A stretch of DNA of 64,000 nucleotides. It comes from Janthinobacterium sp. 64 (GTDB taxonomy: Bacteria; Pseudomonadota; Gammaproteobacteria; Burkholderiales; Burkholderiaceae_D). The notes beneath the pieces were generated by a model. That model saw only the letters and a list, made by a program, of their open reading frames with translations, did no database searches and was not told the DNA's origin. Below, piece by piece: positions 1 to 64,000 of this stretch (position 1 is its first letter; each line of letters opens with the position of its first letter). The DNA lies in the NCBI RefSeq assembly GCF_002813325.1, contig NZ_PHUG01000001.1, forward strand, positions 1,054,001 through 1,118,000, read 5' to 3'. A program made the translations under genes and the position numbers.

Positions 1-724
1 AGTCGTACAGCGCGCCGAGCAGGCTGGCGGCGGGTACGGGTGCCAGCGCCGCCGACCGCAAGGCCAGCGCGGCCGCCGTCGCATTACCGCGCGGCCAGGG
101 TTTATCGAGCCAGCTGGAGTCGATGAGCATGGCGTCGACCTGGCAATCGAAACGCAGCGCCTGACCCAGGTGCACTTCATGCTGCTCCACGTGGCGGGGC
201 CGCGCGCGGTTGAAGCAGAAGCGCCACGGCAGGGACTCCCCCGCCAGCCAGCGGCACATGGCCGCCAGCGCCGTCATGTGCATTTCCACCAGAAACGGCA
301 GCTGGCTCGGCGCGCCGTACGCATCGACCCAGTACAGCACGTGCAGCTCGCCCGCTGCGCGCAAGCGCGGCTGTAGCAGCGGACACAGCAAGGTATGAAA
401 ATCGCACAGGATGCTGAGCGCCTGGCGCAGATTCTGCGCCTGCAGCAAGGCATGGCTGGCCGCGCCGTAATGGCCGGGCAGCATTTGCTGGCCCAGCATG
501 AAGCTGGTGTCGGCACTGTCCAGGCCACGCGCCACGTTGGCCAGCAATTGCAGGTATTGCGCGGCGCTGACCTGGCTTTCCGCAGACGGCAGCGCGCCGC
601 CGTCGAGGCCCGTGCCCTTGAGCAGCGGCGCCACAGCCAGCTCACGGCTGCGCGCGTAGTCGAGCACCAGCGCCGGCTGGTGATGGGCCGCGATGCTGGG
701 GTCGCCTTGCTGGTGCAGCGGCAT
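1..724 (-). CDS. AraC-family transcriptional regulator, N-terminal part (cut by window edge)
   Basis: An open frame starts at ATG 724 and runs 241 codons off the left edge without a stop. The visible part resembles the N-terminal arabinose-binding-type domain of AraC regulators: a helical stretch containing LLANVARGLD, then a GQQMLPGHYGAASHALL segment like the 'LG..L..A...LR.AL' pattern of that domain. The DNA-binding helix-turn-helix would lie outside the window and is not seen. The start overlaps the stop of the upstream membrane GGDEF-like gene as TGATG, so the two are probably translationally coupled. Domain identity is a family-pattern judgement. The ligand and targets are unknown. Confidence 0.7.
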   Translation of the reverse strand, partial: MPLHQQGDPSIAAHHQPALVLDYARSRELAVAPLLKGTGLDGGALPSAESQVSAAQYLQLLANVARGLDSADTSFMLGQQMLPGHYGAASHALLQAQNLRQALSILCDFHTLLCPLLQPRLRAAGELHVLYWVDAYGAPSQLPFLVEMHMTALAAMCRWLAGESLPWRFCFNRARPRHVEQHEVHLGQALRFDCQVDAMLIDSSWLDKPWPRGNATAAALALRSAALAPVPAASLLGALYD

Positions 725-1626
725 CAGGCAGGCGCGGCGGCACTGATCCCGGCACCGGAGCGCGGCGTTTCCACGGCCCGGCTCAGCTCGGCCAGCACCA
801 CTTCCGGCACGCCATCGGTGAGCGAACAGGCATGGCGCAGGCTCAGGCGGATTTCGCGGTTGTCATTGGCATGGTGGCGCATCTGCCCCACCATGGCGCA
901 CAGGTGGCGCGCCTTCACGGCCGCATCCTCGCGCGACACGCCCGGCATCAGCACGGCGAAGCGGTCGCCCGCATAGCGGCACAGCAAATCGTCATTGCGC
1001 AAGTTCAGCAACAGCATGTGGCCCACGGCTTGCAGCACGCGGTCGCCTTCGCGATGGCCGTATTCGCGGTTAATCAGGTGAAAACTGTCGATGTCGAGCA
1101 AGACCAGTGCGCAATCGAGGCCGGGGCGGCGTTCCTGCTCCAGGCGCATCTGCGTGCGCAGGTAGCTGGCGTCGGCCAGCTGCGTGATGCGGTCGAAGGC
1201 GCGGTGGTCGCGGAACAGGCGCTCGCGCTTTTGCAGGTGTTCATTCAGGCGAAACTGTTCCTGGCGCCAGTAATACATGCCGATGGTCAGCACCAGCATG
1301 CCAAACGGAATCAGCGCTTCGAGCCAGTTATCCCACACGGCGCTCTTGTCGACGGCAAAGAATTCGTCGAGGCAATCGGCCCAGGACCCCAGCATGATGG
1401 CGCACAGGCCGCCGGCGATCAAACTCGTCACCCGTCCCCGTGGACGGCTGCTGAGGGTAAACAAGAACCAGATGCCCGCCATGACGGCCGTGCCGCCTTC
1501 GCAGACGATATCCATCCACTTCCAGATGGCAAACGGTTTAACGTGGCCTAGTGTGGCGTACAGAAAAAAGAACAGGGGCAATGCCAGCGCGGCGGCAATC
1601 AGACTGTTACGGTGCAACGGCAGCAT
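724..1626 (-). CDS. Membrane protein with degenerate GGDEF domain
   Basis: About 300 residues. The N-terminal 120 residues contain about four hydrophobic segments, followed by a helical linker rich in Arg and Gln and a C-terminal GGDEF fold. The fold is recognisable from the LVLLDIDSFHLINREYGHREGD stretch, which carries the D of the nucleotide/metal site and the conserved GH..GD. The signature motif reads AGDRF instead of GGDEF, so diguanylate cyclase activity is doubtful. It may bind GTP or serve as a regulator. ATG 1626 is preceded by AAAGG at suitable distance. An in-frame start at 1698 would add 24 residues. It overlaps the AraC-type gene downstream by one base, which suggests one operon. 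Confidence 0.75.
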   Translation of the reverse strand: MLPLHRNSLIAAALALPLFFFLYATLGHVKPFAIWKWMDIVCEGGTAVMAGIWFLFTLSSRPRGRVTSLIAGGLCAIMLGSWADCLDEFFAVDKSAVWDNWLEALIPFGMLVLTIGMYYWRQEQFRLNEHLQKRERLFRDHRAFDRITQLADASYLRTQMRLEQERRPGLDCALVLLDIDSFHLINREYGHREGDRVLQAVGHMLLLNLRNDDLLCRYAGDRFAVLMPGVSREDAAVKARHLCAMVGQMRHHANDNREIRLSLRHACSLTDGVPEVVLAELSRAVETPRSGAGISAAAPA

Positions 1627-1865
1627 GTGGGGAACCTTTAAAAGTGGTGCTGTCGCCACGATAGCGCCCGCCCATGACGGCACGATGACATACGCCACGC
1701 CCGTGCGGCAGGTGCAAACGGCTCAGCATTACCAGCGCAGCGCGTGCAAATCCGGCACGCCGCATCCCATGCGCCCTGCGGCGGCAGGTCATTTCAGCTC
1801 ACCACGTTTCATTTCTGGCCGGAAAGCGTCCATCTGCCCTTGTTTTCAGGGTGGCCAGCCCTTGC

Positions 1866-1899
1866 CTGTCACGCAACCGTCATATTTGCTGCCTAGAAT
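1866..1899 (+). promoter_or_regulatory. Pho box and -10 for phytase operon
   Basis: CTGTCAC (1866-1872), four bases, then CCGTCAT (1877-1883) form the two 7-base direct repeats with 11-base period expected for PhoB binding. TAGAAT (1894-1899) follows 10 bases after the second repeat, the usual place for the -10 of a PhoB-activated promoter that lacks a good -35. The start codon of the TonB receptor is 34 bases downstream. The link to phosphate starvation agrees with the phytase in the operon. Confidence 0.75.
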
Positions 1900-1932
1900 C
1901 CGCCCGGTTCCCTACCCCTAACCGAGCTCTTC

Positions 1933-4470
1933 ATGAAAACCTTGCACACTCCGACTCCCTCCCCGCTGCGCCTGACGGCCCTGGCCCTCGCCATCATGGC
2001 CGTCTTCAGCGGTCCAAGCCAAGCACAAGCGCAAGATGCGGATGGCTTGCCGGCCGCCACCGTCGTCGTCAGCGGCCAGCGCGCCAGCCTGCGCAACGCC
2101 ATCGCCGCGCAAGAGAAAGCCGACAACATCATCAGCGTCATCAGCAGCGACGATATCGGCGGCTTGCCCGATAAAAACGCAGCCGAAGCGCTGGCCCGCT
2201 TGCCGGGCGTGTCCGTGCAGCGCGACCAGGGCGAAGGCCGCTACATCACGGTGCGCGGCCTGGGGCCGGACTTGAACGCGGTGACCATCAACGGCGCGCT
2301 GGTGCCGTCGCCGGAAGCGGGCCGCCGCGCCGTGGCGCTCGACATCCTGCCGGCCGGCCTGATCCGTACACTGGAAGTCTCGAAAACGTTACTTCCAGAA
2401 ATGGACGCCAATTCGCTGGGCGCCACCATCGAAGTCAAATCGCTGTCCGCCTTCGACTTGCCGGGCAAGCTGCTGTCGGCCAACGTGGGTGCCAGCCATG
2501 ATGAAAAGACGGGCAAGACCAGCCCCAGCGGCGGCGCCCTGTGGGCCCAGCGCTTCCTCGATGGCAAGCTGGGCGTGGCAGCCGGCCTGAGCGCGGAAAA
2601 GCGCTCGTTCGGCTCCGATGACGTGGAAACGGGCGGCGCCTGGAGCAAGGGGAAATTATCCAGCCTGGAGTTGCGCGACTACCTGCCCGTGCGCAAGCGC
2701 GGCGCGCTGGCCGTCAATCTCGATTACCGCCCCGAAGCGGGCAACAGCTGGTTCTTGCGCTCTTTTGTGAGCGAATTTTCCGACAATGAAGTGCGCGACC
2801 GCCTGACCATCAGCAATATCGCGGGCGGCAGCCTGGCCGAAGGAGCCACAGCCAGCGCGCGCGCCGAGCGCCGCATCCGCCAGCGCAAGTACACGCAGCA
2901 AGTGCGCTCGCTGGTGCTGGGTACGCAACAGAAATCGGGCGACTGGACGCTGGACGTGAAAGGCGGCCTGAGCCGCGCCACCGAGGACACGCCGGAATCC
3001 CTGAACGACGGCCGTTTCCGCGGCCTCAGCAACTTTAGCGGCATCAGTTTCAATGGCACCGAGCAACCATTGTTGAGCGGCCCCGCCTCGCTGTACGATC
3101 CGGCCAGCTACGCGCTCAACGCCATCACCCTGCAAAAACGCTACTCGAAGGACAATGAACACCATGCACGCATCGACCTGGCGCGCAAGTTCGACATCGC
3201 CATCCTGAAGTTCGGCGCGAAAGTCAGCCGCCGCGAAAAGACCAATGACACGGACCAATGGGCGTACAACAGCAGCAAGGCCACGAGCGGCAATTACTGG
3301 GGCGCCGGTTCCACGTCAATGAGCAACTTCGTGCAAGGCCACAACCTCGATTACGACCTGGGCAACATCGGCGTGGCGCTGGACCCGGCCCTGATACGCG
3401 CCCGTGTCGCGGGCCTCGACCGTACCAAGGCGCGCCTGGCCACGGAATCGATCATCAACGACTACCGCATGCATGAAGACATCAACGCCATGTATGTGCA
3501 AAACAGCTACGACTTCGACGCCTGGCACATCCTCGGCGGCGTGCGCGCCGAGCGCACCAGCTTTGAGGCTGCCGGCTCGCAAGTGGACAGCGCCGGCGTC
3601 GCCACGCCCTTGACGCGCGAACGTTCGTACACCAACTGGCTGCCGAACCTGCAAGCCCGCTATGACGTCGATCAAAAGACCAGCGTGCGGGCCGCGTGGA
3701 CGCAAGCCGTCGTGCGCGCCAACTTCAGCCAGCTGGCGCCGGGCATCAGCCTGGCCAGCAACACGGAAGCCGTGATCGGCAACCCGGACTTGAAACCGCT
3801 GAAAGCCAACAACCTGGACCTCGGTATCGAGCGGGTGCTGGGCAATGACGGCGTGATGTCGGCCTACGGTTTCTACAAGGACATCAAGAATTTTACCTAC
3901 ACGACGAATCTGGCCGGCACGGGTCAGTGGGCCAATTACACCTCGGCCACCTCGTATGCGAACGGCGACGCGGCCAAAGTCAAAGGCATCGAACTGGCCT
4001 ACATGCAGCCGCTGCGCATGCTGCCGGCACCGTTCAACAAGTTGCTCGTCGGCGTCAACGGCACCCTGAGCACCTCAAGCGCGCAAATCGGTCGCTACGA
4101 CAAGGCGAGCAAACAACAGATGAATCGCGACATCCGCCTGCCGGGCCAGTCGAACCAGGTCATGAACTTGATGCTGGGCTATGAAACGGGCCCCGTCAGC
4201 GCCCGCCTGGCCCTCAACTACAAGTCGCCGTATCTGCTGGAAATGGGCAACGATATTCTCGATCCAAGCCAGGACCATATCGTCGACAGCCAGAAGCAGC
4301 TCGATTTCTCGCTGTCGTACCAGATCAACAAGCAGTTCCAGGTGGTCTTTGAAGCGGCAAACCTGAACAACGAGAAATACTATGTCTACCAGGGCACGAA
4401 GCAATACAACGTGCAGAATGAACAATACGGCCGCACTTTCAAAGTGAGCCTGAAAGCCAGCGCCTTCTGA
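1933..4470 (+). CDS. TonB-dependent receptor, probable phytate/inositol-phosphate uptake
   Basis: 845 residues. A Sec signal peptide ends near AQA (residues 31-33), followed by a TonB-box-like ATVVVSG (42-48). The plug domain carries LPDKNAAEALARLPGVSV and YITVRGLGPDLN, typical of the Xanthomonas/Caulobacter-type TonB receptors. A 22-strand barrel would fill the rest and ends in the aromatic terminal residue F usual for outer-membrane proteins. The stop overlaps the start of the phytase gene, so receptor and enzyme are one transcription unit under the Pho box at 1866. The substrate is inferred from that partner: phytate or its hydrolysis products. Confidence 0.88.
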   Translation: MKTLHTPTPSPLRLTALALAIMAVFSGPSQAQAQDADGLPAATVVVSGQRASLRNAIAAQEKADNIISVISSDDIGGLPDKNAAEALARLPGVSVQRDQGEGRYITVRGLGPDLNAVTINGALVPSPEAGRRAVALDILPAGLIRTLEVSKTLLPEMDANSLGATIEVKSLSAFDLPGKLLSANVGASHDEKTGKTSPSGGALWAQRFLDGKLGVAAGLSAEKRSFGSDDVETGGAWSKGKLSSLELRDYLPVRKRGALAVNLDYRPEAGNSWFLRSFVSEFSDNEVRDRLTISNIAGGSLAEGATASARAERRIRQRKYTQQVRSLVLGTQQKSGDWTLDVKGGLSRATEDTPESLNDGRFRGLSNFSGISFNGTEQPLLSGPASLYDPASYALNAITLQKRYSKDNEHHARIDLARKFDIAILKFGAKVSRREKTNDTDQWAYNSSKATSGNYWGAGSTSMSNFVQGHNLDYDLGNIGVALDPALIRARVAGLDRTKARLATESIINDYRMHEDINAMYVQNSYDFDAWHILGGVRAERTSFEAAGSQVDSAGVATPLTRERSYTNWLPNLQARYDVDQKTSVRAAWTQAVVRANFSQLAPGISLASNTEAVIGNPDLKPLKANNLDLGIERVLGNDGVMSAYGFYKDIKNFTYTTNLAGTGQWANYTSATSYANGDAAKVKGIELAYMQPLRMLPAPFNKLLVGVNGTLSTSSAQIGRYDKASKQQMNRDIRLPGQSNQVMNLMLGYETGPVSARLALNYKSPYLLEMGNDILDPSQDHIVDSQKQLDFSLSYQINKQFQVVFEAANLNNEKYYVYQGTKQYNVQNEQYGRTFKVSLKASAF

Positions 4471-4487
4471 TGATGATGTTACCTACC

Positions 4488-6347
4488 ATGAAAAAAACCG
4501 TACTCTGCAGCGCCTTGCTGGCTGCTTTTTACCTCGCGGGCACGGTGCAAGCCGCGCCGGCCCAGGCTGTTCCTTCCTTCACACAGGAAGCGGAAGAGCT
4601 GGCCCGCCTGCCCGGCGGCGGCTGGTTGACGTTAGACAAACACGGCTTGCGCTTGTTCAACGCGGCCGGCCAGGAACAGGACCGCATCGCCGTGCGCGCC
4701 AAGCAGCTCGACACGCGCATCGATGGCGGCAAAGTGCTGGCCGTCTTCCTCGAAGCGGACACGCAGCGCCCGCTGCCCGTGACGGTCGATGTGCCGGCCG
4801 GCAAGCTGGTCAAGCTGGCGCCGTTTCCCGTGCCGACGTTTTCCGTGGAAGCATCGTGTTTGTACCGCGACGCGCAGCAGCTCGATCATCTGTTCTTGAT
4901 CGGCAAGGATGGACAAGCGGAACAGTGGGTGATGCAGGGCGAACAGCGTCAGCTGGTGCGCAAGCTGGCCTTGCCGCCGCACGCGAAACATTGCCGGGTC
5001 GACGATGGCGCGCAGCGCCTGCTGGTCAGCGAGGCCAACATGGGCGTGTGGGCGTATGACGCCGAATCCGAAGGCATGGGCAAGCGCGAAGTCGTGGCCC
5101 TGCGCAAGCCGTATGGCCAGCTGGATGGCGGCGCTGGCGCGCTGGCCGTGTTGCCCGGTGGCGTGGCCGTGCTCGACGGCAAGGCGGAAAAGCTGCGCCT
5201 GTTTGCGCATGAAGCTGGCAAATGGACGGCACAGCCAGCCCAGGCGGTGGCCCTGAACGTGCGCAAAGGCGACAGCCAGCTGGCGCTGGACAAGGAATCG
5301 CTCTTACTGCGCGGCAAGAACGGTTGGCAAGCGCGGCCCTTGAAGTGGACAGGCAAGGCGGAAACCCAAGCAGCGGTAGCCTTCATCGCCCCGCAAGCGC
5401 AGACGGAACCGATGGCGCGCCAGGGCGACGCGGCCGACGACCCGGCCATCTGGCTGGCCAGCGATCCTGCCAATACGCGCATCCTCGGCACCAACAAGAA
5501 GCAAGGACTGCTCGTCTACGACCTGCAAGGTAAGCAAACTCAGCTGCTGGAAGTGGGCCGTTTGAACAACGTCGACGTGCGGCAGAACATCAGCTTTGGC
5601 GGCAGCAAGGTCGACCTGGCCGTCGCCACCCAGCGCGACGACAACAGCATGATGCTGTTTACCATCAATGCCAGCGGCGACGTGGCGGAAGCGGGCCGCT
5701 TCCCTACCGGACTGAAAAGCATCTACGGCATGTGCCTGTATCAACCGGCCGGGGGCGGCGTGCAAGCATTCATCAACGACAAGGACGGCACTTTCCAGCA
5801 ATACAGCATCGGCCTGGAAGGCAACAAGTTCAGTGCGACTCTGTTGCGCAGCTTCAAGGTCGCCACGCAACCGGAAGGCTGCGTGGCCGACGACGCCAAT
5901 GCCAGACTGTTCCTGGGCGAGGAAACGCGCGGCATCTGGACCACCTCGGCCGACGCCGCCAAGCCCGATGCCCTCACCATGGTCTTGCCCGTGGGAGCGC
6001 ACCTGACGGCCGACGTGGAAGGCATGGCCATCTACCGCCAGCCGGGCGCCAAGGCCAACACCGGCTACCTGATCGTCTCCAGCCAGGGCGACAGCAGTTA
6101 CGTGGTGCTCGACGCCAAAGCGCCGTACAAAGTGCGCGGCCGCTTCAAGGTGGGCTTTAACTTGCCGGCCGGCATAGACGGCACCTCGGAAACGGATGGC
6201 CTCGACGTCACGTCCGCCAACCTGGGCGGCGCGTATGCGCAAGGCATGCTGGTGATCCAGGACGGCTACAAGCGCCTGCCGGACGGCCCGCAGAACTTCA
6301 AGTATGTGGCGTGGAGGGATGTGGCGAAGGCCTTGAAGCTGGAGTAA
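4488..6347 (+). CDS. Beta-propeller 3-phytase, tandem-domain
   Basis: About 619 residues with signal peptide MKKTVLCSALLAAFYLAGTV. The C-terminal half (from about residue 305) has beta-propeller phytase signatures: DDPAIWLASDP, NNVDVR, MFTINASG and ADVEGMAIYR. These include the acidic residues that bind calcium and phosphate. The N-terminal half looks like a second, diverged propeller without the DDPAIW motif, as known for dual-domain phytases in which one half is weak or inactive. It hydrolyses phytate outside the cytoplasm. An in-frame run of ATG codons begins at 4470, overlapping the receptor stop, so translation may be coupled from there. The start at 4488 fits the signal peptide better. 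Confidence 0.9.
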   Translation: MKKTVLCSALLAAFYLAGTVQAAPAQAVPSFTQEAEELARLPGGGWLTLDKHGLRLFNAAGQEQDRIAVRAKQLDTRIDGGKVLAVFLEADTQRPLPVTVDVPAGKLVKLAPFPVPTFSVEASCLYRDAQQLDHLFLIGKDGQAEQWVMQGEQRQLVRKLALPPHAKHCRVDDGAQRLLVSEANMGVWAYDAESEGMGKREVVALRKPYGQLDGGAGALAVLPGGVAVLDGKAEKLRLFAHEAGKWTAQPAQAVALNVRKGDSQLALDKESLLLRGKNGWQARPLKWTGKAETQAAVAFIAPQAQTEPMARQGDAADDPAIWLASDPANTRILGTNKKQGLLVYDLQGKQTQLLEVGRLNNVDVRQNISFGGSKVDLAVATQRDDNSMMLFTINASGDVAEAGRFPTGLKSIYGMCLYQPAGGGVQAFINDKDGTFQQYSIGLEGNKFSATLLRSFKVATQPEGCVADDANARLFLGEETRGIWTTSADAAKPDALTMVLPVGAHLTADVEGMAIYRQPGAKANTGYLIVSSQGDSSYVVLDAKAPYKVRGRFKVGFNLPAGIDGTSETDGLDVTSANLGGAYAQGMLVIQDGYKRLPDGPQNFKYVAWRDVAKALKLE

Positions 6348-6358
6348 GTCAGCAACAG

Positions 6359-6389
6359 CTGGGGCCGGCCCCTTCGGGAGCGGCCCCAG
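6359..6389. terminator. Stem-loop terminator after phytase
   Basis: CTGGGGCCG (6359-6367) pairs with CGGCCCCAG (6381-6389) around a 13-base loop. It lies between the phytase stop and the convergent gene ending at 6392, so it can serve both strands. There is no long T-run. Confidence 0.6.
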
Positions 6390-6391
6390 CA

Positions 6392-6805
6392 CTATGTGCG
6401 CGGCATATCGATATGAAATGGCAGCCGCTTGCCGCATAAGTCCACCATGCCCGACACAAGCAGGCGTCGCGCCGACAATTCAATGATGTTGACGGCCGAT
6501 ACGTCGCCGTACTCCATCATATAGATACCCGACTCGTCCGCCTCGGCATGCGTATCGGGCATCCCGATCGCAAACGCTCCTTCCTGCCCTTGCGGCATGC
6601 GCAAGCCGTGCAGGAAAAACGCCGGCGGATACAGCGCCCACGACCATGGCGCATCATCGGGCTCGGTCAAGCGCATGAACACATCATCATCCCCATGGAT
6701 ATCGATGTTCAGTTCCACCATGCCAGTGCCGTCTTCTTCCAGGCGAATGCTTGATTTCGCGATATCCACTTCAAAATTGGTGTCGCCGATACTAAAAACA
6801 GTCAT
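6392..6805 (-). CDS. Hypothetical protein
   Basis: 137 residues, acidic, no signal peptide or membrane segment. It starts MTVFSIGDTNFEVDIAK and has alternating hydrophobic strands, suggesting a small beta-rich cytoplasmic domain. I do not recognise the family. It stands alone, convergent with the phytase gene and divergent from the sigma-54 cassette at 7041. Size, acidity and isolation resemble orphan immunity-type proteins, but nothing specific supports that. An in-frame ATG and normal coding composition make it a likely real gene. Confidence 0.6.
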   Translation of the reverse strand: MTVFSIGDTNFEVDIAKSSIRLEEDGTGMVELNIDIHGDDDVFMRLTEPDDAPWSWALYPPAFFLHGLRMPQGQEGAFAIGMPDTHAEADESGIYMMEYGDVSAVNIIELSARRLLVSGMVDLCGKRLPFHIDMPRT

Positions 6806-6861
6806 TCAATACTACTCCGGGTTAGAGGTAACTATACGGCGCGACAGGCAGCAAGTGCGGC

Positions 6862-6907
6862 TGCAATCGGTGATTGCAACACTGTAAGCTGAATCTGTCG
6901 TGACAGA
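6862..6907. promoter_or_regulatory. Two inverted repeats, candidate activator sites
   Basis: TGCAATC-GGT-GATTGCA (6862-6878) and TCTGTC-GT-GACAGA (6894-6907) are perfect dyads in the 285-base gene-free stretch between the gene starting at 6805 and that at 7091. They lie about 135-180 bases upstream of the sigma-54 promoter at 7041, the usual distance for enhancer-binding protein sites. The role is inference. The rest of the stretch shows nothing else recognisable. Confidence 0.4.
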
Positions 6908-7040
6908 GATGGTCTGCATCGGCTCAACATCATGATGGCAATGATTAACATCGACAGCTTGTCGGTCATCTTTACACTTGCTCCTCGACTGCCACGGGCA
7001 ATTTCTGAGCAACCCTTGATTTAACAGCGCTCCCACGGAC

Positions 7041-7055
7041 TGGCATGGTTAATGC
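7041..7055 (+). promoter_or_regulatory. Putative sigma-54 (-24/-12) promoter
   Basis: TGGCATGGTTAATGC matches the RpoN consensus TGGCACGnnnnTTGC except at two positions. It keeps the invariant GG and GC with 10 bases between them. Transcription would start near 7066, about 25 bases before the ATG at 7091. Sigma-54 control by PrsK/PrsR is known for PEP-CTERM protein genes, and the first gene downstream is of that type. Confidence 0.6.
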
Positions 7056-7090
7056 GTAGCGAGTCCCATGATGCCAACCCGGGAATTTCC

Positions 7091-7645
7091 ATGCTCAATA
7101 CACTACACAAATCGTTCGCTGGCGCGCTGGCCGCACTCATACTGCTCGCGCTCGCGCTCGCACACAACGCGCACGCGCTGCCGCTACTCACGCTCACGCC
7201 AACACAGACCACCATGCCGGTCTCGGCCGGTGGCAGCGTCCAAATCACCGGCAGCATCATCAACCGGACCAACACGGCGCTGGACGCGACTGACCTGTTC
7301 CTGAATTTCGGCAATTTCGATCCAGGCGCGCTGACGCCACAGCAAACGTTGGGACTGGTCCTGTTCAGCATTCCCAGTTTTTCGTTCAGGGACAATGTTG
7401 CCCTGTTCACTATCGACGTGGCGGCCAACGCGCTGCCCGGCGCGCATACGCTCGACGTGATGCTGCAGGACCTTAGCGGCAACTTCTCCGACGTCGTCAG
7501 CTTCAGCTTCCTGGTCGACCAAGTGGTGGCCGTATCGGAGCCGCCCACGCTGGCCATCATGCTGGCCGGCCTGGCCGGCATGACCGGCATGACCGGCATG
7601 ATGCTTTGCCGTACTCACTCCAACCATGGGGGCAATCATGGCTAG
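7091..7645 (+). CDS. Exported protein with PEP-CTERM-like C-terminal sorting signal
   Basis: About 184 residues from ATG 7091. The signal peptide starts MLNTLHKSFAGALAALILLA and ends near AHA. A beta-rich domain follows (TPTQTTMPVSAGGSVQITGSI), with strands like a cadherin or immunoglobulin fold. The C-terminus has VSEPPTLAIMLAGLAGM, a hydrophobic stretch, then basic and histidine residues. This is a variant of the PEP-CTERM anchor recognised by exosortase, with EPPT in place of PEP. It would be cut and released outside the inner membrane. It is the first gene of a five-gene cassette and overlaps the next gene by 8 bases. An upstream in-frame start (7052) would lie inside the sigma-54 element and is unlikely. 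The internal MTGMTGM repeat is odd. Confidence 0.7.
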   Translation: MLNTLHKSFAGALAALILLALALAHNAHALPLLTLTPTQTTMPVSAGGSVQITGSIINRTNTALDATDLFLNFGNFDPGALTPQQTLGLVLFSIPSFSFRDNVALFTIDVAANALPGAHTLDVMLQDLSGNFSDVVSFSFLVDQVVAVSEPPTLAIMLAGLAGMTGMTGMMLCRTHSNHGGNHG

Positions 7646-8357
7646 CAAGCCACAGATCGTCACGGGCAACGCCACGGTCATCAACACCGGCGAAGACGTC
7701 ATCGTCTCGGTCACTGTGACCAACATCGGCAGCGAGACCGCCAGCAAGGTATTCCTGACCGGCGCCACATTGGGTGCGGCACCGCGTATCAGTCCGCAGA
7801 ATTTTCCAGTGTACATCGGTAGCCTGACGAACGAAGGAAGCGGCAGCATAGGCGCCAGATTCAGCCACATTGGGCTAACGCCCGGCCAGCAATATCTGCT
7901 GACCCTGCGCGGCACCTACGAGGCCGGCGGCACGCTGGGCTTCGTCGTCAATCGCTATGTGATGATTCCGCAGCCGGCGCCGTATGCCTCGCCGCGTCTG
8001 CGCTCGCATGTGAACGTACTGCTGAGTAACGCCACGTGGACCTACACCATCTTCAACGACGAGCCGCTGGGCAGCTCCTTGTACATCGCCGCCTTCCACC
8101 TCGACATCGTGGCACCCACCACCGTCACCGGCACGCCAAACGGCTGGCAGTCCGAGTCCGACCTGATGACCTATGTGGGCTGGATTTCCGGTGATGCCCA
8201 TATCGCGCCCCAGCAAGCGCTTGGCGGTTTCGAGATCCAAAGTCCGACCGGGCGCTCCGAGTCCACCTCCTACAGCCTGATCTCCTGGGACCATGCGGCC
8301 AACAATGCCGGACCGGTGGGGCTGGACACGGTACTGTCGCCATCCAGAGCACGTTAG
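7638..8357 (+). CDS. Beta-sandwich (CARDB-like) hypothetical protein
   Basis: 239 residues. The opening VTGNATVINTGEDVIVSVTVTNIGSETASKVFL is the pattern of CARDB-type or DUF11-type adhesion domains, which are often extracellular. There is no obvious signal peptide, which is odd for such a domain. It may be exported together with a neighbour, or it may be a C-terminal part split from the preceding exported protein. ATG 7638 has GGGGG upstream and overlaps the stop of the previous gene (ATGGCTAG). ATG 7626 is an alternative. Its stop is directly followed by the start region of the Tat protein. I do not recognise a specific function. Confidence 0.6.
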   Translation: MASKPQIVTGNATVINTGEDVIVSVTVTNIGSETASKVFLTGATLGAAPRISPQNFPVYIGSLTNEGSGSIGARFSHIGLTPGQQYLLTLRGTYEAGGTLGFVVNRYVMIPQPAPYASPRLRSHVNVLLSNATWTYTIFNDEPLGSSLYIAAFHLDIVAPTTVTGTPNGWQSESDLMTYVGWISGDAHIAPQQALGGFEIQSPTGRSESTSYSLISWDHAANNAGPVGLDTVLSPSRAR

Positions 8358-8366
8358 GTGAACCAC

Positions 8367-9278
8367 ATGAAAACCTCAGACCATACAATACTCGATGACA
8401 TCGCACGCACGCTCGCTGGCGTCACCTCGCGCCGCGCCGCACTGAAAATGGTCGTGTTCGGCCTGGGCGGCATGACCCTGGCCCGGTTCGGTATCGGCAA
8501 CGCTTGGGCGGCGCGCAATTGCCTGTGCAATAACCGCGTGTACGACTCCGCCCTTGCCTGCTGCACGCCCAACGGCGTGGTGCAAAAGCACCCCATTGCC
8601 AATCTGGCGCACTGCCCTTCCCGCACCGCCAACCTGACGCATACCTGCACCGCCAATGGTTGCGGCGCGGCCGGATCGTGGGTGCCGCCGCCGCAAAGTT
8701 ACTTCGGCGTCAGCTTCGTTCCCGCTTGTAATACTCACGATTGTTGCTATGACAAGTGCAACGAGAACAAGACAGCGTGCGATACCAGCTTCCTTAGCGC
8801 GCTTAACGCTATTTGCACCGCCGCCTTTCCCGGCACGGGCAGCATACAGAACATCAAGCGCGGCGGTTGTCTGTCCCAGGCGCAGACCTATTACACCGCG
8901 GTGTCCTCGTATGGCCAAAACGCGTATGACGACGCCCAGAGGCTCTCGTGCGACTGCTGCCCGCCTGAGGCTTGCCGCACCTGCGCCGGCGGCAGTTGCG
9001 GCGCCTTCCCGGCATGCGTCGGTGGCGGCGACTGCGTGTGCTTTACGACGCCGAATGGCTCGGGCGTCTGCGTGCACGGCAATACTCCTTGTGCCGGTTT
9101 GCCCACCTGCAGCTCCAACGACGATTGCCCACCGGGATACGGTTGCGCCGGCTCAAATTGTTGCGGCGGTACCGCACTGTGCGGGCCACTGTGCTCCGAC
9201 CTGACGAACTCATCGACCATCTCGCCGTTTGGTGGCGCTCGACGTTACGATGGACCTACCCTGGGAGGAAAGAGATAA
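8367..9278 (+). CDS. Tat-exported, cysteine-rich phospholipase A2-like protein
   Basis: 303 residues. The N-terminus has a twin-arginine signal (TSRRAALKMVVFGLGG, about 20-35) ending near AWA. After it come about 32 cysteines. Residues 121-128 read CNTHDCCY, the secreted phospholipase A2 active-site core (C..HD.CY) with catalytic H124 and D125. NGCGAAGS (98-104) may be the calcium loop. The segment from about 195 on is a disulfide-rich tail (CDCCPPEACRTC, CPPGYGCAGSNCC). The activity would be phospholipid hydrolysis outside the cytoplasm, but this is unproven. Tat export suggests folding, perhaps with a partner, before transport. The stop overlaps the next gene as TAATG. GTG 8358 is an alternative start. 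Confidence 0.7.
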   Translation: MKTSDHTILDDIARTLAGVTSRRAALKMVVFGLGGMTLARFGIGNAWAARNCLCNNRVYDSALACCTPNGVVQKHPIANLAHCPSRTANLTHTCTANGCGAAGSWVPPPQSYFGVSFVPACNTHDCCYDKCNENKTACDTSFLSALNAICTAAFPGTGSIQNIKRGGCLSQAQTYYTAVSSYGQNAYDDAQRLSCDCCPPEACRTCAGGSCGAFPACVGGGDCVCFTTPNGSGVCVHGNTPCAGLPTCSSNDDCPPGYGCAGSNCCGGTALCGPLCSDLTNSSTISPFGGARRYDGPTLGGKR

Positions 9279-10342
9279 TGGACGCATTTATATTGCCATG
9301 CACCGTCTTACGCCTGCTGTTAGCCGGCGTCTTGCTGATGGCCGCTGCCGGCAAGCTGCTGCACCGGCAAGCGTACGCTCAAACGCTGGCGGAATTCGGT
9401 ATTCCCACTGCGTTGCGGCCGCAGCTGGCGTGGCTGATGCCGATGTGCGAACTGGCGATCGCCTTCATGCTGACGCTGGCGATGTCCACGTGGTGGAGCG
9501 CCATCGCCGGCGCCGCACTGCTGGCGCTCTACAACGCCGTGCTGGCGTACAAGCTGCTGCAGGGCCAGCGGCCCAGTTGCAACTGCTTCGGTCAGCAGGA
9601 CGCCACGCCGATCGGCCCCACTACGCTGCTCAGGAACGGGGTACTGCTGTCGATGGCGGGCGCATTGATTTACGCTGGTCCGGCATACGCGCATGCGCCT
9701 TTATGGCCGCATCTGGCCGAGATATTGCTCACGGCGCCGACGCTGTCGCTATGCGTCGCCGTGATGGCGCTGCAATGGTGGCTGCTACAGCATGCGCTGC
9801 GCCAGAACGGGCGCCTGATCTTGCGCATGGATACGCTGGAGCTGCGACTCGACGCCGCCAACATTGAGCCACTGCATGCGGTCGAGATGCGGCCGCGCGG
9901 ACTGGCAATCGGCAGCATGGCGCCGGACTTCGCGCTGCCGGAAATGGGCACCGGCGAATCGATTACGCTGGCGCAGCTCAGGTCTGCCGGCCTGCCGGTG
10001 CTGCTGGTATTTTCCGACATCGCCTGCGGCCCTTGTGCCGAACTGGCGCCGCGCATTGAGCGTTGGCATCGGCAATACCAGGGTTGCATCAGCATCGCCG
10101 TCATCCTGCGCGTCGATGCCGGACAGCTGCACCGTCCACATACGGCCGGCTCCTGCACCACGCTGCTGCAAGAGGACCGCAAGGTATCCGAGCGCTACGA
10201 CGCGCTGGTGACTCCGAGCGCTGTTCTCGTGTCCGCCGAGGGAACGATCGCATCGCATCTGGCGCTGGGATCAAAAGACATATACGATCTACTGGAGTCA
10301 ACCGCACCGCAGATCGATGAAAACCGGAATATCGCCGCTTAA
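9278..10342 (+). CDS. MauE (DoxX-like) membrane domain fused to thioredoxin-like domain
   Basis: 354 residues. Residues 1-175 contain about five hydrophobic segments with the MauE/DoxX hallmarks AAAGKLLHR and CNCFG (101-105). From about 205 to the end is a MauD/TlpA-like redoxin: GSMAPDFALPEMGTGESITL, then VLLVFSDIACGPC with the CGPC redox pair at 250-253. In methylamine dehydrogenase clusters, separate MauE and MauD proteins make the disulfides of the Cys-rich small subunit. Here they are one chain next to a Cys-rich Tat protein, which suggests the same job. ATG 9278 has GGAGG 10 bases upstream and overlaps the previous stop. The longer frame from 8972 is a shadow. Confidence 0.8.
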   Translation: MDAFILPCTVLRLLLAGVLLMAAAGKLLHRQAYAQTLAEFGIPTALRPQLAWLMPMCELAIAFMLTLAMSTWWSAIAGAALLALYNAVLAYKLLQGQRPSCNCFGQQDATPIGPTTLLRNGVLLSMAGALIYAGPAYAHAPLWPHLAEILLTAPTLSLCVAVMALQWWLLQHALRQNGRLILRMDTLELRLDAANIEPLHAVEMRPRGLAIGSMAPDFALPEMGTGESITLAQLRSAGLPVLLVFSDIACGPCAELAPRIERWHRQYQGCISIAVILRVDAGQLHRPHTAGSCTTLLQEDRKVSERYDALVTPSAVLVSAEGTIASHLALGSKDIYDLLESTAPQIDENRNIAA

Positions 10343-10697
10343 ATCCCCACGACAGGCAAGCCGGCTACTGCTGACGGTTGGCATTTGCCTGCACCTGATC
10401 ACCGCATTATTTCTGGCCAACGGTGGCGGCGTCGTCTTTCGGGCGGCGCTTTGCGCCTGGTCGCTGGCGCCCTACCTATTGCTGGCACTTGCGCAACAGC
10501 GCAGCAAGACTTGCGGCGCTCTGCTAGCCGGCGCCTTGCTGATGCTGCTGCTGGACGCGCACACCTTCTGGTCGGTATTCGTGGCCCCGCAAAGCTCCAC
10601 TGCCGCATTGGCTCTGCTAATGGCGCCGTTGTTCAACCTGTTCTGCATAGCGCCGTTATCGATTGCAGCCAACGTGTGGCTGGGCCGCAGGCGATAA
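10317..10697 (+). CDS. Small four-helix membrane protein of the MauE cassette
   Basis: 126 residues with about four hydrophobic segments (near 18-36, 44-58, 66-80 and 95-120) and basic ends. It overlaps the preceding fusion gene by 26 bases in another frame, so it is clearly part of the same operon and its last gene. I recognise no family. It could help membrane assembly of the redox protein. It has only three cysteines and no thioredoxin motif. Confidence 0.6.
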   Translation: MKTGISPLKSPRQASRLLLTVGICLHLITALFLANGGGVVFRAALCAWSLAPYLLLALAQQRSKTCGALLAGALLMLLLDAHTFWSVFVAPQSSTAALALLMAPLFNLFCIAPLSIAANVWLGRRR

Positions 10698-10774
10698 TTG
10701 TTACCGATGTTAAGAATCAAAATGCTAAAGGCCGTTCGATCAGCAAGGGCTCTTTCTGTCCATGCGCAAGCAAT

Positions 10775-10788
10775 GCTACAACTGTAGC
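10775..10788. promoter_or_regulatory. Inverted repeat in intergenic region
   Basis: GCTACA-AC-TGTAGC is a perfect dyad. Its core TACAACTGTA has the form TACAnnTGTA used by BlaI/CopY-type repressors. It lies in the 222-base gap between the cassette and the exporter gene at 10920. No such regulator is seen in the window, so its role is unknown. Confidence 0.3.
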
Positions 10789-10919
10789 GTATTTTGCAAC
10801 ATGGTCTCCAGAAAAGAAGCCGCGATCCACCCGCCATGTCAGCAAACGCACAGTGAAATCTCCGCAGCTTACCAATCTGCCAGCGACTGCCAGCCTCAGG
10901 CGTATTAAAATACCGCCCC

Positions 10920-11798
10920 ATGACCTCCCCCGCCTCGACCTCCCCTCTCCCCGACAGCATTTTGCTCCCTTCGCTGGCCGTATTGGGAGGGCAGATTTCC
11001 GTCAACCTGGGGGCGGCGATTGCGAAAAACCTGTTTCCTGTCATTGGCGTGGAGGGGATTACGGCGTACCGGGTGGGGTTTTCAGCCTTGATTTTGCTGG
11101 CCATCTTCCGGCCATGGCGTTTCCGGCTGACGCGCAAGGATGTGCTGAACTTGCTGGTCTACGGTTCCGTGCTGGGATTGATGAACTTGCTGATTTACCG
11201 GGCGTTTGCGTTGATACCGATCGGCATTGCCGTCGCCATCGAGGTGACGGGGCCGCTGGCCGTGGCCATGCTGTCATCGCGCCGGCCGCGCGATTTGCTG
11301 GCCGTGGCATGCGCCGTGTTCGGCCTGTATTTATTGCTGCCACTGCAGGGCAGCCCGGGCAGCCTGGACCCTGTCGGCGTGGCCTATGCGCTGGGGGCGG
11401 CACTGTGCTGGGCGCTGTACATCATCTTCGGCAAGCGTGCCTCGACCTTGCAGGGCGGGCAAGCCGTGGCTTGGGGCATGACGGTGGCGGCCATGGTGAC
11501 GGTGCCCATCGGCATCACCTATTCGGGCACGGCCCTGCTGGCGCCGTCGATTGCCTTGATGGGCCTGGCCATTGCCATGCTGTCCAGCGCCCTGCCGTAC
11601 TCGCTGGAAATCTTTGCCCTGCGCCGTTTGCCCCAAGGCGTGTTCGGCATGTTCAGCAGCGCTGCGCCCGCCGTCAGCGCACTGGCCGCCATGGCCGTGC
11701 TGGGAGAACTGCTGAGTCTGACGCAGTGGCTGGCCATCGCCTGCATCGTGTTCGCCTCGGCCATGGCGGCGTTGGGCGCCCAGGGCGGCAAGCGCTAG
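10920..11798 (+). CDS. EamA-family transporter, RhtA-like
   Basis: 292 residues, about ten hydrophobic helices in two EamA repeats (about 15-145 and 150-285). The sequence fits the RhtA threonine/homoserine exporter branch: GAAIAKNLFPVIG near the start, VAIEVTGPLAVA in the middle, and ALRRLPQGVFGMFSSAAPA in the second repeat. The role is probably export of small neutral amino acids or similar metabolites across the inner membrane. It is a single gene with its own start, 220 bases after the previous cassette. The exact substrate cannot be read from sequence. Confidence 0.82.
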   Translation: MTSPASTSPLPDSILLPSLAVLGGQISVNLGAAIAKNLFPVIGVEGITAYRVGFSALILLAIFRPWRFRLTRKDVLNLLVYGSVLGLMNLLIYRAFALIPIGIAVAIEVTGPLAVAMLSSRRPRDLLAVACAVFGLYLLLPLQGSPGSLDPVGVAYALGAALCWALYIIFGKRASTLQGGQAVAWGMTVAAMVTVPIGITYSGTALLAPSIALMGLAIAMLSSALPYSLEIFALRRLPQGVFGMFSSAAPAVSALAAMAVLGELLSLTQWLAIACIVFASAMAALGAQGGKR

Positions 11799-11900
11799 AG
11801 CGGCATTCCCCCCTCCTGCACCGCTGTCTGCGCCGCTTCCTCGTATCCAAGTCCGTGCTGGCGAGCAGGTTTTGACGTGCGCCTGTAAAATGCGTCATCG

Positions 11901-11930
11901 CTTGCCACACATTGCCACACATTGCCACAC
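11901..11930. repeat. Three tandem copies of a 10-base unit
   Basis: The unit (A/C)TTGCCACAC is repeated three times directly before the cytochrome c gene (cttgccacac, attgccacac, attgccacac). It lies in the 5' leader. A slippage-prone spacer is possible. Confidence 0.7.
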
Positions 11931-11950
11931 ATCGCATGCCCGCCTCACCG

Positions 11951-12355
11951 ATGACATCCACCTTTCGCTCGCTCTTCTCTCTTGCCTCCGCAGGTCTGCT
12001 GCTGACGCAGGCCGCCATCACGCAGGCCGCCACCGCTCCCGCCAACCTCACGGGCAATGCCGAAGCGGGCAAGATGGCGTTTCGCAAGTGCGCCTCCTGC
12101 CATCAGGTAGGGCCATCGGCGCGCGGCGGCTTCGGTCCCAAGCTGACAGGCGTGATCGGCCGCAGAGCCGGTGCTACCACCGACTATAAATACTCGGCGG
12201 CCATGAAAAACGCGAACATCGTCTGGACCGAGCAAAACCTGACCGGCTTCCTGAAAGCGCCCAGCGACTTCATTCCCGGCAATAACATGCGTTTCTGGGG
12301 CATTGGCAATGCGCAGCAAGTAGCTGACCTGCTGGCCTACCTGCGCACGCAATAA
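11951..12355 (+). CDS. Periplasmic class I cytochrome c
   Basis: 134 residues with a signal peptide (MTSTFRSLFSLASAGLLL to about AAIT QA). CASCH (CxxCH) binds the haem, followed by GPKLTGVIGR and DYKYSAAMK. The methionine ligand is likely in the NNMRFWG segment, and VADLLAYLRT ends the fold. This matches the small mitochondrial-like cytochromes c of proteobacteria, with a role as a soluble electron carrier in the periplasm. Upstream ATGs at 11912 and 11936 are in frame, but only the start at 11951 places the signal peptide correctly. No oxidase or dehydrogenase is adjacent. Confidence 0.85.
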   Translation: MTSTFRSLFSLASAGLLLTQAAITQAATAPANLTGNAEAGKMAFRKCASCHQVGPSARGGFGPKLTGVIGRRAGATTDYKYSAAMKNANIVWTEQNLTGFLKAPSDFIPGNNMRFWGIGNAQQVADLLAYLRTQ

Positions 12356-12396
12356 CGCCGTCCCATTTGCACAGGCAATGGAGCCATGACGCCAGA

Positions 12397-12747
12397 TCAA
12401 GCTTCCAGCGCTTGCAACACCCCTTTGCGCTTTTTGTGCGCGGCCTCGTAGGCACGCAGCCGCTTGCGCTGGGCCTCAGACAGGCCATCCAACTTGTCGC
12501 GGATCTGCGCCACCGTCAACTGCGGGTAACCGGCGATGGGCAAGTCCTGCTGTGACGCATCGGCGCCAGCACCGCCAGCTTTCTTTCGCTGCTGCGCCTC
12601 GCTCGTTTCACCGGACTGAGCCCTTTGCTTGTTCACGATGCGCGCCGCGACTTCTTGCTCGCGGCCCGGATAGCGTCCTTCCTGCTTGAAGTCCTTTTCC
12701 AGCTTCCTGAATTCGCGCTCGCGCTTGGGATTGGCACCGACAGGCAT
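12397..12747 (-). CDS. Conserved hypothetical protein, highly charged
   Basis: 116 residues starting MPVGANPKREREFRKLEKDFKQ, followed by GRYPGREQEVAARIVNKQRAQ. Such small, Lys/Arg/Glu-rich, helical proteins are common in proteobacteria and are often labelled plasmid stabilisation or ChaB-like, without proof. The C-terminal half (LTVAQIRDKLDGLSEAQRKRLRAYEA) is similar to a Rho-N-like or SAP-like helical motif that may bind nucleic acid. The start is set by ATG 12747 with a G-rich sequence before it. It lies 8 bases downstream of the DUF378 gene, probably in the same operon. Confidence 0.65.
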   Translation of the reverse strand: MPVGANPKREREFRKLEKDFKQEGRYPGREQEVAARIVNKQRAQSGETSEAQQRKKAGGAGADASQQDLPIAGYPQLTVAQIRDKLDGLSEAQRKRLRAYEAAHKKRKGVLQALEA

Positions 12748-12755
12748 ACGCCCCC

Positions 12756-13019
12756 CTAGGGCTTGGCTGGCAGCTTGCGCACGCACAGGTAAATGGAATA
12801 CACCGCCGCCAGCCCCACCAGCACATATACGCCGCGCGAAGCCGTCGTCATGGCGCCGAGGATGCGGGCCACGATGTCGATGTCGAACAAGCCCACCAGC
12901 GCCCAGTTCAAGCCGCCCACGATCAGCAGGATCATGGAGATCCAGTCGACCACGTTCAGACGCTTTGCCGTCATTTCCTCGTTTGCCGCACCGTCCGATC
13001 CTGCCTGAATATTCGCCAT
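12756..13019 (-). CDS. DUF378 family small membrane protein
   Basis: 87 residues. After a polar N-terminus come two hydrophobic segments. The first contains WISMILLIVGGLNWALVGLF, the hallmark of DUF378 proteins (GGLNWGLVG). The second is RGVYVLVGLAAVYSIYL. Function is unknown; such genes are often stress-linked. ATG 13019 is preceded by AGGAGG, a strong ribosome site, so the longer upstream frame is rejected. Transcription probably comes from the AT-rich region before 13250, which also holds the divergent chemoreceptor promoter. Confidence 0.8.
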   Translation of the reverse strand: MANIQAGSDGAANEEMTAKRLNVVDWISMILLIVGGLNWALVGLFDIDIVARILGAMTTASRGVYVLVGLAAVYSIYLCVRKLPAKP

Positions 13020-13349
13020 CTCAGCCTCCTGTAAGAAGATACGACCCGCCGCCGGGTCTGTGCAGAAATCAGTGTAGGCGCGGCACCGCCATGCGCCAGT
13101 CGGACGATACCGGGGTTCGAGGTAGGACGAGTCTGGAATGAGGAGGGTGATTTTATCTGGCAATCATTTCGACAATCGTTGCCCACTGTTGCTAAACAAG
13201 CAGTGACAAATTCCAATATGGAAATATTTATAGATTACTTAGTATTGCACTGCTACACTCATTTCACCCCCGGCAACGTCAGGGGCAACAGCGCCGCACC
13301 GACCCGCTCGCATGGGCTGCGGTCACCATGGGACAACAGCTGAGGGGAC
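13020..13349. other. Divergent intergenic region
   Basis: 330 bases between the DUF378 and chemoreceptor genes. It holds the strong AGGAGG site of the former and an AT-rich block at about 13205-13255 that probably carries promoters. I see no gene and no clear operator. Confidence 0.5.
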
Positions 13350-14738
13350 ATGAATATTTCAAACATACGCATCGGTGTACGCCTGACAACGGGTTTTTTG
13401 CTGGCATCGCTATTGCTGGCCGTGGTCGTCGGCATCAGCACGTGGCAGCTGGCCACGGTGAGCGGGGAAATCGACGGCAGCGTGAACCAGCGCTATGCGC
13501 GCATCGAGCAATTGCAGGCCACGCGCAAGCGCACGCAGGAACAACCCGCCCTGCGCGACATCGACCAGCAGATCGCCACGCAATCGGCGCAGATGCGCAC
13601 GGCAGCCGAGGCCGCCATGGCCCGCGCGCACGATACCAGCGTGCTGATCATCGTGCTGGGCCTGATCGGCGGCTTGCTGAGCCTGGTTACGGCCTGGTTC
13701 ATCAGCAGCGGCATCGTGCGGCCCCTGCGGCACGCCGTCAAGGTGGCGCGCAAGGTGGCCGGCGGCGACCTGAGCGGCAATATCCGCGTCGAATCCGGCG
13801 ATGAGGTGGGCCAGTTGCTGCAAGCGCTGAAAGACATGAATGCCAGCTTGATCACTATCGTGGGCGACGTGCGCGGCGGCACGCAGGACATCGCGGGCGC
13901 CTCGGGCGAAATTGCCGCCGGCAACCTGGACCTGTCGCAGCGCACGCAGGCGCAAGCCAGTTCGCTGGAGCAGACGGCCGCCTCGATGGTAGAGCTGACT
14001 GGCACCGTCAAGCAAAATGCGGACAATGCGCGGCAAGCCAACCAGCTGGCCCAGTCAGCCGCCGACGTGGCCGGCAAAGGGGGCAAGGTGGTGGCTGAAG
14101 TAGTCGACACCATGAGTTCGATCAATGCTTCATCGAAAAAGATCGTCGATATCATCGGCGTCATCGACGCGATCGCCTTCCAGACGAATATCCTGGCCCT
14201 GAATGCGGCCGTGGAAGCGGCACGCGCAGGCGAACAGGGACGCGGCTTTGCCGTCGTGGCCGCCGAAGTGCGCACCCTGGCCCAGCGTTCGGCCGGCGCG
14301 GCGCGGGAAATCAAGCAGCTGATCGGCGACTCCGTCGAGCGGGTCGACGCGGGCGCGCGCCTGGTCGATACGGCGGGCGCCACCATGCGCGACATCGTGG
14401 CCAGCGTGCATCGCGTGACGGACATCATGGGCGAAATCAGCATGGCCAGCGGCGAACAATTGTCCGGCATCGAGCAAGTCAATGCCGCCATCGTGCAGAT
14501 GGAGCATGTGACGCAACAGAACGCCGCGCTGGTGGAACAGGCGTCAACGGCGGCGGCCAGCATGCAGCAGCGCGCCCAGCAACTATCGGGCACGGTGGGC
14601 ATCTTCAAGCTGAGCCGTGACCAGCTTCCCACCCAGGCGGCGCACGGCATCAGCCTGGTGGCCGTTCAGGCTACCCAAGCGGTTACCGCGTCTGCAAACC
14701 GGCCTGCCGCAAGCGTTAGAGCGCGGCTGAAAGCCTGA
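13350..14738 (+). CDS. Methyl-accepting chemotaxis protein with short sensor domain
   Basis: 462 residues. TM1 is about 11-33 and TM2 about 97-118, leaving only about 64 periplasmic residues, less than half of a usual four-helix-bundle sensor. HAMP spans about 119-171. The cytoplasmic coiled coil contains the conserved hairpin [20 protein letters not shown] and [16 protein letters not shown], which contacts CheA/CheW. No CheR-binding pentapeptide is seen at the C-terminus. It signals ligand or membrane state to the chemotaxis array. The short sensor could form only a helical pair, perhaps from an internal deletion. The gene stands alone. Confidence 0.88.
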
Positions 14739-14759
14739 GTTCCCCGCCTGCGTTCCCCA

Positions 14760-15284
14760 CTATAGTTGCTTGTACATGATGGTGGTGGCGTCCAGCCGGT
14801 CGCTGGCAGGCGCCAGCGCATAGGCGGGGATGCTGCCCGCCACCACGTAGCCGAGCGACAAATACAGCGCTTGCGCATGGTCGCCGCTGCGCGTGTCCAG
14901 GGTCAGCAGACTGCGCGGCAAGCGGCGCGCCGGTTCTTCCAGCGCCTGCATCAACTGGCGGGCGAGGCCGAGGCGGCGGTAAGCGGGCGCGACCAGCAGC
15001 TTGCGCACTTCGGCCCGGTGCGCCTGGTTGGGATTGGTATCCCAGTCCAGCTGCACGGCGCCAGCCACCCGACCATCGACTTCGGCCACCAGCAGCAGGC
15101 GCACGCCGCGCGTGACGGCCGGCAACACGTTATCCGTCCAGAACGCCTGGCTGGCCGCCACGTCGAAGGGAAGAATAAAACCGATGCTGGCACCGTCGTG
15201 CACGCAGGCGTGCAGCAGCGCGCCCAGTTCCGGCAAGCTGGCGAGAATATCGGTGGGCGAAAAATGGCGTAGCGATGCGGGCAT
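14760..15284 (-). CDS. GNAT-family N-acetyltransferase
   Basis: 174 residues from ATG 15284. The GNAT core is visible: LLVAEVDGRVAGAVQLDW (strands 2-3), VRKLLVAPAYRRLGLARQLMQAL (motif A with the acetyl-CoA loop, R..G.A variant) and ALYLSLGYVVAGSIPAYA near the end. It transfers an acetyl group from acetyl-CoA to an unknown small molecule or amine. The start lies 7 bases after the stop of the XRE-cupin regulator, so they form an operon. Such pairs are typical of GNAT enzymes with their own regulator. The frame from 15341 is too long. Confidence 0.82.
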   Translation of the reverse strand: MPASLRHFSPTDILASLPELGALLHACVHDGASIGFILPFDVAASQAFWTDNVLPAVTRGVRLLLVAEVDGRVAGAVQLDWDTNPNQAHRAEVRKLLVAPAYRRLGLARQLMQALEEPARRLPRSLLTLDTRSGDHAQALYLSLGYVVAGSIPAYALAPASDRLDATTIMYKQL

Positions 15285-15291
15285 GGTGGCC

Positions 15292-15864
15292 TCAGACAAG
15301 AAAGAGAAAGTAGCGGGCGCCGCTGTCTGGCGGCGTCGCAAATGCGCTGACGCCCTGCAACTGGTAGCGCAGGCAATCGCCAGGCATTAAATCGTGCGAG
15401 CGGCCGTCGACGGTCACGTTCAGCTTGCCTTCCTGCAGCAACAGGTGGTGTTCCATACCGGGCCGGGGCGTCGCCGCGTAGGTGATCGTCACGCCCGCGC
15501 CCAGCTCGCATTCGAGCGCTTCGCCGGCCAGGGCGCGCGACGGGGGCGAGACGCAGCGGCGGATAAAACCGCTGTCCGGGTCCGTCCACACGGTTTGCTC
15601 AGCCCGCCGCAGCAGCGGTGGAAAATCGTCTTCCACCATGCGCAGCAGGCGCGACATGGCCAGGCCATACGCGGCGCACAGCTTGCCCAGCACGTTTGTC
15701 GTCGGGCTGACTTCGCCATTTTCCAGGCGCGACAGGGTGGCGCGGCTGACCTGGCTGAAAGTGGCCAGCTGGTCCAGCGACCAGCCCCGCTCCACGCGCA
15801 ACTGTTTCAGGCGCGCCGCCAGGCGCTGTTCCGTATCGTTCTCTATGAGTGCAGCATTTTCCAT
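15292..15864 (-). CDS. XRE-family regulator with C-terminal cupin
   Basis: 190 residues. An N-terminal helix-turn-helix (about 14-68) has LAARLKQLRVERGWSLDQLA and SRATLSRLENGEVSP. A cupin domain follows from about 110, with PGMEHHLLLQEGKLNV and HDLMPGDCLRY, a ligand-sensing jelly-roll. This is the SutR/PuuR-like class of one-component regulators. It is co-transcribed with the acetyltransferase. Its start codon lies inside the left arm of the inverted repeat at 15857-15893, so autoregulation is likely. An in-frame start at 15924 would run through the operator and is rejected. Confidence 0.85.
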   Translation of the reverse strand: MENAALIENDTEQRLAARLKQLRVERGWSLDQLATFSQVSRATLSRLENGEVSPTTNVLGKLCAAYGLAMSRLLRMVEDDFPPLLRRAEQTVWTDPDSGFIRRCVSPPSRALAGEALECELGAGVTITYAATPRPGMEHHLLLQEGKLNVTVDGRSHDLMPGDCLRYQLQGVSAFATPPDSGARYFLFLV

Positions 15865-15893
15865 ATAAGAGAATTTATCCCATATATGGAAAA
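15857..15893. promoter_or_regulatory. 11-base inverted repeat, probable XRE operator
   Basis: TTTTCCATATA (15857-15867) and TATATGGAAAA (15883-15893) are perfect complements separated by 15 bases. The left arm covers the start codon of the XRE-cupin gene, so bound regulator would block its promoter or translation. The right arm is at the 3' edge of the LysR-type gene ending at 15897. Confidence 0.6.
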
Positions 15894-15896
15894 ACA

Positions 15897-16796
15897 TCAA
15901 GCCAGGCGCGAGGCGTGGCGGCACAGCTCCAAGAATCCCGTCAAACGGGGCGAGAGGATCTTCCTGGACTGGCGAATCAGATAAAAGTTGCGCTCCAAGG
16001 GCGGCAGCATGGTGTCCAGTTCCACCAGTTGTCCGCTGGCCAGCAGATCGGCCACCACCACGCGCGACAGGCAGGCGATGCCGAGACCGGCCGCCGCGCC
16101 ATATTTGATGGCTTCCGAGTTACTGAATTCGCCTGCGGCGCGCAGATAGTGCAGATACGGCACCAGCGCCTGCTCCACGGCTTCGCGCGTGCCCGAGCCC
16201 GCTTCGCGCAGCAGCCAGCCCGCCTGGTTCAGCTCCGCAAAGCTGAGCAGATGATGCAGCTGCGCCAGCGGATGCGTGGGCGCGGCCACGATCAGCATCT
16301 GGTCCGTCAGCCACGGCTCCACGAGCAAGCCCGCTTCATGGCACGGCCCTTCGATCAGGCCGATATCGACACGGAACTCCGCCACGGCGGCGGCGATGTC
16401 GGCCGTGTTGGCAATCGTCACTTGCGGGATGCTGCGCCCGTACTGCTGCGCCGCCTGGGCCAGGATCTGCGGCAGCAGATAAATGCCTATCGTCGTGCTG
16501 GCGCCGATCTGCAGGCTGACGGGCACGGACGGGTCGGCGCCCGCGAACTGGCGTTCGATGCTGGCGGCCCCGTCGCGCATCTGCCGCGCCTGCGGCAGCA
16601 GCAGGCGGCCATTGTCGTTGAGCAGCAATCGCTTGCCCACCCTGTCGAAAAGTTGTGCGCCCAGCAAGGTTTCCAGCTCGTTCAGGGCCGCGCTCGTGGC
16701 CGATTGCGACAACGCAATCAACTCGCCAGCCGCGCTGGTGCTGCCCGTGTCCGCCACGGCGAGGAAAATCTGCAACTGCCGCAAGGTCAACGCCAT
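15897..16796 (-). CDS. yeiE: LysR-type regulator, YeiE-like
   Basis: 299 residues. The N-terminal winged helix-turn-helix has LTLRQLQIFLAVADTGSTSAAGELIALSQSATSAALNELE (2-42). The effector domain from about 90 has LQIGASTTIGIYLLPQIL and LREAGSGTREAVEQAL, the GSGTR loop being typical of the CysB/CbbR/YeiE branch that binds sulfite-like or other small anions. It diverges from the putative sulfate exporter gene yeiH, the same arrangement as E. coli yeiE/yeiH, so it probably activates that gene. The regulatory sites would be in the 107-base intergenic stretch. Confidence 0.85.
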   Translation of the reverse strand: MALTLRQLQIFLAVADTGSTSAAGELIALSQSATSAALNELETLLGAQLFDRVGKRLLLNDNGRLLLPQARQMRDGAASIERQFAGADPSVPVSLQIGASTTIGIYLLPQILAQAAQQYGRSIPQVTIANTADIAAAVAEFRVDIGLIEGPCHEAGLLVEPWLTDQMLIVAAPTHPLAQLHHLLSFAELNQAGWLLREAGSGTREAVEQALVPYLHYLRAAGEFSNSEAIKYGAAAGLGIACLSRVVVADLLASGQLVELDTMLPPLERNFYLIRQSRKILSPRLTGFLELCRHASRLA

Positions 16797-16903
16797 CTCG
16801 CATACTCACTTAATAGGTTAAAGATACAAAAACAATCCGTTTTACCATTTAATCGGCGAACTGTACAGTCATGCCATACGAACCAAGAACCATGGAGTAC
16901 GGC

Positions 16904-17980
16904 ATGTCTTCCTTATCCACAACAACTACAACAAGTGTCAGCGACCGCTATGGCCGCCTTCTGCCGGGCCTGCTGCTGAGCGGCGCCATCGCCTGGGGCG
17001 CCATCGCGCTGGGCAAGCTGGAATGGATGCAAAGCCACGGCATGAGCGCCCTGACCCTGGCCATCATGCTGGGCATTGTGCTGGGCAACAGCGTGTATGG
17101 CCGCCTGGCGCCCGCCTGCGGCGCGGGCGTGGCCTTTTCCAAGCAGACTTTATTACGACTCGGCATCATCCTGTACGGCTTCCGTTTGACCTTCCAGGAT
17201 ATCGGGCAAGTGGGCCTGGCCGGCATCGCCATCGACGCGCTGGTGCTGGCGTCCACGTTTGGCCTGGCCATGTTCCTCGGCACCACAGTGTTCAAGCTGG
17301 AACGCAACTGCGCCATCCTGATCGGCGCGGGCAGCTCGATCTGCGGCGCGGCGGCCGTGATGGCGACGGAACCCGTCGTCAAGGGGCGCAGCGAAGACGT
17401 CACCGTGGCCGTCTCCACCGTTGTTGTGTTCGGCACCATCGCCATCTTTTTGTATCCCGTGCTGTACCAGCTGAATCAAGGCTGGCAGGTGCTGGGCGCC
17501 ACGCCCACGGCGTTCGGCGTGTACATCGGCTCGACCGTGCATGAAGTGGCGCAAGTGGTGGCAGCCGGCAAGTCCATCGGGCAGGAAGCGGCGAATGCGG
17601 CCGTGATCGCCAAGATGGTGCGCGTGATGATGCTGGCGCCGTTTCTCGTCATCCTGTCGGCGGTGCTGGCACGCGGCAAGGCCAAAGCTGGCAGCCACGA
17701 CAAGGCCGCCAAGCTGGCCATTCCCTGGTTCGCCTTCATTTTTATCGGCGTGGTCGCCTTCAATTCGCTGGGCTTGCTGCCAGCGGGCACCGTCGCCACC
17801 ATTACCGAACTCGATACGGTCCTGCTGGCCATGGCCATGGCGGCCCTGGGCTTGACGACGCATATGTCGGCCATCCGCCGCGCCGGCATCAAGCCCCTGC
17901 TGCTGGCCGGCTTGCTGTTCTGCTGGCTGATCGCCGGTGGCGCCGCCATCAACCACGTGGTCGCCAGCCTGTTTGCCTGA
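16904..17980 (+). CDS. yeiH: YeiH-family putative sulfate/anion exporter
   Basis: About 358 residues from ATG 16904 (16871 is in frame but upstream of a better start). About ten hydrophobic helices. Family hallmarks: MLGIVLGNSVYG, KQTLLRLGIILYGFRLTFQDI, GAGSSICGAAAVMA and TVHEVAQVVAAG. It belongs to the UPF0324/YeiH family of inner-membrane proteins, proposed to export sulfate or sulfite-related anions. Its partner is the divergent LysR gene. The Thr-rich N-terminus (TTTTTTS) is a curiosity without known role. Confidence 0.85.
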   Translation: MSSLSTTTTTSVSDRYGRLLPGLLLSGAIAWGAIALGKLEWMQSHGMSALTLAIMLGIVLGNSVYGRLAPACGAGVAFSKQTLLRLGIILYGFRLTFQDIGQVGLAGIAIDALVLASTFGLAMFLGTTVFKLERNCAILIGAGSSICGAAAVMATEPVVKGRSEDVTVAVSTVVVFGTIAIFLYPVLYQLNQGWQVLGATPTAFGVYIGSTVHEVAQVVAAGKSIGQEAANAAVIAKMVRVMMLAPFLVILSAVLARGKAKAGSHDKAAKLAIPWFAFIFIGVVAFNSLGLLPAGTVATITELDTVLLAMAMAALGLTTHMSAIRRAGIKPLLLAGLLFCWLIAGGAAINHVVASLFA

Positions 17981-18086
17981 AGCTGAGCCTGGTTCAGGCC
18001 GGGGCCGCTGACGCAGGAGCCGAAAACTTCGTACAATAGATGTGTTTTGACTCTCAATCCGGCTTCGGCCCCACCCAGGAACATCC

Positions 18087-18728
18087 ATGCATCTCTCGAA
18101 CTGGCTGCTTTTCTGCAGCGTCGCCCTGCTCGTCACGTTTTCTCCCGGCCCGGCCGTCTTGCTGGCCATCTCGAATGCTATCGCCGTCGGCCCGCGCCGC
18201 GCGATGATCAGCAGCATGGGCAATGGTTTTGGCTTGTTCATCATTTCCGGCGTGGCCATGGCCGGCATGGGCGTCGTGCTGGCCACCTCGGCCACGGCCT
18301 TCATGCTGCTGAAGCTGGCTGGCGCTCTGTACCTCGTGTATCTGGGCATCAAGCAATGGCGCAGCAAGACCAGCGTCGTGGCCGATGCCCCCGTGGTGGC
18401 CGGCGCGGCGAATCCCAATTCGTTCTGGAAACTGTTCCGCCAGGGCTTGACGGTGGCGCTGACCAATCCGAAAGCTATTTTGTTCTTCTCGGCACTGTTC
18501 CCGCAATTCATCACGCCGGGCGAACCGGTGGCCATCCAGTTCACCGTGCTGACGACCTCGTTTGTGGCCTGCGCCATGCTGGCCCACTTGTTCTACGCCA
18601 ACCTGGCGCGCCTGCTGAAAACCCAGCTGGCCACGCCGGGCCGCGCCAAGCTGTTCAACCGCATCACGGGCGGCGCCTTCGTGCTGCTGGGCCTGAGCCT
18701 GCTGCGCTTGCGCGCCAAGGCGGCGTAA
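18087..18728 (+). CDS. LysE/RhtB-family amino-acid exporter
   Basis: 213 residues, six hydrophobic segments. The LysE/RhtB signature is clear: VTFSPGPAVLLAISNAIAVG near the start, LLKLAGALYLVYLGIKQWR, and GLTVALTNPKAILFFSALFPQF in the middle. It exports amino acids or their analogues over the inner membrane. The stop directly abuts the convergent hydrolase gene ending at 18729, so their 3' ends meet without space. Substrate unknown. Confidence 0.85.
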   Translation: MHLSNWLLFCSVALLVTFSPGPAVLLAISNAIAVGPRRAMISSMGNGFGLFIISGVAMAGMGVVLATSATAFMLLKLAGALYLVYLGIKQWRSKTSVVADAPVVAGAANPNSFWKLFRQGLTVALTNPKAILFFSALFPQFITPGEPVAIQFTVLTTSFVACAMLAHLFYANLARLLKTQLATPGRAKLFNRITGGAFVLLGLSLLRLRAKAA

Positions 18729-19496
18729 CTAGTCCTTTTCCGTCAAAAACGCCTCGATGCTGGCCGCCAGGGCCAGCGGCGTTTCATTCATCGGATAGTG
18801 TCCCGCATTGCCCAGTACTTCCAGCCGGGCTTGCGGGTACCTCGCCAGATAGGTGCGGCGCATCAAGTCCGCATCGAAACGGGGATCGTGTTCGCCCACC
18901 AGCGCCAGCAACGGTAGTGCCACGCGCGCGGCCTTGATTTCCTCACTAAAATCCGTCCCGCTCCAGGCGAGGAAATAAGCGGCAAACGCGGCCGTATCCG
19001 CACTTTCCCACGAGTACTGCGCCTTCCAGTCCAGCCAGGTGGCAGGCAAGCGCCCTCCCGTGCTGCGGTTGATGATGGCGCGCCGCGCTTGCTTATTGCC
19101 GCTGGCATCGAGAAACAGTTGCCGCGCCGCCGCGTCAAAGTCCACGCCGCAACTGGGCACGGGCGCCACGGCCACCAGTTTGCGCAGGCGCAAGGGCGCC
19201 AGCAAGGCCAGCCGTTCCAGCGCCATGCCACCCATCGAGTGGCCCACCACGCTGAAGGTGGCCAAGCCCAGCGCATCTGCCAGCGCCAGCGCGTCGCGGG
19301 CGACCTCTTCCATCGAATACTGTCCCGCCGCGCCGCGCATGCCGCCATAGCCGCGATTGTCCATGAAGACATAGCTGAAAGCGTCGCCGTCGAGGGCCGC
19401 TTCCATCGGCGCAAACGCGTGCGCGTCGCCAAACCAGCCGTGCAGGACGATGACGGCGTGGGGCCCATGGCCTATGCGATGATAGCTATTGTGCAT
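18729..19496 (-). CDS. Alpha/beta hydrolase
   Basis: 255 residues. VLHGWFGDAHAF is the oxyanion-hole HG motif. FSVVGHSMGGMAL gives the nucleophile elbow GHSMG. VGEHDPRFD carries the likely acid and GNAGHYPMNETP the catalytic His. It is a soluble esterase- or lactonase-like enzyme of unknown substrate. ATG 19496 is preceded by GGGAG at good distance, so it is preferred over 19520. It is divergent from the AraC-type regulator at 19573, which may control it. Confidence 0.82.
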   Translation of the reverse strand: MHNSYHRIGHGPHAVIVLHGWFGDAHAFAPMEAALDGDAFSYVFMDNRGYGGMRGAAGQYSMEEVARDALALADALGLATFSVVGHSMGGMALERLALLAPLRLRKLVAVAPVPSCGVDFDAAARQLFLDASGNKQARRAIINRSTGGRLPATWLDWKAQYSWESADTAAFAAYFLAWSGTDFSEEIKAARVALPLLALVGEHDPRFDADLMRRTYLARYPQARLEVLGNAGHYPMNETPLALAASIEAFLTEKD

Positions 19497-19572
19497 GTTC
19501 ACTCCCGAAAAAGAGTGCATGGTAAGCGGTCTTTAAACGGCCTGCCTTCGATAGCAGGTCAAATACTGTAGA

Positions 19573-20340
19573 GTGTGGGCCATGGATGATTTTTATACGG
19601 AAGTGCCGCGCCCCTTGATCGCCACGGCGCGCGACTATGCGGCTGATGCCGTCTTTCCCAGCCACAGCCATGCGCGCGGGCAATTCGCCTATGCGGCGCG
19701 CGGCGTCATCAGCGTGCACACGCCGCAAGGCAACTGGCTGGTGCCGCCGCAACGGGCTTGCTGGGTACCGGCAGGACTCGTCCACGGCATGCACATGCAT
19801 GGTGGCGTGAGCATGCACAATGTCTTCATTGACGAGGCAACGATCGCCAGGATGGACTTGCCATCCGAATGCCAGGTGATCGATGCCTCGCCCCTGCTGC
19901 GCCAGTTGCTGGCCGAGGCAGTAATGGTCGACGCCCTGTATGCGGAAGCGTCGCGCGCCGGACGATTGATGGCCTTGCTGCTCGATGAAATCGCCGCCAT
20001 GGCGCCCCTGCCCCTGAGTGCGCCCCTGCCGCAGGAACCGCGGCTGGCACGGCTGTGCATGGACATGCTGCAGCAACCGAGCCTGGACAGCAAGCTCGAT
20101 GCGATGGCGGCGCAAGCAGGCATGAGCCGGCGCACCTTTACGCGCCAGTTTCGCGCCCAGACGGGCCTGGCCTTTGCCCAATGGCGCCAGCAAGCATGTT
20201 TGCTGGCCGCCATCACGCGGCTGGCCGAGGGGCACGCCGTCACCCGGGTCGCGCTCGACCTCGGCTATGCCAGCCCCAGCGCCTTCACGGCCGCCTTCCG
20301 CCGCGTGCTGGGCCAGGCGCCCAGCGAGTATCTAGCCTAG
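19573..20340 (+). CDS. AraC-family regulator with N-terminal cupin
   Basis: 255 residues. An N-terminal cupin-like domain (FPSHSHARGQFAYAARGVISV and VPPQRACWVPAG, His-rich) is followed by two helix-turn-helix motifs in the last 100 residues: LDAMAAQAGMSRRTFTRQFRAQTG and VTRVALDLGYASPSAFTAAFRRVLG. This is the NimR/YpdC-like subclass of short AraC regulators. It is divergent from the alpha/beta hydrolase and its 3' end overlaps that of the acetyltransferase gene by CTAG. ATG 19582 is a possible start 3 codons in. The inducer is unknown. Confidence 0.85.
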   Translation: MWAMDDFYTEVPRPLIATARDYAADAVFPSHSHARGQFAYAARGVISVHTPQGNWLVPPQRACWVPAGLVHGMHMHGGVSMHNVFIDEATIARMDLPSECQVIDASPLLRQLLAEAVMVDALYAEASRAGRLMALLLDEIAAMAPLPLSAPLPQEPRLARLCMDMLQQPSLDSKLDAMAAQAGMSRRTFTRQFRAQTGLAFAQWRQQACLLAAITRLAEGHAVTRVALDLGYASPSAFTAAFRRVLGQAPSEYLA

Positions 20341-20978
20341 GAAATCATGGCGGCGATGCGCTGGCCCAGCGCCTGCGCCAGTTTCTGCACATGGTAGCCA
20401 TCGACAAAGCCGTGGTGCGCCTGCGCGGAAAACGGCACGCGCATGCGTCCGTCTTTCTGCGCGGGGCCGAACTTGCCCCAGGTAAAGGTCGGGATGTCGG
20501 CATCGCGGTGGCGGCAGATCGGGTGCTCGATGGCCGCCAGTTCCAGCCAGGGCAGGCAGGTGATGAAAATATTGTTGCGCTGCTCGCGCTCGCTCTCTCC
20601 CTCGCCCGTGTTGATCAGCGCGCAACTCGCTTCGGCGAGGCGCTTCGCTTCCAGGCTGCGCACGATGAATACATCAAGCTGGTCCGTCATGGTGAAACGC
20701 GTGTAGTTGAGGTTCTCGTCGCCATTGATGACGGTGTACGAGGCAGGGAAATCGTCGATGCGTATCACTTCGCCCTGGTAGATGCGGTACATGAAATTGT
20801 CGATTTCCCTGACCGTATTGAGCAGGCAAAACAGGAAAAAATGAAACACGGGGATGTTCCGCGCCTTGCAGTACGGCCGGAAGTCCGGCACGTCGAGCTG
20901 GAAGTTGATGTTGACGAGGGGATTGTCGAACGCGCGGAACAGATCATAGCGGTCGCGCCGCTTTTCAAAATTTTTCAT
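20337..20978 (-). CDS. Chloramphenicol acetyltransferase-like protein (CatA fold)
   Basis: 213 residues. It has the CatA-type layout: RRDRYDLFRAFDNPLVNINFQLDV near the start, FHFFLFCLLNTVREIDNFMYRI in the middle, and near the end HHGFVDGYHVQKL, matching the family catalytic motif HH..xDG.H with the general-base His. Most true chloramphenicol enzymes read HHAVCDGFH, so the substrate may differ. It could acetylate a housekeeping or natural substrate using acetyl-CoA as a trimer. ATG 20978 is the first Met consistent with the family N-terminus. It stands alone. Confidence 0.75.
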   Translation of the reverse strand: MKNFEKRRDRYDLFRAFDNPLVNINFQLDVPDFRPYCKARNIPVFHFFLFCLLNTVREIDNFMYRIYQGEVIRIDDFPASYTVINGDENLNYTRFTMTDQLDVFIVRSLEAKRLAEASCALINTGEGESEREQRNNIFITCLPWLELAAIEHPICRHRDADIPTFTWGKFGPAQKDGRMRVPFSAQAHHGFVDGYHVQKLAQALGQRIAAMIS

Positions 20979-21015
20979 GCGACGAGTGTAGACGATGGTG
21001 GTGCTGGCGGGCAAG

Positions 21016-21564
21016 TCACGCCGTATCGGCTTGCCAGTAACCTGCCAGGGCGGCCAGGGCATCCTGTCCAGGCAGGCTCTCATCCACCTGTACGACAAAC
21101 GTCAGGAATTGCACGACGGCCTGTCTTTGCGCCGCATTGAAGCCGGCGTACTTCGCGATCGCATACGCGCGCGAATCCTGGTTCCGTTCAGACGGTGAAA
21201 GCGCATGTACTGTCATTCCGAGCACATCTGTTTCCCAGCTTGCCCGATGCTGATATGCCACAGCGTAGCGCATGTATGCCGGCAAATAATACAGAAATTC
21301 CTCAGCCTCCATATGCGCGAGCAAACCTTCGCCCTCCTCGATTTCAGCATCGGGAATCTCTTGCCAGATCGAATCGACTCGATCCCTGCCGCTTGCAGCC
21401 CATTCCCTCTCGCTGATGTCCTCCGACATACCGTATTTATCCGTCAAGAGAAATTGACGCAAAGATGTTTCCGGGCGCTGCGTACCAGCGAACGCGCGTT
21501 CAATGCAGGCAATCAGGCTGGCCGCGTCCGCCGCGGCCGTCGATACTTTATCTGAACAACTCAT
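21016..21564 (-). CDS. Hypothetical protein, DUF6714-like
   Basis: 182 residues, acidic, cytoplasmic. It contains ASLIACIERAFAGTQRP near the start and LLAHMEAEEFLYYLPAYMRYAV in the middle, a pattern I associate with DUF6714 proteins. That assignment is tentative. The start overlaps the stop of a 54-codon open frame as TAATG, which itself overlaps the MFS gene, so three frames are coupled. No function can be proposed. Confidence 0.6.
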   Translation of the reverse strand: MSCSDKVSTAAADAASLIACIERAFAGTQRPETSLRQFLLTDKYGMSEDISEREWAASGRDRVDSIWQEIPDAEIEEGEGLLAHMEAEEFLYYLPAYMRYAVAYQHRASWETDVLGMTVHALSPSERNQDSRAYAIAKYAGFNAAQRQAVVQFLTFVVQVDESLPGQDALAALAGYWQADTA

Positions 21565-21728
21565 TAAAAATCCTTGGATATCCCCAGAAGCGCCCGGGCC
21601 ACCTCGGCCACGCCCTCTTCCACCTCACCAGGCGTCGGCATCAGGGCGAAGCGGGTCAATTCCCCGTTCAAGGCATGCTGCGTATCGTGTTTATCGCGCG
21701 GCAATGGCAGAGTCATGCGTGGTGTCAT
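21564..21728 (-). CDS. 54-residue open frame, possible remnant of an aminotransferase
   Basis: MTPRMTLPLPRDKHD... to ...LLGISKDF. The tail LTRFALMPTPGEVEEGVAEVARAL looks like the extreme C-terminus of fold-type I PLP aminotransferases of the MocR type. It overlaps the MFS stop (ATGA) and the next start (TAATG), so it is placed as a coupled gene. It could be a real small protein or a broken piece left when the rest of an aminotransferase was lost. Confidence in translation is moderate. Confidence 0.4.
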   Translation of the reverse strand: MTPRMTLPLPRDKHDTQHALNGELTRFALMPTPGEVEEGVAEVARALLGISKDF

Positions 21729-22945
21729 ATGGCGGCGCCTTGTGCCAGTCCCCGCTGCACCTTCCACGCCAGCGGCAAGGTCAGCAGCAATACGGCCGCC
21801 AGCGCCAGCAAGGCCGTGGGCACGCTGGTATGGTCGCCCAATGCGCCGAACAGCACGGGCGACAGCGCCCCGCCGCCGATGGTGCCCGTGTAAAACAGGG
21901 CAAACGCGTGCTCGCGCTTGCCGGCCTCGGCCAGTTCCGGCACGGCGCCGTACAGCACGGACGAAGTGCCGTTCAGCGCCAGCCCCAGCAGGGGCAACAT
22001 GGCCATGACGCCGGCCAGCGGCAGCCACAGGGCCGCAACGATCAGCAGCGAGGTCATCGATTCTGTCAGCCACACGGTCTTCATCATGCCGATGCGCGCC
22101 CCCAGGTAGCCGCACAGCAGCTTGCCGAAGGCGCCGCCGACGAACAGCAGAGAGAGCGCCACGCCGATGCCGGCCGTGCCCGCGCCCTTGCTTTTCAGCA
22201 GGAATGGCAAAAAGGTGAGAAAACCCATGCGCACGGCGCTGTCCAGGGCGCCCGTCGCCAGCAGCGCTCGGAAGCTTGCTTTGGAGCCTCTGCCAGTGAC
22301 GGGTTTGACCGCTGTCTTCTGGCTGGCCTGGATGTCTTCCGGTTTCGGCAGCAGCCACCACAGCAAGCCGGCCGCCGCCAGCCCCAGCAAGCCCAGCAGC
22401 GAGACGCTGGCTTGCCAGCTGCACACCAGCAGCAGCAAGCCCACCAGCGCGGGGATCAGGGTCTTGCCGATGTCGCCGGCAAAGTTGTAGTGCGACAGCG
22501 CTTCCTTCACGCCGCCGCCCGCCTCGTGCGTATCGGTGACGATGGACGAGGCCAGCGGATGCTGCGTGCTGGCACCCAGGCCGCCCAGCAGCAAGGCGAG
22601 CAGCAGCATGGCCAGACCGCCCGCCTGCCCCGCGACCAGGTAGGCCACGCCGGCCAGCGCCGTGCCGCCCACCAGCATGCGTTCGCGTCCCCAGCGCCTG
22701 GCCATGCGGCTGGCCAGCAGCTGGAAACCGGCCATCATGCCCGAGTACGATCCCCGCAGCAGGCCCACCATGGCGTAACTGATGGCAAACTGCGCCTGCC
22801 AGATGGGCAGCAGCACATAGATTACGTCCGTCAAACCGTCATGCACGGCATGCGCGCTGCAGGCGGCGAACAGCGAACGGCGGCGGCGCGATTTGTCGGA
22901 AGGATGGGCTTCGGCAGACAAGGCGGCAATGGATGGTTCGGTCAT
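21725..22945 (-). CDS. MFS transporter, fosmidomycin-resistance (Fsr)-like
   Basis: 406 residues, twelve hydrophobic segments with a central loop near 190-225. The N-terminus carries AHAVHDGLTDVIYVLLPIWQ and GLLRGSYSGMMAGFQLLAS, resembling the Fsr branch of drug exporters. HYNFAGDIGKTLIPALVG in the fifth to sixth helix region and LGLALNGTSSVLYGAVPEL in the second half also fit. It expels an unknown compound by proton antiport. It is the first gene of a coupled set of three. Confidence 0.8.
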   Translation of the reverse strand: MTEPSIAALSAEAHPSDKSRRRRSLFAACSAHAVHDGLTDVIYVLLPIWQAQFAISYAMVGLLRGSYSGMMAGFQLLASRMARRWGRERMLVGGTALAGVAYLVAGQAGGLAMLLLALLLGGLGASTQHPLASSIVTDTHEAGGGVKEALSHYNFAGDIGKTLIPALVGLLLLVCSWQASVSLLGLLGLAAAGLLWWLLPKPEDIQASQKTAVKPVTGRGSKASFRALLATGALDSAVRMGFLTFLPFLLKSKGAGTAGIGVALSLLFVGGAFGKLLCGYLGARIGMMKTVWLTESMTSLLIVAALWLPLAGVMAMLPLLGLALNGTSSVLYGAVPELAEAGKREHAFALFYTGTIGGGALSPVLFGALGDHTSVPTALLALAAVLLLTLPLAWKVQRGLAQGAAI

Positions 22946-23135
22946 GACTGTACATGCGGGGCATCAGGAGGCGATCAGCTTACTACAAATTGCAAATTGG
23001 CATCTTTGCCGTCTCGCCAGCTACTTGCCAGTCCTGACCTGGTCCTCCCACTGTGGGCTTGCGTCACAAATTACGCCGCGCCGACGCCATCGCGTGGTAT
23101 AACTACGCTGAATTTTCATCAGAAGCGGTGCAACC

Positions 23136-23915
23136 ATGACGTCCTCCAGCGATACATCGGGCCAGACCGGGAAAAAGGCAGGCTGCAGCCAGTGCCGGGA
23201 CGCCGGGCCGCTCGGCTTCGATTTCACCTTTGCCTATCAACCGATCGTCGAACTGTCCACGCGCTCGATCTTTGGCCACGAAGCGCTGGTGCGCGGCCCC
23301 AACGGCGAGTCGGCTTACTCGGTCTTGTCCCAGGTCAATGACGAAAACCGTTATGTGTTCGACCAGGCTTGCCGCGTGCGCGCCATCGAAGGCGCGGCCC
23401 GGCTGGGCATCCAGGAATATCTGTCCATTAATTTCTTGCCAAATGCCGTGTACCGTCCCGAAGCGTGCATTCAGGCCACCTTGGCGGCGGCGCGCGAGCA
23501 CAACTTCCCCATCCGCCGCATCATCTTCGAGGTAACCGAGGGCGAAGAAGTGCGCGACCGGCCTCACCTCGTCAACATTTTTCATGAGTATCGCCGCTTC
23601 GGCTTCCAGACGGCCATCGACGACTTCGGCGCCGGCTACGCGGGACTGACCCTGCTGGCGGAATATCAGCCGCACATCATCAAGATCGACATGGAACTGG
23701 TGCGCGGCATTGAGGCCAGCGCGCCCAGGCAGGCGATCGTCAGGGGCATCGTCGCCATTTGCAAGGAACTCAACATTCAAGTCCTGGCCGAGGGCATCGA
23801 AACGGCCGCCGAACGCGATTGCCTGAGGACGATGGGCATCGACTTGATGCAAGGCTATCTATTTTGCAAGCCGGCATTGATGGCTATCGGCGTGATCGAC
23901 CCGGCAGCGTGGTGA
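23136..23915 (+). CDS. EAL-domain cyclic-di-GMP phosphodiesterase
   Basis: 259 residues, only an EAL domain after a 30-residue polar lead with CSQC. The catalytic set is intact: GHEALVRG (EAL), SINFLPN, FEVTEGEE, IDDFGAGYAGL (double Asp), IKIDMELVRG, LAEGIETAAE and LMQGYLFCKP. It should therefore hydrolyse c-di-GMP to pGpG in the cytoplasm. Stand-alone EAL proteins of this length often work with a sensor partner; none is adjacent. The CxxC near the N-terminus could be a metal or redox site. Confidence 0.85.
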   Translation: MTSSSDTSGQTGKKAGCSQCRDAGPLGFDFTFAYQPIVELSTRSIFGHEALVRGPNGESAYSVLSQVNDENRYVFDQACRVRAIEGAARLGIQEYLSINFLPNAVYRPEACIQATLAAAREHNFPIRRIIFEVTEGEEVRDRPHLVNIFHEYRRFGFQTAIDDFGAGYAGLTLLAEYQPHIIKIDMELVRGIEASAPRQAIVRGIVAICKELNIQVLAEGIETAAERDCLRTMGIDLMQGYLFCKPALMAIGVIDPAAW

Positions 23916-23951
23916 CAGGCGGCAGTCACCACGCCCCGAGCTGTTCCAGCC

Positions 23952-24248
23952 TTACTTGCCCATCGCATCCTTCTTCATCTCGTCCTTTTTCATTTCATCC
24001 TTCTTCATGCCGTCTTTCGCCATGGCATCTTTTGCCATGCCATCCTTGGCCATGTGATCCTTTTTCATGTGTTTCTTGGCCATCGGCTTGTGCATGCCGT
24101 CCTTGTCCATCGCATCCTTGTGCATGGCGTCGGCCGTGGCAGGCTTGGCCATCGCGTCTTTCTGCATGGCATCCTGGGCGAAGGCTGCGCCCGACATGAG
24201 GATGGCGGAAGCGAGGACGGCGGTGAAGGTGGTGATCGTGGTTTTCAT
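23952..24248 (-). CDS. mrpX: Methionine-rich pentapeptide MXKDX repeat protein (MrpX-like)
   Basis: 98 residues. A signal peptide (MKTTITTFTAVLASAILMS to AFA) is followed by about 74 residues of near-pentameric units such as AKDGM, AKDAM, KKDEM and HKDAM, with about 14 Met. This is the MXKDX repeat family. In Azospira the methionine-rich periplasmic MrpX absorbs hypochlorite by Met oxidation and is reduced again by YedY1. The genes for that partner pair and for the sigma/anti-sigma pair lie next to it. ATG 24248 is chosen because the signal peptide starts there. Confidence 0.85.
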   Translation of the reverse strand: MKTTITTFTAVLASAILMSGAAFAQDAMQKDAMAKPATADAMHKDAMDKDGMHKPMAKKHMKKDHMAKDGMAKDAMAKDGMKKDEMKKDEMKKDAMGK

Positions 24249-24329
24249 GATAAGTCCTTGTCTCTGGGTTAAATGGGCAAGTGCCCGGTGTGAAAGCGAC
24301 TGCGGTGCTACAGGTGTTGCCAAAAGTGA

Positions 24330-25106
24330 TCAAGATCCGCCGAACCAGTTGTAGCCCTGATTCTCCCAATACCCTCCCGGATACGCATTCGTGACGAAAA
24401 TGGCCTGGATGTGCTTGGGATTCTTGTAGCCCAGCTTGGTCGGCATGCGCAGTTTCATCGGGTAGCCGTATTTCGGCGGCAATTCCTGGCCGTCATACGT
24501 CAAGGCCATGATGGTTTGCGGATGCAGGGCGGTGGCCATGTCGATGCTCGTAAAATAATCGTCGGCGCACTGGAAGCCGACGTATTTCGCCGTCGTGTCG
24601 GCGCCCACCCGCTTGAGGAAATGGGAAAACGGCACGCCGCCCCACTTGCCGATGGCGCTCCAGCCTTCCACGCAGATATGGCGCGTGACCTGCGTTTCCT
24701 GCGGCAGGGCGCGCAGCTGCGGCAAGGTCCACGACTTTTTGTCGGCGATCAAGCCGCTCAAGTCCAGGCGCCAGGCGTCGCCATCGACCTCTTCCACTTC
24801 ATCCTCGCCGTAATAGGCATTGAACGGAAACGGCCGCGTGATCATCGAGTCGGGATAGGTGGGCGCCAGCTTATTCGGGTCGAACAGCCAGCCCTGCACC
24901 TTGTCGTTGAAGCGCGACACCGCCGTCAGTGCCGCGTCGATGCTGGAGGCGTCGTTGACATTGCATCCCGTCAGCAACGACAGGCCGCCCAAGGTCAGGC
25001 TGCGCTGCAGGAACAGGCGTCGCGACGGTTGTTTAATCTGGCGCAAGGCGTCGGCCAGCATGGCTTGGCCCTCTTCTTGCCCGAGGATGGCTTTTATCAT
25101 GATCAT
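24330..25106 (-). CDS. yedY1: YedY1/MsrP-like molybdopterin oxidoreductase
   Basis: 258 residues. A Tat signal has PSRRLFLQRSLTLGGLSLL, then a lipobox-like LLTGC. The sulfite-oxidase fold contains RHICVEGWSAIGKWGGVPF with the Cys that binds molybdenum, then VGFQCADDYFTSIDM and KYGYPMKLRMP. It would reduce methionine sulfoxide in periplasmic proteins, using electrons from the cytochrome b encoded by the gene just upstream. Order on the minus strand is small secreted protein, cytochrome b, this gene, MXKDX protein. Confidence 0.85.
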   Translation of the reverse strand: MIMIKAILGQEEGQAMLADALRQIKQPSRRLFLQRSLTLGGLSLLTGCNVNDASSIDAALTAVSRFNDKVQGWLFDPNKLAPTYPDSMITRPFPFNAYYGEDEVEEVDGDAWRLDLSGLIADKKSWTLPQLRALPQETQVTRHICVEGWSAIGKWGGVPFSHFLKRVGADTTAKYVGFQCADDYFTSIDMATALHPQTIMALTYDGQELPPKYGYPMKLRMPTKLGYKNPKHIQAIFVTNAYPGGYWENQGYNWFGGS

Positions 25107-25110
25107 CTCC

Positions 25111-25707
25111 TTAGCGGCCGCGCAGCATGGCGACCAGGGTGCGCGGCACCAGCGCCACCATCAGCAGGTGCACGCCGACAAAGCCCGTCAGCAGCGCCAT
25201 GGCGATGAAGTGGACCCTGCGCGCGCTCTCGTAGCCGCCCAGCAACTCGCGCAGCAGAGGGAATTGCACGGATTTCCACAGTACCAGGCCGGACAGCACC
25301 AGCCCGATGCAGTCGAGCATGACGAACAGATAGGCGGCGCGCTGCACCATGTTGTAGCGGCGCGGGTCCGCATGGGCCAGCCTGCCCTTCAGCGCGGCGG
25401 CGAAATCGGCCAGCAGCAGGCGCGGCGACAGGGGAAAGAACTGGCGCCGCAGCCGTCCCGATACGATGTTAATCAGCAGATACAGCAAGCCATTCGCCAT
25501 GAGCAACCACATGGCGGCGAAATGCCATTGCAGGGCGCCGCCGAGCCAGCCGCCCAGGGTCAGCGCGCGCGGCAATTCAAAGGGGAAGAATGGCGCCGCG
25601 TTGTAGATGCGCCAGCCGCTGGTGGCCAGCACGACCACGGCCACGGCATTGAGCCAGTGCGTGAGGCGCAGCCAGGCGGGATGGATCACGCTTGCTGGTC
25701 CGTTCAT
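25111..25707 (-). CDS. yedZ1: Cytochrome b (YedZ1-like) membrane partner
   Basis: 198 residues with four to five hydrophobic segments. HPAWLRLTHWLNAVAVVVLATSGWRIY holds a haem-ligand His, LQWHFAAMWLLMANGLLYLL another, and RVHFIAMALLTGFVGVHLLMVAL the last two. It is of the b561/thiosulfate-reductase type and feeds electrons from quinol to the Tat-exported molybdoenzyme. ATG 25707 overlaps the stop of the small upstream gene (TGATG). It is 4 bases ahead of the molybdoenzyme gene, clearly one operon. Confidence 0.85.
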   Translation of the reverse strand: MNGPASVIHPAWLRLTHWLNAVAVVVLATSGWRIYNAAPFFPFELPRALTLGGWLGGALQWHFAAMWLLMANGLLYLLINIVSGRLRRQFFPLSPRLLLADFAAALKGRLAHADPRRYNMVQRAAYLFVMLDCIGLVLSGLVLWKSVQFPLLRELLGGYESARRVHFIAMALLTGFVGVHLLMVALVPRTLVAMLRGR

Positions 25708-25874
25708 CACAGTACTCCCTTCGCGCACGATGCCGTGCTGACGGCTTGCAGGATGGTGCTGCTGTCGGCCCGCTGCACGATCAGGCTGGCCGCCATCTGC
25801 GCCATGGCCGGGGCTACCATCGCCACGCTCAGGACGGGTAAAAGCAGTGTTGCAAGGCGGTGCTTGATGTCCAT
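25707..25874 (-). CDS. Small secreted protein, first gene of the reactive-chlorine operon
   Basis: 55 residues. Signal peptide MDIKHRLATLLLPVLSVAMV to APAMA. The short mature part (about 30 residues) has a single Cys near the end (STASCAKGVL). It is coupled to the cytochrome b gene by a TGATG overlap. I recognise no family. A redox-sensing or sacrificial role is only a guess. It lies closest to the divergent ECF sigma gene and is the likely first gene under its control. Confidence 0.6.
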   Translation of the reverse strand: MDIKHRLATLLLPVLSVAMVAPAMAQMAASLIVQRADSSTILQAVSTASCAKGVL

Positions 25875-25938
25875 GGTCTTTACCCGGTATATTGAAAAGA
25901 AGCGTGCTTGCCTGTCAATTCGCCGCACCCTGTGGATT

Positions 25939-25946
25939 GGTTACAG
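25939..25946 (-). promoter_or_regulatory. Candidate ECF sigma -35 element
   Basis: CTGTAACC on the minus strand, about 65 bases before the small secreted gene, followed by a CGAATT block about 17 bases on. A similar CTGTAGC sits before the MXKDX gene (24307-24313). Shared motif only; binding is unproven. Confidence 0.3.
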
Positions 25947-26002
25947 CCGCCGGCAAATAATTCGATATTTATTTTTTTCAACGCCTGTCACCAAAGGCCT
26001 GC

Positions 26003-26593
26003 ATGCAACGAATACCGGTAAGCGAACACCTGCATGGCACGGAATTGCGGCTGCACGGCTTGATGCTGCGCGGGCTCGACGGCGATGCGGCGGCGTATCG
26101 CAGTTTCTTGCAGGCAAGCAGCAGCCATTTGCGCGCGTTTTTCCGGCGCCGCCTGCAGCGCTGGCCGGACGAGGTGGAAGATCTGGTGCAGGAATGCCTG
26201 CTGGCCATCCACAACCAGCGCCTGACGTATGACACGGGCGTGCCGCTGACGTCGTGGATCCATGCGATCGCGCGCTACAAATTGATCGACTGGCTGCGCC
26301 GGCATGGGCGGCGCGAGGCGCAGCACCAGCCGTATGACGAAGAAGATAGCGCGCAGGAACTGTTTTCCAGCGCCGATGCCGAGGCGGCCGAAGCCAGCCG
26401 CGACCTGGGCAAGCTGCTGGCCACCTTGCCGGCGCAGCAGCGCGACGCCATCGTGCATACCAAGCTCGACGGCTGGTCCGTGCGCGACACGGCGGCCTCC
26501 ATGGGCATTTCGGAAGCCAGCGTCAAGGTGGCAGTGCATCGCGGCTTGAAGGCGCTGGCGGTCAATTTAAGGAGTGAAGGAAGCGCACCATGA
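26003..26593 (+). CDS. sigF: ECF sigma factor (SigF-like, reactive chlorine response)
   Basis: 196 residues. Region 2 contains RRRLQRWPDEVEDLVQECLLAIHNQR and TSWIHAIARYKLIDWLRRHG. Region 4 contains LATLPAQQRDAIVHTKLDGWSVRDTAASMGISEASVKVAVHRGLKAL. It is coupled by an ATGA overlap to a DUF1109 anti-sigma gene and divergent from the cytochrome b and molybdoenzyme genes, the same set as SigF/NrsF of Azospira. It would direct the methionine-repair operon when released. Confidence 0.88.
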   Translation: MQRIPVSEHLHGTELRLHGLMLRGLDGDAAAYRSFLQASSSHLRAFFRRRLQRWPDEVEDLVQECLLAIHNQRLTYDTGVPLTSWIHAIARYKLIDWLRRHGRREAQHQPYDEEDSAQELFSSADAEAAEASRDLGKLLATLPAQQRDAIVHTKLDGWSVRDTAASMGISEASVKVAVHRGLKALAVNLRSEGSAP

Positions 26594-27237
26594 AAACCGA
26601 TGACTTGATCACCATGCTGGCCAGCGGCCCCGACGTGGCCGCCGCGCCGCCGCCCGGCACGCACTGGCGCGCCGCAGGCACCGTGGGCGCCGGCCTGCTG
26701 GCCAGCGTGGCCCTGATGGCCATGCTGCTGGGCGTGCGCCCCAACCTGGATCAGCTGGCCCTGCTGCCCGACTTCTGGATCAAGGTGGGCTTTGTCGCCT
26801 GCCTCTGCCTGGCAGCCTGGCAGGTCAGCCGCCGCCTGTGCATGCCAGGCGCCAGCACACGCGCCCTGCCCCTGCTGATCGCCATGCCCCTGCTGCTGAT
26901 GTGGGCGCTGGGTGCCATCATTCTGCAGGAAGCGCCGCCCGAACAGCGGGCCGAACTGTTCTGGGGCGCCACCTGGCGCAGCTGCCCCTTGCTGATCGCC
27001 ACCCTCTCCTTGCCCATCCTGGCCGCCGTGCTGCGCCTGATGCGCCAGCTGGCGCCCACGCGCCTGCGTCTGGCCGGCGCGGCCGCCGGGTTTGCCGCCG
27101 GCGCCCTGGCGGCGCTCGTGTATTGCCTGCATTGCCCCGAGCTGGCGGCCAGCTTCGTCGGCTTCTGGTACGTGCTGGGCATGCTGGTGCCGACCGCCAT
27201 CGGCGCGGCCCTTGGTCCCAAAGTGCTGGCCTGGTAA
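26590..27237 (+). CDS. nrsF: DUF1109 anti-sigma factor (NrsF-like)
   Basis: 215 residues. A short cytoplasmic lead (DLITMLASGPDVAAAP) is followed by six hydrophobic segments. Cysteines in WRSCPLL and YCLHCPEL are in the places where NrsF senses hypochlorite in Azospira. It would hold the ECF sigma factor at the membrane and release it on oxidation. It overlaps the sigma gene by 4 bases. Confidence 0.85.
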   Translation: MKTDDLITMLASGPDVAAAPPPGTHWRAAGTVGAGLLASVALMAMLLGVRPNLDQLALLPDFWIKVGFVACLCLAAWQVSRRLCMPGASTRALPLLIAMPLLLMWALGAIILQEAPPEQRAELFWGATWRSCPLLIATLSLPILAAVLRLMRQLAPTRLRLAGAAAGFAAGALAALVYCLHCPELAASFVGFWYVLGMLVPTAIGAALGPKVLAW

Positions 27238-27254
27238 GCCCATGGCCTCCTGAT

Positions 27255-27282
27255 CGAAGGCGGCTCTGGCTGGCCGCCTTCG
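27255..27282. terminator. Stem-loop after nrsF
   Basis: CGAAGGCGGC (27255-27264) pairs with GCCGCCTTCG (27273-27282) around eight bases. It is a perfect 10-base stem 17 bases after the nrsF stop, with no T-run. Confidence 0.5.
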
Positions 27283-27480
27283 AGGTGCCGACAGCGTCGT
27301 GGTAGTGGCGCGTCACGTGCACGCTGCGCTGCTCTTAGCAGCGCCAGCGCACAAGCTGCCTGCTGTTTGCGTTTTCTCAATGGCATCGCGTCTGCCCTTT
27401 TTATGATGTCAGTACAGGCTCTTGCGGGATACATACAGGCAAGCTGGCTGCCTGGATTGAGCAATTTTCAAGGAGCGAGC

Positions 27481-28701
27481 GTGGACCTGGGCGACAGCAG
27501 CGGCAAGGCGAGCAAAACCGCCACGGCGGCCGTGCGCAAGCGCGACGTGCTGCCGTATATCCTGCTGTTCATCTTGCTGGCGGGCTTGCTGGCCGTGCTG
27601 GCGGGCGCCCTGCTGCCGCCGTACTACCACGCGGTGCCGGCATTGCTGTGGAGCCTGGGCTTTTGCGTCAGCGGCATGCTGCTGGGATTTCTGTTCGGCA
27701 TCCCGCGCAGCCTGCCATCGGGCACCGTCAACGCCGCGCCGCCCGACGAGCGGGCCAATGGCAAGGGCCGCCCAACGGACGAGCTGCCGGCCGCGGGGGC
27801 CGATGCGGTGGCCAGCAATACCCTGTTTTTGGGCACGCCCACGCCCATGGAAATCAATTCCAACCTGGTGGAAGTGTCGGACTGGCTGACGAAAATCATC
27901 GTCGGTGTGGGTTTGATCGAGCTCAAAAGCCTGCCCGGCAGCGCGCGCAGCATGGCCGCCTTCATCGCACCCAGCCTGGCCACGGACACGCCCACGGCCA
28001 TGGCAGTGGTGGGCGGCATCATGCTGTTCTTTTCCGTGCATGGTTTCCTGATCGGCTACCTGCTCACGCGCATTTACCTGTCCATCATGATCAAGCGCGC
28101 CGACAGCCTCGTCAAAAATGAATCCGTGCGCCTGGAAAGCGGCAAGGAAATCGAAGTGACGGAGCTGAGCCGTTTGCAGCAAAAGTCGCTCGACGACATG
28201 CAGGAAGCCGTCACGCAGCTGCTGCTGGCCCATCCGCCCGATGGCGGCGCCGCCGTCACGGCCCTGGCCGGCGTGCCGACGGCGCAAAAGCCGTCCAGCC
28301 TGGTGCTGTGGCTGGATGACCATCCGCGCAACAATACCTTGCTGGTGGAGCAGCTGGAACGGGAAAACATCAAGGTCGAGCAGGCCGTGTCGACGCGGCA
28401 GGCGCTGGCCATGCTGCAGCAAAAACACTACGCGCTGTTCATCACGGACATGGCCAGGGTGGAAAACCGCCGCCGGATCAAGGATGCGGGCGTGCGCACG
28501 GTGCGCGAAGTGCGCCAGACCTTGCCGGAACTACCCATCGTCGTGTATTGCAGCAAGGATACGGTCGCCAGCTACGGCACGGAAGCGCAGGCGGCTGGCG
28601 CCCGTTTCATCACCACCTCGGGCACCAGCTTGCTGGCGGCAATCAACAAGCTATTGCATGAGCAACGCGAGGACGACGCTCAGCCACCGGCACAGGCGTA
28701 G
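27481..28701 (+). CDS. Membrane protein with degenerate receiver domain
   Basis: 406 residues from GTG 27481, preceded by AAGGAG at 7 bases. The TTG at 27367 is in frame but has no such site. Three hydrophobic segments occur: near 23-43, 51-72 (ending LLGFLFGIPR) and 176-199. NSNLVEVSDWLTKIIVGVGLIEL lies between the second and third. This layout recalls membrane modules seen in predicted bacterial conflict systems. A C-terminal receiver-like domain (about 280-395) has LWLDDHPRNN (acidic pair) and FITDMAR (phospho-Asp), but ITTSG replaces the conserved Lys motif, so phosphorylation is doubtful. It converges on the Imm22-like gene with a 22-base 3' overlap. No kinase lies nearby. Confidence 0.7.
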   Translation: MDLGDSSGKASKTATAAVRKRDVLPYILLFILLAGLLAVLAGALLPPYYHAVPALLWSLGFCVSGMLLGFLFGIPRSLPSGTVNAAPPDERANGKGRPTDELPAAGADAVASNTLFLGTPTPMEINSNLVEVSDWLTKIIVGVGLIELKSLPGSARSMAAFIAPSLATDTPTAMAVVGGIMLFFSVHGFLIGYLLTRIYLSIMIKRADSLVKNESVRLESGKEIEVTELSRLQQKSLDDMQEAVTQLLLAHPPDGGAAVTALAGVPTAQKPSSLVLWLDDHPRNNTLLVEQLERENIKVEQAVSTRQALAMLQQKHYALFITDMARVENRRRIKDAGVRTVREVRQTLPELPIVVYCSKDTVASYGTEAQAAGARFITTSGTSLLAAINKLLHEQREDDAQPPAQA

Positions 28702-29060
28702 CTGCCCACGTAATGCAGCGAACTGCGCTGCGGGTGCGCCAGCTGATTCGGCGCAAACACGCAGACGGCCGTGTCGGCCAGCACTGTCTTCCCATCCGCG
28801 TCGGCGCAGGCCTGCGCCAGCCAGCTGTCCGCATACGACACGCCATCGAGCAACTGCGCCAGCGGCGCGGGCGACGCCAGCATGGCGCTTTCAAAACAGG
28901 CCGGCTCGTAGTGCGTAAGACCCGTTTCCAGGAAGAATGGCGATGGCACGGCATCGCCATCGTCCGTGTACGTGGGCGCCAGATAGGCTTGCAGCGCTTC
29001 CCAGCTGGGGAAGCGGCCGCTGCAGGCAAACACGTGGACGACGGGCAAGGTATTGGCCAA
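28680..29060 (-). CDS. Immunity protein 22 (Imm22)-like
   Basis: 126 residues: VVHVFACSGRFPSWEALQAYL near the start, SPFFLETGLTHYEPACFES in the middle and DGVSYADSWLAQACAD after it. This fits the Imm22 pattern of polymorphic-toxin immunity proteins. It follows the caspase fusion gene in the same frame with only its TAG between them. There is no ATG. The likely start is TTG 29060, with GGAG 9 bases before it inside the end of the upstream gene. Its pairing with a peptidase-type effector is unusual. Confidence 0.6.
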   Translation of the reverse strand: MANTLPVVHVFACSGRFPSWEALQAYLAPTYTDDGDAVPSPFFLETGLTHYEPACFESAMLASPAPLAQLLDGVSYADSWLAQACADADGKTVLADTAVCVFAPNQLAHPQRSSLHYVGSYACAGG

Positions 29061-31754
29061 CTACAGCTTCTCCATCTTTTGCCGCACGGCCGGGGCCGTC
29101 GCCGCCGTTGGCGCCAGTTCCAGATAGGTTTTATAGGCCGCCTTGGCCTTGGCCGCATCGCCAGCCTTCGCATACGCGTCGCCCAGGTTCAGATAGGCGA
29201 TGGCGCGCGACGGGTCCATCCTGACCGTGTTTTCAAACCAGCGGGCCGCTTCGCGGTATTTTTCCTGCTTGTAGAAGACAAAGCCCAGGTTATTCGCCGC
29301 CAGCGCGAAGTCGGGACGCAGTTTCAGCGCTTCCGTAAATTGCGCTTCCGCCGCCGCATACTGTTTCTCCTTGTACAACTGCAAGCCACGGTCGTTGGCC
29401 CGCTGCGCCAGCTGGCGCGTGGAGGTCGGCACGGCGCCCGGCGTGACGATCTTCTGTTCGCCGCCCTGCAAATCCTTCACCGTCACGCTGGCCGCCGCCG
29501 GTTTGGCGTCGAGCTTGCTGTTCAGGGCAATGGCTTCCGTCGACAGCTGCGTCGTGTTCGGGCTGAGGAATTCCGTTTCGCCCGGCAATTCGAAGACGAA
29601 GTCGCCCCCTTCCGAGCCAGGCAAGCTGCCGAACGCGGGCGTCTGGTTCGACACGCTGGACACGGCCGGCGCCACGTAGGCGGCCAGTTCCGTGGCCGTG
29701 ATCAAGCCGTCGCCGTTGAGGTCGCCCTTGCCCGCCAGGCCCTGCAGCAAGGTCCATGTAAATACGGAGTGGCCGTTCGGCCCGCCATCGGCGACGAGCT
29801 GGTCGCCGCCGCCGGCCGTCAGCATTTGCCGGCCGATGCGCTTGGCGTTGTCGCGCAGGAAAGAGCTGGAACCGGCGCCACGGGTCAGGCCCAGGCCGCT
29901 GTAGCAGGCATCCATGACGAAGAACGCGTGCTTGGCCGTCAAGGACTCCGCGATATTCTGGATTTCCGTCATCGGAATCGCATCCGTGGCGAATTGCGCC
30001 GGGTCGGAGTCAACGGGCACGATATAGCCCAGGTCGCGCCCCGAGCTGAGCTTGCGCGTGGCGCCGTGGCCGGCGAAAAACACGAAGATACGGTCATTCT
30101 TTTGCACGCCACCGTGGGCCAGCTTATCGTGGAAGGCGGCCAGGATGTTGTTGCGGGTCGCTTCGCCATTTTTCAGGGTCACGACGCGCTCGGGCGCAAA
30201 CGCAAACTTTTCAATCAGCGTTTCGCGGATGCCTTGCGCATCGCGCACCGCATATTGCAGTTTCGGCCATTTCGCGTAATCGTCGATGCCGATCACCACG
30301 GCCCAGGAATTGGCGTAACCGGTCGTCACGGGCACTTTCTCGGGCGCGGGCGCCGTGCTTTTTGCCACCTGGAAGCTCGTGCCATCCCAGCCCGCGAATT
30401 GATAGCCTTCGGCGATCAGCTTGTCTAGCACGGCCGGCAAGGCTTTCACCGTGCGTTCATGGATGTCGTGGAACAGGACGATGCCGCGCCCCGCCTTGTC
30501 GACGGAGGCCAGCACCCGGTTCGTGATCGAGCTGGGCACGGGATCGGCCCAGTCCAGCGAATCGATATTCCACATCACGGATTTCAAATGCGCATCGGCC
30601 AGCGCGGCCATGCCTTCGCTGTTGCGCGCGCCATACGGAAAGCGGAACAGCGCGGCCCGCTCGGGGCTGATGGCTTTTAATAAGGTATCGGTGCCGAGGA
30701 TTTCGCCTTTCAGCTTGTCGCCCGTCTGTTTCGACAACTGTGCATGGCTGAAACTGTGGTTGCCCACGGCATAGCCTTCTTTCATCAGCTTGCGGCTCAC
30801 TTCCGCGCCCGCACCCAGCTTGGCGTGGCCTTCCGCGTCGAGCGAACCGAGGTTGCGCCCCACGTTGAAGAACACGGCCGGCACGCCATACTGTTTCAAA
30901 ATGGCGCTGATTTCTTCCGTGTAGCGGCGGTGCGGGCCGTCGTCGAAGGTCAGCACGATGGTTTTCTTCGGCAAGCCCAGGCCAAAGATTTCCGCCTCAT
31001 CCTTCTTTGGCGCCGGCTTGACTTCGGGTACAGAACCGGCAGGGGGCACGGCATACGGCACGACGATGCCGTTTTCCTTCAGAATCTGTTCGCGGCTGTA
31101 GAGCTTTTTCAGCTGCGCCACGTAATCGTCCCAGCGCTCGCGTTTGAGTTCGATGGCGCGCTGGCCCAGGTTGCCGAAGATTTGCCGGATTTCCTTCTCG
31201 TAATTGCGCTCGATCTCGCCCAGCGCATCGAGGTCTTCGGAAATACGCTTGTGCAGCTTGATCGCCGGCAAGGAGGAGTCCTTGGCCACGTCGGCCAGCA
31301 TGCTTTGCAGCAGCTCGCGGAAGGCCAGGCGGTCCGCGTCATACAGACCGGGATCCGATTCGATATACGTCAACAGACTGTCGAGCGCTTCGAAGCGGCC
31401 CGGATTCGTGGGCGCCGTCAATTGATCCAGTGCAAGATCGAGCCTGGCGATGCGTTCCTGGTTTTCATGGAACAGCGCCTGACCCACCTTGCGGGCTTCG
31501 TCGCGCGCGCCTTCCGGCAAGCTTTGCTCATCGGCCAGCAACACGATGATCTTGCGGAAATTGCCCAGCAAATCGCGGAACTGGGCGGCCACGGCGGCCG
31601 TATCGACGGCGGACTGCGGCGCGGCGGCCGGACTGCCCGAGGCGGGAGCGCCCGGCGTGGCGGTGGCGGCAGGACGGGTATAGGTATAAATGCCGGCCCC
31701 AGCGGCGAGAGCCACGACGACGGTGGCGGCGATCTTGATCGGCTTGGAAGTCAC
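29061..31754 (-). CDS. Polysaccharide deacetylase-caspase-EF-hand-TPR fusion, membrane-anchored
   Basis: 897 residues. One N-terminal membrane segment (about 7-27) and an Ala/Pro linker are followed by a helical region to about 255. A NodB deacetylase domain (about 264-465) has TFDDGPH (269-275), GNHSFSH with H333/H337, RFPYGAR and LFHDIH. A C14 caspase domain (about 482-670) has FFAGHG (H563) and MDACYSG (C617). An EF-hand loop DLNGDGLITATEL (678-690) and a C-terminal TPR array (about 775-890) follow. All catalytic residues seem present. It would probably sit in the periplasm and act on glycans and proteins. The start is GTG 31754. It is followed directly by the Imm22-like gene. No similar single-chain architecture is known to me as characterised. 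Confidence 0.8.
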   Translation of the reverse strand: MTSKPIKIAATVVVALAAGAGIYTYTRPAATATPGAPASGSPAAAPQSAVDTAAVAAQFRDLLGNFRKIIVLLADEQSLPEGARDEARKVGQALFHENQERIARLDLALDQLTAPTNPGRFEALDSLLTYIESDPGLYDADRLAFRELLQSMLADVAKDSSLPAIKLHKRISEDLDALGEIERNYEKEIRQIFGNLGQRAIELKRERWDDYVAQLKKLYSREQILKENGIVVPYAVPPAGSVPEVKPAPKKDEAEIFGLGLPKKTIVLTFDDGPHRRYTEEISAILKQYGVPAVFFNVGRNLGSLDAEGHAKLGAGAEVSRKLMKEGYAVGNHSFSHAQLSKQTGDKLKGEILGTDTLLKAISPERAALFRFPYGARNSEGMAALADAHLKSVMWNIDSLDWADPVPSSITNRVLASVDKAGRGIVLFHDIHERTVKALPAVLDKLIAEGYQFAGWDGTSFQVAKSTAPAPEKVPVTTGYANSWAVVIGIDDYAKWPKLQYAVRDAQGIRETLIEKFAFAPERVVTLKNGEATRNNILAAFHDKLAHGGVQKNDRIFVFFAGHGATRKLSSGRDLGYIVPVDSDPAQFATDAIPMTEIQNIAESLTAKHAFFVMDACYSGLGLTRGAGSSSFLRDNAKRIGRQMLTAGGGDQLVADGGPNGHSVFTWTLLQGLAGKGDLNGDGLITATELAAYVAPAVSSVSNQTPAFGSLPGSEGGDFVFELPGETEFLSPNTTQLSTEAIALNSKLDAKPAAASVTVKDLQGGEQKIVTPGAVPTSTRQLAQRANDRGLQLYKEKQYAAAEAQFTEALKLRPDFALAANNLGFVFYKQEKYREAARWFENTVRMDPSRAIAYLNLGDAYAKAGDAAKAKAAYKTYLELAPTAATAPAVRQKMEKL

Positions 31755-31878
31755 AGGCTTATTTTTCCCTTCAACTACGGAGTAAGACGGCGCACGTGCG
31801 CCGACAGTGTCATATTCCGTAATTGTAGAGCACGCCTGGCAACTTGGCCCGTACGTTTATTGCCAGGCAGCCAAGCGC

Positions 31879-33180
31879 TTACAGCGGGTCCGGATCAAAA
31901 TGCTTGCGCAAGCCTTGCCAGCACTCGAAATAATCGTTTTGCAACAGTCCGCCGTTCAAGGCGAACGGCGTGGGCTTGAGGATGGTGCGCGTCTCGAACA
32001 TGAAGGCCATGGTATCGGCCACCTTCGCCGGCGCCGACGTGTCGCTGTGCGAGGCGCGTTCGAACGTTTGCGCATCGGGGCCGTGGCCGGACATGCAGTT
32101 GTGCAGGCTGGCGCCGCCCGGCACGAAACCGGCCGCCTTGGCGTCGTACACGCCGTGGATCAGTCCCATGAATTCGCTGGCCACGTTGCGGTGGAACCAG
32201 GGTGGGCGGAAAGTATGCTCGGCGGCCAGCCAGCGCGGCGGGAAGATGGCAAAGTCGATGGCGCCAAATAGCGGGTTCTCGCTCGGTGCCTGCAGCACGA
32301 GGAAGATCGACGGGTCCGGATGGTCGTAGCTGATCGAGCCGATGGTGTTGAAGCGGCGCAAATCGTATTTATACGGCGCGTAATTGCCATGCCAGGCCAC
32401 CACGTCCAGCGGTGAATGGTCCAAGGTCGTGCGCCACAGATGGCCGCCGAACTTGGCCACGAGTTCGCACTCGCCATCGATGTCTTCGTAGGCCGCGTGC
32501 GGCGTGAGGAAATCGCGGCTATTCGCCAGGCCGTTCGAGCCGATGGGTCCCATGTCGGGCAAACGGAAAGCCGTGCCGAAATTTTCGCACACATAGCCGC
32601 GCGCCGCGCCATCGGGCAGGGTCACGCGGAAGCGCACGCCGCGGGGGATCACGGCGATTTCCTGCGGTTCCAGCTCGATCAAGCCCAGTTCCGTGGCAAT
32701 CGCCAGCCTGCCCTGTTGCGGCACGACCAGCAATTCGCCATCGGCCGAATAAAAGAAGCGCTGCATGGAGCGGTTCGCCGCATACACGTGGATGGCGCAG
32801 CCGCTCATGGCTTCGGCGCTGCCGTTGCCTGCCATGGTTTGCCAGCCGTCGATGAAGTCCACCGGCGTGCTGTCGGGCAGCGGCAGCGGGTCCCAGCGCA
32901 GCTGGTTCGGCGGCGTGGGAGGCATGGCGTGGAAATCGCTGACGATGCGGGTACTGGCAAGCAACGTGAATGGCGGATGCTGGCTGGCGGGGCGGATGCG
33001 GTACAGCCACGAGCGCCGGTTCTGCGCGCGCGGCGCCGTGAAGGCCGTGCCCGACAATTGTTCCGCATACAGGCCCAGGGGCGCCTGCTGCGGCGAATTC
33101 TGCCCTTGCGGCAAGGCGCCGGGCACGGCTTCCGTGGCAAATTCGTTGCCGAAGCCGCTTTGGTAGCCGGTGCCGATCAT
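31879..33180 (-). CDS. hmgA: Homogentisate 1,2-dioxygenase
   Basis: 433 residues from ATG 33180: [18 protein letters not shown] is the family start. [16 protein letters not shown] and later [15 protein letters not shown] are the iron-binding region of the active site, which holds the His and Glu ligands. It opens the ring of homogentisate to maleylacetoacetate in tyrosine and phenylalanine breakdown. Its start overlaps the DUF2783 gene stop (ATGA). The upstream genes supply the substrate by ring hydroxylation and import. A longer frame to 33324 is an artefact. Confidence 0.95.
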
Positions 33181-33362
33181 GCCGGCTCCGCCAGGCCGTC
33201 GGCCGCGTCGCGCAGCAAGCCCTGCACCACGTCGGCCTGGCCGATGGCGCCCATGGCCAGCAAGGCGAAACGGGCCAGGAACAAGGGCGAACGCTGCTCG
33301 CCCAGGCCGCCCATGGTGTGGCACAGCTCGGTGTAAAGATTATCGAGTTCGATGTCGGTCAT
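33177..33362 (-). CDS. DUF2783 small protein (MhaB-like)
   Basis: 61 residues: [23 protein letters not shown], then [23 protein letters not shown]. The small helical DUF2783 proteins travel with FAD monooxygenases in homogentisate operons and may be the coupling protein (MhaB in Pseudomonas putida U). It is coupled to hmgA and to the monooxygenase gene (4-base overlap at both ends). A role as partner of the hydroxylase is inferred from position and size. Confidence 0.75.
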
Positions 33363-35092
33363 GTTGTCTCCTTAATAATTTTTAATGACCCGCTGCGCAA
33401 AGTACTGGGGTCAGACCCGCCGGGTCTGACCCCGGCTTTTGCCAGCGCTTCAATCACCTGCCCCGCCCGCACTTGCCGCCAGCGCCCCAGCACGTGCCCA
33501 TCCGGGCGCACCAGATAATAGCTGCCGGGCTGCGCGTCAAACAGCGAGAATACCTGCGCCGTGTGATCCCAGGCGCCCCCTTGCGCCCCGCCGCGGGCGA
33601 TCGCCACGGTCGTCAAGGGCAAGGTATCGCCCAGCGCCAGCAGGTCAGCTGGGACGGCGCCATCGTCGCTGAAATACAGCCCCGTGAAATTGCCATCAGT
33701 ACGGTTCACCAGATCGGTAATATACCCCGCTTTTTGTCCGCCCTTGTGCGGCAGCGCCAGCGGGCATTCGGGCAAGACCGTGCCCGGCGCGGGGCCGGCG
33801 GCAAACATCGCGCCATCTGGCGCATTCAGCGGCGACTGCGCATACGCGATGGCGCTGGTCTGGCGCGGGTTGATCAGCGAGCGCACGTGCGCATGCTTGC
33901 CCGCCAGGCCCAGCACGGCCGTACGCATCAGATCGAAGGCAAACGTGGGCGGCGCCATGAATTCCGTGCTTTTCGTGCCGTGGCGCAGGTTTTCATGGGC
34001 CGCGTACACGCGCTCGTCCGAATAGCTGTCCAGCAAGGCCTGCGGCGCCTGGCCCTTGACCACGTAGGCGAGCTTCCAGGCCAGGTTGTCCGCGTCGTCG
34101 ATGCCGGAATTGGCCCCGCGCACGCCGAAAATGGGCACCAGATGAGCCGCATCGCCCGCGAACAGCACGGCGCCGTGCCGGTATTTTTCCAGGGTCAGCG
34201 CGTTGGCTTTATAAATGGTGATCCACACGGGATGCCATGGCGCTGTTTCTCCCATCATGGCCAGCAGGCTGTCGACTCTGGGCGCCACGTTTTCCAGCAA
34301 CACGGCCGCCTGCGCATCCTCGTCGTCGCGCAACTGGTAGTCGATGCGCCAGATATCGTCCGGCTGCTTGTGCACCAGCACGGTCGAGCCGGGATTCGAC
34401 GGCGGGTCGAAATACGCAAGGCGCTCCGTCGGGCGATCGCTTTTCAAATGGATGTCGACGATCACATAGCGCCCTTCATAGCTGGTGCCCTGCAGTTTGA
34501 GGCCCAGCGCTTCGCGCACTGCGCTGCGCCCGCCATCGGCCGCCACCAGCCAGTCCGTGTCAATCTGGTAGGTTTCGTCGGGCGTGGCGACCGTGACAGT
34601 AGCGCCATCGGCGCGCTGGTCCACGCCGGTGACCCGCGTTTGCCAGCGGATATCGATCAGCTCCGGCTGGCTTTCGGCCGCATCGAGCAGGAATTGTTCG
34701 ATATGGTATTGCGCCAGGTTGACCATGGGCGGCAGCTTCTGGTTCGCGTCTTGCGGCATCGTGAAGTGCAGCACTTCCTCGTTGCGGGAAAAGCTGCGTC
34801 CGCCCGCCCACGGCAAGCCCTTGCGGATAAAACCGTCAAGCGCCCCCAGGCGGTCGATGATTTCCAGGCTGCGCCGCGAAATGCAGATGGCGCGGCTGCC
34901 CGTGCACACGCCGTCGTCCGCTTCGATCAGCACCGAGCGCACGCCGTGGCGCGCCAGGCCTAGGGCCGTGGCCAGACCCACGGGGCCGCCGCCGACGATC
35001 AGCACCGGCACGTGCTGCGTGGCGGCACCGGTCGGTTTGCCGGGCGGATAGACTTTCGGCACATGGGGATAAGGGTGGAAGATGTCGCTCAT
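33359..35092 (-). CDS. FAD-dependent aromatic monooxygenase (MhaA-like)
   Basis: 577 residues. The FAD fold contains VLIVGGGPVGLATALGLARHG near the N-terminus and, further on, VLFAGDAAHLVPIFGVRGAN, the MhpA/PHBH-type GD motif. It probably hydroxylates 3-hydroxyphenylacetate (or a similar phenol) to homogentisate using NADH, because it is coupled to the DUF2783 protein and HmgA. The last residues (about from AGVRPGGSDPST) are encoded by the palindrome at 33407-33433, so the natural C-terminus has been replaced or extended. The catalytic domain is complete. Confidence 0.85.
   Translation of the reverse strand: MSDIFHPYPHVPKVYPPGKPTGAATQHVPVLIVGGGPVGLATALGLARHGVRSVLIEADDGVCTGSRAICISRRSLEIIDRLGALDGFIRKGLPWAGGRSFSRNEEVLHFTMPQDANQKLPPMVNLAQYHIEQFLLDAAESQPELIDIRWQTRVTGVDQRADGATVTVATPDETYQIDTDWLVAADGGRSAVREALGLKLQGTSYEGRYVIVDIHLKSDRPTERLAYFDPPSNPGSTVLVHKQPDDIWRIDYQLRDDEDAQAAVLLENVAPRVDSLLAMMGETAPWHPVWITIYKANALTLEKYRHGAVLFAGDAAHLVPIFGVRGANSGIDDADNLAWKLAYVVKGQAPQALLDSYSDERVYAAHENLRHGTKSTEFMAPPTFAFDLMRTAVLGLAGKHAHVRSLINPRQTSAIAYAQSPLNAPDGAMFAAGPAPGTVLPECPLALPHKGGQKAGYITDLVNRTDGNFTGLYFSDDGAVPADLLALGDTLPLTTVAIARGGAQGGAWDHTAQVFSLFDAQPGSYYLVRPDGHVLGRWRQVRAGQVIEALAKAGVRPGGSDPSTLRSGSLKIIKETT
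33407..33433. repeat. GGGGTC palindromic repeat, copy 1 (inside a gene)
   Basis: GGGGTCAGACCC (33407-33418), GCC, GGGTCTGACCCC (33422-33433). It is in the C-terminal coding part of the FAD monooxygenase. Copies 2 and 3 are at 39413 and 60318. Confidence 0.9.
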
Positions 35093-35108
35093 GATGGATC
35101 CTATTCAA

Positions 35109-36464
35109 TCAAGATTGTTCTTTGCCGCCACGGGCGATGGGCAAGGTCAGCACGATGGCCGCGCCCGCCACCAGCAGCACGCTGGCATACAGCAAGCCCG
35201 TGGCAAAGCTGTGCGTGATGTCTTTCAGCCAGCCCACGACGACGGGGTTCAGGGCCGAGCCGATATTGCCCGTGGCGTTGATGACGGCGATGCCGATGGC
35301 GCGCGCGCCGAGGCTCAGGGCACGGTCCGGCGTGGTCCAGAAGACGGACATGGCCGTGTAAGCGCCCGTCGAGGCCATGCACACGCCCAGCAGTTGCACG
35401 ACAGGATTGCCGGAATACGCGGTCAACAGCCAACCAAAGGCCGACAGCAGCATGGGCCAGACGATGTGCCAGCGGCGTTCCTGCAGGCGGTCCGAGCGGC
35501 GGCCCCAGGCAATCATGCCGATGACGGTGCACACTTGCGGGATGGCGGCCAGCAAGCCGATCTGCGTGTTGCTGGCGTTGCTGTTAAAACTTTTCACGAT
35601 CAACGGCGTCCACACGGCCACCATGGCCAAAGTATTCACCAGGCAAAAATAGGCGACGCCGAATTTCAGCACGGTGGGCGAGCACATTTCCGCCAGCACC
35701 GAGGTTTTCTGGGCCTGCGCCGCAGGCTTGTGCTCGGCCGCCAGCATGCGCGCCAGCACCTGCTGTTCCAGCTTGCTCAGCCAGTTCGCCTTGCCCGGCG
35801 CATCATCGAGGTAGCCGTACACGGCCAGGCCCAGCAGGACGGATGGCATGCCTTCGAGCAAGAACAGCCATTGCCAGCCCTTCAGACCCCAGTGGCCGTC
35901 CAGGCCCAGGATCAGGCCCGACAGGGCCGAACCGATGGCGGCCGTGACGGGCATGGCGATCATGAACAGGGCATTGGCCCGCGCGCGGTAGGCGCTGGGA
36001 AACCAGTACGTCAGGTACAGCAGCATGCCGGGCAGGAAGCCCGCTTCCGTCACGCCGACCAGGAAGCGCAGCGCATACAGGCTGGCCGGGCCGCTGGCGA
36101 ACAGGGTCGCCGTCGAGGCCAGGCCCCAGGCGATCATCATGCTGCCGATCCATTTGCGCGCGCCGATGCGGGCCAGCACGATGTTGCTGGGGATGCTGCA
36201 GGCGATGTAGGCGATGTAAAACAGGGTGGTGGCAAAACCGAACTGGGTGCCACTCAAGCCCAGGTCCTGCATCATGGTCAGGCCGGCGAAGCCGATGTTG
36301 ATGCGATCCAGGAAGGAAAACACGAACAGCAGGAACAGAAATCCCAGCAGATGGCGCGATACCTTGCGCATCACCTGCTGTTCCAGTTGGGAGGCGGCCG
36401 CGTCGGGAACGGGCGCAGTAGTGGCTTGTGTAGCCGCTTTGGCGATGGTCATGCTAGTCTCCAT
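35109..36464 (-). CDS. MFS transporter, aromatic-acid uptake (ACS family)
   Basis: About 451 residues from ATG 36464 (ATG 36452 has the better ribosome site, GGAG 6 bases upstream). Twelve hydrophobic segments. The ACS-family pattern is LDRINIGFAGLTMMQDLGLS in the first helices, RFLVGVTEAGFLPGMLLYL in helices 4-5, and later GARAIGIAVINATGNIGSAL. It probably imports the hydroxyphenylacetate-type acid. It is the first gene of the operon MFS, monooxygenase, DUF2783, hmgA. Confidence 0.85.
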   Translation of the reverse strand: METSMTIAKAATQATTAPVPDAAASQLEQQVMRKVSRHLLGFLFLLFVFSFLDRINIGFAGLTMMQDLGLSGTQFGFATTLFYIAYIACSIPSNIVLARIGARKWIGSMMIAWGLASTATLFASGPASLYALRFLVGVTEAGFLPGMLLYLTYWFPSAYRARANALFMIAMPVTAAIGSALSGLILGLDGHWGLKGWQWLFLLEGMPSVLLGLAVYGYLDDAPGKANWLSKLEQQVLARMLAAEHKPAAQAQKTSVLAEMCSPTVLKFGVAYFCLVNTLAMVAVWTPLIVKSFNSNASNTQIGLLAAIPQVCTVIGMIAWGRRSDRLQERRWHIVWPMLLSAFGWLLTAYSGNPVVQLLGVCMASTGAYTAMSVFWTTPDRALSLGARAIGIAVINATGNIGSALNPVVVGWLKDITHSFATGLLYASVLLVAGAAIVLTLPIARGGKEQS

Positions 36465-36558
36465 AAGGTGTCGCCCTCCCCTTGTTGATTTTATTGGGTG
36501 AGAGCGGCCGGGTGATCCCGGCTTGAAACACAGTATGCAGACGACAACGACGCTGGCT

Positions 36559-36575
36559 GTCCCCATTTTGGGGAC
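36559..36575. promoter_or_regulatory. Palindrome upstream of the homogentisate operon
   Basis: GTCCCCA-TTT-TGGGGAC is a perfect 7-3-7 dyad between the LuxR-type gene (ends 36628) and the MFS start, about 95 bases before it. It is a likely operator for the adjacent LuxR-type regulator. Confidence 0.55.
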
Positions 36576-36627
36576 GTTTTACGGCCAAAACAGTCAAGAA
36601 GGCGGAGCCATTGCTACGCCGAAGGGA

Positions 36628-37446
36628 CTAGACGGGGGCTGGCGCCATGCACAGCGCGAACAACTGGCGCTGGCTGGAAATACCCAGGCGTTTATAGGCG
36701 CGCTTCTGGTAAGTCGTCACGCTGGACGGTTGCACGCCCATGGTTTCCGCGATTTCCACGGCCGTCAGGCCTTCGAGCACGCAGCGCAGCACGTCCAGTT
36801 CGCGCTTGCTCAAGGCGGGACAATGCTGGCGTAGCCGTGCCAGCATCATGGGCGCGACGCCTTGCGTATTCTGGCCGTTCAGGCTGTAGTGATACTTGAC
36901 GGCATGGGCAAACAGCGGTGACAGGGTTTCGATGCCCGCCACTTCGCCGGGCAAGAACTTGCCCTGGCTGCTGTCGCGGTAGAAATTGACGGACAGCCAG
37001 ATATCGCCGGCCGGCTGCAGCAGCAAGGACAAACGATCCGAGACATTCGGTTTTTGATAGCAGGCGGCGCGGTAGCCGGGATGATCGATCTCGTCGCTGG
37101 CTTGCTGGTGCAGCACGATGGCGGGATCGATTTTGCGCCCCGGTGCCGGCGCGATCACGCGCTGGTTGCCGTCGAGCGCGTAATAGTGGCGCGCGTAGCT
37201 GTCGGCAATATCTTGCAGGAAACGTCCGCCGCGCCGGTCGGCCACGGCGACCGTGCGCGGGCGGTTGCCGAATTCATAGGCAAAGATCGTGCACTGGGCA
37301 ATCGGCGCGACCGTGCTGACCGTTTTCAGGATGGCCCCGGCGACGGCATTCACGTCCGCATGGCCGATGGCGGCCATCAGCTCCAGGGTACGCCCGAAGT
37401 CCAGCTGCCCTTCCGCCTGCCGCCGCTCGACGCGCCAGTACCGCAT
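36628..37446 (-). CDS. LuxR-type regulator of the aromatic operon
   Basis: 272 residues. The C-terminal helix-turn-helix (about 200-265) has CPALSKRELDVLRCVLEGLTAVEIAETMGVQPSSVTTYQKRAYKRLG. The N-terminal 190 residues form a sensor of unknown fold (no receiver Asp, no typical PAS) with a Trp/Tyr-rich middle. It lies just upstream of the homogentisate operon on the same strand and probably reads its substrate. The palindrome at 36559 is the likely target. Confidence 0.75.
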   Translation of the reverse strand: MRYWRVERRQAEGQLDFGRTLELMAAIGHADVNAVAGAILKTVSTVAPIAQCTIFAYEFGNRPRTVAVADRRGGRFLQDIADSYARHYYALDGNQRVIAPAPGRKIDPAIVLHQQASDEIDHPGYRAACYQKPNVSDRLSLLLQPAGDIWLSVNFYRDSSQGKFLPGEVAGIETLSPLFAHAVKYHYSLNGQNTQGVAPMMLARLRQHCPALSKRELDVLRCVLEGLTAVEIAETMGVQPSSVTTYQKRAYKRLGISSQRQLFALCMAPAPV

Positions 37447-37456
37447 ATCAGCTTCC

Positions 37457-37978
37457 TTACTGCCCGCGCTGCGGCAAGACCCAGTCCGGCCGGATGTAAT
37501 GGCAGGTGTAGCCGTGCGGCAAGCGCTGCAGATAATCCTGGTGCTCGGGTTCCGCTTCCCAGAACGGGCCGGCGAGCGCCACTTCCGTCACCACCTTGCC
37601 GGGCCACAGGCCGGAAGCGTCGACGTCGCGGATGATGTCTTCGGCCACCCGTTTTTGCTCGTCGTTCGTGTAATAGATGGCCGAGCGGTAGCTGGTGCCG
37701 CGGTCATTGCCCTGGCGGTTTTCCGTGCTGGGGTCGTGGATCTGGAAGAAAAATTCCAGGATCTTGCGGTAGCTGATGGTGTTCGGGTCGAAGACGATCT
37801 CGATCGCTTCCGCATGCGTGCCGTGGTTGCGGTAGGTGGCGTTGGCCACGTCGCCGCCGCTGTAGCCCACGCGTGTGGCGATCACGCCCGGATAACGGCG
37901 CAGCAAGTCTTGCACGCCCCAGAAGCAGCCGCCGGCCAGGATCGCGGTTTCATTGCCTTGTGCATAGGCTTGTGCCAT
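37457..37978 (-). CDS. msrA: Peptide methionine sulfoxide reductase MsrA
   Basis: 173 residues. [19 protein letters not shown] contains the catalytic GCFWG Cys. [28 protein letters not shown] and [28 protein letters not shown] are the conserved core. It reduces the S-form of methionine sulfoxide in the cytoplasm. It sits 10 bases before the LuxR-type gene on the same strand. Length is normal for the family. Confidence 0.95.
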
Positions 37979-38034
37979 GGTGTCTTTCCCGTTCTAGTCA
38001 GAAGCAGCTATCTTACCCTGTCGCGCGACTTTCT

Positions 38035-39378
38035 TCAGCGGGCCAGCAAGCGTTTGAGCTGCGCCGCCTGGTAGGCGCCGATGGCGTCATTGAACAGGCA
38101 GCGGATCAGCGGGTCGTCGACGATGTCCGCCTCGTCCAGTCCGGCCCGCGTGGCGGCGTCGAAAGGGCCATCGTTGATGCGCATGTACATTGAGGTGAGC
38201 GATTCACCGAGCACCAGCGCCGCATGGCATTTCACCAGCGGCACCTCGGTGGTCCATCCCGGCGCCTCGCCCGTGTCCGGCACGAGGTCGATCAAGTCGC
38301 CGTGCGTGCGGTAATGCAGGACCGTGGCCGCGCCGTCATGGCCGTACAGCGCCAGGCGCCAAAGACGCGGAGCCTGGAAATAGCTGTCTTCGGGCAGCTC
38401 CATGTCGCGGTAGCGCTCAAGCAAACCGTTGCGGCAGAAATCGAGCACCAGCGCGGCATCATCCGCACTCAAGGGCGCGAAACGGCGCGCGATGTCCGCC
38501 GTGGCGGGTGGCGGCGCATCGGGGCGGTAGTCGAAATCCACATCCTGCGGGCCCACGGGCAGCACCCAGGGCAAGGGGGCGGCGCTGCTCACGCCGTGCG
38601 CGTCGAGCAGCACGGCCGTCGATGGATCGAGGCGGAAGATGTGCGCGCCCGGCAGCGCGGCGCCGATTTCCTCGGCAAAGCGGCGGTAGGTAATCGGGAA
38701 CATCGCATGGTTGTACCAGGACCACTCTTCCTGCACGAACTGGCAGGAGCTGGGCACGAGGTAACGGGGCGCCAGCGCGCGCAGCTGCGGTACCCAGTCG
38801 TCGGGAAACTCGACTGGCCCCCGCACTGCCTGCGACGGCGCGATGACGGCGATCTCGCGCATGGTCTGGAATGGCCACAGCACCATGTCCCACGGCGCAA
38901 AGGCAGCCAGCTGTTCCAACGTTTCGGGGCCGATCCAGGAATCGACGACGTTGAGCACGTTCAAGCCGGCGGCGCGCACCTGGAACAGCGAGTCGACATC
39001 GTCATCGAGCGCGCGGCGCGGGATCACCTCGATGCTGCCCACCTGTACCGGCACGTCGACGTGCAGGCGCTGCACGTGCGTAAAACCCAGTGCGCGGATC
39101 ATCGCGAACAGTTCGTCGAAGACGCAGTACAGATAGATGGGCGTGGCGCGGTCGAGCGCATCGAGGCTGTCGAGCGAGCAGTGGTCGTCGTGGAAGTGCG
39201 AGATGAAGACGGCATCCCAGCGCAGCCGGCGCACGGCATCGAGGTCGAAGCGCACGGGCGGAAACGCGTGGCAATTGCGGCTGAACGGGTTTTCGACGAT
39301 GGGATCGAAGGCGATGGCCGTGCCTGCGCATTCGAAGACATAGCCGGCGTGCAGGATGCGGGAGATTTTCAGGGGCAT
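38035..39378 (-). CDS. Metallo-beta-lactamase-fold hydrolase, 447 residues
   Basis: Residues up to about 100 carry the MBL motif FISHFHDDHCSLDSL (HxHxDH type) after an N-terminal strand region starting MPLKISRILHAGYVFE. The long C-terminal part (about 200-440) lacks a known signature and is twice as long as a plain MBL domain. It has similarity in layout to UlaG/CMP-Neu5Ac-hydroxylase-like proteins. The substrate is unknown. The start is placed at ATG 39378; copy 2 of the palindrome is just before it. Confidence 0.75.
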   Translation of the reverse strand: MPLKISRILHAGYVFECAGTAIAFDPIVENPFSRNCHAFPPVRFDLDAVRRLRWDAVFISHFHDDHCSLDSLDALDRATPIYLYCVFDELFAMIRALGFTHVQRLHVDVPVQVGSIEVIPRRALDDDVDSLFQVRAAGLNVLNVVDSWIGPETLEQLAAFAPWDMVLWPFQTMREIAVIAPSQAVRGPVEFPDDWVPQLRALAPRYLVPSSCQFVQEEWSWYNHAMFPITYRRFAEEIGAALPGAHIFRLDPSTAVLLDAHGVSSAAPLPWVLPVGPQDVDFDYRPDAPPPATADIARRFAPLSADDAALVLDFCRNGLLERYRDMELPEDSYFQAPRLWRLALYGHDGAATVLHYRTHGDLIDLVPDTGEAPGWTTEVPLVKCHAALVLGESLTSMYMRINDGPFDAATRAGLDEADIVDDPLIRCLFNDAIGAYQAAQLKRLLAR

Positions 39379-39412
39379 GGGAAAATGAAAAAAACCCAAC
39401 GGCGTAAATACC

Positions 39413-39439
39413 GGGGTCGGACCCTGAGGGTCCGACCCC
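39413..39439. repeat. GGGGTC palindromic repeat, copy 2
   Basis: GGGGTCGGACCC, TGA, GGGTCCGACCCC. It lies between the MBL-fold gene and hemB. AAATACC precedes it, as for copy 3. Confidence 0.9.
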
Positions 39440-39492
39440 AGCTCTTGCTTTTGGGGTGAAAAAGGCCGCTAACGGCGCGCCAGGGACAAACC

Positions 39493-40467
39493 TCAATACG
39501 GATTATTCAGCACATCCATCGCGAAATACGTAAAAATCATGTCCGCGCCCGCGCGCTTGATGGCGCCCAGGGTTTCCTGCACCACGCGGCGCTCGTCGAT
39601 GGCGCCCGCCTGGGCGGCGAACTTGATCATCGCGTACTCTCCGCTGACCTGGTAGGCGCCGATCGGCAAACGCGTCACTTCGCGCAGGTCGCGGATGATG
39701 TCCAGGTAGGCCCCGGCCGGTTTCACCATCAGCGCGTCGGCGCCTTCGGCTTCGTCGATCAGCGACTCGCGGATCGCTTCGCGGCGGTTCATCGGGTCCA
39801 TCTGATACGTCTTGCGGTCACCCTTCAGGGTGCTGCCGGCCGCGTCGCGGAACGGACCGTACAGGCCGGAAGCGAACTTGGTCGAATACGCCATCACGGG
39901 CGTGTCGTGGAAACCGGCCGCATCCAGCGCGCTGCGAATCGCCGCCACCTGGCCATCCATGGCCGCCGATGGCGCGATGATATCGGCGCCCGCCTGCGCG
40001 GCGATGACGGCTTGCTTGCCCAGGTTGAGCACCGTGCTGTCGTTGTCGACCGTATCACCATGCAGGATGCCGCAATGGCCGTGGTCCGTGTATTCACAGA
40101 AGCAGGTGTCGGACATGACCACCATTTCCGGCACGGCGTCCTTGATGATGCGCGACATGCGCGCCACCAGGCCGTCCGGGTTCAGGGTGTCCGTGCCGTG
40201 GCTGTCCTTGTGGTGCGAAATGCCGAAGGTCATGACGGAGCGCAGGCCGGCGCGCGCGTAGCGCTCCACTTCCTGCGCCAGCTTCGCTTCGGGAATGCGG
40301 CGCACGCCAGGCATGGACTTGATGTCGATGAAATCGCTGGAGCCTTCGTCGACGAAGATCGGCAGGACCAGGTCGCGCGGGTTGATCTCGGTTTCGCGGA
40401 ACAGCTCGCGCAGTTGCGGGGTCGCGCGCAGGCGGCGCATGCGCGAAGTGGGGAATTGTGCTGGCAT
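39493..40467 (-). CDS. hemB: Delta-aminolevulinic acid dehydratase
   Basis: 324 residues. The zinc/metal region [16 protein letters not shown], the segment [16 protein letters not shown], and the Schiff-base lysine in [15 protein letters not shown] are all clear. It condenses two 5-aminolevulinates to porphobilinogen for haem synthesis in the cytoplasm. Length fits the family. It is likely its own transcript. The hairpin at 40532 lies before its start. Confidence 0.96.
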
Positions 40468-40531
40468 GGTAACTGGCTTCAGGTTAAGGACGCCCGCAAG
40501 TATACGCCGATCAAGGCGCTTGCGCCGGGCC

Positions 40532-40551
40532 GCGCGGCAAAAAAGCCGCGC
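40532..40551. terminator. Stem-loop between hemB and the sensor kinase gene
   Basis: GCGCGGC (40532-40538) pairs with GCCGCGC (40545-40551) around six A's. It is downstream of the kinase stop (minus strand) and upstream of hemB. It would end the kinase transcript. Confidence 0.4.
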
Positions 40552-40608
40552 AGGTCAAAAAATGCCGTCGGGTGCAACGAAGAAGCTTACAAGTTGGTAA
40601 TGTACTGT

Positions 40609-41973
40609 TTAGCCACGCTGGCGCAGCAGCCGCAAGCGCAGGCGCAAGCCCGGCGCCGCATCCTCGATCTCCAGGCTGCCGCCGTGCAGGGACGCGATGG
40701 CCGCCACGATCGACAGGCCCAGTCCATTGCCGGGCAAATGGCGGCTCTTGTCGAGCCGGTAAAAACGCTGCGTCAGCTTCGGCAGCTCTTCCGTTGGCAC
40801 GCCGGGGCCGTTGTCGCGCACGGCCAGCCAGCTGCCCTGCTCATCGCTGCCGGCCGACACGTCCACCGTGGCGCCCGGCCCCGCATACTTGATGGCGTTG
40901 TCGACCAGGCTGGCCAGCGCGCTGCCCAGCAGGTTGCGGTCGCCGCGCGCCGGCACGCTGTCGCCAACCATCTGCACCAGCAGCACGCCCTGCTCGTCGG
41001 CCGTCGCTTCGTACATTTCCACGATGTCGGCGCCGATCTGCTGCAGGTCGATGTCATCGAAATTCTCCGGGCGCATGCCCGATTCGGCCGCCGCGATCTG
41101 CAGCAGCTTGTCGAACACGCGCGTCAGGTCGTCGATATCGTCGATGGCCGCCTGCGCCGTCTGCGCATAGCCAGCCACGTCCTGCTGCTGGCGCAAAGCG
41201 CCATCGAGCTTGTTGCGGATGCGGCCCAGCGGCGTGCGCAAGTCGTGCGCGATGGCGTTCGAGACGTGGCGCACGCCTTCCATCAAGTGTTCGATGCGGT
41301 CGAGCATGCGGTTGATGTCGCGGCTCAGCAAGCCGAATTCATCCTCGCTGGCGACGGGAATGCGCCGGCTCAGGTCGCCTGCCTCGATTTCCCCCGCCGT
41401 GCGGCGGATTTGCCCGATGCGCGCCTCGAGCTGGCGGCGGAACAGCCACGCGCCCGCCACCACCAGCAAGATGGCCACCCCGCCGCCATAGGCCAGCGAG
41501 CGCAGCACCAGGGTACGGATCGACTTGCCCTCTTCCATGTCGCGCCCGACGAACAGGCGCGCGCCGCCCGCCAGGTCGCGGATCAGCATGCGCGCGGGCA
41601 CCCTGCGCCCTTCGCGCGTGACGTCGCGGTGCAGCAAACGGCCCACGGGACTGGCAAGGTCGGGCCAGGACGACAGATTGCCCGCCACGCGGCGGCCATC
41701 GGCGTCCACCAGCAAAAAAATCTCCGTGTCGCTGTCGGTGCGGTCGGTGAGCAGATGGGCAATTTCCGCCGTTGTGCGGCTGCTGCCGCCCTGCTGGTAC
41801 AGCGTGGAGAGGCGCTCCGAGAGCAGGGTCAGCTTGCGGTCCACGCTGCGATCGAGCACGCCGATGGTGCCGAAATAGAAGACGGCGCAGACGATGCTGA
41901 TCGACACGACCACCAGCACGCCATAGCCGAGCGCCAGGCGGGCCGCAATGGAACGGTGCCAGTTACGCACCAT
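40609..41973 (-). CDS. Sensor histidine kinase
   Basis: 454 residues. TM1 is near 13-33 and TM2 near 160-180, with a periplasmic domain between them. HAMP is around 185-235. The H-box ISNAIAHDLRTPLGRIRNKL holds the phosphorylated His; the ATP site has DNAIKYAGPGATV and NGPGVP, then GNGLGLSIVAAIASLHGG. It phosphorylates the OmpR-type regulator, whose gene overlaps its start by 11 bases. It resembles the heavy-metal/QseC-type class by its short sensor. The signal is unknown. Confidence 0.9.
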   Translation of the reverse strand: MVRNWHRSIAARLALGYGVLVVVSISIVCAVFYFGTIGVLDRSVDRKLTLLSERLSTLYQQGGSSRTTAEIAHLLTDRTDSDTEIFLLVDADGRRVAGNLSSWPDLASPVGRLLHRDVTREGRRVPARMLIRDLAGGARLFVGRDMEEGKSIRTLVLRSLAYGGGVAILLVVAGAWLFRRQLEARIGQIRRTAGEIEAGDLSRRIPVASEDEFGLLSRDINRMLDRIEHLMEGVRHVSNAIAHDLRTPLGRIRNKLDGALRQQQDVAGYAQTAQAAIDDIDDLTRVFDKLLQIAAAESGMRPENFDDIDLQQIGADIVEMYEATADEQGVLLVQMVGDSVPARGDRNLLGSALASLVDNAIKYAGPGATVDVSAGSDEQGSWLAVRDNGPGVPTEELPKLTQRFYRLDKSRHLPGNGLGLSIVAAIASLHGGSLEIEDAAPGLRLRLRLLRQRG

Positions 41974-42649
41974 CGAGCACGCCCAGCGTATAGCCGACGC
42001 CGCGCACCGTGTGGATCAGCGGCGGCGAGAATTCCTTGTCCACCTTGGTGCGCAAGCGGCTCACCTGCACGTCGATGACGTTCGTCTGCGGGTCGAAATG
42101 GTAATCCCACACCGCCTCGAGCAGCATGGCGCGCGTGACGGACTGGCCCTGGTGGCGCATCAGGTATTCCAGCAGGCGAAATTCGCGCGGCTGCAGGGCG
42201 ATCTGCCGGTTGGCGCGCGTCACGCGCATGGTGCGCATGTCGAGCACCAGGTCGGCCACCTGCAGCTGCGTCGCTTCGGGCACGGGCGCGGCGCGCCGCA
42301 GCAGCGCCTCGATGCGCGCCAGCAGTTCGTCGATGGCGAACGGTTTCGACAGGTAATCGTCGCCGCCGCTGCGCAAGCCGCGCACGCGCTCGTCGACGCT
42401 GGACAGGGCCGACAGCACCAGCACGGGCGTGTTGCGGCCCATGCCGCGCAGGCGCGCAACGATGGCCAGGCCGTCGATTTCGCCGGGCAGCAGGCGGTCG
42501 AGCACCAGCGCATCCCAGTCTTCGCCACAGGCCAGGCGCATGCCGTCGATGCCATTGTCGCAGGCGGTGACGTCGTGGCCCGCCTCGCGCAGGCCGGCGC
42601 AAATGTAACGGGAAGTTTCGGCTTCGTCTTCGATGACCAGGCAGCGCAC
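41963..42649 (-). CDS. OmpR-family response regulator
   Basis: 228 residues from GTG 42649 (AAGGAA upstream). The receiver has LVIEDEAETSRYICAGLREAGHD and LDRLLPGEIDGL (phospho-Asp), then YLSKPF. The C-terminal winged helix has LQPREFRLLEYLMRHQGQSVTRAMLLEAVWDYHFDPQTNVIDVQVSRLR. It acts with the kinase gene that it overlaps. The 970-base frame starting further upstream is not real coding. Targets may include the divergent DUF481 gene. Confidence 0.9.
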   Translation of the reverse strand: MRCLVIEDEAETSRYICAGLREAGHDVTACDNGIDGMRLACGEDWDALVLDRLLPGEIDGLAIVARLRGMGRNTPVLVLSALSSVDERVRGLRSGGDDYLSKPFAIDELLARIEALLRRAAPVPEATQLQVADLVLDMRTMRVTRANRQIALQPREFRLLEYLMRHQGQSVTRAMLLEAVWDYHFDPQTNVIDVQVSRLRTKVDKEFSPPLIHTVRGVGYTLGVLDGA

Positions 42650-42906
42650 GGGAGATTCCTTGTAAAGATCAGGCGGCAAATAGGCGCAGCATACGCCAGG
42701 CGCGCGCCGGTTGCCAGCCCCGTCGCGTGCGGCAAACGATGACGGGGTCGGGTACAATACGGCCTCGGCAATGTTTGGCCGCGCCCGCGCGCGCGCACGT
42801 ACGCATGTTTTTATCGGCGCCGCCCCGATTGCTGCGGCCTGCATCGCCACCACCGCCACTAACGAACAGCAGGCACGCCCGGCGCGCGCCATAGACAAAT
42901 ACAGCC
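42650..42906. other. Divergent intergenic region (two-component pair / DUF481)
   Basis: 257 bases. GTACAATAC near 42752 could hold a -10 for the DUF481 gene. The GC-rich purine/pyrimidine alternating tract at 42781-42804 has no clear role. I see no gene and no strong operator. Confidence 0.4.
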
Positions 42907-43683
42907 ATGAAATCGACCCACTCTCTCGCACTGGCGCTGGCCATGGCCATCACCTGCGGCAGCGCCGCCGCCGCAGACGCCAAACAAACCATGCTGTTCG
43001 ATGAAATTCCCATCGGCAGCTGGAGCACCTCCGCCGAACTGGGCGCTATCACCACCTCGGGCAATACGGTCGGCACCTCGGTAACGGGCAAGATCGACGC
43101 GCGCCAGGAACTCGATGACTGGAGCAATCAGTACATCTTCAGCGGCTACTTCAAGGAAGATGAAACGACGAACGACGACGGACAGAAAGTGCGCGAACGC
43201 TCGGCCGAACGCTTTTCCGCTTCCGCCAAGGCCGCCTACAAACTGATGGCCGACCATGAAAAACTGTTCGTGCTGGCCTCGCACGTGAACGACAAGTTCG
43301 GCGCCTATACCAAGTACTCGACCCTGGCCGTCGGTCATGGCTCGCGCTGGTACCAGTCGAGCGACAAGAGCGTCGACGTGGAATTCGGTCCTGGCTATTT
43401 CAGCGGCACCAACGAGACGGGTGAATCGGAGCACGGCCTGACGGTGCGCGGCGCTGCCGCCATGAAGTGGAAGATCAGCCAGTCGGCGATGTTTTCACAG
43501 ACGCTCAGCGTCGAACGCGGTACGTCGAACACCCACTCGATCGCCGAAACGTCCCTCAGCACGAAAATCAACGGCACCATGCAGATGAAGGCCGCCTTCA
43601 GCGCACGCAACGACACGCGCGTACCGGACGACAAGAAGAACACGGATACGCAAACCTCGCTGACCCTGGTCTATTCGTTCTGA
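42907..43683 (+). CDS. DUF481 outer-membrane beta-barrel protein
   Basis: 258 residues. The signal peptide MKSTHSLALALAMAITCG ends near SAAAA. The rest has alternating hydrophobic strands with WSTSAELGAITTSGNTVGTSVTGK near the start and ends LTLVYSF with a terminal aromatic residue. This is the DUF481 (YdiY-like) family, thought to form a small outer-membrane barrel. It diverges from the two-component pair, and its stop is one base from the lipase-like gene start. Confidence 0.82.
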   Translation: MKSTHSLALALAMAITCGSAAAADAKQTMLFDEIPIGSWSTSAELGAITTSGNTVGTSVTGKIDARQELDDWSNQYIFSGYFKEDETTNDDGQKVRERSAERFSASAKAAYKLMADHEKLFVLASHVNDKFGAYTKYSTLAVGHGSRWYQSSDKSVDVEFGPGYFSGTNETGESEHGLTVRGAAAMKWKISQSAMFSQTLSVERGTSNTHSIAETSLSTKINGTMQMKAAFSARNDTRVPDDKKNTDTQTSLTLVYSF

Positions 43684-43684
43684 G

Positions 43685-45568
43685 ATGCCGGCCACGCTGA
43701 TGCGGCGACTGCGCCTGGGCGCCCTGCTGTGCGCGGCGGCGCTCCTGAGCGGCTGCGCCGCCGTCACCGTCAGCGCGATCTCGCCGGCCGACTACCTGCA
43801 GCAGCGGCGCGGCGACATCCTCACCACGGGCAAACTCAGCGCCTCGGCCAGCGAGGTGCTGCGCATCATCGGCAGCGACATCGCCGCCTGCGAAGCCAAT
43901 ACGGGCAGCTGCCGCGCCGACCTGGCCCGCTCCGAGCTGCTCAGCGACGAGCAGCGCCTGGCCACCTTGTCCGAACTGTGGCTGGAAAGCGCGCTGGCGG
44001 AAGAAAAACAGGACGGCCATGCCAGCGCCGAGCGGCTGGCCGCCTGGCTCGAATCGGCCCGCTACGCCTACGCCTATCTGTTCTACACGACGCGCACGCC
44101 GGGCCAGCGCGCCTTCGAAGAGCGCCAGACGCAAATCCGCGACTACTATAACTATGCCGTGCAAAAGGCCGTCGGCAACCTGTTTCGCCACCGTGGCGAA
44201 TACCGCCCGGACGGCAATGTGATCCGCGTCGCCGGCTGGCAGATCGACAGCGAACTGTCGGCCCTGCGCCTGCCCGACGACGGCACCCTGCCCGACGAAC
44301 TGCTGCCGGCCACCTCGCTGTCGTTTTCCGGCCTGCGCAATGTGTACCGGCGCGACGGCTTCGGCGCCGACCTGGTGGCCGTCATGCCCAAGCCCCAGGC
44401 GTCGAAAGGCGAGTATGTACCGTATCAGGAAACCCGCTTCCCTGTCGTCACGGCGCTGATCCGCTTCGACGGCAACAGCCTGCAGGAGGTATTGGCCACG
44501 CAGCAGTTGATGGTGATGCTGGTCGACCCGACGCGCAGCGAATCGACGCGCATGGCGGGCCAGGAATTACCCGTGGCGGCCAACTTCACGGCCGGCTATG
44601 GTTTGTGGCTGGCCCGTTCCGGCTTCGGTGTGCAGGCGCTGCGCACCCTGTTCGGCCGCGCCGACGGCATCTCGCGCCCGCAGGTCCACCTGATGCAGCC
44701 CTACGATCCGAACAAGCGCACCATCGTCATGCTGCACGGCCTGGCCAGCAGCCCGGAAGCGTGGATCAATGTGGCAAATGAACTGATGGGCGACGAACAG
44801 CTGCGTCGCCGCTACCAGATCTGGCAGGTGTACTACCCCAGCAATGCGCCGCTGGCGGCCAACAACGTGGCCATCCGCCAGGCGCTGGCCGCCACGCTGG
44901 CGCATTTCGACCCTTCGGCCAGGGCGGATGCAGCGAACGACATGGTCTTGATCGGCCACAGCATGGGCGGCGTGCTGGCGCGCCTGATGGTGTCCGACGC
45001 CAGCAACACCCTGCTCGACGCCATCACGGAAGAATACCATTTGAAGGGCAAGAAGGCGGAAAAAGTGCGCGCCGGTCTGGCGCCCTATTTGAATTTCACG
45101 GCCATGCCGCAAGTGAACCGCGCCATTTTCATCGCCGCGCCGCATCGCGGCACCTCGTTCGCCAACCACAAGGTGGCGCGCTGGATCGCCAACCTCGTCA
45201 CCTTGCCCATCACCATGCTCGACCAGTTGTCGGACGCGGCCGGCAGCCTGGCGCAGCTCGACACGGGCAGCAGCGAGCCGCTGCGCATCCCCAACAGCAT
45301 CGATAACCTCAGCGACAAGGACCCGTTCGTGCGCCTGGTAGCCGACCTGCCCATCAGCCCGAACGTGCGCTACCACTCGATCATGGGCAACGACACGCCG
45401 GAGCTGCCGCTGGCGGAATCGAGCGACGGCGTCGTGCCCTACGCCAGCGCCCACCTCGACGGCGCCCTGTCGGAAAAAGTCATCCCGTCGTGGCACAGCG
45501 TGCAGGAAAGTCCGCAGGCGATTCTGGAGATACGGCGAATATTGCGCATGCCTGACACCTTGCCCTGA
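43685..45568 (+). CDS. Lipoprotein alpha/beta hydrolase (lipase-like)
   Basis: 627 residues. A lipoprotein signal ends in LLSGCAA, so the mature protein is anchored by its Cys. An N-terminal helical region (40-330) precedes an alpha/beta hydrolase domain: IVMLHGLASSPEAWINVANEL (HG oxyanion), VLIGHSMGGVLARLMVSDAS (GHSMG nucleophile) and SSDGVVPYASAHLDGALSEKVIPSWHS (Asp/His). It could cut lipids or esters in the cell envelope. It is one base from the DUF481 gene, so probably an operon. No known secretion partner. Confidence 0.82.
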   Translation: MPATLMRRLRLGALLCAAALLSGCAAVTVSAISPADYLQQRRGDILTTGKLSASASEVLRIIGSDIAACEANTGSCRADLARSELLSDEQRLATLSELWLESALAEEKQDGHASAERLAAWLESARYAYAYLFYTTRTPGQRAFEERQTQIRDYYNYAVQKAVGNLFRHRGEYRPDGNVIRVAGWQIDSELSALRLPDDGTLPDELLPATSLSFSGLRNVYRRDGFGADLVAVMPKPQASKGEYVPYQETRFPVVTALIRFDGNSLQEVLATQQLMVMLVDPTRSESTRMAGQELPVAANFTAGYGLWLARSGFGVQALRTLFGRADGISRPQVHLMQPYDPNKRTIVMLHGLASSPEAWINVANELMGDEQLRRRYQIWQVYYPSNAPLAANNVAIRQALAATLAHFDPSARADAANDMVLIGHSMGGVLARLMVSDASNTLLDAITEEYHLKGKKAEKVRAGLAPYLNFTAMPQVNRAIFIAAPHRGTSFANHKVARWIANLVTLPITMLDQLSDAAGSLAQLDTGSSEPLRIPNSIDNLSDKDPFVRLVADLPISPNVRYHSIMGNDTPELPLAESSDGVVPYASAHLDGALSEKVIPSWHSVQESPQAILEIRRILRMPDTLP

Positions 45569-45593
45569 TGCACCTGGCATTCTTTCCGCATGC

Positions 45594-45609
45594 CTTATCG
45601 CTGGATAAG
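45594..45609. promoter_or_regulatory. Inverted repeat before the toxin-antitoxin pair
   Basis: CTTATC-GCTG-GATAAG, perfect. It lies after the lipase-like gene and about 25 bases before the -35 of the pair. It could be an antitoxin operator or a weak terminator. Confidence 0.4.
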
Positions 45610-45631
45610 AAAGTTACATCGCATGATAAAG

Positions 45632-45660
45632 TTGCGAAACATGAGAATCTTGTATATGAT
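45632..45660 (+). promoter_or_regulatory. Sigma-70 promoter of the toxin-antitoxin pair
   Basis: TTGCGA (45632-45637) and TATGAT (45655-45660) with 17 bases between. The ATG is at 45693, about 30 bases after. Confidence 0.6.
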
Positions 45661-45692
45661 GTTCTTTACCACGCTACTGCAAAGGAATCATC

Positions 45693-46337
45693 ATGACAGC
45701 GCATCTGCATCACGATACTCTGGCGCCCGAGCTTCAGGCCTTAACGGATAGCGACCTGCGGCTGGTGGAACAATTCTCGCGCCTCGTGACCGCACAGCTC
45801 GACATACTGGCGCAAGGGCCCGAGCGCCCGCGCCTGATCGACCTGGCCACACGCGCGCTCCATGAGGCGCGCGCCTCGCTGGGCGCCCCGCCGCCGCTCG
45901 CGCCGCTCCAGCTTCCCGTATCAAAACTCAAGGTATCCGATGTCATTGGACAAGGATGGGTGGAACTGTCGCAAGCGTCGCTGTATCGCGCGGTGGAAAA
46001 CAATCGGTTTTATTGCGTGACGCCCAAGGGGCGTAGTATCGGCAAGGAATTTCCTGCGTGGCAATTTGTCCAGCCCGTACCGGAACTGATCGCGCCGGTA
46101 CTGGCCATCCTTGCCGGCCAGCCCAGCAGTGAAATCCATGCCTTCTGGGTCAGCCGTGTTGACGAACTCAACGAGCTGTCGCCGGCAGAGATGCTTGCAG
46201 GAAAATCGTTCGAAACGCGCACCGAGATCCATCCAAGCCAGCAGGCGCTGCTGGATCTGCCGGCAAACGAGAGATTGCGCAAGGTGCTGGCGGCGGCGAA
46301 GTGGCAGCATAGGGGGATGGCTGACATCGTAGGCTAG
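45693..46337 (+). CDS. Xre/MbcA/ParS-type antitoxin
   Basis: 214 residues. The C-terminal half has LYRAVENNRFYCVTPKGRSIGKEFPAWQF, then VLAILAGQPSSEIHAFWVSRVDELNELSPAEMLAGK, the pattern of the MbcA/ParS toxin-binding antitoxin family. The N-terminal part (1-75) is helical and lacks a clear HTH signature. It would neutralise the RES toxin and repress its own promoter. The toxin gene follows after 6 bases. Confidence 0.7.
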   Translation: MTAHLHHDTLAPELQALTDSDLRLVEQFSRLVTAQLDILAQGPERPRLIDLATRALHEARASLGAPPPLAPLQLPVSKLKVSDVIGQGWVELSQASLYRAVENNRFYCVTPKGRSIGKEFPAWQFVQPVPELIAPVLAILAGQPSSEIHAFWVSRVDELNELSPAEMLAGKSFETRTEIHPSQQALLDLPANERLRKVLAAAKWQHRGMADIVG

Positions 46338-46343
46338 CGTCGC

Positions 46344-47024
46344 ATGACACTTGAACTGGAAGAAACGCCGATTCCACCAGATATGGCTGCGCGCCTGCCG
46401 GCATTGGCTTTGCTGCACGCTGAATTGTTGCGCAATGTCGTCACCTTACCAGCCGGCCAGCCCCTGGTACGCGCAGCGTGGAACGCGGCATCCATCTGGC
46501 CGGCAAAGGTCGAACGCACGTACCGCTTCGGCCCGCCCGCCGAGCTGGCTGACTCAAACGGCTTCCCCTATCACTGGGTCTATATCGCGCAAGATACCTG
46601 CACGGCTGCCTGGGAAGCCCAGCTTTGCCAAAACGACGTCACGCGCCCGGGCACCTTTTATATCGCGCATGGCGCGCAACAAGCGCTGATCGCGACCTTG
46701 TCATTCAGCACCCCGCTGCAATTGCTCGATCTGACAGGGCTTGCCGCCAGCCGGCTCGGTATTTTTGACCAATTGCGCAGCCCCGATCACGGCTGGTGCC
46801 AATGGCTGGGCTGGCAGCTGGATCAGATCATCGCGCAGGAAAATAGTCCGATTCACGGCTTCATGTACCCGTCGCGCCGTCAGCCCGGCAAACTGGCCTA
46901 TGCGATATCCTCGCGCCATATGGCGGCGCTGGGAACCAGCATGGCATGCTCACACGTGCAATTCGGCAACACTGATGCATACGCGCGCCTGCTTGCTGAT
47001 CGCCTGCGCGTGGCCCCGCCCTGA
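46344..47024 (+). CDS. RES-domain toxin (NAD-degrading family)
   Basis: 226 residues. The three marks of RES are visible in order: YRFGPP (Arg), WVYIAQDTCTAAWEAQLC (Glu) and MYPSRRQPG (Ser). RES toxins degrade NAD+ and slow growth unless held by the Xre antitoxin. The gene is 6 bases behind the antitoxin. The N-terminal 60 residues are longer than the usual compact RES domain. Confidence 0.75.
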   Translation: MTLELEETPIPPDMAARLPALALLHAELLRNVVTLPAGQPLVRAAWNAASIWPAKVERTYRFGPPAELADSNGFPYHWVYIAQDTCTAAWEAQLCQNDVTRPGTFYIAHGAQQALIATLSFSTPLQLLDLTGLAASRLGIFDQLRSPDHGWCQWLGWQLDQIIAQENSPIHGFMYPSRRQPGKLAYAISSRHMAALGTSMACSHVQFGNTDAYARLLADRLRVAPP

Positions 47025-47035
47025 CCTGATACGCC

Positions 47036-48031
47036 CTACACCGGTTCGCGCCACTTGTCCTTGATCTCCAGCATGGCTGGCAAGTGTTCAACAAACAGCG
47101 CCAGCAGATCCGGGTCGAAGTGCGTGCCGCTGTCGCGCTGCATGGTGGCGATGGCTTCTTCGACCGTCCAGGCGCGCTTGTAGGGGCGCTCGCTGGTGAG
47201 CGCGTCGAAGACGTCGGCGATGGCGACGATGCGGCCTTCGTGGGGGATTTCCTCGCCTTGCAAGCCTTGCGGATAGCCGCTGCCATCCCATTTCTCGTGG
47301 TGCGTCAGGGCGATGATGCGCGCCATTTTCAGCAGGCCGCCCGCATGCTCGCCGATGATGGCCGCGCCGATTTCCGCATGGCGGCGCATGACGCTCCATT
47401 CGTCCGCATCGAGCTTGCCCGGCTTTTGCAAGATGGCGTCGGGGATGCCGATCTTGCCCACGTCGTGCATGGGCGCCGCATTCAACAAGTCTTCCGCCCG
47501 GGCCGCGCTGTAGCCGGCCGCCAGCGCCAGCTGGCGCGCGTAATAGCTCATGCGGATGACGTGCATGCCCGTCTCGTTGTCCTTGTATTCGGCCGCCTGG
47601 CCCAGGGTCTGGATCACCTGCAGGCGCGAGCGGCGCAATTCCTCGGCATCGACCAGCGACAGATGCGTGCGCACGCGGGCGCGCACGATGGACGGGCTGA
47701 CGGGCTTGGTGATGTAGTCGACGGCGCCGGCATCAAAGCCGTCCGCCTCGTCCTTCACGTCGCACAGGGCGGTGACGAAAATGACGGGAATGGGCGCGGT
47801 GACCGGCATGGCTTTGAGCTGGCGGCACACTTCGTAGCCCGTCATGGCAGGCATCATGATGTCGAGCAGGATCAGCTCGACGGGATTGTTCTGCGCCAGT
47901 TCCAGCGCCTTCTCGCCATCCTTGGCATACAGCAGGCGGTAATCATCCTGCAAGATCTGGCGCAGCACCTGCAGATTCGTCGCTTCGTCGTCCACCAGCA
48001 GCAGGATAGGTTTGTCTTCGTGTAAGGTCAT
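47036..48031 (-). CDS. Response regulator with HD-GYP phosphodiesterase domain
   Basis: 331 residues from ATG 48031. The receiver (1-125) has LLVDDEATNLQVLRQIL, LILLDIMMPAMTGYEV (phospho-Asp) and YITKPV. HD-GYP follows: NAAPMHDVGKIGIPDAIL (HD) and THHEKWDGSGYPQGLQG (HH/GYP). It is RpfG-like and should hydrolyse c-di-GMP on phosphorylation. The gene lies 14 bases downstream of the hybrid kinase, which probably phosphorylates it. Confidence 0.9.
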   Translation of the reverse strand: MTLHEDKPILLLVDDEATNLQVLRQILQDDYRLLYAKDGEKALELAQNNPVELILLDIMMPAMTGYEVCRQLKAMPVTAPIPVIFVTALCDVKDEADGFDAGAVDYITKPVSPSIVRARVRTHLSLVDAEELRRSRLQVIQTLGQAAEYKDNETGMHVIRMSYYARQLALAAGYSAARAEDLLNAAPMHDVGKIGIPDAILQKPGKLDADEWSVMRRHAEIGAAIIGEHAGGLLKMARIIALTHHEKWDGSGYPQGLQGEEIPHEGRIVAIADVFDALTSERPYKRAWTVEEAIATMQRDSGTHFDPDLLALFVEHLPAMLEIKDKWREPV

Positions 48032-48044
48032 CGTCAGCTCAATA

Positions 48045-51000
48045 TCAGGAAAGGTCGGCAGGCGTTGGCGCATCGAGCCACGCCAGCAGCTGGCGCAGCA
48101 CGTCCGCGGCGCGCGCAAATTCAAAGTCGTCGATGGCGCCGGCCAGCGCCTGCAGGCGCTGCTGCTGGCCGTGCGGCGCCAGCATGGCGGCGATCTGCGC
48201 CATCAGGGCGTCGTCCAGCTGCCCGCCTTCCAGGCTGGCGATGGCTTGCCGCAGCAAGGCGCCAGCGGCGGGCGCATCGAGCGGCGCGGCGGCATCAGGC
48301 GTTGCGTTGGCCGGCACCAAAGGCGCCCCGGTGTCCGCCTCCAGCTCGCCGGCCAGCGCCGTGAAGGCGGCCGCCAGCTGCACCAGCAATTCGGTGGCCG
48401 GCAGCTGGCGCGCAATCGCTTGCTCGATGCGCCCCAGCAGGCTTTCGACCTGCACCAGGCACAGGTTGCCCGCCGCGCCCTTGATACGGTGCAGCAGGTG
48501 GCCCGCCACGCTGCCGTCGCCACGTTCCAGTTCCTCCGCCAGCATGGCGGCGCAATCGCCATTGGCCTGCACGAAACGCGCAATGGCCCGCTGCAAGGTC
48601 TCGCGGCCGCCCCACAGGGCGATGCCGCGCTGCCAGTCCACCTGGCCTGCGGCCGCACGCGCCGCCGCGCTGGCCGCCGGCGGCGCCATGGCCACGGCGA
48701 TGTCGAGCAGGCGCGCGATTTCCGCCGTCAGCTTGTGCATTTCCAGCGGCTTCGAGGCAAAGCCGTTCATGCCCGCCGTCTGCGCGGCGCGCCGGTCCTG
48801 TTCCAGCACGCTGGCCGTCAGAGCGATGATGGGAGTGGCCTTCAAGCCCTGTTCGCGCTCGTGCACGCGGATCAGGCGTGTCGCTTCCAGGCCATCCATG
48901 CGCGGCATCTGCACGTCCATCAGGACGATGTCGAAGCTGCCACGGCTGAACTCTCGCACGGCGCTCTCGCCATCGCTGGCGGCGATCACCTGGTGGCCGG
49001 CCGCGCCCAGGCTGATCAGGAGCAGCTCCACGTTCTGCGGCACGTCGTCGGCCACCAGGATGCGCAGCGGCGGCAAGGCCACCACGGGCTGTTCGCTGCG
49101 GCGCGCCACGGCCTTGCCCGGCGCCAGCGGCAGCAATACATGGAACACGCTGCCCACGCCCAGGGTGCTTTCCACCGTGATGCTGCCCCCCATCAGTTCG
49201 ACCAGCTGCAGCGAAATCGTCGTGCCCAGGCCCGTGCCGCCAAAGCGGCGGCTCATCGAGGAATCGGCTTGCGTAAACGGCGCGAAGATTTTATCCAGAC
49301 GGTCGGCCGGGATGCCGATGCCCGTGTCGTGCACGGCGATATGCACCTGCCCGCCCTGCATGGCGACGGCCACGCGCACATGCCCTACCTCCGTGAACTT
49401 GACGGCGTTGCCGATCAGATTCGTCAGCACCTGCTGCACCCGGCGCGCGTCGCCGAGGAAGAACTGGCCCATGCCGGGATCGACGTCGACATGCAGCACC
49501 AGGTCGCGCGCCTGCGCCGTGATGCGCAGCGAGGCCGCCACATGGTCGACCAGATCCGGCAGCGAAAAGTCCACCAGTTCCAGCTCGGTCGCGCCTTTTT
49601 CCAGCTTGGCCATGTCGAGGATGTCGTTGAGCAGTTCCAGCAGCGAGCGGGCCGACTGGCGCACCGTGCCCAGGTGGCGGCGCTGCAGGCTGTCCAGGGC
49701 GGTCCCCAGCAGCACTTCCGTAAAGCCGATGATGGCATTCATCGGCGTGCGGATTTCATGGCTCATGTTGGCCAGGAAGCTGGTCTTCGATTCGGCGGCC
49801 AGCTCGGCGCGGTCTTTTGCCGCGCGCAGGTTTTCCTGCATGGCGCGCCGCTCGCTCACGTCGGTGGCCAGCTTGACCACCTTGAACGGCTTGCCGTCCG
49901 CGTTGAAGATCGGGTTATACGAAGCCTGTATCCACACTTCCCGGCCATGCTTGTCGATGCGCTTGTACTCGCCCGTATTGAATTCGCCCTGCGCCAGCTG
50001 CTGCCAGAACGCGACGTAGTCGGGCGAGGTGACGTACGCCGGTTCGCAGAAGATGCTGTGGTGCAGACCCAGCACGTCATCGAGCTCATAGCCGACCAGG
50101 TCGAGGAAGTTCTGGTTCGCTTCCAGGATGCGTCCCTGCAGGTCGAACTCGATGACGGCCGTCGCGCGCGAGATGGCCGTCACCTTGCCTTCGTATTCGG
50201 CGTTGCGCAATTCGCTTTCCGTGATGTCGAGGATGACGCCGTCGATCCAGCGCACCACGCCATCGTTGTCGAGCACGGGCCCGCTGCTTTCGCGCACCCA
50301 GCGCTCGCGCCCGTCGCGGTGCATCATGCGGTAGACGTTCTCGAAATCGCGCCGTTCGCCGGCCGCCTGCACGCAGGTGTCGTTGACGCGCTGGCGGTCG
50401 TCCGGATGCACGAGTTCGAACAGCCTGACCCGCCCTTCGATGAAGTCCTGCGGCATCCAGCCCGTCAGGTTGAAGACGGCGTCGCTGATGAAGATCATCT
50501 TCCATTCGGGCGCGAAGCTGCAGTGGAAGGACACGCCGGGGATGTTGCGGATCAGGGTGCGGTACTGGCGCTCGCTGTCCTTGAGTGCCTGCTCCATGCT
50601 GCGCGACGAGCGCATGTCCGTGACAAACGCCACGAACAGCGGCTGGCCCGGCGTGTCGATCTTGCCGATGGCCACGCGCATGGGCAGCACCGTGCCATCC
50701 TTGTGGCAGCCATCGAGTTCGCGTCCGCTGTCGAGGATGCGCGAGGCGCCCGTTTCCAGGTAGTCGCGCAGATAGCCCTCGTACTCGGCCGCATCGGCCG
50801 CTTGCAGCAGCACGCTGGCGTCGCGCCCCACGATGTCCGCTTCGGACCAGCCAAACAGATTTTCCGCGGCGGGATTGAAGGAGCGTACCTTGCCCTGGCC
50901 ATCGATGGTGATCAGGCCATCGGCCGCCGTATCGACGATGGCGCGCAGGCGCGACTCGCTGGCGCTGGCATGGCGCAGCAGCTGGCGGTAGCGCAGCAAG

Positions 51001-51758
51001 CCGTTCGCGGCGACCACGAAGACGGTCAGGGTGACGGTGATCAGGGCCACGGCCAGGGCCACGAACGAGGCTTGCACCGTAATCGTGTTCTCGCCTGCCG
51101 TGGGCGTGCCGGAAAAGCGCGCCGCCAGCATGCCCGTGTAATGCATGCCGGAGATGGCCAGGCCCATCACGGCACTGCTGACGAGCAAGGATGCCAGGGG
51201 ACTGAGGCGCTGGCGCATGGCGCTCAGGCCGAAGCGTATCCACAGCGCCAGCATGGCCATGGTGACGGCCACCAGCAGCGACAGCGCAAACAGCCACGGC
51301 TCGTAATGCAGGGTCAGCGACGTTTGCATGGCGGCCATGCCGCTGTAATGCATGGAGCCGATGCCCACGCCGACGAGCACGCCGCCCACCACCAGCTGGC
51401 GCCAGCTGATGCGCGGGCGCGCCAGCAGGTTCAGCGCCACCCATGACGCGGCCACGCCGGGCAGCATCGACAGCAGGGTCAGACCCGGTTCGAAGGACAC
51501 GCGCGTGCAGATGTCGAAAGCGAGCATGCCGATGAAGTGCATCGACCAGATGCCGCCGCCCAGCGCGATGGCGCCCGTGATGATGGCCGTCTGGCGCTGG
51601 AAGCCGGGCTCGCTGCTGCGCGCCATGCCGGCGATCTGCAGGGCCATGAACGAGGCAAAGATGGCGATACCGATGGAAAACAGTACCAGCCAGGCATCGT
51701 GCGTGCCATAGATATACGGCACGGTATCGGTCGAAAAGGCAAAGATGGAACTGAGCAT
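48045..51758 (-). CDS. MHYT-PAS hybrid histidine kinase with receiver and HPt
   Basis: About 1237 residues from ATG 51758. The N-terminal MHYT sensor is a membrane unit with WSMHFIGMLAF, GSMHYSGMAAMQ and SGMHYTGMLAARF (metal/gas sensing), about 1-250. Three PAS repeats (about 270-640) follow. HisKA has SHEIRTPMNAIIGFTEVLL. The ATPase has DTGIGIPADRLDKIFAPF and FGGTGLGTTIS. The receiver has LMDVQMPRMDGL and the HPt has LLHRIKGAAGNLC. It is a multi-step phosphorelay protein linked to the HD-GYP regulator 14 bases on. A start at 51812 is also open. A 1144-codon frame lies opposite and is a shadow. Confidence 0.92.
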   Translation of the reverse strand: MLSSIFAFSTDTVPYIYGTHDAWLVLFSIGIAIFASFMALQIAGMARSSEPGFQRQTAIITGAIALGGGIWSMHFIGMLAFDICTRVSFEPGLTLLSMLPGVAASWVALNLLARPRISWRQLVVGGVLVGVGIGSMHYSGMAAMQTSLTLHYEPWLFALSLLVAVTMAMLALWIRFGLSAMRQRLSPLASLLVSSAVMGLAISGMHYTGMLAARFSGTPTAGENTITVQASFVALAVALITVTLTVFVVAANGLLRYRQLLRHASASESRLRAIVDTAADGLITIDGQGKVRSFNPAAENLFGWSEADIVGRDASVLLQAADAAEYEGYLRDYLETGASRILDSGRELDGCHKDGTVLPMRVAIGKIDTPGQPLFVAFVTDMRSSRSMEQALKDSERQYRTLIRNIPGVSFHCSFAPEWKMIFISDAVFNLTGWMPQDFIEGRVRLFELVHPDDRQRVNDTCVQAAGERRDFENVYRMMHRDGRERWVRESSGPVLDNDGVVRWIDGVILDITESELRNAEYEGKVTAISRATAVIEFDLQGRILEANQNFLDLVGYELDDVLGLHHSIFCEPAYVTSPDYVAFWQQLAQGEFNTGEYKRIDKHGREVWIQASYNPIFNADGKPFKVVKLATDVSERRAMQENLRAAKDRAELAAESKTSFLANMSHEIRTPMNAIIGFTEVLLGTALDSLQRRHLGTVRQSARSLLELLNDILDMAKLEKGATELELVDFSLPDLVDHVAASLRITAQARDLVLHVDVDPGMGQFFLGDARRVQQVLTNLIGNAVKFTEVGHVRVAVAMQGGQVHIAVHDTGIGIPADRLDKIFAPFTQADSSMSRRFGGTGLGTTISLQLVELMGGSITVESTLGVGSVFHVLLPLAPGKAVARRSEQPVVALPPLRILVADDVPQNVELLLISLGAAGHQVIAASDGESAVREFSRGSFDIVLMDVQMPRMDGLEATRLIRVHEREQGLKATPIIALTASVLEQDRRAAQTAGMNGFASKPLEMHKLTAEIARLLDIAVAMAPPAASAAARAAAGQVDWQRGIALWGGRETLQRAIARFVQANGDCAAMLAEELERGDGSVAGHLLHRIKGAAGNLCLVQVESLLGRIEQAIARQLPATELLVQLAAAFTALAGELEADTGAPLVPANATPDAAAPLDAPAAGALLRQAIASLEGGQLDDALMAQIAAMLAPHGQQQRLQALAGAIDDFEFARAADVLRQLLAWLDAPTPADLS

Positions 51759-52142
51759 ACTGTCGTGAACTACATAGAGTGAAACGTGACGTCGCAAGAC
51801 ATGACGGCGCACCGCGCGCCGGTGCCAGGCTTTTTAGTAAAGCGGCAACGCGGCAAAAATGACAACGGCAGCAATCGACCAGGGCAAGGCTCGGTCATCA
51901 CGCCCACGCCTGCCGCGCGGGGGAAAGGTGCCCGTTCAGAAAGAACAAGCGAAATACGTACGAACTCTGGCGCGGATAGCTGGCCGCCAGCGTGACGATG
52001 ATTTTTTACAGAGTCATGAGTATAGTTGCTTTGCGAAAATATTCATAGGACTTCAGCAATATCATGACAATAAAGACAATATTCTGCGGCCCTGATGCGA
52101 CAGCGGCCAGGCGCCGGCGTCAAGGCCTGGCGCGAATGCCGC
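51759..52142. other. Gene-free stretch
   Basis: About 380 bases between the hybrid kinase start and the SseB-like gene end. It is AT-richer near 52000-52080. I see no gene, clear hairpin or known site. Confidence 0.5.
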
Positions 52143-52511
52143 TCAAGCGTTCTGCGCCAGCATGCGGCGGAACCATGCCAGTTGTTCGCGCGTCAGGTAG
52201 TTGGCGCCGTCGCCGTGCAGGATCACGATCTCGATCTCGGGCGGGATCGAGGCGATCAGCTGCGCGCCCGTGACGGGAATCTTCGGAAAGGCGATGCCCG
52301 CCAGGAAAGCCAGATCTTCCGCCACCGTCACGCAGCGGCGTTCGGGATCCGGCGACGGCACGAGGAACAGGTCGATCTGTTCGCTTTGCCCGCCGATGAC
52401 GACGTGCAATTGCGCAGCCAGCAGTTCGGGCAGGATCAGCTCGATGTTATTCTCGGTGCGCGATTGCTGGAAAGCGCGTTTCAGGGGTGTCAGGACTGGC
52501 GTGGCGGACAT
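52143..52511 (-). CDS. SseB-like hypothetical protein
   Basis: 122 residues: VLTPLKRAFQQSRTENNIELILPELLAAQLHVVI, then QIDLFLVPSPDPERRCVTVAEDL, and VTGAQLIASIPPEIEIVI. The layout resembles the SseB N-terminal domain (small alpha/beta protein linked to type III secretion in some species), but here it stands alone and may be general. No signal peptide or membrane segment. Confidence 0.5.
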   Translation of the reverse strand: MSATPVLTPLKRAFQQSRTENNIELILPELLAAQLHVVIGGQSEQIDLFLVPSPDPERRCVTVAEDLAFLAGIAFPKIPVTGAQLIASIPPEIEIVILHGDGANYLTREQLAWFRRMLAQNA

Positions 52512-52586
52512 GGGAGCAGTGTGAAAGTGAAGACGGCGGCAGTGTAGCAGAGGCGCCCGGCCAGGCGCGCTCTGCTGAAACGGCGC

Positions 52587-55082
52587 CTACATCTTGTAGT
52601 TCAGCGAAACCAGCACGCTGCGCGGCGCGCCGTAGCGTTCCAGCCCGCCCGACCAGGCATAGCCGAGCGCCTGGTAGTAGCGGCGGTCGAGCACGTTGTC
52701 GACACTCACGCGCAGCTGCAGCTGCTCGCTGAGGCGGTAGCCGGCCGTCAGCCCGACGATGGCGTAGCCGCCCTGCCGCGTCAGGTAAGCCGTGTCGCGG
52801 CGTTCGATCTTGTCCTGCGCAGTCACGGAAGCGCCTACATTCCACCGCGCCAGGCTGCCGCTCAGTTGCACCGTCGTGTACAGCTTGAACAATTGCTTCG
52901 GCTCATCCGTGGCGATGCGCTGGCCGATATTCGCCGCCACGCTGTCTTTCGTGTACTTGGCCAGCACATAGGTGTAGCCGCCCGCGATCTGCCAGCCCGG
53001 CAAAGGCGAGCCCGACAACTGCAAGTCGACGCCTTCGCTCTGCACCTGGCCGGCCGCGCGGGCGCAATAGATGGCGCCACCCGTGGGGCAATTGACCTCG
53101 TCGGCCATGGCGCGGTTATTCTGCCTGATGCGGAACAGGGCGCCGCTGGCATTGAGCCTGCCGCCGAAATATTCTCCCTTGACGCCCGCTTCCAGGTTGG
53201 TGCCGCTCAACGGCGGCAAGGTATTGCCTTTGACATCGAGCACGCTTTGCGGCTGGAAGATCTGCGTGCCGCTCGCATACACGGAATGGTGCGCGTCAAG
53301 GTCGTAGACCAGACCGGCGTACGGCGTAAACTTGGCGTTTTCCGTCAGGTCGCGGCGCCATGTGGGGTTGGTGGCATACCAGCCCGTCACGTCCTGCGCA
53401 TACCAGCCGAAGCGCCCGCCCAGCACCAGGCGCAGCGGATCGGCCAGGCTGAAGTTGCCGGCCGCATAAATGCCCTTCTCGTCCGTCTTGCGGCCCCAGT
53501 TGTAGGGCTCGAACGGCGCGCCGCGCATCGGGTAGGCGTGCGGATTCCACTGGAGCAGATCGAACACGCGCGTTTGCGCGCCTTCCCAGCTCTGGCCCGC
53601 GTCCGAATCGTCATGGCGGTAGCTGGCGCCGACGATCACGTCATGCTGGCGGCCGAACCAGGTGACGGGGCCGCTCAAGCGCCAGTCGGCCACGACTTGC
53701 TCCGTGTTGTACTTCCAGCCCGTTTCGGACTGGTTCAGCTTGTATATGTCGCCATCGATGCGGCTGTTGGTGGTATTGCGCGTGCTCGACGAGGCATCGA
53801 TATGCGTGATGGCGAAGCGGCTGCGCCAGCCCTGCTCCAGCTGCGTTTCCAGGTCGGCGAAGACGACGTTGTTGTCGCGTTTCTGGAACGAGTCGGCATT
53901 GTTCAGGAAGGTCGAGCGGGGCAAATCCATGTGGCGGCCGTCGGGCAAGGTCGGCAAGCCGACGAACACGCCGTCGGTGCGGCTGTGCTGGCGCGAAAAG
54001 CCGATGCCGGCCGTGGTCGATGGCGTCAGGTCCGCCTCCAGAATCGCATACACGGTGCTGTTCTTGTTGCCCACCACATCGACGAAACTGTCGCTGTCGC
54101 GCAGGCTGGCCGCCACCCTGCCGCGCACCTTGCCCGACGCGGTCAATGCATTGCTGGCGTCGACCGTCAGTTGCCGGTCCTTCCAGCTGCCCAGGTGAGC
54201 CGAGGCATTTAGCAGGGACGTGGCCGTGGGGCGCTTGCGTATCATGTTGATGCTGCCCGACGGCGCGCCCGCCCCTTCCATCAGGCCCGTGGCGCCGCGC
54301 ACCACTTCCACCCGGTCGTACATCAGCATGTCGGCCGAAACGTTGCGCTCATTAAAACCCGTGACATCGAGCGGCAAGCCGTCGACATTCACGTGGCTCA
54401 AGGCAAAGCCGCGCGCAAAATACGTGGTTTCCTGGTCGGACACCCCCTGCGTCTTGCCATAGATACCGGGCGTGGCGCGCGCCACGTCCTGCAACGTGGT
54501 CAGGTCGAAATCTTCCATCTGCTGGCGCGAAATGACGCTGACCGTTTGCGGCGTGTGGCGCTGCGACAGGTTCAAGCCCGTGGCCGTCGACAGATTGCGC
54601 GCCGTATATAGCCCCGTGCCTTCCGTGGCGCGGTCGGCCTCGGCGCTGACGATCACGGCGGGCATGCTGGCCATGCCGCCATCGGCCGTACTACTACTGA
54701 TTTTGCGCAACAGGTAATTGCCGCTGCCGCCATCCACCCCTTCCAGGCCGCTGCCTTGCAACAGTTTTTGCAAGCCGGCGGAGACGCCATGGCGCCCCTG
54801 CAAACCCGGCGTCGCCAGGCCGTCGAGGGCCACGCCCTGCGTCGACAGGTTGATCCCGGCGGCGATGGCAAACGCGGGCAACGCATCGCGCAGGCTGCCG
54901 GCGGGAATGCTGTAATCACGCACATTGGCGGCCGGGCTGGCCTCGGCGGCCAGCGCTGCCTGCGGCAAACCGGCGCCGGCAGCGCCCACGGCCAGGAGCA
55001 GGACCAGCGCGGCGCGCACGGCGCCGGTGGTGGGATGGAGCGTCATGCGTGCCGTTGTCAAACTGCGGTGCTGCAAAGCCAT
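52587..55082 (-). CDS. TonB-dependent siderophore receptor with STN domain
   Basis: 831 residues. Signal peptide, then an STN signalling domain (about 52-107: YSIPAGSLRDALPAFAIAAGINL) that contacts FecR. Then plug (about 155-300: RHTPQTVSVISRQQMEDFDLTTLQDV, YFARGFALSHVNVDGLPLD) and barrel, ending VLVSLNYKM. It resembles FpvA/FoxA-type hydroxamate or catecholate receptors, probably for a ferric siderophore. It is downstream of fecI/fecR on the same strand, with the REP-like repeats between. Confidence 0.9.
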   Translation of the reverse strand: MALQHRSLTTARMTLHPTTGAVRAALVLLLAVGAAGAGLPQAALAAEASPAANVRDYSIPAGSLRDALPAFAIAAGINLSTQGVALDGLATPGLQGRHGVSAGLQKLLQGSGLEGVDGGSGNYLLRKISSSTADGGMASMPAVIVSAEADRATEGTGLYTARNLSTATGLNLSQRHTPQTVSVISRQQMEDFDLTTLQDVARATPGIYGKTQGVSDQETTYFARGFALSHVNVDGLPLDVTGFNERNVSADMLMYDRVEVVRGATGLMEGAGAPSGSINMIRKRPTATSLLNASAHLGSWKDRQLTVDASNALTASGKVRGRVAASLRDSDSFVDVVGNKNSTVYAILEADLTPSTTAGIGFSRQHSRTDGVFVGLPTLPDGRHMDLPRSTFLNNADSFQKRDNNVVFADLETQLEQGWRSRFAITHIDASSSTRNTTNSRIDGDIYKLNQSETGWKYNTEQVVADWRLSGPVTWFGRQHDVIVGASYRHDDSDAGQSWEGAQTRVFDLLQWNPHAYPMRGAPFEPYNWGRKTDEKGIYAAGNFSLADPLRLVLGGRFGWYAQDVTGWYATNPTWRRDLTENAKFTPYAGLVYDLDAHHSVYASGTQIFQPQSVLDVKGNTLPPLSGTNLEAGVKGEYFGGRLNASGALFRIRQNNRAMADEVNCPTGGAIYCARAAGQVQSEGVDLQLSGSPLPGWQIAGGYTYVLAKYTKDSVAANIGQRIATDEPKQLFKLYTTVQLSGSLARWNVGASVTAQDKIERRDTAYLTRQGGYAIVGLTAGYRLSEQLQLRVSVDNVLDRRYYQALGYAWSGGLERYGAPRSVLVSLNYKM

Positions 55083-55176
55083 GTAAAGCCCTTTCGATGG
55101 TTCGGATTGTTCGTTCTCTATCTTGTATGACGAAGCAATCCGAAAAAAGGGACAGGCAAGAAGTAAATTGGAGCAC

Positions 55177-55263
55177 GTCGGCTTACGCCCTGCGGGCTAA
55201 GCCAACCTACCATACCCGACAGGCGTAGGTCGGCTTAGCGTGGCAAGGCCACGCGTAAGCCGA
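55177..55263. repeat. REP-like inverted repeats
   Basis: A pair of related dyads: 55177-55210 (GTCGGCTTACGC ... AACCTAC) and 55225-55263 (GTAGGTCGGCTTAGC ... GCGTAAGCCGAC). They share GTCGGCTTA and form long hairpins between fecR and the receptor gene. Such units are typically extragenic REPs and may stop or stabilise the transcript. Confidence 0.75.
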
Positions 55264-55268
55264 CAATC

Positions 55269-56237
55269 TCAAGCCGCCTCGACACTGATCCAGTAGCGCG
55301 TGCGGCGCGCCAGCCGGATCGGCAGGGAGCGCTGCAGCAAGAGCAAGATGTTGTCCGGGTCGTTCAACTGGAAAATGCCGTCCACGGGCATGGCCGCCAG
55401 CGCCGGATCGCAGCGCAGCACGCCATAGCGATAGCACGCCACCTGCTCCAGCACCTCGCCCAGCGGCATGCGCTCGGCGATCAGCACGCCCCGCAGCCAG
55501 GCATCCGTATGGGGTGACAATGGCGTCAAGGCGGAAACGGCCACATCGTCGAAACTGCCCTGCCGGCCCGCATCGACCCTGTGCAAGTCTTCTGGCGCCT
55601 GCGATGGCGCGATCTCGACGGCGCCCTCGCTGACAGCCACCTGCGTGCGCGGCGCCAGCACGCTGCCGCCCTGGCGCACGCTGAAGCGCGTCCCCAGCGC
55701 GCGCACGGCGCCATTGCTGCTGCGCACGAGGAACGGGCGCGCGGACACGGCCCCGTCGTGCGCGGTGGCGACGTGGATTTCCCCGGCATGCAGCACGACC
55801 AACCGCGCCGCGTCGTCAAAGCGCACGTCGATGGCCGTGTCCGTATTGAGAACCAGCTGCGTGCCGTCGGGCAATGTCAGGTGGCGGATTTCGCCCCTGG
55901 CCGTGCGGATGTCGGCGCGCCACGCTTGCCAAGGTGCCGACTGGCTGGCCAGCCACAGCGCCGGCCCGGCCGCGATCAACCCCGCCAGGCCGTAGAGCAC
56001 GGCACGCCGCTGCGGCGACTTCGGCACCGCGTCCGCCGCCTGGCGCAGCGCGGGCGGCACGCTGGCCAGGGTGCCGCACACCAGCTCGGCCCGCTGCCAG
56101 GCCGCTGCATGCGCGGGATCGCTGGCGCGCCAGGACTGGAACGCTTGCTGCTCGCTTGGCGTCAAGGCACCTGCGTGCAGGCGCACCAGCCATTGCGCCG
56201 CCGCCCGCGCCGCGCGGGGATCGATGGCCACGTTCAC
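55269..56237 (-). CDS. fecR: FecR-family anti-sigma/regulator
   Basis: 322 residues. The cytoplasmic N-terminus (1-85) has ARAAAQWLVRLHAGALTPSEQQAFQSWRASDPAHAAAWQRAE. One membrane segment near 85-105 (VLYGLAGLIAAGPALWLA) is followed by a periplasmic domain with RGEIRHLTLPDGTQLVLNTDTAIDV, the FecR signature. It conveys receptor occupancy to FecI. It overlaps the sigma gene by 4 bases. Confidence 0.92.
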   Translation of the reverse strand: MNVAIDPRAARAAAQWLVRLHAGALTPSEQQAFQSWRASDPAHAAAWQRAELVCGTLASVPPALRQAADAVPKSPQRRAVLYGLAGLIAAGPALWLASQSAPWQAWRADIRTARGEIRHLTLPDGTQLVLNTDTAIDVRFDDAARLVVLHAGEIHVATAHDGAVSARPFLVRSSNGAVRALGTRFSVRQGGSVLAPRTQVAVSEGAVEIAPSQAPEDLHRVDAGRQGSFDDVAVSALTPLSPHTDAWLRGVLIAERMPLGEVLEQVACYRYGVLRCDPALAAMPVDGIFQLNDPDNILLLLQRSLPIRLARRTRYWISVEAA

Positions 56238-56761
56238 AGGATCAAGAGGATGCAGCGCTCGAACGCCTGCACCATGTAGCGCTTGATGCTGCGCTCGCTC
56301 ACGCCCAGGCGCCGGGCGATTTCTCCATAAGCGAGGCCGTCGACATGCGCCAGCAGGAAGGCGCTGCGCACCAGCGGCGGCAAGCCGTCGAGCATGGCAT
56401 CGATGCGCTGCAAGGCCTCCAATACGAGCAAGCGCTCTTCCGGCGACTGCATCAGCAATTCAGGCTGCTGCGCCAGCGTTTCCAGCCATGCCTGCTCCAG
56501 CGACAGGCGCCGGTAGTGGTCGATCAGCAGGCGCTGCGCCACGGTCGTCAGATAGGCGCGCGGCTCGCGCAAGGTCTGCCGGTTCTCGGGCGGCGCCGTC
56601 AGCAGGCGCACGAAGGTATCGTGTGCCAGGTCCGCCGCATGGTCGGCGCACTGCAGCTTGGCGCGCAGCCAGCGCATCAGCCAGCCATGGTGGTGGCTGT
56701 AAATGCCGGCTATCGACTCGCTGGACTGCGCAATGTTCACTGGGGACTCCGATACGCGCAA
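56234..56761 (-). CDS. fecI: FecI-type ECF sigma factor
   Basis: 175 residues. Region 2: YSHHHGWLMRWLRAKLQCADHAADLAHDTFVRLL and REPRAYLTTVAQRLLIDHYRR. Region 4: DGLPPLVRSAFLLAHVDGLAYGEIARRLGVSERSIKRYMVQA. It is the iron-starvation sigma for the TonB receptor and is overlapped by fecR. A Fur box is 20 bases upstream of its start. Confidence 0.92.
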   Translation of the reverse strand: MRVSESPVNIAQSSESIAGIYSHHHGWLMRWLRAKLQCADHAADLAHDTFVRLLTAPPENRQTLREPRAYLTTVAQRLLIDHYRRLSLEQAWLETLAQQPELLMQSPEERLLVLEALQRIDAMLDGLPPLVRSAFLLAHVDGLAYGEIARRLGVSERSIKRYMVQAFERCILLIL

Positions 56762-56779
56762 GGCAAGGCGCGGCTAATT

Positions 56780-56798
56780 GATAATAATTCTCATTATC
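56780..56798 (-). promoter_or_regulatory. Fur box before fecI
   Basis: GATAATAATTCTCATTATC matches the 19-base Fur consensus at 16 positions and is nearly palindromic. It would repress fecI/fecR and the receptor when iron is sufficient. Confidence 0.85.
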
Positions 56799-56875
56799 AC
56801 AAATCATGGCCTCCGGCGTCAATGCCGATGCCTGCCTATTCCCGGAAACTGTTGTTTCAGCGTGGCTGCAATCGT

Positions 56876-57364
56876 CTAGCGCTTGATATACAGGCTCTTC
56901 ATCACCATGCCGCCGCGCATTTTCTTCGCGCCCGGCGCCAGCCCCGCTGGACAAGCGCCCTGGAACACGGCAGCCAGTTCCGTGCGCTGCACTTCGCTCT
57001 TGCCATGGACTTGCACGGTGGTATCGGCGCTCAGGGTGTATGCCCTGGCCAGGTCGCCCTTGAAGGTGACGGCCAGCCTGGCGTCCGGACAGCTGGACTG
57101 GAATTGATAGCTGTCGCCCTCGCGGCTGTGCGACTCGATCTGGCATTCCTGCTCGAAATCAGACCACAGGTCATCGTCGATCAGGCGGTCGCGCGCGTGG
57201 TCGACGCAGATTTCCCAGGAAAATGGCGAGGTGGCGGGCGTCACCTTCCACAGCCCCGTGGCACGCTGCAAGCGCTGCGCCGGCTCGGCCGCCGAAGCGA
57301 ACGTGGCTGCGCACATGGGAAGAATAGTCATCAGGAACAAGGTCGCGCTGCGCTTCATGGGCAT
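56876..57364 (-). CDS. DUF3617-family periplasmic protein
   Basis: 162 residues. The signal peptide MKRSATLFLMTILPMCAATF ends near ASA. The mature part has LWKVTPATSPFSWEICVDHARD, a second CPDARLAVTF and CPAGLAPGAKKM, four Cys that could form two disulfides, as in DUF3617 proteins. The function is unknown. ATG 57358 (two codons in) fits the signal peptide slightly better. Confidence 0.75.
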   Translation of the reverse strand: MPMKRSATLFLMTILPMCAATFASAAEPAQRLQRATGLWKVTPATSPFSWEICVDHARDRLIDDDLWSDFEQECQIESHSREGDSYQFQSSCPDARLAVTFKGDLARAYTLSADTTVQVHGKSEVQRTELAAVFQGACPAGLAPGAKKMRGGMVMKSLYIKR

Positions 57365-57420
57365 ACTCTTTCAGCTAAAAACTTGAATATAGCAAAGAGG
57401 AATGCCTGCAGGCCACACGC

Positions 57421-57594
57421 TTAGCCGTGCATCCCGGGCCTCGCCGCCAGCACGCAGGGAATGGCTAGCGGCCCCAGGAAAGTCACCAGGATGGCGCGGA
57501 TGGCCGTTATTCGCAAGGCGCGGCGTTTGGCGATGTAGAGGCAGGCGAAGGCCGACAGCGACCAGATCAAGGCAGGCAAGTACTCGGTCATCAT
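57421..57594 (-). CDS. Small membrane protein, 57 residues
   Basis: Starts MMTEYLPALIWSLSAFACLYIAKRR, with a second hydrophobic part AIRAILVTFLGPLAIPCVLA. GGAG precedes the ATG pair (57594/57591). It has the form of a small two-helix inner-membrane protein. I recognise no family. Confidence 0.55.
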   Translation of the reverse strand: MMTEYLPALIWSLSAFACLYIAKRRALRITAIRAILVTFLGPLAIPCVLAARPGMHG

Positions 57595-57703
57595 GAACTC
57601 CGGATGCGCCCTGGAAGGCAGGAAAGCCATGCTGACACGGAAATGGGATCACCGCAATGGCAGATTGGGCTTCTGCCATTGCGATGGATACGGTCGAATA
57701 CGA

Positions 57704-59164
57704 TCAGTGTTGACCGATCTTCATGATTTTCAGCGCGTTCGTGCCGCCCACCTTGCCCATCGGCTCGCCCCAGGTCAGGACGACCGTGTCGCCCTTGGTC
57801 ACGACCTTATGTTCCAGCAGCAGCTCTTCCGCCTGTTGCAAGACCTTGTCGCGATCCGTGCCGGACGTCAATTCCAGGGTGCTGACGTTGCGGTACAGGG
57901 CCAGCTTGCGGCGCGTGCCTACGCTCGGGGTCAGCGCGACGATGGGGATGTCGATGTTACAACGGCTCATCCACAGGGCCGTGGAACCCGATTCCGTCAA
58001 GGTGGCAATCGCTTTCACACGCAAGTGGTGGGCCGTAAACAGGGCGCCGTAGGCGATCGACTGGTCGATGCGCGAGAACGTGGCGTTGAGGAAATCGGCG
58101 TCCAGCTTGCAGGTATCCCACTTTTCCGCATCCAGGCAGATGGCGGCCATCGCTTCCACCGTCTCGATCGGATAGCGGCCAGACGCCGTTTCGGCCGACG
58201 TCATGACGGCGTCCGTGCCATCGAGCACGGCATTGGCCACGTCGGATACTTCGGCGCGGGTCGGCACGGCGTTGACGATCATCGATTCCATCATCTGCGT
58301 GGCCGTGATCGCCAGCTTGTTTGACGCGCGCGCCATCTTGATCATGCGCTTTTGCAGGGCCGGCACGGCCGCATTGCCCACTTCCACGGCCAGGTCGCCG
58401 CGCGCCACCATGATGCCGTCGGAAGCGTCGAGAATCTCTTGCAGCGCAGGAATGGCTTCCGCGCGCTCGATCTTGGCGATCATCATCGGCTTGTGGTCCC
58501 ACGCTTCGCCGGCGATATTGGCCAGCTGGCGCGCCATGACCATGTCGGTGGCGTTTTTCGGGAACGATACGGCCACGTAATCGGCCTGGAAGCTCATTGC
58601 CGTCTTGACGTCTTCCATGTCTTTCGCCGTCAAGGCTGGCGCAGACAAGCCGCCGCCCTGGCGGTTGATGCCCTTGTTGTTCGACAACTCGCCGCCGATT
58701 TTCACGGTCGTGTGGATTTCGCTGCCGACGACTTTATCGACCGTCAGCACGATCAGGCCGTCGTTCAGCAGCAATACGTCCGCCGTGCGCAAGTCGCGCG
58801 GCAATTCCTTGTAGTCGAGACCGCAGCGCTCCAGGTTGCCCAGTTCGCCGTTTTCGCCCCATTTCGCGTCAAGGATGAACTTCATGCCATTTTCCAGGAA
58901 AATCTTGCCTTCTTCAAACTTGCCGACGCGAATCTTCGGGCCTTGCAAGTCAGCCATGATGGCCACTTCGCGGCCGCACAGCGCAGCCGCTTCGCGCACC
59001 ATGCGGGCGCGGTCGATATGGTCTTGCGCCTTGCCATGCGAAAAGTTCAGGCGCACGACGTCGACGCCGGCCTTGAACATGCGGACCAGGGTATCGATAT
59101 CGTTCGAAGCGGGGCCGATGGTGGAAACGATCTTGGTGGCGCGTTGCTGTACTTGCATGGTCAT
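57704..59164 (-). CDS. pyk: Pyruvate kinase
   Basis: 486 residues from ATG 59164. RATKIVSTIGPAS, VVRLNFSHGKAQDH, ISLKDMED-type segment (LTAKDMEDVKTAM), DGIMVARGDLAVEVG and MTSAETASGRYPIETVEAM are the active-site and ADP/cation features. It makes ATP and pyruvate from PEP. It follows gap after 86 bases on the same strand. Confidence 0.95.
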   Translation of the reverse strand: MTMQVQQRATKIVSTIGPASNDIDTLVRMFKAGVDVVRLNFSHGKAQDHIDRARMVREAAALCGREVAIMADLQGPKIRVGKFEEGKIFLENGMKFILDAKWGENGELGNLERCGLDYKELPRDLRTADVLLLNDGLIVLTVDKVVGSEIHTTVKIGGELSNNKGINRQGGGLSAPALTAKDMEDVKTAMSFQADYVAVSFPKNATDMVMARQLANIAGEAWDHKPMMIAKIERAEAIPALQEILDASDGIMVARGDLAVEVGNAAVPALQKRMIKMARASNKLAITATQMMESMIVNAVPTRAEVSDVANAVLDGTDAVMTSAETASGRYPIETVEAMAAICLDAEKWDTCKLDADFLNATFSRIDQSIAYGALFTAHHLRVKAIATLTESGSTALWMSRCNIDIPIVALTPSVGTRRKLALYRNVSTLELTSGTDRDKVLQQAEELLLEHKVVTKGDTVVLTWGEPMGKVGGTNALKIMKIGQH

Positions 59165-59250
59165 GGTGTGCTGCTTTCTATAATGAGTTGCTACAAGGGC
59201 CAGCCTTGTGGGCCGGCCGTCCTGGTGCGCTGGATCAGCGGTGGTTCTTC

Positions 59251-60261
59251 TTACTTGGCCGCCATCAGGGCGACCGTGGTGTCCAACATGCGGTTCGAAA
59301 AGCCCCACTCGTTGTCGTACCACGACGACACTTTCACGAGGCGGCCCGACACCTTGGTCAGGGTCGCATCGAAGTTCGACGAGGCCGGGTTGTGGTTGAA
59401 ATCGATGGAAACGAGCGGTTCCGTCTGGTACGTCAAAATGCCTTTCAGCGCGCCTTCCGACGCCGTTTTCAGCAAGGCGTTGACTTCCTCGACGCTGGTA
59501 TCGCGCTTGGCGATGAAGGACAGGTCGACCAGCGAGACGTTAATCGTCGGCACGCGGATGGCAAAGCCATCGAGCTTGCCATTCAGTTCCGGCAAGACGA
59601 GGCCGACAGCGGCCGCCGCACCCGTCTTGGTGGGAATCATCGAATGCGTGGCCGAGCGGGCGCGGCGCAAGTCTTCATGCATCACGTCGCTCAAGACCTG
59701 GTCGTTCGTGTAGGCGTGCACGGTGGTCATCAGCCCCGATTCGATGCCGATGGCGTCGTTGAGGGGTTTGACCAATGGCGCCAGACAATTCGTCGTGCAC
59801 GAGGCATTCGAAATGACCGTGTCCGATGCCTTCAGCACGTGCTGGTTGACGCCGAACACGATGGTGGCGTCCACATCCTTGCCGCCCGGTGCGGAAATGA
59901 TGACTTTCTTGGCGCCGCCCTTCAGGTGGGCCGAGGCTTTTTCCTTGGTGGTGAAGAAACCCGTGCATTCGAGCACCACGTCGACGCCGAGTTCGCCCCA
60001 AGGGATCAAAGCTGGGTCGCGCTGCGCGAAGACGCGGATGCGGTCGCCATTGACGAGCATATTCTCGCCATCGATGGTGACGACGCCGGGAAACTTGCCG
60101 TGCACCGTGTCGTAGCGCGTCAGGTGCGCATTCGACTTGGCGTCGCCCAGGTCATTGATGGCGACGATCTCGATATCCTGCTGCTTGCCGCCTTCATAAA
60201 ACGCGCGCAAGACATTGCGGCCGATGCGGCCATAGCCATTGATGGCAACTTTGATGGTCAT
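59251..60261 (-). CDS. gap: Glyceraldehyde-3-phosphate dehydrogenase, type I
   Basis: 336 residues from ATG 60261: [20 protein letters not shown] (NAD fold), [15 protein letters not shown] (catalytic Cys), [14 protein letters not shown], and [14 protein letters not shown] at the end. It is central glycolysis/gluconeogenesis. It lies between ppc and pyk; the palindrome copy 3 separates it from ppc. Confidence 0.96.
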
Positions 60262-60317
60262 GCTGTCTCCTTGATGTTTTCTGCTGAGTTCGTAAAGCCA
60301 ACCCAAGTGCAAATACC

Positions 60318-60344
60318 GGGGTCGTACCCTCAGGGTACGACCCC
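60318..60344. repeat. GGGGTC palindromic repeat, copy 3
   Basis: GGGGTCGTACCC, TCA, GGGTACGACCCC between gap and ppc. AAATACC precedes it as in copy 2. Confidence 0.9.
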
Positions 60345-60370
60345 AGCCCTAGCTGTTGGGCTTGATTTCA

Positions 60371-63124
60371 TTAACCGCTATTGCGCAACCCTGCCGCAAT
60401 GCCATTGATCGACAAATGTATCCCCGTGCGCGCCGCCGCATCCTGCTTGCCCTCGCGGAAGCGTTTCAACAGCTCCACCTGCACGTGGTTGAGCGGGTCG
60501 ATATAGGGGAAACGGTTGCGTATGGACCGCTGCATCAGCGGATTGGCTTGCTGTAACTCTTCCTGGCCCGTGATCAGTTTCAAGGCGTCCAGCGTGGCCG
60601 CATATTCGGCGCGGATGCGCGCAAAGATGGCCTCGCGCAAGGCCTTGTCCTTGACGAGTTCCGCATACTTGCCGGCAATGGCGATGTCGCTCTTGGCCAG
60701 CACCATATCCATGTTCGACAGCAAGGACGTAAAGAAGGGCCAATCCGTGTACATGCCGCGCAGCACGTCCGCGCCATCGGCGGGATGGGCGGCCAGGTAG
60801 GCTTGCACGGCGGAACCAAAGCCGAACCAGCCCGGCAACATCAAACGGCATTGCGCCCAGCTCAAGACCCAGGGAATCGCGCGCAAATCCTCGATCGAGG
60901 TCGATTTCTTGCGCGAGGCGGGACGGCTGCCGATATTCAGCGCGGCAATTTCCGCGATCACCGTCGATTCCCAGAAATACTGTTCGAAGCCGTCCGTGCC
61001 GTACACGAGGTCGCGATAGGCGTTCAGGGCCGTGCCAGACAATTCTTCCATGGCGGCAAGGTGGCCCGCGCCGGCCGACGCCTTCGGTTGCAGCTGCGCC
61101 TGTGGCAGCAGGGTCGACTGGATGGTGGCGGCCACCAGCACTTCCAGGTTGCGGCGCCCCACTTCCGGGTTTGCATACTTGGCCGTGATGACTTCGCCCT
61201 GCTCCGTCAAACGGATCTGCCCCTGCACGGCGCCTGCCGGCTGGGCCAGGATGGCTTCATAGCTGGGGCCGCCACCACGTCCGACAGAACCGCCGCGGCC
61301 GTGGAACAGACGCAGCTTGATCTGGTATTGCTTGAAGACCGTCACCAGTTCGATCTCAGCCTTGTAGAGTTCCCAGCCGGACGTCAGGAAACCGCCGTCC
61401 TTGTTGCTGTCCGAATAGCCGAGCATGACTTCCTGCTGGTCGGCGCGCGATTCGAGCAAGCCACGGTAGAACGGCAAGCCGAAGGCGCGCGCCATGATGG
61501 CGGGGCCGGCGCGCAAGTCGGCTATGGTTTCAAACAGGGGAATGATGTTGACGTCCACTTCGCGGCTGTCCTGGCGCAGCAAGCCCACTTCTTTCAGCAG
61601 CAAAGCCACTTCCAGCAAGTCCGAGACGCTGGCCGCCTTCGAGATGATGCAGTTCGGCACCGATTCCTTGCCGTATTTGACGTGCGCTTCGCGTACGGCG
61701 CGGAAAATGTCGAGTTCGGACGTCGTTTCTTCCGAGTATTGCGCATACGGCGACGTCAGCAGGCGTGGCGACTCCAGCTCGGCCAGCAGCAGGCTGATGC
61801 GCTGCTCTTCGTCGAGGTCCAGGTAGACCAGGCCCGGCTGGGCGCCCGCGAACAGTTCGCCCACGACACGCTCGTGCACGTCGGAATTCTGGCGCAAGTC
61901 CAGCGGCGCCAGCGAAAAGCCGAAAACCTTGACGGCGCGCCGCAGCTGGCGCAGCCGGCCACGGGCCAGCGCGCGCAAGCCATTGCTGACGAGCGAATGC
62001 TGGACCACGTCCAGGTCGGCCAGCAGCTCAGACGCGGCAGCATACGGCTGCACGCCGTCGGCTGGCTTGCCCTTGCCTGAGAGAACCACGCGCGTGGCAT
62101 CGAGGCGCGCATGAATGCCGTGCAAGGCGCGGCGGTATGGTTCGTCGACGCGGTGCGGCGACGCATCGGCAGAACGTTCGGCCAGTGCGCGCAGCGGCTC
62201 GCTGCAGGCATTGAGGATTTGCGCCAGCGACAGTTGCGACGCGAGCTTGCGCAATTCACCGAGGTAAAAATCGAGCACTTTGTCGGCCTGCGTCTGCAGG
62301 GTGCTGCGCAGGATGTCGGCCGTGACAAACGGGTTGCCGTCGCGGTCGCCGCCTATCCAGCTGCCGACCTTCATGAAATTGGGCAATTCCGCATCTTCCC
62401 AGCGGGCATCGCGCTGGGCCAGCATGGTTTCCAGCGAGGAATACAGTTTCGGCAATTCGCGCAAGATCGTATGGTCGTAGAACGACAGGCCATTGGCCAC
62501 TTCATCCATGACGGACAGCTTGCTCGTGCGCAGCAGACGCGTCTGCCACAGGGTGACGATGCCGCGGCCCAGCGCTTCTTCGTTTTGCTCCGCCTCTTCC
62601 GGCGTCATTTGCACGCGGTCGCGCTCGCTCAACAGGCGGGCGATAGCCATCTGGCAATTCTGGATGCTCTTGCGCTGCACTTCCGTCGGATGTGCCGTGA
62701 ACACGGGGCTGACGAACGCATCTTCGAAAAAGGTTTCCAGCGCATCGGCCTTGCCCGCGTCAAACACGTTGCCGACGGCATGGCTGAGGCTACCCTGGCG
62801 CGGCGGCGAACCGGCGATCAAATGGGCACGCGTGCGGCGGATGTGATGCTGGTCTTCCGCGATATTGGCCAGCAGCGAGAAATAGCTGAAGGCGCGCGTC
62901 AATTGCGTGGTTTCTTCCTGCGACAGCGCTTGCAGCGCGTCCGACAGCTGCGCGCGCGCCGCTTCGTCATTGTCGCGGCGGAAACGGATGGCCAGCTGGC
63001 GCACATGTTCGATGCGCTCGAAGGCAGGATCGCCCAGGTGGTTGCGGATGGCGTCGCCCAGCAGACGGCCCAGCTGGCGGATATCGCTGCTCAGCAGCTC
63101 GTCTTTCACTTCATTCATTTGCAT
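60371..63124 (-). CDS. ppc: Phosphoenolpyruvate carboxylase
   Basis: 917 residues from ATG 63124 (or 63118). VFTAHPTEVQRKSIQNCQ holds the catalytic His, LGYSDSNKDGGFLTSGWELY the second active site, and LRLFHGRGGSVGRGGGPSY the flexible loop. It ends in RNSG as expected (conserved -NTG type end). It adds bicarbonate to PEP to make oxaloacetate, joining glycolysis to the citric acid cycle. It is on the same strand as gap and pyk. Confidence 0.96.
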   Translation of the reverse strand: MQMNEVKDELLSSDIRQLGRLLGDAIRNHLGDPAFERIEHVRQLAIRFRRDNDEAARAQLSDALQALSQEETTQLTRAFSYFSLLANIAEDQHHIRRTRAHLIAGSPPRQGSLSHAVGNVFDAGKADALETFFEDAFVSPVFTAHPTEVQRKSIQNCQMAIARLLSERDRVQMTPEEAEQNEEALGRGIVTLWQTRLLRTSKLSVMDEVANGLSFYDHTILRELPKLYSSLETMLAQRDARWEDAELPNFMKVGSWIGGDRDGNPFVTADILRSTLQTQADKVLDFYLGELRKLASQLSLAQILNACSEPLRALAERSADASPHRVDEPYRRALHGIHARLDATRVVLSGKGKPADGVQPYAAASELLADLDVVQHSLVSNGLRALARGRLRQLRRAVKVFGFSLAPLDLRQNSDVHERVVGELFAGAQPGLVYLDLDEEQRISLLLAELESPRLLTSPYAQYSEETTSELDIFRAVREAHVKYGKESVPNCIISKAASVSDLLEVALLLKEVGLLRQDSREVDVNIIPLFETIADLRAGPAIMARAFGLPFYRGLLESRADQQEVMLGYSDSNKDGGFLTSGWELYKAEIELVTVFKQYQIKLRLFHGRGGSVGRGGGPSYEAILAQPAGAVQGQIRLTEQGEVITAKYANPEVGRRNLEVLVAATIQSTLLPQAQLQPKASAGAGHLAAMEELSGTALNAYRDLVYGTDGFEQYFWESTVIAEIAALNIGSRPASRKKSTSIEDLRAIPWVLSWAQCRLMLPGWFGFGSAVQAYLAAHPADGADVLRGMYTDWPFFTSLLSNMDMVLAKSDIAIAGKYAELVKDKALREAIFARIRAEYAATLDALKLITGQEELQQANPLMQRSIRNRFPYIDPLNHVQVELLKRFREGKQDAAARTGIHLSINGIAAGLRNSG

Positions 63125-63180
63125 GGTATGTATTTCCTGGGGCGGCCACGGCGGCACCGCACAGATTGCGTAGTTCGCGC

Positions 63181-63195
63181 TTCCCGGCCCGGGAA
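63181..63195. promoter_or_regulatory. Palindrome upstream of ppc
   Basis: TTCCCGG-C-CCGGGAA, perfect 15-base dyad about 57 bases before the ppc start. It could be an operator. Confidence 0.4.
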
Positions 63196-63213
63196 ACGCC
63201 CATCATCCATTTT

Positions 63214-63333
63214 GTAGTAAATTTACCTTACTGTCTCACCATCCTCTTGATTTTCATCAATAAAATCCACGTCGAAAGGGCCTTAAAGGGCTTGCGAGCT
63301 GTTTGCAAGGGCAACAATATGAAAATTTACTAC
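63214..63333. repeat. Distant inverted pair GTAGTAAATTT / AAATTTACTAC
   Basis: GTAGTAAATTT (63214-63224) and its exact complement AAATTTACTAC (63323-63333) flank about 100 bases in the ppc/nsrR divergent region. They could be two binding sites for one regulator or arms of a hairpin. Nothing else is seen in this 350-base gap. Confidence 0.5.
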
Positions 63334-63479
63334 GCATTTAAGCGAAAGGCAACCAAATTTGTCTTTCCAGGCTGAAAATTGACGGCGCCAGTCACATGGC
63401 GGTGGCGATGGCCAGGCACTCTCCTGTATGCTGGCGGCTTGAAACAAGGATGTAATCCGCATCTTTATAAGTGAACCCC

Positions 63480-63935
63480 ATGCGACTGACTGCCTACACT
63501 GACTACACCCTGCGCACCCTGATGTATTTGGGCGCGCACCGCGACCGGCTCGTGACCATCCAGGACATCGCCGACCTGCATGCGATTTCAAAAAATCACC
63601 TGATGAAGGTGGTGCACCAGCTGGGCCTGTCAGGCATCGTGGAAACGGTGCGCGGGAGAAATGGCGGCCTGCGCCTGGCGCGCGACCCGGCCGAGATCAA
63701 TATCGGCACCGTGGTGCGCGAGACGGAAAGCGATTTTTTCATGGCGGAATGTTTTAACAAGGAAAACAACACTTGCCCGCTCGCACCCGATTGCCTGCTG
63801 AAAGCCAAGCTGGGCCAGGCCACGGCCGCCTTCCTGGCCGTGCTCGACACGGTGACCCTGGCATCGATACTCGAAGCGACGCCGGGCGTGCCGGCGCTGG
63901 CGGCCGGCGTGATTCCCCTGCGCGTGGCAAAGTAA
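63480..63935 (+). CDS. nsrR: Rrf2-family regulator, NsrR-like
   Basis: 151 residues from ATG 63480: MRLTAYTDYTLRTLMYLGAHRD is the NsrR/Rrf2 start. HTH: TIQDIADLHAISKNHLMKVVHQLG. ECFNKENNTCPLAPDC holds three Cys for a nitric-oxide-sensing iron-sulfur cluster. It usually represses NO-detoxification genes. It stands alone here; a GTG at 63471 is in frame. ppc is divergent. Confidence 0.85.
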   Translation: MRLTAYTDYTLRTLMYLGAHRDRLVTIQDIADLHAISKNHLMKVVHQLGLSGIVETVRGRNGGLRLARDPAEINIGTVVRETESDFFMAECFNKENNTCPLAPDCLLKAKLGQATAAFLAVLDTVTLASILEATPGVPALAAGVIPLRVAK

Positions 63936-63950
63936 GCGCGCCAGAAACAA

Positions 63951-63974
63951 CAATGCCCGGCAAGCCGGGCATTG
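63951..63974 (+). terminator. Rho-independent terminator after nsrR
   Basis: CAATGCCCGGC (63951-63961), AA, GCCGGGCATTG (63964-63974), followed by TTTCCT. An 11-base perfect stem. Confidence 0.8.
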
Positions 63975-64000
63975 TTTCCTGCAGTAACTATCTACAACAT

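Follow-up and report, generated by a model that had tools for sequence, protein, structure and literature searches.

A conserved gene cassette joining a putative Tat-exported phospholipase A2 to a MauE-MauD-like fusion protein in Janthinobacterium and other bacteria

Analysis of a 64,000-nt stretch of the Janthinobacterium sp. 64 genome (GCF_002813325.1, contig NZ_PHUG01000001.1), referred to here as the window, showed a cassette of five genes, g1 to g5 (7091 to 10697), that quite probably provides an envelope or secreted phospholipase A2 (g3) with a dedicated disulfide partner (g4), an anchor or adaptor (g1), and a further partner protein (g2). Each gene overlaps or abuts the next (Table 1), with overlaps at g1/g2, g3/g4 (TAATG), and g4/g5 and a gap of 9 nt between g2 and g3. 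The first-pass annotation of this DNA had described five such genes, and its layout was borne out by the coordinates, as was the gene content it had given, namely, a beta-sandwich protein, a Tat phospholipase A2-like protein, a MauE-thioredoxin protein, and a membrane protein for g2 to g5, respectively. In profile searches, g1, g2, and g5 reached none of the curated family cut-offs.

Table 1 Features of the cassette, with coordinates given as window positions
Feature	Coordinates	Strand	Description
Sigma-54-type -24/-12 candidate	7041..7056	+	TGGCATGGTTAATGCG; score 15/17 on our own scale
g1	7091..7645	+	184 aa; signal peptide, Ig-like domain, PEP-CTERM-like tail
g2	7638..8357	+	239 aa; two beta-sandwich domains, no visible signal peptide
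g3	8367..9278	+	303 aa, 32 Cys; Tat leader, group XII-type phospholipase A2 core, Cys-rich C-terminal part
g3 Tat leader	8367..8510	+	conserved LDDIARTLAGVTSRR up to the twin arginine
g3 phospholipase A2 core	8655..8960	+	NGCG loop, C121-x-x-H124-D125-C-C-Y128, C138-D139
g4	9278..10342	+	354 aa; MauE-type membrane domain (CNCFG) fused to MauD-like redoxin (CGPC)
g5	10317..10697	+	126 aa; small hydrophobic protein, membrane

From these features we infer catalysis by g3, its export through Tat, the redox direction, the anchoring, and the roles of g1, g2, and g5; the product of the cassette would be a surface or secreted one. In the mechanism that we propose, g3 would leave the cytoplasm via the Tat pathway by means of an extended leader and, once exported, would need many disulfides for its 32 cysteines. 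The g4 protein, in the inner membrane, would be the dedicated disulfide-forming and -shuffling partner of g3, as MauE and MauD are for MauA in methylamine dehydrogenase. The g1 protein would be an exosortase-sorted Ig-domain protein serving as an anchor or adaptor at the surface. The g2 protein would be a partner of beta-sandwich fold that may pass through Tat together with g3.

Conservation of the gene order had been set beforehand as a test that could refute the first-pass annotation, and the order g1-g2-g3-g4 was identical in all 10 other cassettes (11 of 11 with the window; SUN073 and G168 are one locus by coordinates, and therefore the total is 11, window included). The 11 cassettes span two phyla, the second represented by a single MAG contig, and g3 identity outside the Janthinobacterium cassettes is 42 to 45%. 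As judged by dN/dS, g1 to g5 are under purifying selection or constraint between the Janthinobacterium copies, the values being 0.19 to 0.54 except for g1 against SUN073 (0.79). Because the order is kept in 10 of 10 cases, g3 retains this level of identity outside the genus, and dN/dS stays within 0.19 to 0.79, the grouping is more than chance. The order of all five genes held in part: g5 was matched in the Janthinobacterium cassettes only, and no relative of it was found in the eight others. The 16 database relatives of g5 include Janthinobacterium and two Duganella proteins. For one g5 match, the longest contig is 43556 in size, and 8 of the 23 g2 protein-database matches likewise have a longest contig equal in size (e.g., 43556 and 157653) to that of a g3 match, which suggests that these g2 and g5 matches lie on common contigs with g3 matches. 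The five-gene form thus occurs in Janthinobacterium and probably in Duganella-type relatives.

A public-genome scan with the g3 alignment gave 44 loci, 4 of them full length (Janthinobacterium sp. SUN073, a Terriglobia MAG, Roseateles noduli, and a Rubrivivax MAG) and 40 core-only; relatives of window g1, g2, or g4 were found in 0 of the 40 core-only loci, some of whose contigs are only 3 to 5 kb. In the same family, g3 was present in 9 of 392 genomes, comprising its own, two of the same genus (94%), five of genus g11 (42 to 44%; 5 of the 17 genomes of that genus), and G060 with a weak core-only match. The order sample (399 genomes) gave one match, in its own genome, and the phylum sample (398 genomes) gave four, its own at full length and three weak local ones; plasmid records gave no g3 match. 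Within the genus, 3 of 40 genomes carry the complete block. In a cassette-free genome (G305), 248 bp replace 6856 to 10833, and four other genomes align from 10708 on, just past the g5 stop at 10697. This slot is variable within the genus, with other open reading frames in other genomes, and the neighbors of the block in SUN073 and G315 differ from those in the window. Given the variable slot, the differing neighbors, and the patchy presence, the cassette therefore seems to be gained and lost as one block.

The patchy, position-switching distribution would also fit antagonism as the purpose of the enzyme. A secreted g3 might attack competitors or predators by damaging their membranes, and g2 or g5 would then act as the protector. 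PLA2G12-type domains do occur in an RHS-repeat protein (P0053), in Vibrio phage 1.097.O, and in large repeat proteins, among which L030 exceeds the cut-off and L025 narrowly misses it. However, profile searches with g1 to g5 gave no match to secretion, immunity, or toxin families, g5 was not found in eight cassettes, and g2 is kept where g3 was not found, so we regard antagonism as a rather unlikely purpose. Slightly less likely still is a nutritional one, in which a surface phospholipase would release fatty acids or phosphate from environmental lipids. Here the block adjoins genes for a TonB-dependent receptor and a phytase (1933 to 6347, with their boundary at 4470), which lie shortly upstream of the slot, but the SUN073 and G315 blocks have other neighbors. 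Both alternatives concern purpose only and can be compatible with a disulfide-rich exported phospholipase served by g4.

The assignment of g3 rests on its core. It scored 44.7 bits against the PLA2G12 family PF06951 (cut-off, 34), and relatives at L021 and L022 scored 47.2 and 42 bits, respectively, compared to 23.5 bits for g3 against the prokaryotic phospholipase A2 family PF09056, under the cut-off of 29.4. In the g3 alignment, made of 25 of 47 database matches plus the window copy, and in all 11 cassettes, H124-D125 and C138-D139 are invariant, and the NGCG loop is kept in 11 of 11 cassettes. The H124-D125 dyad and D139 are presumably the active-site residues, as in phospholipase A2 enzymology. 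Because every cassette retains the His-Asp pair, the second Asp, and the NGCG loop, we expect g3 to be an active phospholipase. Outside the core, the predicted structure of g3 is weak (mean pLDDT, 67). The first-pass claim of a phospholipase-type Tat protein adjoining disulfide machinery was supported by PF06951 in g3 and by MauE plus AhpC-TSA in g4.

Viewed by eye, the predicted Tat leader of g3 has a twin arginine, a hydrophobic stretch, and an A-x-A-type cut site (SRRAALKMVVFGLGGM...NAWA). A loose leader pattern was found in 25 of the 26 rows of the alignment. In P0020, the matched position is a spurious one farther upstream, and the alignment shows the true one; KR stands in P0045, and P0050 is without its N terminus. 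A 25-base stretch of the leader region (8449 to 8473) has an identical copy elsewhere in 20 of 40 genus genomes and also at G000:C1:4603440.

In g4, both domains were recognized by family profiles: MauE (PF07291) at 88.5 bits (cut-off, 27) and AhpC-TSA at 34.0 bits (cut-off, 26). The MauD equivalog TIGR02661 gave 18.3 bits, under its cut-off of 188.6, and the MauA, MauB, MauG, and amicyanin families had no match among g1 to g5 in profile searches. Several observations tie g4 to g3. First, the two cysteine motifs, C-x-CFG and CxPC, are both kept in 11 of 11 cassettes. Second, g3 and MauE are jointly absent from certain genomes with g2. The g2 profile matched 14 of 392 family genomes, six of them without a g3 match; four of these six have strong g2 matches and all belong to genus g40, where a genome-wide search gave no g3 and the 16 kb surrounding g2 gave no MauE; in these g40 genomes, MauE may have been lost or never gained. 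One g40 genome keeps a redoxin with the first Cys lost (SAPC). The two remaining g3-less genomes are G008, with a partial match in which g1-like and g2-like stretches share a long frame, and G349, whose match is weak (E value, 8.6e-4). Third, parallels exist elsewhere: a Caballeronia plasmid (L170, 4058 to 6060) carries a MauD-like redoxin gene followed by one for a Cys-rich Tat-type protein, and in Streptomyces NBC_01450 (L171, 3935 to 5467) MauE, redoxin, and a Cys-rich part form one protein. Finally, the leader of MauA from the Paracoccus mau locus, FDDMVEKLSRRVAGQTSRR, resembles that of g3, LDDIARTLAGVTSRR. Among nine Tat-like open reading frames used as a control, five have the pattern, all of them g3 relatives, and the other four lack it; because the likeness is short and a control of nine is too small, it is only a lead. 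On the grounds of the kept motifs, the joint absence in g40, the Caballeronia and Streptomyces parallels, and the MauA-like leader, we think that g4 serves g3. That g4 is instead a general redox protein of the operon with no service to g3 strikes us as very improbable; the MauE/DoxX and redoxin families are indeed broad, but the linkage to g3 holds in 11 of 11 cassettes, and MauE is missing beside g2 in the four strong g40 cases without g3.

The g2 protein is a two-domain beta-sandwich (AlphaFold2; pLDDT, 86.5), and its domains look like extracellular adhesion modules. Its alignment comprised 20 of 23 database matches together with the window copy and L021 to L023; P0063, P0075, and P0076 were left out. 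No relatedness between g1 and g2 was detectable. Hitch-hiker subunits cross Tat with a partner (PMC6719666), and g2 could, by analogy, travel with g3 in this way. However, g2 appears to be more than a Tat companion of g3, because it lacks a visible signal peptide and survives without g3 in g40. This persistence, together with a short PEP-tailed g1 in three g40 genomes (L160 to L162), would also fit a functional core made of g1 and g2 as a PEP-CTERM surface pair, with g3 and g4 as optional additions and the phospholipase fold as a scaffold rather than an enzyme. An 879-aa frame at L164 (623 to 3262) points the same way, since it combines a stretch resembling g1 and a g2-like domain with an internal PEP-CTERM-like segment and a signal-like one, and Y128 is replaced by Trp in the five g11 copies of g3. 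Still, a mere scaffold would have no need of the His-Asp pair, the Asp, and the NGCG loop that all 11 cassettes keep, and we consider this reading improbable.

The tail of window g1 (VSEPPT, a hydrophobic stretch, and R) is a degenerate PEP-CTERM sequence. The PEP-CTERM-like end reported earlier was recovered more clearly outside the genus, where the eight cassettes have VPEP or LPEP compared to VSEP in the Janthinobacterium copies, and E150-P151 is invariant in 11 of 11 cassettes. In the window itself, the tail falls short of the PEP-CTERM profiles: the 21 PF07589 matches that the genome gave at an E value of 1 did not include g1, and no TIGR02595 match (cut-off, 16 bits) was listed for window g1 or L022, whereas L070 (21.8) and L021 (17.3) were over the cut-off, three relatives having been scanned. 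The genome had been proposed for a check for exosortase, PrsK, and PrsR, and all are present, with two exosortases (PF09721, 256.7 and 228 bits; cut-off, 25.7), PrsK (789.8 bits; cut-off, 300), and PrsR (724.7 bits; cut-off, 502.6). EpsB_2 and FemAB proteins of XrtA type are present as well. We take g1 to be a putative exosortase-sorted protein.

The -24/-12 promoter that had been proposed upstream of g1 stood as a site and less so as a regulatory claim. The site has a shuffle P value of 0.016 to 0.024, and 21 sites scoring that high, this one included, occur on the two strands of the window. The same site lies at the same distance from g1 (-49/-50) in SUN073 and G315, with a score of 16, so that it is common to the three Janthinobacterium copies. 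In the eight cassettes from outside Janthinobacterium, the best scores within 450 bp of the presumed start of g1 were 12 to 14 of 17 (shuffle P, 0.15 to 0.69). A search of 6800 to 7095 for inverted repeats (arms of at least 7 nt, at most 40 nt apart) gave two candidates for the two upstream dyads noted earlier, and one of them overlies the candidate promoter itself. Of the 21 PF07589 loci of the genome, 14 were scored for sigma-54 sites (L082 to L095; L096 and six others were left out), and strong sites were found at two, L093 and L094 (17 and 15.5 of 17, respectively). In Aquincola, the PEP-CTERM gene pepA has an RpoN-dependent start behind TGGCAC/CTGCTT (PMC9850573). RpoN control of the cassette is plausible but not established. 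Because the eight non-Janthinobacterium cassettes have no equal site, control by sigma-54 seems not to define the cassette.

The single parts of the cassette are already known; among the matches listed from the open-licence literature, their combination is absent, and no description of the g1-g5 cassette was found. To our knowledge, the folding of very disulfide-rich proteins after Tat export is little understood, and MauE/MauD are known to us mainly from methylamine dehydrogenase. With a cassette that is self-contained and has a single clear enzymatic client, MauE/MauD function would become testable in a laboratory strain by a simple lipase assay, and g3 would represent a bacterial phospholipase A2 of group XII type in a conserved genetic setting. 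More tentatively, as a possibility to which we give somewhat less than an even chance, MauE plus a MauD-like redoxin may be a general oxidative folding device, each copy tied to one Tat-exported Cys-rich client, the clients having extended leaders of loosely similar sequence (like FD...R..AG.TSRR). Methylamine dehydrogenase would be the first known client and phospholipase A2 the next, with the Cys-rich proteins of Caballeronia and Streptomyces as further ones.

Comparison with known systems places the cassette as follows. First, with the group XII secreted phospholipases A2 (PF06951), g3 shares a domain over the cut-off, the NGCG loop, and the HD and CD residues; unlike them, it is bacterial and has a Tat leader, an extra Cys-rich C-terminal part, and an operon with a MauE-redoxin gene. 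Second, the prokaryotic and fungal phospholipases A2 (PF09056; 1faz, 4aup) share the core fold and catalytic region with g3, whereas the solved chains are only 113 to 125 residues long and are without the Cys-rich tail. Third, the PEP-CTERM/exosortase proteins under PrsK/PrsR/RpoN resemble the cassette in the PEP-CTERM-like tail, here on g1, and in the type of -24/-12 site, here a candidate, and the XrtA-type gene set is shared by the Janthinobacterium genome. Set against Aquincola pepA (PMC9850573), the Janthinobacterium g1 copies have Ser for the first Pro of PEP, and the cassettes of other lineages have no comparable -24/-12 site. Finally, in the mau operon of Paracoccus denitrificans, MauE and MauD domains likewise stand beside a Cys-rich protein with a similar twin-arginine leader. 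MauE and MauD have a role in disulfide formation for MauA of methylamine dehydrogenase. The cassette differs from that operon in that MauE and MauD are fused in g4, and the putative client, g3, is a phospholipase A2 rather than a quinoprotein subunit.
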